This document shows, in pieces, positions 1-33,585 of a DNA stretch of 33,585 nt. The position numbers and the translations under genes are program-made. This DNA is from Lachnospiraceae bacterium (GTDB taxonomy: Bacteria > Bacillota > Clostridia > Lachnospirales > Lachnospiraceae): assembly GCA_022510685.1 (NCBI GenBank), contig JAFLTA010000031.1, positions 1 to 33,585 of the forward strand, in the 5' to 3' direction. Within the stretch, counting starts at the first letter, position 1; every line of letters begins with the position of its first letter. The notes under the pieces are model-generated. The model saw nothing but the letters and a program-made list of their open reading frames with translations. It had not been told where the DNA came from and made no database searches.

Positions 1-2
1 TC

Positions 3-62
3 ACGCTGGCAGATATGCTGGAATGGCAGAATGAATTGCTGGTTGATCAGTATGTCATTTAA
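3..62 (+). CDS. 3' end of an upstream gene (partial)
   Basis: An open frame enters from the left edge and stops at TAA 60-62. It encodes about 19 residues ending LLVDQYVI. It lies 40 nt before the best start of the acetyltransferase gene, as expected for a preceding gene on the same strand. Too short to identify; a chance open frame is possible. Confidence 0.35.
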   Translation, partial: TLADMLEWQNELLVDQYVI

Positions 63-102
63 AAAGGTGCAGGAAGATATATGCAGTAGAAGGGAGATTA
101 CT

Positions 103-597
103 GTGGAGGCAGACTATGTAATCAGGCATGCAGAACTTGCGGATTTAGATGAAATCGCAAACTTAGAGCAACTATGTTTTCCGGAGATAGAGGCAGCTTC
201 TAAAGCTGCCTTTTTTGAGAGACTTTCTGTTTATGCCAAACATTTTCTATTGTTGGAAAAAGACGGACATATCATAAGTATGGTCAATGGTATGGTTACA
301 ACTCAAAAAGACTTAATGGACGAAATGTATCATGATGCAGGATTGCATATGGAACAGGGAGACTGGCAGATGATATTCGGTGTGGAGACGCATCCGGAAT
401 ATCGCAATAGTGGTTATGGGGCATTAGTGCTTAATGAAATGATAGACGAGGCGAGACAGCAAAATCGTTTGGGTCTGGTATTGACCTGTAAAGAGCAGTT
501 AATATCCTATTATGAAAAGTTTGGATTTGTAAATGAAGGGGTATCCGTATCGGAGCATGGAGATGTCGTATGGTATCAGATGAGGATGAAATTATGA
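103..597 (+). CDS. GNAT family N-acetyltransferase
   Basis: Predicted cytosolic acetyl-CoA-dependent N-acetyltransferase of about 164 residues, normal for a single GNAT domain. The N-terminal strand reads VIRHAELADLDEIANLE. The acetyl-CoA-binding loop region is VETHPEYRNSGYGALVLNEM, a degenerate form of the R/Q-x-x-G-x-G/A motif. The C-terminal part SYYEKFGFVNEG is the classic beta-alpha end of GNAT folds. I chose GTG 103 because AGGGAG lies 6 nt upstream; the in-frame ATG at 31 would overlap the end of the preceding frame and lacks a ribosome binding site. The substrate cannot be inferred and the neighbours give no clue. Confidence 0.85.
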   Translation: MEADYVIRHAELADLDEIANLEQLCFPEIEAASKAAFFERLSVYAKHFLLLEKDGHIISMVNGMVTTQKDLMDEMYHDAGLHMEQGDWQMIFGVETHPEYRNSGYGALVLNEMIDEARQQNRLGLVLTCKEQLISYYEKFGFVNEGVSVSEHGDVVWYQMRMKL

Positions 598-661
598 GGG
601 ATTGCTTATTGAAAATCTGCCCTGATATTACGGATTATGGAGATGCGAAAAAATCTGTTTA

Positions 662-690
662 TTGACAAAAAAAGCAGTTTTTGTTATACA
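662..690 (+). promoter_or_regulatory. sigma-A-type promoter for the 725 gene
   Basis: TTGACA (662-667), a 17-nt spacer and TATACA (685-690), 35 nt before the start codon of the next gene. The -35 box is consensus and the -10 box is near consensus. There is no gene-internal constraint here, so this is a good vegetative promoter candidate. Confidence 0.7.
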
Positions 691-724
691 AGATGGTAGA
701 ACAGGTTAAGGGGGAGGGATATAC

Positions 725-1645
725 ATGTTTGAGAAAAACTCTGAGCACTATGATAGTGAGATGGCAAGTAGGCAAAGAAAGAGATTAATTATTTCCTTGA
801 TTATAGATATTGTTGCACTGTGTTTTGGAATCAGTGGCAGTAAAGTGAGAATGTTAGTAAAGGAGTGGAAAATCTTTCTTATAGGAATCCTTATCTCATT
901 TGTTGTTATTTTTGCATGGGCATGTTATGAATTGGAATTTGGACAGAATAGCAGACCAATACATTATGAGCAAAATACTTTATCAAAAAGTGCATCGGAA
1001 ATTGCAGCGGAAAATGCAAAAAAAGAGGAAACACATAGGATGATTGAACAGTCATATCGGGAACGATATGGAATGGAGATAGAGTTTGAAGATGATGTTT
1101 ACTCTCGTGATTTGATTGAAAAATATGCAGCACAGGGAGAGCACCTGAAAGTAATAATTAAACAGCAGGATGCAGATTATTTCCTTGCCCATTTCAAGGA
1201 TACATCACTGAAAACAGATTTCCTTTGTGCTAAGAGTGCAGATGGGCAGATTGTAGATTCCTATTTTTATGATAGGATGATAGAATTGGCGGATAAATGT
1301 GGGCTTAGTGCCTATCTAATGCCGAATACATTTGCAAATGTTCATTGTGCATATACAGACAAGGATTATCAGAAGCGTTTCGGACCTGTTTTTGTCTCTT
1401 TGGAGGTAAAGAAACACTCTAAGGATTTTTATTCCAAATGGAATACATATATTCATAGACTGCGGAAAGAGAAAACCATTTGGCGGGAAAAGAAAAACCT
1501 CTATGTATTATTCGGTGGAAATTATAAAGAAACTCATAAATATAAGATTTCCCACAAAAAAGACAAAATATCAGATCGAGAGCAAATGAAAAAATTAAAA
1601 AAATGGATTAGTAAACCGCACGCTCAGGATGATATGCTCGAGTAA
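725..1645 (+). CDS. Hypothetical membrane-anchored protein
   Basis: 306 residues, not recognised. The start has a strong GGGGGAGG site about 8 nt upstream. Two hydrophobic stretches lie near the N-terminus, roughly residues 21-37 (LIISLIIDIVALCFGIS) and 50-70 (IFLIGILISFVVIFAWACYE). A charged, likely helical linker rich in Glu and Lys follows (about 85-115), then a soluble domain of about 180 residues ending in a very basic tail (KYKISHKKDKISDREQMKKLKK). No catalytic motif is evident. The gene has its own promoter and no obvious operon partner, so its role is unknown. Topology is inferred: two helices would leave the large C-terminal domain on the cytosolic side. Confidence 0.75.
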   Translation: MFEKNSEHYDSEMASRQRKRLIISLIIDIVALCFGISGSKVRMLVKEWKIFLIGILISFVVIFAWACYELEFGQNSRPIHYEQNTLSKSASEIAAENAKKEETHRMIEQSYRERYGMEIEFEDDVYSRDLIEKYAAQGEHLKVIIKQQDADYFLAHFKDTSLKTDFLCAKSADGQIVDSYFYDRMIELADKCGLSAYLMPNTFANVHCAYTDKDYQKRFGPVFVSLEVKKHSKDFYSKWNTYIHRLRKEKTIWREKKNLYVLFGGNYKETHKYKISHKKDKISDREQMKKLKKWISKPHAQDDMLE

Positions 1646-1778
1646 GATGATAGAAGTGTAAGTAGTATATCTTCATGTTCACGTTTTTTCCATAGATTTT
1701 AGAGGAATTGTATTATAATGAATATGGTATTATGTAAATTAAGATGTAAACATTTTTGTTTTAAGATGGGAGCGGAGT

Positions 1779-2372
1779 ATGAAACGAAAGATTATACGTA
1801 TTGATGAGGGGAAATGTAATGGCTGTGGCATGTGTGCTGCAGCCTGTCATGAGGGTGCAATTGGCATGATTGGCGGAAAGGCAAAATTACTCAGGGAAGA
1901 TTATTGTGACGGTATGGGAGACTGTCTGCCGGAATGCCCGGCAGGTGCTATCAGCTTTGAGGAACGGGAAGCTGCTGCCTACGATGAAAATGCCGTCATG
2001 GCAAATAAGCAGACAAAACAGCAATGGCCGATTCAAATTCAGCTTGCTCCGGTAACGGCACCTTATTTTGACGGAGCAAACCTGTTAGTTGCAGCGGATT
2101 GTACAGCGTATACTTATGTGGCTTTTTACCAGGAGTTTATTATGGGAAAAGTTACTCTGATTGGCTGCCCTAAGCTGGATGGAGTGGATTACAGCGAAAA
2201 ATTAACGGAAATTATTCGGAACAATGATATCAAGAATATAACAATTGTACGTATGATTGTCCCCTGCTGTGGCGGTATGGAAATGGCAGTAAAAAATGCC
2301 ATACAAAACAGTGGCAAATCCATACCATGTCAGGTGGTGACAATTTCAACGGATGGAACCATTTTACAGTGA
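1779..2372 (+). CDS. 2x[4Fe-4S] ferredoxin-type protein
   Basis: 197 residues. Two cluster-binding motifs occupy the N-terminal 60 residues: CNGCGMCAAACHEGA is a standard CxxCxxCxxxC, and CDGMGDCLPECPAGA is a variant with a longer first gap. The C-terminal 110 residues form a separate domain with further cysteines (AADC, IGCPK, VPCCGG, IPCQ) that might bind another metal or act in redox. Electron transfer in the cytosol is the likely role; the partner is unknown. The start has GGGAGCGGAG just upstream. A TATAAT (1714-1719) without a clear -35 lies in the upstream gap. The gene appears monocistronic. Confidence 0.85.
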   Translation: MKRKIIRIDEGKCNGCGMCAAACHEGAIGMIGGKAKLLREDYCDGMGDCLPECPAGAISFEEREAAAYDENAVMANKQTKQQWPIQIQLAPVTAPYFDGANLLVAADCTAYTYVAFYQEFIMGKVTLIGCPKLDGVDYSEKLTEIIRNNDIKNITIVRMIVPCCGGMEMAVKNAIQNSGKSIPCQVVTISTDGTILQ

Positions 2373-2410
2373 TAGTGATTGAAGTGGATATACTAAATAT
2401 ATATGCAGAA

Positions 2411-2430
2411 GCATAACGGTACCGTTATGC
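2411..2430 (+). repeat. Perfect 20-bp palindrome
   Basis: GCATAACGGT followed by its exact reverse complement ACCGTTATGC, with no central spacer. It lies 39 nt after the ferredoxin stop. No T-tract follows on either strand, so a rho-independent terminator is unlikely. An operator for a dimeric regulator of the downstream gene pair fits better. A weak promoter-like TTGTGA-17-TATATC (2466-2494) lies 36 nt downstream. Confidence 0.75.
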
Positions 2431-2577
2431 CGGAAAAATGTATTCAAAGTCATAATTCCTATGAGTTGTGAGATAATAGAAGTAAATCTATATCTACAGT
2501 GAATGCTTGTGCTTTGCAGTCTTTATGATGCAAAGGTTCAGTCAAAATACGGGTGCGCAGGCAACAGGAGGCTGACA

Positions 2578-3018
2578 ATGAATAATCTTCTACTGCACAA
2601 TTTGAAAGAAATCATGTTGTATTTTCGGAATCATCCCGAAGATGCCGGTTTAGGAAGGACAATTACAGGGCTAAAAAGTTGTATACTCAGCGACAATAAC
2701 GACACATTATTTGTGATTATTAACCAGAATATACCGAAACTTGCTCCCTATCTGTTTATGTCTAAGGATGTGGTGTCCTTTGATGATACGGAGCATCCGG
2801 AAATAGAATGGTTTATTTGTGATTCTCTTGACATTATGTCCGATTCTGTGGAAAAGGGAGAAAGCAGGCTGGTTTATGAACTGTCGGATATGCTGCAGGA
2901 GATACCGGATTTGGAATATTGGAAATATAGAAAAAATATACGGCAATTTTGGAAAGTCTATGTAAAACCGGTAAAGAGAAAATGGAATTTAGTGAAACTG
3001 AAATGTCCTAAAAGATAA
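2578..3018 (+). CDS. Hypothetical protein coupled to rarA
   Basis: 146 residues, not recognised. I chose ATG 2578 because AGGAGG lies 6 nt upstream (2566-2571); the upstream in-frame ATG at 2503 has no such site. The sequence is acidic in the middle (DSLDIMSDSVEKGESR) and basic at the C-terminus (VKPVKRKWNLVKLKCPKR). No signal peptide or membrane segment is seen. It ends 14 nt before the rarA start codon, so the two are very likely cotranscribed. That does not by itself assign a role in DNA repair. Confidence 0.75.
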   Translation: MNNLLLHNLKEIMLYFRNHPEDAGLGRTITGLKSCILSDNNDTLFVIINQNIPKLAPYLFMSKDVVSFDDTEHPEIEWFICDSLDIMSDSVEKGESRLVYELSDMLQEIPDLEYWKYRKNIRQFWKVYVKPVKRKWNLVKLKCPKR

Positions 3019-3032
3019 CAATGAGGTGAACA

Positions 3033-4361
3033 ATGGATCAGTTAAGTTTGTTTGATGACAGAGAAAAGACAGCTCCTCTCGCCAGCCAATTAAGACCAAA
3101 TACTCTGGAGCATTACGTGGGACAGAAGCACTTGATTGGAGAGGGGAAAATTCTCAGACGTTTAATCGAAGACGATCAGATTTCTTCTATGATTTTCTGG
3201 GGGCCACCGGGGGTAGGAAAGACGACGTTGGCAAGAATCATTGCAGAGCAGACAAAATCAAAATTTATTGAATTCAGTGCAGTTATCAGCGGCATTAAAG
3301 AAGTGAAAGCAGTGATGGAGCAGGCAGAACAGAATCGTAGGATGGGGATTCGTACCCTGCTCTTTGCAGACGAGATACATCGTTTTAATAAAGCCCAGCA
3401 GGATGCCTTTCTTCCCTTTGTAGAAAAAGGAAGCATTATTTTGGTGGGTGCAACTACGGAGAATCCCTCCTTTGAGATTAATTCCGCTCTGTTGTCCCGT
3501 TGCAAGGTATTTATCCTAAAGGCATTGGAGGAGCAGGACTTAAAAGAGCTGTTAAAGTACGCATTGGAAAGCCCAAAAGGTTTAGGACATATGCAGATAG
3601 ATATTGAGGATGCCCATCTGGATATGATTGCTCGGTTTGCCAATGGAGACGCAAGAACGGCACTCAACACTCTGGAAATGGCGGTATTTAATGGTAAGAT
3701 GAACGAGGATGCTGTGTTGTGTGTGGATGAGGAGGTTTTGGCGCAATGTATGAACCGGCGTTCTCTGCTATATGATAAAAACGGGGAAGAACATTATAAT
3801 TTAATATCTGCCTTACATAAATCTATGCGTAACAGTGACCCGGATGCGGCTGTTTACTGGATGAACCGTATGTTAGATGGAGGAGAAGACCCGTTATATA
3901 TTGCAAGGCGTCTGGTGCGGTTTGCGAGCGAGGATGTGGGAATGGCAGACTCTAATGCATTGCAGATGGCAGTAGCAGTGTATCAGGCGTGCCATTTTTT
4001 GGGGATGCCGGAATGTGATGTACATTTGACTCATGCCGTCGTTTATTTATCGATGGCGCCGAAATCCAATGCGCTTTATACAGCGTGTGAGGCATGTAAA
4101 GCGGATATTAAGGAACTTCCGGCAGAGCCTGTTCCACTGCAGATTCGCAATGCGCCCACTGGTTTGATGAAGGAAATGGATTATGGGAAGGGCTATATTT
4201 ATGCCCATGATACAGAGGAGAAACTAACGAGAATGCAGTGTCTGCCGGATGCATTGAAGGATAGGCAGTATTATCAGCCAACAGAGCAGGGGAAGGAGAG
4301 GCAGGTTAAGGAGCGGCTGAAAGAAATTCGGGAGTGGAAACTTTCTCCAACAAAAAGCTAG
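3033..4361 (+). CDS. rarA: Replication-associated recombination protein A (AAA+ ATPase)
   Basis: 442 residues, the usual length for RarA/MgsA, a clamp-loader-like AAA+ ATPase acting at stalled or gapped replication forks. The N-terminus has LSLFDDR, typical of the family. Walker A is GPPGVGKTT (57-65), Walker B is LLFADEIHR (109-117), sensor 1 is GATTENPS (139-146), and the arginine-finger region LLSRC follows. The C-terminal half is the helical tetramerisation domain, with family-typical stretches RLVRFASEDVGMAD and YLSMAPKSNALY. GAGGTG precedes the start by 6 nt. It follows the 146-residue hypothetical gene closely. Confidence 0.95.
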   Translation: MDQLSLFDDREKTAPLASQLRPNTLEHYVGQKHLIGEGKILRRLIEDDQISSMIFWGPPGVGKTTLARIIAEQTKSKFIEFSAVISGIKEVKAVMEQAEQNRRMGIRTLLFADEIHRFNKAQQDAFLPFVEKGSIILVGATTENPSFEINSALLSRCKVFILKALEEQDLKELLKYALESPKGLGHMQIDIEDAHLDMIARFANGDARTALNTLEMAVFNGKMNEDAVLCVDEEVLAQCMNRRSLLYDKNGEEHYNLISALHKSMRNSDPDAAVYWMNRMLDGGEDPLYIARRLVRFASEDVGMADSNALQMAVAVYQACHFLGMPECDVHLTHAVVYLSMAPKSNALYTACEACKADIKELPAEPVPLQIRNAPTGLMKEMDYGKGYIYAHDTEEKLTRMQCLPDALKDRQYYQPTEQGKERQVKERLKEIREWKLSPTKS

Positions 4362-4378
4362 GAATCAAAAGCAAAATA

Positions 4379-4387
4379 TGGTATAAT
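4379..4387 (+). promoter_or_regulatory. Extended -10 promoter for the hemerythrin gene
   Basis: TGGTATAAT is a consensus TATAAT (4382-4387) with an extended -10 TG. No good -35 is visible; the -35 position falls on the rarA stop codon. It sits 70 nt before the hemerythrin start and could drive the whole signalling cluster. Confidence 0.55.
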
Positions 4388-4456
4388 CTTGATTAGTGAT
4401 GTGGATTCGGGATTACAGAGAATTATGCCCGAATTCGTATAGAAAGGAGAAATACA

Positions 4457-5305
4457 ATGTTTCTGTTTACGGACGACTGTATTCTCGGAGTAGATGCGAT
4501 CGATAATGAGCATAGGCATCTGTTTGATTTGTTGAATAATGCGATGGCTATGCTGCAGGATGAATATACGGCGGATCACTATTCCGACATCAAAGAATTA
4601 TTAGAGGAGTTGGAAGATTACTCGGATCAACATTTTACCCACGAGGAAGAATATATGGAGAAAATCTGTGACCCGGAACTGATCTTACAGAGACCCCAGC
4701 ATTTGTATTTCCGTGAAAAGATTTTGGATTTTCTCGTTGTTAATATTGATGATGAGGAGGAGCAGCGGGAGACGTTGCGAGAACTTGTCCAATTTCTGGC
4801 GAAATGGCTGTATCGGCATATCATCGGTAGTGACAGCATGATTGGGAAGCTGCCGCCTCTGGAGGAGTGGATGGTGCAGGAAAATCCTTGTGAGTTTACG
4901 GAAAAATACTTAACGGGAATTTCCCATATAGATCGTGAACATAAGGGGTTGTTTGAAATCATAGAGCGTGCCAACAGATTACTTCGTAACTGGCAGGGTG
5001 ATGAGAGTTATGACCGGTTCATGGATATATTAGTGGAACTCAAAGATTATACTTCGTTTCATTTTGCTGATGAGGAGGAGTATATGCAAAGAATTGGCTA
5101 TGAAGGTTATGAGGTGCAGAAACGGGCACACGATGCATTTATTGCCAGGTTAGATGAATTTGATGACACATTAATCGATGAGGATCCTCAGCTCTATCTG
5201 CAGAGTTTGGTTCAATTTCTATTGGGGTGGCTCATTAACCACATTTTACATGAAGATAAAAAGATTGGCGAGGCGGTAGAAAAATCGGAACAAAATTCAG
5301 AATAA
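4457..5305 (+). CDS. Tandem-domain bacteriohemerythrin
   Basis: 282 residues, two hemerythrin domains (about 1-135 and 148-275) in one cytosolic protein. Hemerythrins bind O2 at a diiron site and serve as oxygen sensors or stores. Ligands in domain 1 are H19, H59, E63, H82, H121 and D126; in domain 2 they are H162, H202, E206, H225, H262 and D267. In both domains the residue four before the HxxF histidine is Gln (Q78, Q221) where the canonical fold has His, so one iron ligand is apparently replaced twice. AAAGGAG precedes the start. It is followed by a receiver protein and a hybrid kinase on the same strand, suggesting a redox or oxygen signalling set; that link is inference. Confidence 0.92.
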   Translation: MFLFTDDCILGVDAIDNEHRHLFDLLNNAMAMLQDEYTADHYSDIKELLEELEDYSDQHFTHEEEYMEKICDPELILQRPQHLYFREKILDFLVVNIDDEEEQRETLRELVQFLAKWLYRHIIGSDSMIGKLPPLEEWMVQENPCEFTEKYLTGISHIDREHKGLFEIIERANRLLRNWQGDESYDRFMDILVELKDYTSFHFADEEEYMQRIGYEGYEVQKRAHDAFIARLDEFDDTLIDEDPQLYLQSLVQFLLGWLINHILHEDKKIGEAVEKSEQNSE

Positions 5306-5407
5306 AAGCAATTGCATTTAAACGATGAACAGCGTATGGATAAGTATACTGTGTGCAGTGGAACTGACGGTAGTTGGAAAAAGTAAGGATAAGAATGGAG
5401 GATAATC

Positions 5408-6220
5408 ATGAAGTATAAATTATTATTGACAGGAAGAAATAATACGGTTATTGATGATATGTTTGCAATTTTGGATGACAAAATCGAGCCTGTATCAACG
5501 TCTATGCGCTGGGAGGATATGAGCAGTCACCTGAAATATTTTGAACCGGATGCTTTTTGCTTTTGTATTGCCAATGAGACTACAACAAGTATTAATAGCA
5601 TGGTATCTTTTAAGCAAAAACTGGACAAGATGGAAATTCCCCTTGTAGTAATCGGTCCGGAGGAGGATTGTGCTGACTTTGAAAGAATGAATCCGAACAT
5701 TGCAGATTTAGTTCTGCAGAAACCGTTGACGGCATCTATGATTGAGGATGAAATTATTAAGTATATAGATCAGTTGAGATTGGAAAAGAAAAAACGTCTG
5801 GAGGAGGAGCGCCGCCGCAAGGAGGAAGAAGAAGCAGCACGAAGAAAGGCAGCCCGCAAACATATTTTGGTCGTGGACGACAGTTCTGCTATGCTTAAGA
5901 CAATAAAGGATCAGTTGAAAGACGAGTATGATGTGGCAACGGCTATCAGTGGTAAAATAGCAATGAAATTTCTGGAGAAAAAGGAAACCGACTTAATATT
6001 GCTGGATTATGAGATGCCGGAAGAGAACGGTCCTGCCGTATTAAATAAATTGCGTGCCAATGATGCAACAAAGGATATCCCGGTAATATTCCTGACCGGT
6101 ATCCGTGATAAAGAAAAAATACAGCAGGTGCTTTCTATGAAACCACAGGGTTATCTTTTGAAACCTATTGAGCACGATAAATTGATAGAGGCATTAGCCA
6201 GTATTTTGAATAAAGAATAA
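5408..6220 (+). CDS. Pseudo-receiver plus receiver-domain response regulator
   Basis: 270 residues. Residues 1-120 resemble a receiver fold without the phospho-acceptor Asp and end in a KP motif (QKPLT, 104-108). A highly charged helical linker follows (124-150, KKKRLEEERRRKEEEEAARR). A canonical receiver (151-268) has D157/D158, phospho-acceptor D200 (LLDYEMPEENG), T230 and K252. There is no DNA-binding or enzymatic output domain, so it probably works as a phosphorelay intermediate or by protein contact. GGAGG lies upstream of ATG. It is followed 25 nt later by the hybrid kinase, its likely partner. Confidence 0.9.
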   Translation: MKYKLLLTGRNNTVIDDMFAILDDKIEPVSTSMRWEDMSSHLKYFEPDAFCFCIANETTTSINSMVSFKQKLDKMEIPLVVIGPEEDCADFERMNPNIADLVLQKPLTASMIEDEIIKYIDQLRLEKKKRLEEERRRKEEEEAARRKAARKHILVVDDSSAMLKTIKDQLKDEYDVATAISGKIAMKFLEKKETDLILLDYEMPEENGPAVLNKLRANDATKDIPVIFLTGIRDKEKIQQVLSMKPQGYLLKPIEHDKLIEALASILNKE

Positions 6221-6245
6221 TAGTGCCGCTGATGATGGTGGCGGA

Positions 6246-9014
6246 ATGGGGGATAATATGGAAAATATTATGGAGAGTAATATGGAAAATAACACCGAAA
6301 ATAATGTAGCGCAAATGTCTGATAATGAAGAGATGCCATATATTACAGATTTGATTGATGTGACAGTACTGCAGAGAATGCAGGACTCTTTTTCCAATAT
6401 GACGGGAATGGCAGCCCTCACTACGGATGCTTTAGGAAAAGCGGTAACAGAGGGAAGTAATTTCACGGATTTTTGTATGAAACATACCCGTACAACACGA
6501 TTGGGAAAAAAGCGGTGTGAGGAATGTGACCGTTTTGGTGCAGAGCAGACATTTAAGTGCGGTGCCCCTGCCACGTATTTTTGTCATGCAGGACTGATTG
6601 ATTTTGCTGCCCCCATCGTACTGGAGGGTCAGATTGTAGGTTCCTTTATCGGAGGGCAGGTTCTGATTGACGGACCGAATGAAGAATATCTGGAAGGCGT
6701 AGCAGAAGAATTGGGGATAGATAAGGACGTATATTTGCAGGCTGCAAAAAAGGTAAATATCCTAAGTCAGGATAAAATAGAGAAAGCTGCGGAGTTTTTG
6801 TTTGAGTATGCAAAGATATTATCGGATATTGCTTATGGAAAATTTCAAACCGATCTCGCTAATCAGGAAATGCAACGTGTCAACAAAATGAAATCAGACT
6901 TTCTGGCTAACATGAGCCATGAGATTAGAACGCCGATGAATGCGGTGATTGGTATGGCGGAAATGGCTTTGCGGGAAGAACTGCCCAATGTTGCCAGAGA
7001 TTACATCTATCAGATTAAATCTTCCGGTAGGGAACTTTTGTCTATCATAAATGATATCTTGGATTTCTCAAAGATAGAGTCCGGAAAGATGGACATTTTG
7101 CCGGTGGAATATGAGACAATGTCTATTATCAATGATGTCTCCAATATCATCATGACACGATTGAAGGGCAAAGATGTTGAACTGATCTTTAAATTGAGAC
7201 CTGATATACCGAGGTTACTGTTGGGAGATAATATTCGTATTAAGCAAATTTTAATTAACCTTGCAAATAATGCCGCAAAATTCACCAATGAAGGAAAGAT
7301 TACCATCACTATGGATTTTGAAAAGAAATCTAAGGATGAAGTGGATATACATATTGCGGTTAATGATACAGGTATTGGTATTAAAAAATATGATTTGTCA
7401 AAACTGTTTGAATCTTTCCAGCAGGTGGACAGTAAGCGCAACCGTAACGTGGAAGGAACAGGATTGGGACTTGCTATTTCTAAACAGTTGCTGACTCTGA
7501 TGGGTGGTGATATCCATGTTGATAGTGAGTATGGAGTCGGTAGTACATTTTCATTCTATTTTCCGCAAAAGATTGTGGACGCTAAGCCGAGTATAGAGCT
7601 GTCAAATCCTGAGGCGAAGATCGTGACCAGTATCATTTCCAATGAGTATCTGGCAGAGGCAGTTGCTGCGGATTGTGCCCTGTTGGGTGTGGATTATTTT
7701 CCGGTGAAAACCGAGGAAGAATTGTTTGGCTCCATGTTAGATTTTGCGGAAAGAGAAAAATTTTTACTAATAGACCGACCTTCTTTTACATCGGCATGGG
7801 AGACTTTTGCAGAGTTAAACACAGATATTAAAGTGGTTCTTCTCATCGACTTTGAAGATGATGTGAAATATGATCTTTCCAATCTTTATGTCATGAAGAA
7901 ACCAATCTATCTGCTCAATCTGGCAATGCTCTTAAAGGGCGAGGCAAAGCAGTTTATGGTCAATGATAAGGAAGATGATGATTTTGACTTTATTGCGCCT
8001 GAGGCAGATCTTCTCGTAGTGGATGATAATGCCATCAACCTGTCTATCGTGGAAGGACTGTTGAAACCATTGCAGGTGAGGATTACAACGGCATCCAGTG
8101 GTAAAGAGGCGATTGAGAAAATTGACGCACAGCACTTTGATATTATATTTATGGATCATATGATGCCGGAGATGGATGGTGTGGAAACGACACATATTAT
8201 CAGGCGTTTCCATGCAGAGTATAATGATGTTCCGATCATTGCCCTGACAGCAAATGCCGTAGACGGAACTAAGGAAATGTTTTTGAAAGAAGGTATGAAT
8301 GATTTTGTGGCAAAGCCGATTGAACTTCGTACTTTGACTTCTAAAATAAAGCAGTGGCTTCCGGTAGAAAAAGTACAGAAGGCAGAGGGAGTCGGCGAAG
8401 GAATCCAGGAGCCGCAAGATGATATTATCGTCGGGGATTTGGATACCAAGAACGCAATCCGGCTTCTGGGTACAGCAGATTTGTTTTGGTCTGTTTTGGA
8501 AACTTACTATAAGAGCATTGAAGATAAAGCAAACTTCATTAAAGAATTAGAGGAATCCGGAGATTGGGCGAGATATACCATAGAGGTACATCTGTTAAAG
8601 AGTCTTTCCAGCCAGGTGGGAGCAATGCAGCTTTCCGGAATGGCAGCGGAGCTTGAAAAAGCAGGAAATGCAAGGGATACTGCATACATTCATGAAAATA
8701 CGGATAGAATGTTAGAAATTTATCGTGGATATATTCCGATTTTGGAGCCGTATTTCCATGAGGAAGAGGAAGATGAATCAGAGAAAGAGAGTATGACCTT
8801 GGATATTCTGCAAGACTTCTTCGGACGGTTGCGAAGGGCTGCTGACGATTTGGATATGGATCAGATAGAAGATATTATTACACAGATGAAACACTACCAT
8901 TATGAGGATGATTATAAGGAATACTTTGAGAAGTTAAAGAAGGCAGTGGATGATTACGATACGGATGCCTGCGTAGAAATTGCCGATGAGTGGGAAGAGA
9001 AATATCATGATTAA
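6246..9014 (+). CDS. PocR-domain hybrid histidine kinase with REC and HPt
   Basis: 922 residues, no membrane segment, so a cytosolic sensor. Domain order: PocR-type ligand domain (about 35-200) with five cysteines (C77, C91, C94, C105, C113); HisKA with H225 in MSHEIRTPMN; HATPase with N-box NLANNAAKF, G1 DTGIGI and G2 GTGLGLAIS; a degenerate receiver-like region (about 455-580); a canonical receiver with phospho-acceptor D637 (MDHMMPEMDG); an HPt segment with H782 (VHLLKSLSSQVGA); and an acidic tail. All phosphorelay stations are in one chain. The start is uncertain: ATG 6246 or ATG 6258, the latter with GGGGGA 4 nt upstream. Context with hemerythrin suggests oxygen or redox input; PocR domains are known to bind small molecules, so the ligand is open. 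Confidence 0.93.
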   Translation: MGDNMENIMESNMENNTENNVAQMSDNEEMPYITDLIDVTVLQRMQDSFSNMTGMAALTTDALGKAVTEGSNFTDFCMKHTRTTRLGKKRCEECDRFGAEQTFKCGAPATYFCHAGLIDFAAPIVLEGQIVGSFIGGQVLIDGPNEEYLEGVAEELGIDKDVYLQAAKKVNILSQDKIEKAAEFLFEYAKILSDIAYGKFQTDLANQEMQRVNKMKSDFLANMSHEIRTPMNAVIGMAEMALREELPNVARDYIYQIKSSGRELLSIINDILDFSKIESGKMDILPVEYETMSIINDVSNIIMTRLKGKDVELIFKLRPDIPRLLLGDNIRIKQILINLANNAAKFTNEGKITITMDFEKKSKDEVDIHIAVNDTGIGIKKYDLSKLFESFQQVDSKRNRNVEGTGLGLAISKQLLTLMGGDIHVDSEYGVGSTFSFYFPQKIVDAKPSIELSNPEAKIVTSIISNEYLAEAVAADCALLGVDYFPVKTEEELFGSMLDFAEREKFLLIDRPSFTSAWETFAELNTDIKVVLLIDFEDDVKYDLSNLYVMKKPIYLLNLAMLLKGEAKQFMVNDKEDDDFDFIAPEADLLVVDDNAINLSIVEGLLKPLQVRITTASSGKEAIEKIDAQHFDIIFMDHMMPEMDGVETTHIIRRFHAEYNDVPIIALTANAVDGTKEMFLKEGMNDFVAKPIELRTLTSKIKQWLPVEKVQKAEGVGEGIQEPQDDIIVGDLDTKNAIRLLGTADLFWSVLETYYKSIEDKANFIKELEESGDWARYTIEVHLLKSLSSQVGAMQLSGMAAELEKAGNARDTAYIHENTDRMLEIYRGYIPILEPYFHEEEEDESEKESMTLDILQDFFGRLRRAADDLDMDQIEDIITQMKHYHYEDDYKEYFEKLKKAVDDYDTDACVEIADEWEEKYHD

Positions 9015-9021
9015 TTTATGT

Positions 9022-9064
9022 TTATGCTATATGGGAAATAAAAAGTCTTCCATATAGCATAAAA
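9022..9064 (+). terminator. Hairpin after the kinase gene
   Basis: A 14-bp perfect stem (9022-9035 with 9051-9064) around a 15-nt loop begins 7 nt after the kinase stop codon. No T-tract follows on the plus strand, so this may be a weak terminator, a 3' end stabiliser or a processing site. Confidence 0.5.
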
Positions 9065-9109
9065 CCATTACTAAAGAAAATTTTACTGAAATACCAAGGA
9101 GGGCAATTC

Positions 9110-9577
9110 ATGAAAAAAATTAGAAGTTTTTTTGCCATTATTCTTACCTTTGTAATGGCAGTGACATTGACACCAGTTCAGACGGATGCAGCTCAAAAGG
9201 TGGAGTTAAATAAAAGTAAAGTTACGTTATATATTGGAAATTCTGTAACATTAAAACTAAAGAATACAAAAAAGAAGGTTACGTGGAAATCAACAAATAA
9301 ATCGGTAGCTACCGTGTCGCAAAAAGGTGTTGTCAAAGCAAAAAAACAAGGAAGTTGCAAAGTAACAGCAAAAACAGCTTCACATAAATATGTATGTAAA
9401 GTAATTGTTAAAAAGAAGGGAACAAAAAGTAAAAAGAGCGGTACAAATGTTTATATAACTAACACTGGGAAAAAATATCATCGGTCTGGTTGCAGGTATT
9501 TATGGAACAGTAAAATTAAAATAAAATTGTCAGATGCAAAATCCAGAGGATATACTGCTTGTAGCGTCTGTTGGTAA
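9110..9577 (+). CDS. Secreted small protein with Ig-like (BIG2) domain
   Basis: 155 residues. The signal peptide is MKKIRSFFAIILTFVMAVTLTPVQTDA, with cleavage expected after DA. A bacterial Ig-like group 2 domain follows (about 28-100), with WKSTNKSVATVSQKGVVKAKKQG typical of this family. After a Lys-rich linker comes a C-terminal module with YHRSGCRYL and YTACSVCW; its three cysteines and one histidine suggest a small metal-binding fold seen at the end of secreted Firmicutes proteins. The protein is very basic overall. AAGGAGG precedes ATG. It is monocistronic between a hairpin and a terminator. Cell-wall or surface attachment is plausible; function is unknown. Confidence 0.85.
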   Translation: MKKIRSFFAIILTFVMAVTLTPVQTDAAQKVELNKSKVTLYIGNSVTLKLKNTKKKVTWKSTNKSVATVSQKGVVKAKKQGSCKVTAKTASHKYVCKVIVKKKGTKSKKSGTNVYITNTGKKYHRSGCRYLWNSKIKIKLSDAKSRGYTACSVCW

Positions 9578-9595
9578 TAGTTAGGAAAATAGTAG

Positions 9596-9633
9596 AAGGG
9601 ATGTGTCCTTGAAATTGGATATATCCCTTTTTG
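9596..9633 (+). terminator. Rho-independent terminator
   Basis: AAGGGATGTGTCC pairs with GGATATATCCCTT (two G-U wobbles) around an 8-nt loop, followed by a short T run. It lies 19 nt after the stop of the secreted Ig-like protein gene. Confidence 0.75.
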
Positions 9634-9668
9634 ATATACAATATTAATATAAAGTATTATTACAAAAA

Positions 9669-9708
9669 GGCTTCAGATATCAAAAGAATTTTTCTGATAT
9701 CTGAAGCC
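9669..9708 (-). terminator. Terminator of the cellobiose phosphorylase gene
   Basis: A perfect 14-bp stem, GGCTTCAGATATCA and its complement, with a 12-nt loop. On the minus strand it is followed by TTTTT, so it terminates the minus-strand GH94 gene, 28 nt after its stop. Confidence 0.85.
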
Positions 9709-9735
9709 AATGATATAAAATTAAGTTTGCATTTC

Positions 9736-12177
9736 CTAACCCATCACAACAGTAACATCATACTGGGTCTTGCCCTTTTCATAAGGGATTACGGTGGTGT
9801 CTGTATACTCTTTGCCATCAACGATGAGTTTAGCGACACCTTTCTCAATCTTATTCGGATTTTCTACTTTGATGTTGTAAACGCCTTCGCGGTATTTACG
9901 CGTCATGGTGAACTCTGTACCCATTTCAGTAGGGATACATGGGTCAACGCTGAGTCCGTTCAAAGTAGGTACTACACCTAATATGTACTGGGATACGTTT
10001 ACAAATGTCCATGCAGCCGTACCGGTGAGCCAGCTGTTTTTCGCCTGTCCGAAGAAGTGTGCATCTTTACCGGCAATCATCTGAGAATATACATAAGGCT
10101 CGGTGCAGTGGATTTCACTGATATCTTCGATATATGCAGGACAAGTTCTCTTGTATATTTCAAAAGCACGGTTACCTCGGCCGATAACTGTCTCAGCACA
10201 GGAAACCCAAGGGTTATTGTGGCAGAAGATACCTGCATTCTCTTTGTATCCCGGAGGATAAGAAGAAATCTCACCCAGTTCAACGTGATACTTAGTATAA
10301 GGAGGTTGTAACAGAACGATACCGTATTTGCTGTCCAGTCTCTCCTTAACGGAATCCAGTGCCTTTTTAGCCTCACCGGTCTCTACACCGATACCAGCCA
10401 ATACACAGAATCCCTGAGGCTCAATATAAATCTGTCCTTCTTCGCATTCCTTAGAGCCGATTTTGCGGCTTTCTGCATCGTACGCACGAACAAACCACTC
10501 GCCGTCCCAGCCGTCAGCCAGAACTGCCTTGTCCATTGCTGCAACTTCAGCCAGAGCACGGTCAGCTTCTGCCTGATCGCCGGTGAAGGCACAGAGGTCA
10601 GCGTATTCTTTTCCGTACTTGACAAACATTCCGCCAATAAATACGGACTCTGCAACCGGTCCCTCACTGGGTCCGAATGTCTGGAAGGATTCGCCCGGCT
10701 GTGTGGAGAAGCAGTTCAAGTTCAGGCAGTCATTCCAGTCAGCACGTCCAATCAGTGGGAGATTATGTGGTCCCTTGTGGTTGGCAATATAGTCAAAGGA
10801 ACGTTTCAAATGCTCCATCAAAGGAACCGCTTTAGATTCATCATTGTCAAACGGAACCATCTCTTCCAGAATGGAAGTATCACCGGTCTCACGGATATAT
10901 GCGGATGTACCTGCGATGAGCCACAGCGGGTCATCGTTGAAACCGGAACCGATGTCCGCATTACCCTTTTTGGTCAGAGGCTGATACTGATGGTAAGCAC
11001 TACCGTCCTCAAATTGAGTGGAAGCAATATCAATAATTCTTTCACGGGCACGCTCCGGAATCAAATGAACGAATCCAAGTAAGTCCTGACAGGAATCACG
11101 GAATCCCATACCACGACCGATACCGGATTCATAGTAGGAAGCGGAACGGGACATGTTAAAGGTAACCATACATTGATACTGATTCCAGATATTTACCATA
11201 CGGTCTAATTTTTCTTCATCAGACTTCACAGTGAACTTAGACAGCAGGTTCTCCCAGTTGTCTTTCAGCTCTGCCAGTGCAGCATCAACCTGTGCATCTG
11301 TCTGATATTTAGCGAGAAGCTCGTCCGCCGGTTTTTTGTTAATGACATCCTGAGCAGAAAACTTCTGGTCTTCCGGATTTTCACAGTAGCCGAGGACGAA
11401 AATCATGCTCTTTGACTCACCCGGCTCCAGAGTAATGTCAATCTGGTGGGAGCCAATCGGATACCAACCGCTGGCAACGGAATTATGAGCTTTTCCTTCA
11501 GCAACGACCTGTGGGTCGGTGACACCGCGGTAAGCACCCAAAAATTCATCTCTGCTTGTATCAAAGCCGTCTACCGGACAGTTTACGGAATATACTGCAT
11601 AGTGATTACGTCTCTCGCGATACTCTGTTTTATGATATATTGTAGAATCAATGACCTCAACTTCACCGATATTCAGGTTACGCTGATAGTTTGTCATGTC
11701 GTCCATAGCATTCCACAGACAAAATTCTATGTAAGAAAATACGGAAAATGTTTTTTTCTCGCTGCTTTCGTTAGTCATGGTAAGCTGATTCACTTCACAA
11801 TTGTCATTAACAGGTACAAAAGCCAAGAGAGATGCTTTTAGACCGTTTTTTACGGAAGTAAAACGGCTGTAACCCATACCATGACGGCATTCATAGGAAT
11901 CTAAATCTGCCTTTACCGGCTGCCAGCCCGGATTCCATACGCTGTCACCTTCTTTAATATAATAGTAGCGTCCACCCTCATCGTTTGGGATATTGTTGTA
12001 ACGGTAACGAGTCAGACGAAGAAGCTTTGCATCCTTGTAAAAGCTATATCCACCACAAGTATTGGAAATCAAAGAAAAGAAACTGTTGCTTCCCAAATAG
12101 TTAATCCATGGGAGTGGTGTCTTCGGCGTGGTGATGACATACTCCTTGTTTGGATCATCAAAAAAACCAAATTTCAT
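9736..12177 (-). CDS. Cellobiose phosphorylase (GH94)
   Basis: About 813 residues, the usual GH94 length. It cleaves cellobiose with inorganic phosphate to glucose-1-phosphate and glucose in the cytosol. The N-terminus [20 protein letters not shown] and the active-site stretch [10 protein letters not shown] are diagnostic; the catalytic acid is D483. I chose the ATG at 12177 because GGAGG lies 6 nt upstream; the longer frame begins at 12204 without a site. A minus-strand TATAAT (12213-12208) without a good -35 lies upstream. The gene stands alone and is divergent from the BMP-like gene. Related specificities in the family, such as cellodextrin or chitobiose phosphorylase, are less likely. Confidence 0.93.
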
Positions 12178-12347
12178 AGTAACCTCCATTCCGCCCGCAG
12201 GCATACATTATATTCAGATAAAAGTATATCCTAAACAGGGGCGGAAATCAAGTGGAATTGCAAACAAACTTAAAGATTTTCGCACCGAAAAAGCCATGCT
12301 TTTTAACACTTGGATTTCCTGGGAAAATGATGGGATAAATACTTTGT

Positions 12348-12376
12348 TTGCGTTCCGGGGAAGAAACAGGTATAAT
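12348..12376 (+). promoter_or_regulatory. sigma-A-type promoter for the BMP-like gene
   Basis: TTGCGT (12348-12353), 17-nt spacer, consensus TATAAT (12371-12376), 53 nt before the start codon at 12430. This intergenic region separates two divergent genes. Confidence 0.65.
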
Positions 12377-12429
12377 AGAGAACAATGATTTGAAAAATAA
12401 AGTGGAATACTGCAGAAATGAGGTAAATT

Positions 12430-14364
12430 ATGAACCCTGAAATATACGAAAAAGTTAATAAGCTTGCAATAAAGGATTTCCGTTATAAAACATCAAAAGG
12501 TATGTATCCCTATCTCCAAGTATTGGATGACATTCTGTCCTATACGAATGTCTCTTCAGAAGTGAATTTGGGATTGATTGATATACCTTTGGATCAAGTC
12601 GTGGGTACAAAGACAGCAGGGCGGACAAATGCGTTTGCCAGTAATTTTATGCCGCTTCTTCCCAAGGATTCTGAATTTGCTGCCAAGTGGTGCAGATTAT
12701 ATGATAACCATCTGGAGGAGGGAATTCGCGATCCGGTGGTAGTATATGAATATATGAACCGGTTTTATGTCATGGAAGGAAACAAGCGGATCAGTGTTTT
12801 AAAATCATGCGATGCGGTTACTGTTCCGGCGCATGTTACCCGTGTCGTTCCGGAGCCGGATGATTCGGATGAGAGTATTATTTATTTTGAATTTATGGAC
12901 TTTTATGAAAAGACACAGATCAACTATTTAAATTTCAGCCAGCCCGGAAATTATGCAAAGATAACGAATAAAATAGGATTAGAAGCAGACCATGTCTGGA
13001 CAGAACTGGAAAAGGAACAGTTTCATTCTTCTTATATTCGTTTTACCAAAGCGTTTGAAAAGAAAGGCGGAAATAAATTGTCACTGACTTTCGGTGATGC
13101 TTTTCTGGTATATTTGGAACTTTACGGGTATGAGGAGTTAGAGTCCAAAAGTGAAAACGAAATCCAACAGGAAATCGCAAAAATGTGGAATGATTTTGTC
13201 TTTTATCCACAGAAGCCGGAAGTGAAATTAATCATGAATGTGGAAGATGATGCAGAAAAAAAGACTCTGGTCAAACGAATCCTGCCATTAAATTCGGAGC
13301 CGTTAAAAGTTGCTTTTATTCACTCAAAAACTGTGGAGACCTCCAGTTGGACATATGGACATGATTTGGGACGCGGACATCTGGAAGAGACATTGGAAGA
13401 CGAAGTTATCACCAACTCCTATTTTCAGGCAGATACTCCGGAAGAGGAAGCAGATTGCTTTGAGCGGGCAATTGAAGACGGCAATACCGTTATATTTTCC
13501 ACTTCCCCGCAACTGCTGGATACCAGTACTAAGTATGCCATGAAGTATCCAAAATTGAACATATTGAATTGCTCACTGAATACAAGCAGTAATCATTTGA
13601 GAACATATTATGGAAGGCTTTATGAAGCAAAATTTTTGATAGGTGCCATCGCAGGAGTGATGTCTCCGTCGGATACCATAGAATATATTGCCGATTATCC
13701 TATATACGGAATGATTGCTAACATTAACGCATTTGCATTGGGCGTTCAAATGGTAAATCCCAAGATAAAAATTTATCTGGAATGGTCAAAGCTGAAACCG
13801 GAATTAGTGAAAAATAATAAGGAAGATATGAGTAGTTCCTTTATATCCGGAAGAGACTTTATCAGACCGGAGGAGGGAACAGCGGAATTCGGATTGTATG
13901 ATACGCGGGGAGATGAGTTGATTAATCTTGCAATGCCGGTTTGGAATTGGGGTGTTTTTTATGAAAAGACGGTAAAAAGCATCCTGAATGGTACATGGAA
14001 GCAGGAAACTTCAAAGGGAAAAAATGAGTCTATTAATTACTGGTGGGGAATGTCCTCGGGGATGATAGATGTATTCTGCTCGACGCATCTGCCTTCCGGC
14101 ACGGTGAAGCTGGTGGAACTTTTGAAAAAAACAATATGCTCCGGGGATTTCAACCCGTTTTCCGGAACCATTTATTCCCAGGATGGTCCGATACAGACCG
14201 ATATATCGGACAATATTACAGCTGAGGGTATTATTACGATGGATTGGCTGGCAGATAACATTATCGGTTCCATACCGTCTATGGACGACCTTGTAGAAGA
14301 AGCGAAGCCGATTGTTCAGGTTCAGGGAGTTGCAAAAGCCAAAACAACGGAAGGGGAGAGTTAG
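12430..14364 (+). CDS. Cytosolic BMP-like ligand-binding protein with ParB-like N-terminal domain
   Basis: 644 residues. The C-terminal half (about 290-600) matches the BMP/Med family of periplasmic nucleoside-type binding folds: LKVAFIHS, then AKFLIGAIAGVMSPSDTIEYIADYP and INAFALGVQMVNP. The N-terminal part (about 40-140) contains FYVMEGNKRISVLKS, which resembles the GxxR box of ParB-like folds. There is no signal peptide or lipobox, so it stays in the cytosol, unlike BMP transport lipoproteins. No permease is adjacent. A ligand-responsive cytosolic role is therefore more likely than transport. AUG follows GAGG by 7 nt. A metallophosphoesterase gene follows after 26 nt, probably cotranscribed. 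Confidence 0.82.
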   Translation: MNPEIYEKVNKLAIKDFRYKTSKGMYPYLQVLDDILSYTNVSSEVNLGLIDIPLDQVVGTKTAGRTNAFASNFMPLLPKDSEFAAKWCRLYDNHLEEGIRDPVVVYEYMNRFYVMEGNKRISVLKSCDAVTVPAHVTRVVPEPDDSDESIIYFEFMDFYEKTQINYLNFSQPGNYAKITNKIGLEADHVWTELEKEQFHSSYIRFTKAFEKKGGNKLSLTFGDAFLVYLELYGYEELESKSENEIQQEIAKMWNDFVFYPQKPEVKLIMNVEDDAEKKTLVKRILPLNSEPLKVAFIHSKTVETSSWTYGHDLGRGHLEETLEDEVITNSYFQADTPEEEADCFERAIEDGNTVIFSTSPQLLDTSTKYAMKYPKLNILNCSLNTSSNHLRTYYGRLYEAKFLIGAIAGVMSPSDTIEYIADYPIYGMIANINAFALGVQMVNPKIKIYLEWSKLKPELVKNNKEDMSSSFISGRDFIRPEEGTAEFGLYDTRGDELINLAMPVWNWGVFYEKTVKSILNGTWKQETSKGKNESINYWWGMSSGMIDVFCSTHLPSGTVKLVELLKKTICSGDFNPFSGTIYSQDGPIQTDISDNITAEGIITMDWLADNIIGSIPSMDDLVEEAKPIVQVQGVAKAKTTEGES

Positions 14365-14390
14365 AAGGACGTATAATTAGGAGGGAAATA

Positions 14391-15011
14391 ATGAAAACAT
14401 TAAAAATACTTTTTATTGCGGATGAACCTGCGCCTGCCCTGTGGGATTATTTCGAGGAATCCAGATTAGAGGGCATTGATTTGATCATATCCTGCGGGGA
14501 TCTTCCGCCGCAATATTTGTCATTTTTAGCGACCTTTTTCGTAGGTCCTGTTCTGTATATTTACGGAAATCATGATGAATCTTATATAGATACTCCGCCG
14601 GACGGATGCACCTGCATTGACGGTAAAGTGTTTGAGTTTGAGGGGGTTCGCATAGCAGGTCTCGGTGGTTGTATGAAATATAATTATGGGACATTTCAGT
14701 ATACGGAAAGACAGATGTTTTTCCGCAGCTTAAAATTGCAGTATAGGCTTCGTAAGCACAAAGGTCTGGATATTTTTGTATCTCATGCGCCTGCTTATGA
14801 GCTTAATGACGGCAAGGATCTTCCCCATATGGGTTTTCGTTGTTTCCATCGTTTGCTGGAAAAATATCATCCTAAGTTTTTTGTACATGGACATGTGCAT
14901 TTAAATTATAATTATTTGCAAAAACGGATTTGCACTCATGAGGATACTACGGTAATCAATGCCTTTGAGCGGTATATATTGGAGTATCCGCTTCCGGAAA
15001 TAAGTGTGTGA
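14391..15011 (+). CDS. Metallophosphoesterase (YfcE-like fold)
   Basis: 206 residues, cytosolic calcineurin-like phosphoesterase. Motifs: D11 (IADEP), GD at 36-37 (CGDLPP), GNHD at 59-62, SHAP with H132, and GHVH at 167-170. The first motif is normally DxH, but here it reads D11-E-P13, so one metal-binding His is replaced by Pro. The remaining metal ligands are intact. AGGAGG lies upstream of ATG. It is the second gene of a pair with the BMP-like protein; a shared nucleotide-related role is possible but not shown. Confidence 0.88.
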   Translation: MKTLKILFIADEPAPALWDYFEESRLEGIDLIISCGDLPPQYLSFLATFFVGPVLYIYGNHDESYIDTPPDGCTCIDGKVFEFEGVRIAGLGGCMKYNYGTFQYTERQMFFRSLKLQYRLRKHKGLDIFVSHAPAYELNDGKDLPHMGFRCFHRLLEKYHPKFFVHGHVHLNYNYLQKRICTHEDTTVINAFERYILEYPLPEISV

Positions 15012-15041
15012 TAATAAATGTTTTTCAAACTAATATCTTAA

Positions 15042-15080
15042 AAGCGGCATCTTCCTCATGGAAGGTTGCCGTTTTTTTTT
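15042..15080 (+). terminator. Rho-independent terminator after the phosphoesterase
   Basis: GCGGCATCTTCC and GGAAGGTTGCCG can pair with one bulge around a short loop, followed by an uninterrupted run of nine to ten T. It lies about 30 nt after the stop codon. Confidence 0.85.
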
Positions 15081-15235
15081 ATCGAATAGGAAATTCCTCC
15101 TATTCGATAAAAAACGCTCCGCGCGGATCGCACTGCGGCGGATAGGAAAATGTTGCTTTCAGCAACCCGCCGCAGGCGGAGAGTTTCGCAAGCGAAACTC
15201 TTTTTTATTAGGAAACTTCTTGTTTCCTAATGTAT
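15075..15235 (+). repeat. Hairpin-rich noncoding array
   Basis: The 347-nt gap 15012-15358 holds no gene. This part is a chain of hairpins: a 17-bp perfect stem (15075-15091 with 15098-15114); a GC-rich nested structure in which TGCGGCGG pairs with CCGCCGCA around an inner GTTGCT-TTC-AGCAAC; then GAGTTTCG-CAAG-CGAAACTC followed by TTTTTT, terminator-like; then TTAGGAAAC-TTCTT-GTTTCCTAA. GC content inside is well above the surroundings. It may be an intergenic repeat unit or a tandem terminator/leader for the sugar operon. Confidence 0.7.
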
Positions 15236-15299
15236 AAATAACATATAGGAATGTAAACTATAAGCATAGAATGAATAAATGCATTTGTTATAGCGGTGT

Positions 15300-15331
15300 T
15301 TTTCATGTCAAAAAGGCAAGTGACATGAAAA
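15300..15331 (+). promoter_or_regulatory. Inverted repeat, possible operator of the sugar operon
   Basis: TTTTCATGTCA and TGACATGAAAA, an 11-bp perfect inverted repeat with a 10-nt spacer, so half-site centres are about two helical turns (21 bp) apart. It lies 12 nt before the AGGAG of the binding-protein gene. This spacing fits a dimeric repressor or activator site; an mRNA leader hairpin is the alternative. No regulator gene lies next to the operon. Confidence 0.6.
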
Positions 15332-15358
15332 TCGTTTTATGAAAGGAGAATGCAAGCT

Positions 15359-16642
15359 ATGCGCAAACTACTGAAAAAGGGGTTGTGTTCCTTGTTAAGC
15401 GTTCTGATGGTGACCGGTCTGTTGACCGGGTGTGGAAATGCGAATCAGGATGGAGTGACAGAAATACACATCGTACAGTATAAAATGGAAGCAGTGACAT
15501 TTTTTGAACGATTACAGGAGGAATTTAACGCGACGCATGATGATATTAAATTAAGGATTGAGTCGCCAAACGAGGCAATGACAATTCTGAAAACCAGATT
15601 TGTCAGGGAGGACTATCCGGATATTATCGGAATCGGCGGAGATATCAATTATTCTAATTTTGTAGATTCCCATATTTTAATGGATATTTCAGACTATCAG
15701 GGGCTACAGTCTATCAAACAATCTTATATTGATATTTTGGAAGGGTTGGAGTTTGTGCCTACGGAAGGTATATTTGGTGTTCCCTATGTAGCTAATGCTG
15801 CAGGCGTGCTCTACAATAAGGATATGTTTCAGGAACATAATTGGAAAATTCCAACTACCTGGAGCGAATTTATGTCCTTATGTGAAAATATTCAGTCAGA
15901 AGGTATTCAACCGTTATACTTTGGGTTCCGTGATACATGGACCTGTCTTGCGCCATGGAACGCTTTAGCAGTGAGTCTGGCAGATGCAGATATATGTGCA
16001 CAGGTAAATAAGGGGGAGGCTACTTTTAGTGACGCATATAGCGGCGTGGCGGAGAAAATGACGGAACTGTTAAAGTATGGGGAGGCAGGACCTTTTGCGT
16101 ATAATTATAATGATGCCTGCATTGCTTTTGCAAATGGAGAAGCAGCTATGTATACCATTGGAAGTTACGCTGTTCCTCAGATTCAGTCTGTTAATCCGGA
16201 TATCAATATTGATTCTTTTGTAATGCCGGCTAATGAGGATGCTTCAAAGAATATTTTGAATTCAGGAATTGACCTTCAGTTTTGTCTTACAAAGGAATGT
16301 AAAAATAAAGAAGCGGCATACGAAGTGTTGGATTTCTTGTTAGATCACAATAATATGCAAAATTATCTGGATGATCAGAATGCAGTTCCGTGTAAAGATG
16401 ATACGTTTGAGCTGGCTTCAATGCTTGACGGTGTTGCAACTTATATTGAAAAAGGAAAGATGGCAGATTTTCAAGACCATTACTATCCATCGGAAATGGC
16501 TGTAGATGGCATGATTCAGACATATTTGATGGAGGGGGATAAAGAGGCATTTCTGAAAAAATTCGATAAAGACTGGCTGCGCTATAACCGTGATATTATT
16601 CGTAAGGTGGAAGATTATGAAGCCGGACAGCAAAAAGGATAG
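15359..16642 (+). CDS. Sugar ABC transporter substrate-binding lipoprotein
   Basis: About 427 residues, extracellular solute-binding family 1. The signal peptide has lipobox LLTGC (Cys about residue 25), so it is anchored to the membrane outer face. I chose ATG 15359, which has AGGAG 10 nt upstream; ATG 15350 is only 1 nt from it. The body shows typical family stretches such as GVPYVANAAGVLYNKDMF and FANGEAAMYTIGSYAVPQI. It heads an operon with two permeases, an alpha-galactosidase and a GH13_4 enzyme, so alpha-galactosides such as raffinose are the likely ligands (inference from context). Confidence 0.93.
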   Translation: MRKLLKKGLCSLLSVLMVTGLLTGCGNANQDGVTEIHIVQYKMEAVTFFERLQEEFNATHDDIKLRIESPNEAMTILKTRFVREDYPDIIGIGGDINYSNFVDSHILMDISDYQGLQSIKQSYIDILEGLEFVPTEGIFGVPYVANAAGVLYNKDMFQEHNWKIPTTWSEFMSLCENIQSEGIQPLYFGFRDTWTCLAPWNALAVSLADADICAQVNKGEATFSDAYSGVAEKMTELLKYGEAGPFAYNYNDACIAFANGEAAMYTIGSYAVPQIQSVNPDINIDSFVMPANEDASKNILNSGIDLQFCLTKECKNKEAAYEVLDFLLDHNNMQNYLDDQNAVPCKDDTFELASMLDGVATYIEKGKMADFQDHYYPSEMAVDGMIQTYLMEGDKEAFLKKFDKDWLRYNRDIIRKVEDYEAGQQKG

Positions 16643-16658
16643 AAAGGAGTGATTTTTT

Positions 16659-17543
16659 ATGAATGAAGAAAAGAGAAAACAGAGAAAGATAAGCCGTAGT
16701 CAAACATATATGTTGATTACCGTTCCTATTGTAGTACTCTTTTTTCTGTTCAATACGTTGCCTCTGATTCAGGGGATTGTATACAGCTTCACTAATTTTA
16801 AAGGGTATGGGGACTTTGAGTGGGTTGGATTCCGGAATTATGCAGATTTATTTACGGATGCGCGAGTGGGATCCTCCTATTGGTTTACATTCCGTCTGGC
16901 TCTTGTAGCAACGATTGTTACAAATGTGTTCAGTTTGATACTGGCACTTGGTTTGAACAGTAAAATAAAGTTTAAAAATACATTGCGTGGTTTGTATTTT
17001 GTTCCGAATGTATTAGGCGCTTTGGTAGTGGGGTATATTTTCAGTTATATTTTCACGTATCTCCTGCCGGCATTTGTGAAGATGTTAGGCGGAGAGGGAA
17101 CCAGCATGCTGTCAAGTACCAAGTGGGCATGGATAGCTATTGTAATTGTCTGTGCATGGCAGTCCATTGCAATGAATACGATTATTTACATTTCCGGTCT
17201 TCAGACGGTTCCGGAAGATGTTTATGAGGCAGGCTCCATTGACGGGGCACTTGGTTGGAAGAAGTTTCAGCATTTGACATTTCCGTTGATTTTACCGTTT
17301 TTCAGTATTAATATGGTGCTTTGTATGAAAAATTTTTTAATGGTGTTTGATCAGATTGTGGCGATGACAAGTGGTGGACCGGCACAGAGTACGGAATCCA
17401 TTTCATTCCTCATCTACAATAATGGTATGTCAGGTGGTCAGTTTGGTTTTCAAAGTGCCAATGCCGTGTTGTTCTTTGTAGTGATTGTAGTGATTGCCGT
17501 GATGCAGTTACGGTTTACTAATAAAAGAGAGGAGCAATTATAA
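16659..17543 (+). CDS. Sugar ABC transporter permease (MalF/UgpA type)
   Basis: 294 residues with six predicted membrane segments. The family EAA loop is present as YEAGSIDGALGWKKFQHLTFPLI (cytosolic contact with the ATPase). AAGGAG lies 9 nt before ATG. The gene follows the binding-protein gene by 16 nt and its TAA shares one base with the ATG of the second permease. It forms a heterodimeric channel with that second permease. No ATP-binding subunit is encoded here; a shared MsmK-type ATPase elsewhere is expected for this transporter class. Confidence 0.94.
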   Translation: MNEEKRKQRKISRSQTYMLITVPIVVLFFLFNTLPLIQGIVYSFTNFKGYGDFEWVGFRNYADLFTDARVGSSYWFTFRLALVATIVTNVFSLILALGLNSKIKFKNTLRGLYFVPNVLGALVVGYIFSYIFTYLLPAFVKMLGGEGTSMLSSTKWAWIAIVIVCAWQSIAMNTIIYISGLQTVPEDVYEAGSIDGALGWKKFQHLTFPLILPFFSINMVLCMKNFLMVFDQIVAMTSGGPAQSTESISFLIYNNGMSGGQFGFQSANAVLFFVVIVVIAVMQLRFTNKREEQL

Positions 17544-18526
17544 TGGATAATATGGATCAAAAAGCAGTGGAAGAAAACATTAAAAATGAAGTGAAAGATG
17601 AAGTGAAACAGGATACGAAGAATGATGTTTTAAATAATAGTTTCGGTGAAATTGAAAATACGGTTTCAGGAAATGTGCAGGGAAAGGGCAGGATAAAAAG
17701 TTTGCGTGCTGCCAACTGGTCGATTACCATACTTCTGATACTGGGTGTCAGTACGGTTCTTTTTCCCTTGTATATGACAATCGTAATTGCGTTCAAACAG
17801 CCTTCGGAGATGACAAACAGTATTTCGGGAATCCTATCGTTACCTAAGAGCTGGAGTTTATCTAATTTCAGTGATGCGATGGAGGTGACGGATTTCTGGA
17901 ACTCTCTGGGAAATAGTTTGTTTATTACTTTGTCTACAGTTGCACTTGCAATTATACTGCATTCTCTGTTAGGGTATGTTTTAGGGCGCAGTCAGGCTAA
18001 AATGAAAGGCTACCGCTTGATATATTATTATGTCGTCAGCGGAATGTTTGTCCCGTTTGCGATATTGATGATGCCCTTAGTAAAGCAGACGGCGATTCTG
18101 CATCTGGATAATATGTTTGGGGTCATCCTTTTGTATACTGTATTTTATATGCCTATGAATGTTATGCTGTATTCCGGGTATTTGACGAATATTCCTACGG
18201 CATTGGAAGAGGCTGCCTATGTGGACGGCTCTACTACATGGAAAACGTATTGGAGGGTGATTTATCCGGTTATGAAACCCATGCATGCAACGGTGGCAAT
18301 TTTGACAGCTCTGGGCACATGGAATGATGTCATGACACCGTTGGTTATCATGTCAGGCTCGAGGACAACACTGCCTCTGGCACAATTATCTTTCCAGACA
18401 CAATTTGGTGCAAACTATAACCTGGCATTCGCATCCTATCTGCTGGCACTGTTGCCGATTATTATTTTCTATATTGTGTGCCAGAAACAGATTTTGAGCG
18501 GTGTCGTAAACGGTGCGGTCAAGTGA
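17543..18526 (+). CDS. Sugar ABC transporter permease (MalG/UgpE type)
   Basis: 327 residues; overlaps the preceding stop by 1 nt, which indicates translational coupling. The EAA loop reads LEEAAYVDGSTTWKTYWRVIYPV. Compared with usual MalG-type permeases (about 275-300 residues) it carries an extra hydrophilic N-terminal arm of about 55 residues with alternating acidic and basic residues (NIKNEVKDEVKQDTKNDV) before the first membrane segment. The arm looks disordered or helical and its role is unknown. The rest is typical six-helix permease. Confidence 0.93.
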   Translation: MDNMDQKAVEENIKNEVKDEVKQDTKNDVLNNSFGEIENTVSGNVQGKGRIKSLRAANWSITILLILGVSTVLFPLYMTIVIAFKQPSEMTNSISGILSLPKSWSLSNFSDAMEVTDFWNSLGNSLFITLSTVALAIILHSLLGYVLGRSQAKMKGYRLIYYYVVSGMFVPFAILMMPLVKQTAILHLDNMFGVILLYTVFYMPMNVMLYSGYLTNIPTALEEAAYVDGSTTWKTYWRVIYPVMKPMHATVAILTALGTWNDVMTPLVIMSGSRTTLPLAQLSFQTQFGANYNLAFASYLLALLPIIIFYIVCQKQILSGVVNGAVK

Positions 18527-18580
18527 TGGAAGGCTGTGAATAGCAAGGAAACCAATATAACGATAAAAAGGAGTATAGCT

Positions 18581-20761
18581 ATGAGTATCCAATATAACGA
18601 AAAGAGAAAATCATTTTTATTGATGACAGAAAAATCCGCCTATCAGATGAAAGTAGATGAGTATGGTTTTTTGCTGCATCTTTATTATGGAAAACGAACA
18701 AAAGCATCGGCAGAGTTTGTTTTACAGTTTGCAGACCGGGGATTTTCCGGAAATCCTTATGATGTCGGCAGTGACAGGACGTATTCCATGGATGTTCTGC
18801 CACAGGAATTTCCCTGTCGGGGCAACGGAGATTACAGAAATACTTCTCTGCTGGTGGAAAACGGGGATGGATCAACAGGCTGTGACCTTCGATATGTGTC
18901 TCATCAGATTCATTCCGGTAAGTATTCCCTACCCGGAATGCCGGCAGTTTATGCAAATACAGATGAGGCAGACACATTAGAAATTGTATTAAAGGATAAG
19001 ATATCTGACATAGAAGTCACTATACTGTATGGTGTTTTGCCGGAGTGTGATGTGATTACGAGAAGTGTCCTGGTAAAAAATATGGGACAGGATAGGATTT
19101 ATGTTACGAAAGCGGCAGCTGCATGTCTGGATTTTGTGACGGGAGATTTTGATGTCATCAGTTTCTATGGAAGACATGCCATGGAGCGTAATTTCGAAAG
19201 AACGCATGTGGGACACCATACAGTTTCTATTGGCAGCCGCCGAGGAATATCCAGCCATCATTACAATCCGATGATGATTTTAGCTGACGTGGAAACTACA
19301 GAAGATGTGGGGAGTTGTTATGCGATGTCTCTTTTATACAGCGGCGGTTTTGAAGGGACAGTAGAAAAGGATCAGGCGAATCAGACCCGAATGATTTTGG
19401 GATTACAGTCGGAGCAGTTGCGATATCCTGTAAAACCGGGAGATATTTTTGTGGTGCCGGAGGTCATGCTATCGTATAGCAGGGAGGGGTTAAATGGGTT
19501 GTCTTATAATCTGCACCGATGTATTCGTAAGCATGTTTGTCGAGGGCGTTTTCAATTTGGCGAGCGTCCGATTCTCATAAACAGTTGGGAGGCATCTTAT
19601 TTTGACATTGATGGGGATAAGCTTTTCCGGTTGGCAAAAGATGCAGTGGAACTTGGTATCAATATGCTTGTCATGGATGACGGATGGTTTGGAAACAGGG
19701 ATGATGATAATCGTGGACTGGGGGACTGGTTTGTCAATGAGGAAAAGTTGGGAATGCCACTATGTGAACTGATTGACAAGGTAAATGGACTTGGCATGAA
19801 ATTCGGAATATGGTTTGAGCCGGAAGCAGTGAGTGAGGATAGTGAATTGTATCGCAAACATCCGGACTGGGTGATGGCAGTTCCTGGACGCGATCCTGTT
19901 CGGGCACGCTACCAGCTGATATTGGATTTTTCCAGAAAAGAAGTGGTAGATGCGGTATACGAGCAAATGTGTGATATTTTAGAACATAATCATATTGAAT
20001 ATATTAAGTGGGATATGAACCGTGGCATCTATGATGTTTATTCGCATACTGCGGATGAACAGGGAAAGGTACTTTATGATTATGTGCTGGGTCTGTACGA
20101 TTTTTTGGAGCGCATCAATACAAATTATCCACATGTTTTAATTGAGGGGTGCAGTGGCGGAGGCGGACGTTTTGATGCCGGAATGTTGTATTACACTCCG
20201 CAGATTTGGTGCAGTGATAATACAGATGCCATTGATCGTTTGCGAATCCAATACGGAACTTCCTTTGGGTATCCTATATCTGCTGTGGGTTCTCATGTGT
20301 CCGCATCCCCGAATCATCAGACGGGACGGAGTACATCATTTGATACGCGAGGTGTTGTGGCTATGTCAGGAACCTTTGGCTATGAACTGGATTTGACAAA
20401 GATTTCTGACACAGAAAAGGATAAAATCAGGGAACAGGTGGAATGCTACAAAAAACTGAAGCCCTTGATTTGTGAAGGACGGTATTATCGTTTGACAAAT
20501 CCTTTTGCAGATGAGACGGCGGCTTGGCAGTTTGTTTCAGAGGATAAAAGGGAAGTGCTTTTTAATGCCGTACAGCTCGAAATCCATGGCAACATGACAC
20601 CAATCTATGTCAGATTAAAAGGTTTGGAGGAAGGTGCAGTCTACCGTGAAGAAAAGACGGGTAAGCTTTATGCGGCAGAGATATTAACGGAAATCGGCTT
20701 GCCGTTACCGAGTGGGATGCAGGAGTACCGGCATTATCAAATGAAGTTTGTGAAGGAGTGA
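18581..20761 (+). CDS. Alpha-galactosidase (GH36)
   Basis: About 726 residues, normal for GH36 group I alpha-galactosidases. It removes terminal alpha-galactose from raffinose, stachyose or melibiose, here in the cytosol since no signal peptide is present. The nucleophile is D478 in YIKWDMNRG; the acid/base is D546 in CSDNTDAIDR. Other family stretches are MDDGWFGNRDDDNRGLGDW and KFGIWFEPEAV. I chose ATG 18581, with AAGGAG 8 nt upstream, over the longer frame from 18536. It follows the permeases by 54 nt and precedes the GH13_4 gene by 7 nt. Confidence 0.95.
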   Translation: MSIQYNEKRKSFLLMTEKSAYQMKVDEYGFLLHLYYGKRTKASAEFVLQFADRGFSGNPYDVGSDRTYSMDVLPQEFPCRGNGDYRNTSLLVENGDGSTGCDLRYVSHQIHSGKYSLPGMPAVYANTDEADTLEIVLKDKISDIEVTILYGVLPECDVITRSVLVKNMGQDRIYVTKAAAACLDFVTGDFDVISFYGRHAMERNFERTHVGHHTVSIGSRRGISSHHYNPMMILADVETTEDVGSCYAMSLLYSGGFEGTVEKDQANQTRMILGLQSEQLRYPVKPGDIFVVPEVMLSYSREGLNGLSYNLHRCIRKHVCRGRFQFGERPILINSWEASYFDIDGDKLFRLAKDAVELGINMLVMDDGWFGNRDDDNRGLGDWFVNEEKLGMPLCELIDKVNGLGMKFGIWFEPEAVSEDSELYRKHPDWVMAVPGRDPVRARYQLILDFSRKEVVDAVYEQMCDILEHNHIEYIKWDMNRGIYDVYSHTADEQGKVLYDYVLGLYDFLERINTNYPHVLIEGCSGGGGRFDAGMLYYTPQIWCSDNTDAIDRLRIQYGTSFGYPISAVGSHVSASPNHQTGRSTSFDTRGVVAMSGTFGYELDLTKISDTEKDKIREQVECYKKLKPLICEGRYYRLTNPFADETAAWQFVSEDKREVLFNAVQLEIHGNMTPIYVRLKGLEEGAVYREEKTGKLYAAEILTEIGLPLPSGMQEYRHYQMKFVKE

Positions 20762-20768
20762 GACGGAT

Positions 20769-22679
20769 ATGGCAGGAAATCGAAAAGGGAAGGTTGTAGC
20801 GTCGGATGAGAACCGCAGAACGGGAAATAAGGTGAAAGAGCAGGAAGTATATGATGAAGTTTTCAGTACCCGTCTCGCCTGCCATTTTGAAGAATTAAAA
20901 TATTTATATATGGAATTATATGATAATTCTTCCATGTATGCGGAGTTAGAGCAACAGCTAAAATGTTTCTTTGATGAACGGAACCGGGATTTAAAGAAGC
21001 TGGATTTTGAGCGGGAAAAAAGGGCAGACTGGTATAAACAGAATGATATGCTGGGTATGATGCTTTACATTGATAATTTTGCGGGCAATTTGAAGGGGGT
21101 TAAGGAAAAGCTGGATTACCTTGAGAAAAGTAATGTGAATTATGTTCATCTTATGCCGTTTTTGGACACGGTAGAAGGTCGTTCCGATGGTGGATATGCC
21201 GTGAGTGATTTTCGCAAGGTGCAGGAAAAATTGGGTACTATGGAAGATTTGGAAGAATTTACCAATGCGTGCCATCAAAGGAGTATCAGCGTATGTTGTG
21301 ACTTTGTGATGAACCATACTTCGATAGATCATGAATGGGCAAAGAGAGCCTGTGCCGGGGAAGGGGAGTATATGAGCCGGTATTTTTTCTATGACAATGA
21401 CAAAATCCCGCAAGAATATGAGAAGACGGTTCCGCAAGTATTTCCGGAAACTGCCCCGGGTAATTTTACGTATCTGCCGGAATGTAATCACTATGTGATG
21501 ACCACATTTTACACTTATCAATGGGATTTGAACTATCGCAATCCCCGCGTGTTTAACGAGATGATGTACAATTTTTTGTACTTGGCAAACCGAGGAATCG
21601 ATATTATTCGGATTGATGCTGTTCCGTATATCTGGAAGGAGCCGGGAACAAATTGCAGAAATCTTCCCAAAGTGCATACGATTGTACGCATGATGCGGAT
21701 GATTAGTGAAATCGTGTGTCCCGGAGTGCTACTTTTAGGAGAGGTTGTCATGGAGCCGGAAAAGGTAGTACCCTATTTTGGGAATGTAGAAAAGCCGGAG
21801 TGCCACATGCTTTACAATGTGACGACAATGGCCACTACATGGCATACTGTTGCTACAAGAGATGTTCGCCTGCTGAAAAAACAGCTTGACAGTATCAATG
21901 GTCTTCCCAAAGAGTATGTATTTTTGAACTATCTTCGGTGCCATGATGACATTGGATGGGGACTGGACTATGTCACACTGGCGCAGGAAGGAATTGGCGA
22001 GGTTTCCCACAAAAAATATTTGAACGACTACTTTTTGGGAAATGCAGGAGAGAGTAATAGTCGGGGAGAACTTTATAACTATGATCCGGTGACAGGTGAC
22101 GCCAGATTTTGCGGGACAACAGCATCTCTTTGTGGTGTGGAAAAAGCTGGATTTGAAGAGAATCCGGTTGCAATGGCGAAGGCAATTGATTTGGTGATTA
22201 CTCTGCATGCATATATGTTTATGCAATCCGGAATACCTATTTTGTACAGTGGCGATGAAATTGGACAGATCAATGATTATACATACAAGAAAAATCCCGA
22301 TAAAGCACAGGATTCCAGATACCTTCACCGAGGTCCCATGATTTGGGAGAATGCAGAGCGTGTGACGGACAAAGAGAGTGTCGAAGGCAGGATTTTCGGA
22401 CGCTTGAATCAGTTGGAAAAGTTGCGAAAAAAGCATAAAGCCTTTGTCTCTTATGCAGATACCCGGACACTGGAAACGTATGAACAGAGCATTCTTGCCA
22501 TGGAAAGATATTTTGAGGGAGAAAAAATCATAGGACTTTTTAACTTCAGCGAGTTTGATAAGACTGCATGGATCAATGAAGAAGATGGTGTGTATGAGGA
22601 CTTGCTCACAGGACAGGAACTGCAGGCAAAGGGGGTAAATGTGCCGGCGTATGGTTATTTCTGGTTAAAGAAAAAATAG
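20769..22679 (+). CDS. Amylosucrase-like glycoside hydrolase (GH13_4)
   Basis: 636 residues, close to amylosucrases, which act on sucrose by glucosyl transfer or hydrolysis. Matching features: a helical N-terminal domain, YVHLMPFLDTVEGRSDGGYAV, region I DFVMNHTS, region II GIDIIRIDAV with nucleophile D283, region III LLGEVV with acid E325, and region IV LRCHDDIGW. No signal peptide. A ribosome binding site overlaps the end of the alpha-galactosidase gene. Context: alpha-galactosidase turns raffinose into galactose and sucrose, and this enzyme would process the sucrose. Whether it polymerises or only hydrolyses or phosphorolyses cannot be read from sequence; sucrose hydrolase of the same subfamily is possible. 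Confidence 0.9.
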   Translation: MAGNRKGKVVASDENRRTGNKVKEQEVYDEVFSTRLACHFEELKYLYMELYDNSSMYAELEQQLKCFFDERNRDLKKLDFEREKRADWYKQNDMLGMMLYIDNFAGNLKGVKEKLDYLEKSNVNYVHLMPFLDTVEGRSDGGYAVSDFRKVQEKLGTMEDLEEFTNACHQRSISVCCDFVMNHTSIDHEWAKRACAGEGEYMSRYFFYDNDKIPQEYEKTVPQVFPETAPGNFTYLPECNHYVMTTFYTYQWDLNYRNPRVFNEMMYNFLYLANRGIDIIRIDAVPYIWKEPGTNCRNLPKVHTIVRMMRMISEIVCPGVLLLGEVVMEPEKVVPYFGNVEKPECHMLYNVTTMATTWHTVATRDVRLLKKQLDSINGLPKEYVFLNYLRCHDDIGWGLDYVTLAQEGIGEVSHKKYLNDYFLGNAGESNSRGELYNYDPVTGDARFCGTTASLCGVEKAGFEENPVAMAKAIDLVITLHAYMFMQSGIPILYSGDEIGQINDYTYKKNPDKAQDSRYLHRGPMIWENAERVTDKESVEGRIFGRLNQLEKLRKKHKAFVSYADTRTLETYEQSILAMERYFEGEKIIGLFNFSEFDKTAWINEEDGVYEDLLTGQELQAKGVNVPAYGYFWLKKK

Positions 22680-22713
22680 AAAATTCAGGTGGTTATCCAA
22701 AGTAGAAATTGGC

Positions 22714-22742
22714 TTGATGTATTGTACTGTTCATGGTAAAAT
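22714..22742 (+). promoter_or_regulatory. Promoter-like element upstream of a hairpin leader
   Basis: TTGATG (22714-22719), 17-nt spacer, TAAAAT (22737-22742). It would transcribe the hairpin region that follows and then the aminopeptidase gene. Confidence 0.45.
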
Positions 22743-22822
22743 AAACGCAAGAATGCGTTTATCTTGCGAGAACTTCGTTCTCAGTATGTGCAAAAAGCAT
22801 GCACAGGGATTATGGTAAAATA
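22733..22822 (+). repeat. Hairpin cluster bounded by a direct repeat
   Basis: ATGGTAAAATA occurs at 22733-22743 and again about 78 nt later (around 22812-22822). Between them are ATAAACGC-GCGTTTAT and CGCAAGA-TCTTGCG, which overlap and exclude each other, then GAGAAC-TTC-GTTCTC, then TGTGC-GCACA. Competing hairpins resemble an attenuator, but a mobile palindromic unit is equally possible. The surrounding 295-nt gap has no gene. Confidence 0.55.
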
Positions 22823-22895
22823 GAAATACAATTACCGGAGACTTGAATCAATTCACACTGGGTAACTAATGTTTTTATTATGTGAAAGTGGTTTG

Positions 22896-22938
22896 AAACA
22901 GGGCAGGGCTGATATCAAATCAGTTCTGTCCTTGTTTT
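22896..22938 (+). terminator. Terminator-like hairpin before the aminopeptidase gene
   Basis: An imperfect stem of about 17 bp (AAACAGGGCAGGGCTGAT with ATCAGTTCTGTCCTTGTTT, one bulge) with TTTT at its end. It may end the sugar operon or attenuate the next gene. Confidence 0.6.
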
Positions 22939-22974
22939 GACCCGGGTATAATTATATTCATCTAGGAGGATAGT

Positions 22975-24234
22975 ATGGCAACGGCTAAAGATTTGCTCAC
23001 ATTTATCAAGGAAAGTCCCAGCGCCTTTCATGTGATATCCAATATGGAAAAAGAGTTGTCCATAGCAGGATTTCACTATTTGCCGGAGGGGCACAAATGG
23101 GATATCCAATATGGAGAGAGTTATTACACGAAGCGTAATGATACATCTCTGATCGCATGGCGTATGCCGGAAAAAGAAGCGAGGGGGTTTCATATTGCTG
23201 CTGCTCACAGTGATTCGCCGGCTTTTTTAGTGAAAGAGAATCCGGAGGTTGCGGGAGGACAGTATATTCGTCTTAATACAGAGAAATACGGCGGGATGAT
23301 TTTGTCTACATGGCTCGACCGTCCGTTGTCTGTGGCAGGGAGAGTGAGTATTGCCGGTGAAAACGGAGTGGAGAGCAGGTTGGTGCATATTGATAGGGAT
23401 TTGTTGGTGATTCCCAGCCTAGCCATTCACATGGAGCGGAAATTAAATGCCGGTTATGAATACAACGCACAGAAAGATATGTTACCGATTTTTACCGAGA
23501 AGGAAGGAAAATCTTTTCGGGAACTGGTGGCTGAGTATGCCGGAGTTGAGCCGGATGAGATTTTAGGGCAGGAGTTATATCTGTATGTGAGGGATGAGGG
23601 ACATATCATCGGCAGGGACGAGGAGTGGCTCATGTCACCGAGGTTGGATGATTTACAATGTGTGTATGGCATTTTGCAGGGATTGAAAAGTAAAAAACCT
23701 TCTGAATATATTTCCATGGCTGCCATATTTCACAATGAGGAGGTGGGCAGTACGACAAGACAGGGAGCGGATTCTACCTTTTTGTCCGATGTTCTCGCAT
23801 GGATTGGAGAAGCTTTGGGGATGGGAGATGGGGAGCGCAGAAGAATGATAGTCGGCAGCTTTTTGATTTCTGCTGATAATGCCCACGGTGTTCATCCTGC
23901 TCACAAAGAAAAAGCCGACCCCACCAATCAGCCGGTGCTCAATGGTGGAGTCGTAATAAAGTTTCATGGCAATCAAAAATATACTTCCGATGCCATGACG
24001 GCAGGAACTTTGCGTTTACTTTGTAAAGAGGCGGGTATCTCCAGCCAGACGTATCATAATCGTTCTGATATTGCCGGGGGCTCTACCCTGGGAAATATTT
24101 CCGTTTCCCATGTGTCAGTGCCTTCCGTTGATATCGGACTCGCCCAGTTGGCTATGCATTCTGCCATGGAAACGGCGGGAAGCAGAGATTTGGATGATTT
24201 CATCCGATTGCTGACTGTGTATTATGGGAAATAG
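22975..24234 (+). CDS. M18 family aminopeptidase (aspartyl-type)
   Basis: 419 residues, typical of M18 zinc aminopeptidases that trim N-terminal acidic or neutral residues from peptides in the cytosol. Motifs: AAHSDSPAF with H78 as metal ligand, RLDDLQC with bridging Asp, FHNEEVGSTTRQGADS with catalytic and metal Glu, and SADNAHGVHPAH. AGGAGG lies 6 nt before ATG. It is convergent with the sleC-like gene fragment, 36 nt away, with no clear terminator between. Confidence 0.94.
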   Translation: MATAKDLLTFIKESPSAFHVISNMEKELSIAGFHYLPEGHKWDIQYGESYYTKRNDTSLIAWRMPEKEARGFHIAAAHSDSPAFLVKENPEVAGGQYIRLNTEKYGGMILSTWLDRPLSVAGRVSIAGENGVESRLVHIDRDLLVIPSLAIHMERKLNAGYEYNAQKDMLPIFTEKEGKSFRELVAEYAGVEPDEILGQELYLYVRDEGHIIGRDEEWLMSPRLDDLQCVYGILQGLKSKKPSEYISMAAIFHNEEVGSTTRQGADSTFLSDVLAWIGEALGMGDGERRRMIVGSFLISADNAHGVHPAHKEKADPTNQPVLNGGVVIKFHGNQKYTSDAMTAGTLRLLCKEAGISSQTYHNRSDIAGGSTLGNISVSHVSVPSVDIGLAQLAMHSAMETAGSRDLDDFIRLLTVYYGK

Positions 24235-24270
24235 GTTGAAAATGTGCCGTTGGTGTAGGTGGTATAGGGA

Positions 24271-25044
24271 TTACTGTAATTCCGCGATACGGCTGACTCC
24301 CACATAAATCTGGCTGATTTTATACCAGGTAGGATAGTCCACAATACCGGACTGGGGAAGGTTAAATACCTTTTGGAATACCTTGACTGCCTCTGCCGTC
24401 TTCGGACCAAAGATACCGTCAGCCGTAATTTTGGGAATGAGAGGATAGGCGCCGGCAATGGTATTTAGTTGGTTTTGCATCTGCCGCACTTTCTGTCCTC
24501 TGCTGCCGTTGGTCAGGTTGGAGCCGGGCCAGGAGGAAGGTACTCCGGAAATTTCTTCCGAGGTGTTGATATACATGGAATTGCCATAGAAATACCGGAT
24601 GATTTCAATGGCAGAGTAACCTCTGTCTCCCAGAGTTTTGGATTCCCATTGACGCATCCAGTTTGGACAGGATACTTGTTTACCGTCACAATATTGTGTT
24701 AAAATCGGCTGTGTCACGTTGGGACGTGCCAGAAAATTGGTGAAAATGGAATCCACTACTTGTGAGATGGATTCATAAATATTTCTGCCGGCAATCCATT
24801 TCTGATCATATGCCGTGGACGAGGTGATAGTGAAATCATACTTTTTGTTCCGGTACCACTCCGTATACACACGGTTCAACGTAAAGGATTGGATGGCGAG
24901 TACGTTGGCGATGATGGTTGCTTCCGGCCAGGTTGCATATATTTCACTGGAGGCAACGTTTTTGATATAATCTTTATATTTGACATAATGATTTTTGGCG
25001 GAGGAGTCCGAAGGTGGTCCGTCATGGACGATTACGTATTCGGG
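24271..25044 (-). pseudogene. sleC: sleC-like cortex-lytic enzyme, 3' half (interrupted gene)
   Basis: 256 codons from EYVIVHDGPP to ISQIYVGVSRIAELQ. This is the enzymatic core and C-terminal peptidoglycan-binding domain (TADGIFGPKTAEAVKVFQ) of SleC-type spore cortex-lytic enzymes, which degrade cortex peptidoglycan at germination. Family-typical stretches include YIKNVASSEIYATWPEA and FTLNRVYTEWYR. The open frame continues upstream on the minus strand, but those residues come from the inserted element and do not resemble the family. No start codon with a ribosome binding site opens this half. Its missing N-terminal part lies at 30255-30749. The gene symbol is by family resemblance; Lachnospiraceae often carry several paralogues. 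Confidence 0.88.
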
Positions 25045-25057
25045 GGCTGGTGTTTGA
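25042..25057 (+). other. Left attachment junction (core GGGG plus inverted repeat)
   Basis: Core GGGG 25042-25045, one extra G, then the left inverted repeat CTGGTGTTTGA at 25047-25057. Joined to the right end in a circle, the arms would lie symmetrically around a 6-nt spacer AGGGGG whose centre is GG, as expected of a serine-recombinase attP with a central dinucleotide. Confidence 0.7.
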
Positions 25058-25088
25058 TAGATTGATGGTAGTAGAACGGGGGAGTACA

Positions 25089-26480
25089 ATGAGTGATGAT
25101 AGTCGCAGCCGCGGCAAAAAAAGGCTTGAGCGGGAGAAGAAAGAGCGAAAGTCCAGGCGCAAAGAAAGAAGGATGCTGGAGAAACAACAAAATGCGGGCA
25201 GAAGGAAGCGCAAAGAGCTGACTGCATGGGAAAAATTAGATAATACGGCGAATTTATTTCCGGCGATTGCAACGCATAATATGACCAATGTATATCGAAT
25301 CAGTGTAACATTGACGGAACATATTGAACGAGATTTATTGCAGCAGGCACTGGATGAAATCCTCCCGAAATTTGATACATTCCGTGTACGCATGCGCAGG
25401 GGGATTTTTTGGAATTATTTTGAGACAAACCATAAAAGTCCGCCGTTGGTGGAAATTGAACAGACGTACCCTTGTGGCTTCATTGAGGCATATGAAAATA
25501 GCGGATATTTATTCCGGGTGAGTTATTATCGGAACCGGATAAATTTAGAGGTTTTTCATGTGCTGGCAGATGGGATGGGCGGTATGAATTTCTTGCGGGA
25601 ACTGACTTACCGATACTTGCAGCTGGCGCATCCGGATGAGGATTTCGGGGGACAGGAAGGTTTGTCGGATGCCACATCGCTGAATACAGAGGACAGTTAT
25701 CTCAAATATTACAAGCGAAGCCATGCCAAAGGATATAAAACGGCACGCGCCGTGGAAGTTAAGGGAGAACATTTGTCATCGGGAGAGATGGGAGTTATTC
25801 ATGGAAGCATGCCTTTGGCTCAAGTGAAAGAGGTGTGCCGTAAATGGGACATTAGCATTAATGAGTATTTGACGGCAGTTTTTATTTACAGCATATATAA
25901 GGAATATTTGAAAGGAATGCCGTCTATACGTCCGATAGCAGTAGCAGTTCCGGTAAATTTAAGACCCTATTTTGATTCTGTGACGACGAGAAATTTCTTT
26001 GTGATGGTGAGTGCTTTATTTCAGCCGGAGCGTACTTCCTATACCTTTGAGGAGGTGCGTGATATCGTGGTGAAAAGCTTGCGGGAACAGATTAATCAGG
26101 AGCATCTGGAAAAATTATTTTCTTACAATGTCTCCAATCAGAAAAATATTTTTTTGCGCTCTGTTCCCATGATGGTTAAAGTCATGGCGATGCGTTTTGT
26201 GTATCGTTCTACTGCGCGGGCGAATACCAGTACATTGACAAACATCGGTAATTTTCAGGTAGAGGAAGCCTATCGAAAGTATATCAATAAGTTTCACGGG
26301 ATGATTGCCATGTCTACGGCTCAAAATATAAAAGCATTGGTATGTTCCTATAACGGAGAACTGACATTAAATTTTACTTCCGTTTTAAGAGACGTATCCA
26401 TTCAGCGCAGGGTATTTCGTAAATTAGTAGAGGATGGGATATCCGTGACAATACAAAGTAATGGAGTGTATTATGGATAA
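25089..26480 (+). CDS. Condensation-domain acyltransferase (alcohol acetyltransferase-like)
   Basis: 463 residues. It belongs by pattern to the chloramphenicol-acetyltransferase/condensation superfamily: the active-site HxxxDG is HVLADG (H157, D161), and VPVNLRPYFDS is typical of the WS/DGAT and alcohol acetyltransferase branch. The first 50 residues are extremely basic (RGKKRLEREKKERKSRRKERR). I chose ATG 25089, with GGGGGAG 4 nt upstream; the longer frame from 25014 crosses the element boundary into sleC. Its stop overlaps the next gene. The acyl donor and acceptor are unknown. Only 43 nt separate it from the element end, so its promoter may lie outside the element or be created in the circular form. 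Confidence 0.8.
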   Translation: MSDDSRSRGKKRLEREKKERKSRRKERRMLEKQQNAGRRKRKELTAWEKLDNTANLFPAIATHNMTNVYRISVTLTEHIERDLLQQALDEILPKFDTFRVRMRRGIFWNYFETNHKSPPLVEIEQTYPCGFIEAYENSGYLFRVSYYRNRINLEVFHVLADGMGGMNFLRELTYRYLQLAHPDEDFGGQEGLSDATSLNTEDSYLKYYKRSHAKGYKTARAVEVKGEHLSSGEMGVIHGSMPLAQVKEVCRKWDISINEYLTAVFIYSIYKEYLKGMPSIRPIAVAVPVNLRPYFDSVTTRNFFVMVSALFQPERTSYTFEEVRDIVVKSLREQINQEHLEKLFSYNVSNQKNIFLRSVPMMVKVMAMRFVYRSTARANTSTLTNIGNFQVEEAYRKYINKFHGMIAMSTAQNIKALVCSYNGELTLNFTSVLRDVSIQRRVFRKLVEDGISVTIQSNGVYYG

Positions 26481-27147
26481 AAATTATTGTAAAACCTGTA
26501 ATATGATAATAGCTGACAAAACGGATGTCTGCCTGTTTTGCGGGAGGGTACTGACAAAGGGAGATGATGAGAATCCGGTGAATATGTATCCTGCTATTTA
26601 TCAGAGGACGCGAATGGCAAAACGGATTGTCTGGATTGCCACTTTTGTCCTGATATTCGTACAGGTATTATTATTTCTTTTCAATTATTATCTGGATAGG
26701 AAGGGAATCTGGTCCTATATTACAGGAGTCAGTATTTTGTATACTATCATATTGTTGCATTATATGGTTTTATGGAAAAGAAACTATATACGCAAATTGT
26801 TTATGGTTGCCTTTTATTCCATTTTATTGTTGTTGGCATTAGACGGAGTCACGGGATTTCCCGGTTGGTCTGTGCGTTATGGATTACCCTGCAGTATTTT
26901 TGCGTTGGACGGCATTTTGTTTATTGGAATGCTTGTAGACAGGGCAAACTGGACAAGTTATTTGTTGGTACAGGTATTTGCGCTGATTTTGGGAGTGGTA
27001 AATCTGGTGCTGTATCTTTGTGGTGTGGCAGGCAGTGCCCTTTTGGTATGGCTTGCGTTTTTGCTCACTATTTTATTGTTTGGAGGTTCCATGTTGGTGG
27101 GTGCCCGTAAGGCAGAGAGTGAGCTGCGAAGGCGATTTTATATATAG
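26473..27147 (+). CDS. Zinc-ribbon six-helix membrane protein (DUF6320-like)
   Basis: 224 residues. The N-terminal zinc ribbon is CKTCNMIIADKTDVCLFC, two CxxC pairs. About six hydrophobic helices follow (from IVWIATFVLIFVQVLLFLF to LALFLLTILLFG-like segments), then a basic tail. ATG 26473 is preceded by GGAG and overlaps the acyltransferase stop by 8 nt, so the two are coupled. The pattern resembles the family I know as DUF6320, found beside condensation-type acyltransferases and hydrolases; the family name is from memory. It probably supports a membrane-associated acyl-transfer step. Confidence 0.75.
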   Translation: MDKNYCKTCNMIIADKTDVCLFCGRVLTKGDDENPVNMYPAIYQRTRMAKRIVWIATFVLIFVQVLLFLFNYYLDRKGIWSYITGVSILYTIILLHYMVLWKRNYIRKLFMVAFYSILLLLALDGVTGFPGWSVRYGLPCSIFALDGILFIGMLVDRANWTSYLLVQVFALILGVVNLVLYLCGVAGSALLVWLAFLLTILLFGGSMLVGARKAESELRRRFYI

Positions 27148-27212
27148 CGAATGACGGGAAAGACACTTTTGGTCAGTGAGATTATATTTTTACAGTATAT
27201 GGAGGAAACAGT

Positions 27213-28118
27213 ATGCAATCCGAAAGCATTCAGGCAAAAATCGTTCGAGAATGTATCCGAATGGCAGCGGGGAATCGACTTATAGGACCGAAAATAAAGA
27301 CCGGGCAGCTACAGCGTCAGCTATTGGAGAAGGAGCCACGGTGGAAAGAGCCGGATGACATGACTTGGGAGAGAATGGATTTGTCTCATTTTGCAGTGGA
27401 GGTTTTAACGCCTGATACATTAGGAAAGTATGCACTTATGCAGCTTCATGGTGGAGGCTATGTGAACCCGCTGAGGAATGTGTATCGTAATTTTGCAAAA
27501 AAATATGCAGGCATGTGTGAAGGGATAAAGGTGTTTAGTGTAGATTACCGCGTCGCGCCGGAACATACCCATCCGGCAGCGTTGTTGGATGTAGTGGATG
27601 CCTATAAAATGATACTGGAGCAGGGATATTCCGGTGATGAGATTTTTGTGGCGGGAGATTCTGCAGGCGGGGGACTGGCAGTGGCGCTCTGTATGTGGTT
27701 ACGGGAACACAATTTACCGTTGCCGGCAAAGCTGGTTCTCATGTCCCCGTGGTTGGATATGACGGCATCAGGTGAGTCCTACGAAGAAAATTTTGATAAA
27801 GACCCCATGTTTGGTGGTACTAAGGAAAGTATGATATATCGTGGAGATTACCTGGGAGATTACAGCCCTGAAGAGCCCTATCTGTCACCGTTGTTCGGGG
27901 ATTTTACAGATATGCCGCCTATGCTGATTCAGGTGGGGGAGATAGAAATGCTGCGCAGTGATGGAGAGCGTGCTGCAGAAAAAGCAAAGGAAGTAGGAAG
28001 CGAGGCGAAACTGCAGGTTTATCAGGGGATGTTCCATGTGTTTCAGATGGGGACAGAGCAGATTCCGGAATCTGCCAGAGCATGGGAAGAAATACAATGT
28101 TTTTTAGAGAATGAATGA
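27213..28118 (+). CDS. Alpha/beta hydrolase, hormone-sensitive-lipase family
   Basis: 301 residues, family IV carboxylesterase type. Oxyanion motif LHGGGYV; nucleophile elbow GDSAGGG with S150; catalytic D250 (MLRSDG) and H275 (GMFHVF). No signal peptide, so cytosolic. GGAGGAAACAGT precedes ATG. It is the third gene of the acyltransferase/membrane-protein/hydrolase set, 65 nt after the second, suggesting paired ester making and cleaving. The natural ester is unknown. Confidence 0.9.
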   Translation: MQSESIQAKIVRECIRMAAGNRLIGPKIKTGQLQRQLLEKEPRWKEPDDMTWERMDLSHFAVEVLTPDTLGKYALMQLHGGGYVNPLRNVYRNFAKKYAGMCEGIKVFSVDYRVAPEHTHPAALLDVVDAYKMILEQGYSGDEIFVAGDSAGGGLAVALCMWLREHNLPLPAKLVLMSPWLDMTASGESYEENFDKDPMFGGTKESMIYRGDYLGDYSPEEPYLSPLFGDFTDMPPMLIQVGEIEMLRSDGERAAEKAKEVGSEAKLQVYQGMFHVFQMGTEQIPESARAWEEIQCFLENE

Positions 28119-28394
28119 GTATAAATAAGTGTTTTTTCAATGCATAGAGGGAATGCCTTTATACTTCCCGGAATATATATGTTAATGAATAATCTGCGTG
28201 GGGGTAGCCCATGGAATATGACAGCGGGGAGACACACATACGAAACTTCAAAAGAGGACAAGAAAGAAAATACTCTAATAGCGTTAAGGGGATGTCAATT
28301 GACGGAAGAAGGGAACATTGTGGAAGGGGAGAAATCGGAATTCTGCAAGGGACGGAAAATCGTGCAGCAGTATCGTACAGAAGGACCCGATCGC

Positions 28395-29410
28395 ATGGAG
28401 AGGCTGGCGTTATTGCAGTATCGAATAAAGAAGATGGCAGACAGCGGTGCGGGAGTTATCTGAGAGTTTCCCGTGAGGATGAATACCGGCAATCAGAGAG
28501 TAATAGTATTGCGAACCAGAGGTTGGTCATAGAGCAATATTTACAGCAGCATCCGGGATGGGAACTTGTCGGGGAATGGGTGGATGATGGTGTTAGCGGG
28601 AGTCGATTTGAACGCCCGGGTCTGCAGGGCTTATTGTATGCCGCGAAAACCGGAAAAATTGACTGTATTCTTGTGAAGGATTTATCCCGTTTTGGCAGGG
28701 AATACATTCAGACGGGACAGTATTTGCGTTATCTGTTTCCCAAGTGGGGTGTGAGATTTATATCTATCGGAGATGGATATGACACGGCAACGGCAGATTT
28801 TTGTGAGGATGTTCTCTTAATGCCTATTCTTAATCTTATGAATGATGCCTACTGTCATGATATTTCTAAAAAGGTAAGAAACGGACAAAATGCCAGAAGG
28901 CGACAAGGCGATTACGTAGGGGCGTTTGCTCCCTATGGCTATCAGAAAAGTAAGGAGGATTATCACAAGTTAGAAGAAGAACCGGAATCAGCATGGATTG
29001 TAAAAAAGATATTTGCATGGCGGGCAGGAGGACACTCGGCAGAAAAAATTGCAGGGTATTTAAATGTTCTGTCGATTCCTTCACCATATTTACACAAACA
29101 ATATACGACGAAACACTATGTATCCGGTTTTGTGGATAGAAAAGAAAGTGCGGAAAGCGAAATCAAGGAATGTGTGACCGAACTTGTGGACAGGAAGAGG
29201 GGTGTTCTTTGGACACCGGTATCAGTGAGACGGATACTGAAAAATGAATTGTACACGGGCATCCTGCAGCAGGGGAAAAGCAGAAAAGTCAGCTATAAAT
29301 TACAACGACGGCAATGGCTGCCAAAGGAGCAGTGGATTAGCGTACCGGGAGGTGCACCTCAAATTATATCTAAGGAATTATTTGAACAGTGTCAGGGGAG
29401 GTTGTTGTAA
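28395..29410 (+). CDS. Serine recombinase 1, N-terminus apparently frameshifted
   Basis: Resolvase catalytic domain starting YLRVSREDE (nucleophile Ser at 28469-28471), with VKDLSRFGREY for the catalytic arginines, then a recombinase domain (YGYQKS... to FEQCQGRLL). It lacks the zinc-ribbon and coiled-coil C-terminus of full large serine recombinases. The catalytic frame has no ATG, GTG or TTG nearby. The neighbouring frame from ATG 28395 (AAGGA 9 nt upstream) reads MERLALLQYRIKKMADSGAGV and hits TGA at 28461; one missing T before TAT (28457) would give AGVYLRVS, the expected family start. So a 1-nt deletion or sequence error is likely. The catalytic frame is open from 28211, but the extra residues look non-family. 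Stop abuts ATG of recombinase 2. Confidence 0.78.
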
Positions 29411-30160
29411 ATGCGGGCTGGAATTTATGCCAGAGTGTCAGTGCTTCACGGTACACAGAAGGACTTGACGGTGGAAAATCAAATTTTGTTGGCAGAGCAG
29501 TATCTGCGGGAATGGCAGGATGAACCGATAGAAATTAGTTATTATATCGATAGAGGGTACTCAGGGACAAATTTTCGGAGACCCTCTTTTTTGCGCATGG
29601 TCAGGGAGAGTGAGCAGGGAAGGTTGGATTTAATTGTGGCAAAGGATTTATCCCGTCTGGGAAGAAATTATCTGGAGCTGGGTTGGTACTTGGAAAAGGT
29701 GTTTCCTGATGCTGGAGTGCGTGTTGTGACACTGGGGGAAGGGTATGATAATGCCAATCCCGATAATGATAATCTGACTGCCGGTATACGGAATCTTATG
29801 AATGAGTGGTATGCAAGAGAAACGGGAAGAAAAGTCAGACATACCAAGGAATGGCTGCGCATGGAGGGTAATTATCTGGGCAGCAAGTCACCGTACGGTT
29901 ACAAAATAATTTATCGGGAAGGGAAGCGGATATTGATTCCCGATGCCGCTTATCCGGTACGAAAAGAAATATACAGGCTGCACAGAGAGGGAAAAACATC
30001 ATCGGAAATTGCACGGATTTTATCAGAAAGAAGGATTGCCACTCCGGAGCAATATAGATTATCCGGGTGTGTATGCTTTGAGTCGGAAGAGAAAATAAAA
30101 AAATGGAGCAGTGCTATGGTACGAGGACTTTGGAATCACGAATATGAGGAGGACTTTTAA
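29411..30160 (+). CDS. Serine recombinase 2, short form
   Basis: 249 residues. Resolvase domain intact: MRAGIYARVS with nucleophile S10, DRGYSGTNFRRP, and AKDLSRLGRNY. The recombinase (DNA-binding) domain is cut short after KKWSSAMVRGLW, and there is no zinc ribbon or coiled coil. AGGGGAGG within the end of recombinase 1 serves as its ribosome site; the two genes are directly abutting (TAAATG) and surely coexpressed. A tandem pair of unlike serine recombinases recalls ccrA/ccrB of SCCmec cassettes. It lies 95 nt from the right end of the element. Confidence 0.88.
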   Translation: MRAGIYARVSVLHGTQKDLTVENQILLAEQYLREWQDEPIEISYYIDRGYSGTNFRRPSFLRMVRESEQGRLDLIVAKDLSRLGRNYLELGWYLEKVFPDAGVRVVTLGEGYDNANPDNDNLTAGIRNLMNEWYARETGRKVRHTKEWLRMEGNYLGSKSPYGYKIIYREGKRILIPDAAYPVRKEIYRLHREGKTSSEIARILSERRIATPEQYRLSGCVCFESEEKIKKWSSAMVRGLWNHEYEEDF

Positions 30161-30206
30161 ATACGGCATATTTGAATGCTATGTTAATACGGTTATGCGA
30201 ATATCA

Positions 30207-30226
30207 GCATGCGGATATCCGCATGC
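30207..30226 (+). repeat. Perfect 20-bp palindrome near the right element end
   Basis: GCATGCGGAT followed by its exact reverse complement. It lies 17 nt inside the right inverted repeat and 46 nt after recombinase 2. It might be a recombinase or accessory-protein site at attR, or a regulator site. It has no counterpart at the left end. A terminator is unlikely because no T-tract follows. Confidence 0.7.
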
Positions 30227-30242
30227 AATGCGGACAGACGCT

Positions 30243-30258
30243 TCGAACACCAGAGGGG
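30243..30258 (+). other. Right attachment junction (inverted repeat plus core GGGG)
   Basis: Right inverted repeat TCGAACACCAG at 30243-30253, one A, then core GGGG at 30255-30258, which continues into the sleC 5' half. See the left junction for the pairing. Confidence 0.7.
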
Positions 30259-30749
30259 ATTACCACTCGGCTGAGGACAATTTCGCCCGTCTCATCCACG
30301 GTTTTAATTTCATCCTCCGCAATTTTAGGCGGATATTCTTCATATAGTGTGTGGGGAGAAATGACAAAGAGTTCTTCGCTATCCGGCTGGACGTTATCTA
30401 TGGGGAGGAGCTCCGTGTTCTGTAACGCAAGTTCTCCGGAAAGAATTTCAGCACCGTCAATTTCAACGGGTTCAAAGCCCGGAGCAGTAATGCGAATAGA
30501 GTATGTGGAATAAGGACGGTCAGCGCCCGGAGTGAGACTGTACTCCAAAGGGGGTGCCGGCAGGGAAATGGTATCGCTTTTTCCGCTGCTGTCTGTTTCG
30601 GTTTCCTCTATGATTTCATTCGGATAATTTACGTTCCGGATTTGTATTTTGGCTCCGGCAACAGGGCGGGAATCTCTCTGGGATGTAATGTTTGCCTGAA
30701 AGTAACCGGTATCAGGGGTATCCTGTGTTGCATGCAAATCCATTGACAT
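30255..30749 (-). pseudogene. sleC: sleC-like cortex-lytic enzyme, 5' half (interrupted gene)
   Basis: 165 codons from MSMDLHATQ to GEIVLSRVVIP. The N-terminal prodomain is family-typical: VAGAKIQIRN, TDSSGKSDTISLPAPP, YSTYSIRITAPGFEPVEI and HTLYEEYPPKIAED. GGAAAGGAG lies upstream of ATG. After Pro165 the frame enters the element, adds 16 foreign residues (ending MRISAC) and stops at 30204-30206. Joined to codon GAA at 25041 the chain becomes VVIP-EYVIVHDG, 421 residues, the normal SleC length. Predicted role: proform of a cortex-lytic enzyme, made in sporulating cells and activated at germination. In the integrated state only this truncated prodomain would be made. Confidence 0.87.
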
Positions 30750-30795
30750 AAAACTCCTTTCCTGCAGAGTATTCCACAGGGCATATATGTTTATT

Positions 30796-30822
30796 TATTA
30801 TATGATTTGTGGAAAAAAGAGT
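30796..30822 (-). promoter_or_regulatory. Sigma-K-like promoter of sleC
   Basis: On the minus strand AC (30822-30821), 16 nt, then CATATAATA (30804-30796) matches the sigma-K consensus AC-N16/17-CATANNNTA. It lies 47 nt from the start codon, leaving room for the AAGGAG site. A TATAAT is embedded, but no sigma-A -35 is present at the right distance. Short motif, so supportive rather than proof. Confidence 0.5.
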
Positions 30823-30849
30823 GCTTCACGTTAAAGGGGGTTATTTTGG

Positions 30850-30878
30850 TTGACGGTAAGGGATTGAGATGTTAAAAT
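30850..30878 (+). promoter_or_regulatory. sigma-A-type promoter for the alcohol dehydrogenase
   Basis: TTGACG (30850-30855), 17-nt spacer, TAAAAT (30873-30878), 63 nt before the start codon; divergent from the sleC promoter. Confidence 0.65.
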
Positions 30879-30941
30879 TGGCTTATTGTTGGTATTATTT
30901 AACAATTTTCAGAACGAAAAACATTATTAAGGAGGTATTTT

Positions 30942-32153
30942 ATGGCTAGGTTTACGTTACCAAGAGATTTGTATCATGGAAAAGGTTCTCTGGAGGCATT
31001 AAAAGATTTTCAGGGAAAAAAAGCAATTATTTGTGTGGGTGGCGGCTCAATGAAGAGAAATGGCTTTTTAGATAAAGCGGTTTCTTATCTGAAAGAGGCT
31101 GGTATGGAGGTTGCTCTGTTTGAGGGCATCGAGCCGGATCCATCTGTGGAGACGGTTATGCGTGGTGCTGAAGAGATGACAAAATTTCAGCCGGATTGGA
31201 TTGTGGCAATGGGAGGTGGTTCCCCGATTGATGCTGCAAAGGCAATGTGGATCAAATATGAGTATCCTGAGACTACATTCGAGGATATGTGCAAGGTGTT
31301 TGGACTTCCAAAGCTTCGTACAAAGGCACGTTTCTGTGCAATTCCGTCTACTTCCGGAACAGCTACAGAGGTAACCGCATTTTCGATTATTACAGATTAT
31401 GAAAAAGGAATTAAATATCCGATTGCAGATTTTGAAATCACACCGGATGTTGCGATTGTTGATTCGGAAATAGCAGAGACAATGCCTGCGAAGTTAGCAG
31501 CACATACCGGAATGGATGCTATCACCCATGCAATTGAGGCGTATGTTTCTACAGCAAACTGCAATTATACAGATCCATTAGCATTACACGCAATTAAGAT
31601 GATAAAAGCAAATCTGGTAAATTCTTTTAATGGGGATATGGCTGCAAGAGCACCGATGCATGATGCGCAGTGTCTCGCGGGAATGGCATTTTCTAATGCA
31701 TTGTTAGGTATTGTACACTCTATGGCACATAAAACAGGAGCTGCATTTAGCGGCGGACATATCATTCACGGTGCGGCAAATGCCATGTATCTTCCAAAGG
31801 TTATCCGTTTTAACAGTAAAGATGCTACGGCAAAGAAACGCTATGCAGAAATTGCTGATTTTATTCAGTTAGGCGGCAGCAGCGAGGATGAAAAGGTAGA
31901 CTTACTGATTAAGTTCCTGCGTCAGATGAATGATGATTTAAAGATTCCGCAGTCTATCAAGAATTATGGTGATGGCGGTGTGATTGCTGATGAGGCAATG
32001 GTGCCGGAGGCAGAGTTCTTGGAGAAGCTTCCATCTATCGCAGCAAATGCTCTGTTAGATGCTTGTACAGGTTCTAATCCGCGTCAGCCATCCCAGGAGG
32101 AGATGGAGAAACTTCTGAAGTGCTGCTATTATGATACAGAAGTTGATTTCTAA
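30942..32153 (+). CDS. Iron-containing alcohol dehydrogenase
   Basis: 403 residues, group III Fe-dependent alcohol dehydrogenase, cytosolic, interconverting aldehydes and alcohols with NAD(P)H in fermentation. Nucleotide-binding GGGSPIDAAK (91-100); substrate/cofactor loop STSGTATEVT; metal ligands D192 and H196 in GMDAITHAIEAY, and histidines in VHSMAHKTG (H259, H263) and HIIHGAAN (H273, H276). AAGGAGG precedes ATG. Butanol or ethanol dehydrogenase are equally possible. It ends before a clear hairpin terminator and is monocistronic. Confidence 0.95.
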   Translation: MARFTLPRDLYHGKGSLEALKDFQGKKAIICVGGGSMKRNGFLDKAVSYLKEAGMEVALFEGIEPDPSVETVMRGAEEMTKFQPDWIVAMGGGSPIDAAKAMWIKYEYPETTFEDMCKVFGLPKLRTKARFCAIPSTSGTATEVTAFSIITDYEKGIKYPIADFEITPDVAIVDSEIAETMPAKLAAHTGMDAITHAIEAYVSTANCNYTDPLALHAIKMIKANLVNSFNGDMAARAPMHDAQCLAGMAFSNALLGIVHSMAHKTGAAFSGGHIIHGAANAMYLPKVIRFNSKDATAKKRYAEIADFIQLGGSSEDEKVDLLIKFLRQMNDDLKIPQSIKNYGDGGVIADEAMVPEAEFLEKLPSIAANALLDACTGSNPRQPSQEEMEKLLKCCYYDTEVDF

Positions 32154-32187
32154 TTAAAGCAAAACATTAAAATTATTTAAAGCACCA

Positions 32188-32213
32188 AAAAGAGAGGCGA
32201 TTGCCTCTCTTTT
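32188..32213 (+). terminator. Bidirectional terminator
   Basis: AAAAGAGAGGC-GATT-GCCTCTCTTTT, an 11-bp perfect stem with a 4-nt loop. T runs occur on both strands, with five T on the minus strand. It lies 34 nt after the alcohol dehydrogenase stop. The 334-nt gap 32154-32487 otherwise holds a possible small minus-strand ORF and the promoter region of the last gene. Confidence 0.88.
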
Positions 32214-32328
32214 AAATTGCTTCCATAAAGTAATCCTCCTCTTGATAAAACATGGTTAAGAATTCTACTGGTTTGCGGTATTTCACTGGTGCGGGCAATA
32301 TCTGCTGCTTCTTATAGATGTTCCTCAC
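32212..32328 (-). CDS. Possible small ORF or gene remnant
   Basis: A minus-strand frame of 38 codons from GTG 32328 (AAAGGAG directly upstream, too close for ideal initiation) to TAA 32212. It contains LPAPVKYRKPVEFL and FYQEEDYFMEAI. Its stop overlaps the stem of the bidirectional terminator by 2 bases, which suggests a real 3' end. Not recognised; a remnant of a longer gene is possible. Confidence 0.3.
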   Translation of the reverse strand: MRNIYKKQQILPAPVKYRKPVEFLTMFYQEEDYFMEAI

Positions 32329-32383
32329 TCCTTTTAGAGTCAGTTTCAAACTATTTTATGTACTTTTTATATATAGTAATTAT

Positions 32384-32422
32384 TTTAGATTTGTGTTAAA
32401 ATACTGTATAACGCAGTATAAT
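32384..32422 (+). promoter_or_regulatory. Promoter region with dyad, last gene
   Basis: TTTAGA-17-TATAAC (32384-32412) and a TATAAT at 32417-32422 lie 65-100 nt before the start at 32488. ATACTG-N7-CAGTAT (32401-32419) forms a dyad over both -10 boxes, suitable for a repressor. Short motifs, so tentative. Confidence 0.4.
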
Positions 32423-32487
32423 ATGGTTATAAGTTTGCAGATTTACTGAAAATTACTTGTTTATTAGGATAAAATAAAGGAGAAAAA

Positions 32488-33585
32488 ATGGTGAAAACAA
32501 ATTATTTATTACATACGAAGCGATTGGTTTTTGTGCTGTTGCTATTGTCATGTTTATTAATTCCCGTTTGTAAAGTTTCTGCCAAGGATAATGATAGTGA
32601 TAAGGGATTTTCTGCATTGCTCTATGATAACAGTAACGGGCTTTACACATCTGAAGCAAATGCTGTTGCCCAAACGAGCATCGGATTTATCTGGATTGGA
32701 GGGTATAGCGGTCTGACGCGCTATGACGGAAGCGAGTTTCATCACTTTGATTCCACCACAGGTATATTCAGTGTCAATTGTCTGTATGTGGATTCTAAGG
32801 ACCGTTTGTGGGTCGGAACAAATGATAGTGGTCTTGCGGTGCGGCAAAATGCGAAATTTAAATTCTGGGGGAGAAATGATGGATTGGTTTCCTTGTCTGT
32901 CCGCGCACTTTGCGAGGACGCGGCAGGGAATATCATTATTGCTACAACAGAGGGGATGGCATATATTGACCAGAATGATAAATTACATATGATAAAGGAT
33001 CCGAGGATCAAAGGTAAGTATGTTCGCGTCTTAAAAGCAGATGAGAACGGAATTATTTACGGCAGCACAATGGACAGTTGTTTTTTTTCGATAGAAAATT
33101 TAGAGCTGACTTCATTTTATGATGGAGAAGAAATGGGAATTGGAGAGATTTTCTGCATCACACCGGATTTAGATGAAAAAGGTAAAGTTTTTCTCGGTAC
33201 GGAGAGTTCTGAAATCGTATGTGGAAATATGATGGATGGCATGAAGAACCTGGAAAGTCTTTCTGCTGCTCCACAGGAACATATCAATGATATCTATCTG
33301 GCTGCGGATCATAAAATCTGGATCTGCTCGGATAATGGACTGGGTTACTTTGATAAAAATAGGAAATATGTGGAAATGAAAAATTGCCCGATGAATAGAT
33401 CTATCACTTCAATAATGGAGGATAGTGAAGGCAATTTATGGTGTGCATCTTCCAGACAGGGTGTTATGAAGGTATTCAAAAGCCCCTTTGTAGATATTAC
33501 AGGTATTTCCGGTTTAGACCGTGTAGTAGTAAACACCACCTGCATTTATCAGGAGGACTTGTACATCGGAACCGATGTGGGTCTG
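32488..33585 (+). CDS. Secreted beta-propeller sensor protein, N-terminal part
   Basis: At least 366 residues, open at the right edge. ATG has AAAGGAG 5 nt upstream. A signal peptide or anchor comes first (LVFVLLLLSCLLIPVCKVSA), then repeats of the two-component-regulator propeller type: IGFIWIGGYSGLTRYDG, CLYVDSKDRLWVGTND, ALCEDAAGNIIIATTEG, IYLAADHKIWICSDNGLG and ITSIMEDSEGNLWCASSRQG. Such blades make an extracellular ligand-binding propeller. The output domain (histidine kinase, GGDEF or AraC-type) lies beyond the window. Carbohydrate sensing is common for this architecture but not shown here. Confidence 0.88.
   Translation, partial: MVKTNYLLHTKRLVFVLLLLSCLLIPVCKVSAKDNDSDKGFSALLYDNSNGLYTSEANAVAQTSIGFIWIGGYSGLTRYDGSEFHHFDSTTGIFSVNCLYVDSKDRLWVGTNDSGLAVRQNAKFKFWGRNDGLVSLSVRALCEDAAGNIIIATTEGMAYIDQNDKLHMIKDPRIKGKYVRVLKADENGIIYGSTMDSCFFSIENLELTSFYDGEEMGIGEIFCITPDLDEKGKVFLGTESSEIVCGNMMDGMKNLESLSAAPQEHINDIYLAADHKIWICSDNGLGYFDKNRKYVEMKNCPMNRSITSIMEDSEGNLWCASSRQGVMKVFKSPFVDITGISGLDRVVVNTTCIYQEDLYIGTDVGL

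What the first reader, a model, noticed from the sequence alone, without database searches (positions are those of the whole stretch)
24271..30749. A sleC-type spore cortex-lytic gene split by a recombinase-bearing element: candidate skin-like developmental rearrangement
Seen: two minus-strand fragments, 165 and 256 codons, match consecutive parts of one SleC-type protein and are separated by 5.2 kb of opposite-strand DNA. Both fragments meet at a Pro codon in the same phase, so excision at the shared GGGG gives an intact 421-residue frame. Known: sigK in Bacillus and C. difficile is interrupted by skin elements removed by a serine recombinase in the mother cell. Inference: this element could be removed in sporulating cells to switch on sleC. 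The alternative is a plain inactivating insertion in a lineage that no longer needs this paralogue.
Basis: partly seen in the sequence, partly recalled or inferred. Interest (0 to 1): 0.95.

Follow-up and report, generated by a model that had tools for sequence, protein, structure and literature searches.

The report
Germination gene split by removable DNA
In a gut bacterium and its relatives, the gene for the enzyme that opens the spore wall is cut in two by a 5-kb DNA segment carrying its own DNA-cutting enzymes; both gene halves stay healthy over evolution, so the segment is most likely cut out precisely in cells that are making spores.

Summary
In detail: sleC parts of 165 and 256 codons share GGGG (25042-25045, 30255-30258); removing the 5,213 bp between gives a 421-codon frame. 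In the window's genus (Lachnospiraceae; it appears to include Butyribacter intestini) 10 of 28 genomes are split at this codon, all with this element or part of it (three cargo genes, serine recombinases R1 and R2). Five more are split elsewhere by other elements, 9 are unsplit, 4 lack a match. Split parts show dN/dS 0.02-0.14, like other pairs. A sigma-K-like box precedes 21 of 25 N-parts. One assembly (G012) holds the predicted joined sequence beside the inserted form; an unsplit relative (G005) keeps a scar of the insertion. A related recombinase pair splits a cspB-like germination protease gene in two genomes; its predicted joined site shares ATTCGGGGATT with the window's. Best reading: an old, host-inherited intervening element, excised to rebuild sleC, probably in the sporulating mother cell. 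Excision and timing are inferred, not shown. My paper searches found no split sleC or csp. New variant of the skin/gin kind.

The parts
30255..30749 (-). sleC N-part (165 codons, ATG at 30749; frame runs 16 codons into the element to a stop at 30204)
   Evidence: 23 of 28 genus genomes have a homologue
24271..25044 (-). sleC C-part (Pro codon + 256 codons + stop): SpoIID and PG_binding_1 domains
   Evidence: 24 of 28 genus genomes have a homologue
25042..25045 (.). left core GGGG; element arm GCTGGTGTTTG follows (25046-25056)
30255..30258 (.). right core GGGG; element arm AACACCAGA precedes (30246-30254)
   Evidence: with the left arm it makes a dyad centred on GG, 10 of 16 arm positions matched; random arms reach 10 with P 0.0016
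25046..30254 (.). intervening element (excision removes 5,213 bp)
25089..26480 (+). WS/DGAT-like acyltransferase ('cond'), cargo gene 1
   Evidence: TIGR02946 E 2e-5, far below its cut-off; no Pfam match; found in the element of 9 of 10 site-A genomes, not seen in G002's fetched pieces
26461..27147 (+). DUF6320 protein (PF19845), cargo gene 2
27213..28118 (+). alpha/beta hydrolase (PF07859), cargo gene 3
28140..28463 (+). small ORF of 107 aa overlapping the start of R1; speculative candidate for a directionality factor
   Evidence: no Pfam match
28211..29410 (+). R1, serine recombinase, TnpX-like; conserved part begins at about 28445; no zinc-ribbon match and too short for a coiled-coil part
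   Evidence: catalytic Y.R.S and K-D-L-S-R-x-G-R invariant in 10 of 10 aligned
29411..30160 (+). R2, shorter serine recombinase (249 aa)
   Evidence: Ser10 and the KD.SR.GR residues invariant in 9 of 9 aligned (G002, broken, not among them)
30796..30822 (-). sigma-K-like box AC-N16-CATATAATA upstream of the N-part
   Evidence: the box is upstream of 21 of 25 N-parts, mean of 300 shuffles 0.64, maximum 3

Best explanation
The 25046-30254 segment is an old, non-phage intervening element in sleC. Its serine recombinases (R1, with R2 in most genomes) recombine the two direct GGGG cores, remove the element as a circle and rebuild a 421-codon sleC. SHOWN: the anatomy, the shared phase, the same insertion point in 10 species-level genomes, purifying selection on both parts and on R1/R2, a conserved sigma-K-like box, one assembly with both forms, and a scar in an unsplit relative. 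INFERRED: that R1/R2 do the excision, that it happens in the late mother cell (so the spore's own chromosome keeps the split form), and that the host is tied to the element because losing the recombinase without repairing the gene would cost spore germination.
For: Same codon split in 10 of 28 genus genomes, with one gene order where readable: cond, DUF6320, abh3, R1, R2 (G001 has R1 only, G002 was read in part). dN/dS of site-A pairs: N 0.07-0.14, C 0.02-0.05; other pairs 0.05-0.13 and 0.02-0.03, of which pairs unsplit on both sides give N 0.05 and 0.13, C 0.02 (one pair; the other saturated); R1 0.07-0.11 (leaving out G002, whose hit is another recombinase), R2 0.11-0.30. R1/R2 matches of 33% or more beside sleC only in site-A loci, while the cargo trio also sits next to sleC in 7 genomes not split at site A. 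G012: contig C6 reads from N into C exactly at the core, and its last 58 bp equal the C-part on the element-bearing contig C78. G005: unsplit sleC plus a 50-bp scar of element end + C-part start upstream of cond, 88%, E 7e-13. The cargo tree follows the sleC tree in its main groups. Sigma-K-like box 21 of 25, and 26 of 64 unsplit sleC in other genera against a shuffle mean of 1.2. Crossover at the GG centre of the attP dyad predicts in-frame products for sleC and csp with a shared core.
Against: No direct evidence of excision in a culture; the circle-junction pattern (up to 1 mismatch) was found in 0 of 28 genomes. The joined form was found in 1 of 10 site-A genomes, and strain mixture in that MAG could explain it; the pattern missed 2 of 9 unsplit genes, so it is not fully sensitive. 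No conserved sporulation promoter was found in front of R1 in 9 elements looked at (CATANNNT in 3 of 9, the full box in 0). No directionality factor is identified. Two site-A genomes lack a whole R2: G001 has none at sleC, and in G002 the R2 match starts at residue 37 and holds a stop. G011 has a stop near the end of its C-part and G013 one near the end of R2. The R1 and R2 trees have only 1 of 7 starred branches each and do not agree with sleC on G023, so exchange of the recombinases between hosts is not excluded. AlphaFold models of R1/R2 were poor (pLDDT 60.5 and 55.9).
Confidence: 0.8

Rival explanations
1. Reversible, non-developmental switching: the element leaves and re-enters at low rate in growing cells, so that a fraction of the population carries a working sleC (bet-hedging on germination).
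For: G012 holds both forms in one assembly. Unsplit genes occur in several clades. In C. botulinum the yabG element is found excised in part of a culture (PMC10747680, passages).
Against: The sigma-K-like box makes sleC a likely late mother-cell gene, so a germline switch would matter only at sporulation. The unsplit relatives show no R1/R2 beside sleC, i.e. they look repaired rather than switched.
Confidence: 0.12
2. Plain inactivating insertion in lineages that no longer need sleC.
For: Some decay exists: G008 (unsplit) has two stops, G011 (split) one near its end. Four of 28 genomes show no sleC match, though all four are under 90% complete.
Against: Purifying selection on both parts, as in other pairs, over large synonymous distances; recombinase active-site residues invariant; sigma-K-like box kept. 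The split copy is the only sleC C-part match in the window's genome.
Confidence: 0.04
3. The two halves work as two separate proteins.
For: Both frames are open in the window.
Against: Tails after the N-part differ in length (3-45 codons in the 8 rows that were rightly placed). In 6 of 10 loci the C-part has no ATG, GTG or TTG upstream before a stop, and in 9 of 10 its first internal ATG is 122 or more codons in.
Confidence: 0.02

Closest known systems
gin element in gerE, Bacillus cereus ATCC10987 (PMC5595907: abstract, introduction and discussion read)
   Same: Non-phage element inside a late mother-cell gene, several serine recombinases, short core, excision rebuilds the gene (shown there, inferred here).
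   Different: gin is 28.6 kb and uses one recombinase (GirC) plus the factor GirX. Here 5 kb, R1+R2 that end after the recombinase domain, three conserved cargo genes, target sleC, insertion shared across a genus.
skin element of sigK in Bacillus subtilis and Clostridioides difficile (PMC5025042: passages)
   Same: Serine recombinase element splits a gene needed late in the mother cell.
   Different: skin is prophage-like and sits in sigK; in C. difficile its recombinase CD1231 needs the factor CD1234. In the window's genome sigK is unsplit. Six relatives have split sigK; in the three read the recombinase has 541-576 aa.
SP-beta in spsM (PMC4191935: search listing only) and yin in yabG (PMC10747680: passages)
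   Same: Element inside a sporulation gene; excision rejoins spsM and is seen for yin.
   Different: Both are prophages or prophage-like; different target genes.
CcrA/CcrB pair of SCCmec (NCBIfam matches; details as told in the discussion of PMC5595907)
   Same: Two adjacent serine recombinases that may act together.
   Different: R1 and R2 are much shorter, far below the family cut-offs, and sit inside a split host gene.

Membership tests
Sporulation-gene intervening element (skin/gin kind) | Inserted within a sporulation-specific gene, with a short direct core | tested here: met
   sleC split at a direct GGGG core
Sporulation-gene intervening element (skin/gin kind) | Carries its own site-specific recombinase | tested here: met
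   R1 and R2 with invariant active-site residues
Sporulation-gene intervening element (skin/gin kind) | Loss of the element at the core restores an open frame | tested here: met
   Predicted joined frame open in the window; the joined sequence is present in G012's assembly
Sporulation-gene intervening element (skin/gin kind) | The element actually excises | tested here: inconclusive
   Joined form in 1 of 10 site-A assemblies, strain mixture not excluded; circle junction in 0 of 28
Sporulation-gene intervening element (skin/gin kind) | Excision limited to sporulating (mother) cells | not testable with these tools
   Only indirect: sigma-K-like box on sleC
Sporulation-gene intervening element (skin/gin kind) | Recombination directionality factor | tested here: inconclusive
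   Small ORFs before R1 in several elements; 5 of 5 scanned have no Pfam match
Prophage-like element | Phage structural or replication genes | tested here: not met
   None among the element's five main ORFs; the 80 best R2 relatives kept of 443 in viral contigs are 31-40% identical
Large serine recombinase | Catalytic + recombinase domain + zinc ribbon + coiled coil | tested here: not met
   No zinc-ribbon match; lengths 321 and 249 aa; coiled coil judged by length only. Comparison: recombinases at sites C and E reach the zinc-ribbon cut-off in 2 of 3 scanned, the third is below it
SleC | SpoIID-type domain followed by a peptidoglycan-binding domain | tested here: met
   PF08486 and PF01471 in the C-part
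SleC | Cortex-lytic activity in germination | not testable with these tools
   Inferred from the family

The most novel reading that the evidence does not exclude
R1/R2 are a gene-joining system specialised on the germination pathway: one recombinase type uses one target (ATTCGGGGATT) in both sleC and the gene of a CspB-like protease, the kind that activates SleC in other clostridia (recalled). Insertions here and at other sites have accumulated so that in some species of this genus (G013, G006) sigK, csp and sleC all appear split. Such a species would need several separate DNA excisions per mother cell to make a spore that can germinate, and would be tied to the recombinases by the split genes.
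Probability: 0.35. Interest if true: 0.95.

Novelty: new variant of a known kind. Interest (0 to 1): 0.87.

Why it matters
Developmental gene rearrangement in spore formers is known from a handful of genes (those I met in the papers: sigK, spsM, spoVFB, spoVR, gerE, yabG). Here it would reach sleC and a csp-type gene, the enzymes of spore opening, in gut bacteria. In the family scan sleC also looks split in at least 19 genomes of other genera among the 130 with a match (list cut; 6 of the 19 read at DNA level). It gives a clear evolutionary pattern to test: recombinases stay beside sleC where the gene is split and are not seen there where it is whole, once with a scar.

Tried and rejected
Inactivating insertion: rejected by dN/dS. 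Two working half-genes: rejected. Cargo trio as a mere element passenger: it lies next to sleC, outside it, in 7 genomes not split at site A, and has much the same tree as sleC. I first took this as a captured neighbour; the G005 scar shows that there the split form came first. The other six such genomes show no scar, so the order of events for them is open.

Led nowhere: circle-junction pattern in 28 genomes, 0 found; sporulation promoter before R1; Pfam for the small ORFs; AlphaFold of R1 and R2, low confidence, no fold search made; plasmid relatives of R2, 33-35% in the 10 rows shown of 115 records; spore descriptions of Butyribacter (listings only). Paper searches for a split sleC or csp: searches gave no such report. 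Only open-licence PMC papers are held, and no preprints.

Dropped or doubtful rows: G023 has two more N-like pieces (C127, C93) split at a fourth place; they are among the 25 upstream regions. One search hid R1/R2 hits under 33% identity; the large recombinases at sites C and D match at 22-25%. L139 was left out of the trees; G002 was also out of the cargo and R1 trees and G001 out of the R2 tree. In one search L138 was mis-parsed; redone (10 of 16 arm matches). In one search the N positions of G002 and G011 were off; redone. One search stopped on a script error and was rerun. G014 and G026 have only one sleC part each. In one search the first printed csp product line for G009 is in the wrong frame; the in-frame reading is below it.
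Full report
OBSERVATION. The window (G000:C28) carries two minus-strand parts of one sleC gene. The N-part runs from ATG 30749 to a Pro codon at 30255, the C-part from 25041 to 24274. GGGG is shared at 25042-25045 and 30255-30258, 5,213 bp apart, in one phase. The C-part has SpoIID and peptidoglycan-binding domains, as in SleC. The segment between reads on the other strand: WS/DGAT-like acyltransferase, DUF6320, Abhydrolase_3, and two serine recombinases R1 and R2. One sleC C-part match is found in the genome.

THE SAME INSERTION IN RELATIVES. Of 28 genomes of the genus (one search gives a C-part match in 24, an N-part match in 23), ten are split after the same Pro codon (site A): G000, G001, G002, G003, G004, G011, G012, G013, G020, G023. 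Where the element can be read it has one gene order: cond, DUF6320, abh3, R1, R2. G001 lacks R2. G002 was read only in part, and its R2 match starts at residue 37 and holds a stop. Nine genomes have unsplit sleC (G005, G008, G010, G015, G016, G017, G021, G022, G024; G008 has two stops). Four are split at a second point (site B): G006 and G018 with a 371-372-aa integrase like that of G025 and further genes that look phage-like by eye, G025 with a 2.4-kb element, and G014, where no element gene was seen on the fetched stretch. Of these integrases only G025's was scanned: a tyrosine recombinase with a Tn916-Xis-like excisionase. A third point (site C) is split in G026, and also in G013 and G023; next to it G023 has a 547-aa large serine recombinase. 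That is 15 split of 24. Four genomes have no sleC match. Two further site-A loci, L138 and L139, came; among the 80 loci of that scan 74 were unsplit.

SELECTION. Pairwise dN/dS (NG86) in site-A pairs is 0.07-0.14 for the N-part and 0.02-0.05 for the C-part. Other pairs (unsplit, split elsewhere, or mixed) give 0.05-0.13 and 0.02-0.03. R1 gives 0.07-0.11 (leaving out G002, whose R1 hit is another recombinase) and R2 0.11-0.30 (pairs with saturated dS, such as G000-G012, gave no value for most genes). In an alignment of 13 C-parts from split and unsplit genes the twelve others are 78-86% identical to the window's. This is not how a dead gene looks.

HISTORY. In G016 and G017 the order is sleC then an M18 peptidase gene. 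In seven genomes not split at site A the cargo trio stands just downstream of sleC (G005, G006, G010, G014, G015, G024, G025), with M18 beyond it on the fetched stretch in four. In the nine site-A genomes where it was read the trio is inside sleC. The trio tree agrees with the sleC tree in its main groups, and the two arrangements are mixed on it (3 changes). The R1 and R2 trees have few firm branches (1 of 7 starred each); they recover G000+G012 and G004+G013, but place G023 differently. So the insertion is old and the trio is inherited with the host; exchange of the recombinases is not excluded. In G005, which has unsplit sleC, a 50-bp stretch upstream of cond still reads element end + start of the C-part (88%, E 7e-13): its ancestors had the split form and the gene was later rebuilt. 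The other six genomes of this arrangement show no such scar. R1/R2 matches of 33% or more lie beside sleC only in site-A loci: where the gene is whole, they are not there.

JOINED FORM. In G012 the N-part contig C6 runs through the core into the C-part, and its last 58 bp are identical to the C-part of the element-bearing contig C78. This is what an assembly fork between both forms would look like (58 = k-1 for k = 59, recalled, not checked). A joined-form pattern finds it in 1 of 10 site-A genomes (the two G023 matches lie in other pieces) and in 7 of 9 unsplit ones. A circle-junction pattern finds nothing in 28 genomes. A mixture of strains cannot be excluded for G012.

SITE AND MECHANISM. 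The element ends form a dyad centred on GG: 8-13 of 16 arm positions matched in 9 of 9 site-A loci with both ends read (random mean 4.0, P of 10 or more 0.0016). Crossing over there gives TATTCGGGGAT(T/A/G)AC in 8 of the 9; L138 reads TACTCGGGGATAAC. Six of the 9 contain ATTCGGGGATT. G012's joined contig and scarred G005 show this sequence. Nine other unsplit or differently split genes read by the pattern have synonymous changes in the core; none carries TTCGGGGAT (the pattern missed G021, G006 and G025). R1 and R2 keep the serine-recombinase active-site residues (10 of 10 and 9 of 9 aligned) but end before the zinc-ribbon and coiled-coil parts of large serine recombinases. Since directionality factors are thought to act on the coiled coil (PMC5025042, passages), direction must be set in another way, perhaps by R2 or by the small ORF before R1; this is speculation.

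TIMING. A box AC-N15-17-CATANNNT(A/G), like the sigma-K consensus (recalled), lies upstream of 21 of 25 N-parts; 300 shuffles give a mean of 0.64 and at most 3. The box was first read in the window and then tested; without the window it is 20 of 24. In other genera 26 of 64 unsplit sleC genes have it, shuffle mean 1.2, maximum 4. In C. difficile sleC depends on sigma-K (PMC3738446, passages). A gene used only in the doomed mother cell can be rebuilt there without touching the spore's chromosome. No conserved sporulation promoter was seen before R1.

WIDER PATTERN. R1/R2-like pairs (35-38% identical to the window's by best match) also split a CspB-like germination protease gene (CspB_prodomain, Peptidase_S8; nearest solved chains are germination proteases including CspB) in G009 and G001, at the IDSG-IDY codons. 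Their predicted products share ATTCGGGGATT with the window's site and are in frame. In six more genomes (G002 C154, G003, G006, G013, G019, G020) the csp C-part begins at the same codon (four codons earlier in G019's alignment) on contigs with recombinases 27-41% identical to R1/R2; their N-parts were not on the fetched stretches. G002 also has an unsplit copy. The window's own csp is unsplit. sigK is split on one contig in 6 of 28 (G004, G005, G006, G013, G023, G025) and unsplit in the window's genome. In a scan of 200 family genomes, 130 have sleC; by the listed matches at least 19 outside this genus look split, 5 near site C and 14 at one further point. Some of the 14 show only one piece in the list. 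Six of the 19 were read at DNA level and have a 511-587-aa serine recombinase beside the break or at one end of the element (two of the six confirmed by Pfam). The list was cut, so these are lower bounds.

NOVELTY. Same kind as skin and gin (it looks set to work like them). Different in target, compact recombinase pair, conserved cargo and age. Searches of open PMC papers found no split sleC or csp.

Noticed in passing
L116 2239-5724 (G009:C130) and L256 1601-5441 (G001:C5): A CspB-like germination protease gene is split by a recombinase-only element (R1/R2-like pair, about 1.8-2.2 kb); a third serine recombinase lies just upstream in both.
   Followed up: partly
L217-L222: sigK is split in six relatives; in the three read for genes (L218, L219, L220) the element has a 541-576-aa recombinase and a small protein next to it that could be a directionality factor.
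   Followed up: partly
L223-L229: sleC split in six genomes of other Lachnospiraceae genera, near site C or at one further point; G266 is a single-contig genome with the two parts 40 kb apart, which looks like a prophage.
   Followed up: partly
L079 787-3208 (G025): A 2.4-kb mini-element in sleC with a tyrosine integrase and a Tn916-Xis-like excisionase: another recombinase class at the same gene.
   Followed up: partly
L067 11224-11273 (G005): 50-bp scar of the former insertion upstream of cond in a genome with unsplit sleC.
   Followed up: yes
L114 and L115 (G023:C127, C93): Two diverged sleC N-parts (47-49% identity) split at a fourth place beside 564-567-aa recombinases; perhaps from other species in a mixed bin.
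   Followed up: no
window 25089-28118: The trio WS/DGAT-like acyltransferase, DUF6320 and alpha/beta hydrolase is kept with sleC in 16 of the 24 genus genomes that have sleC, inside or beside it; its role is unknown.
   Followed up: no
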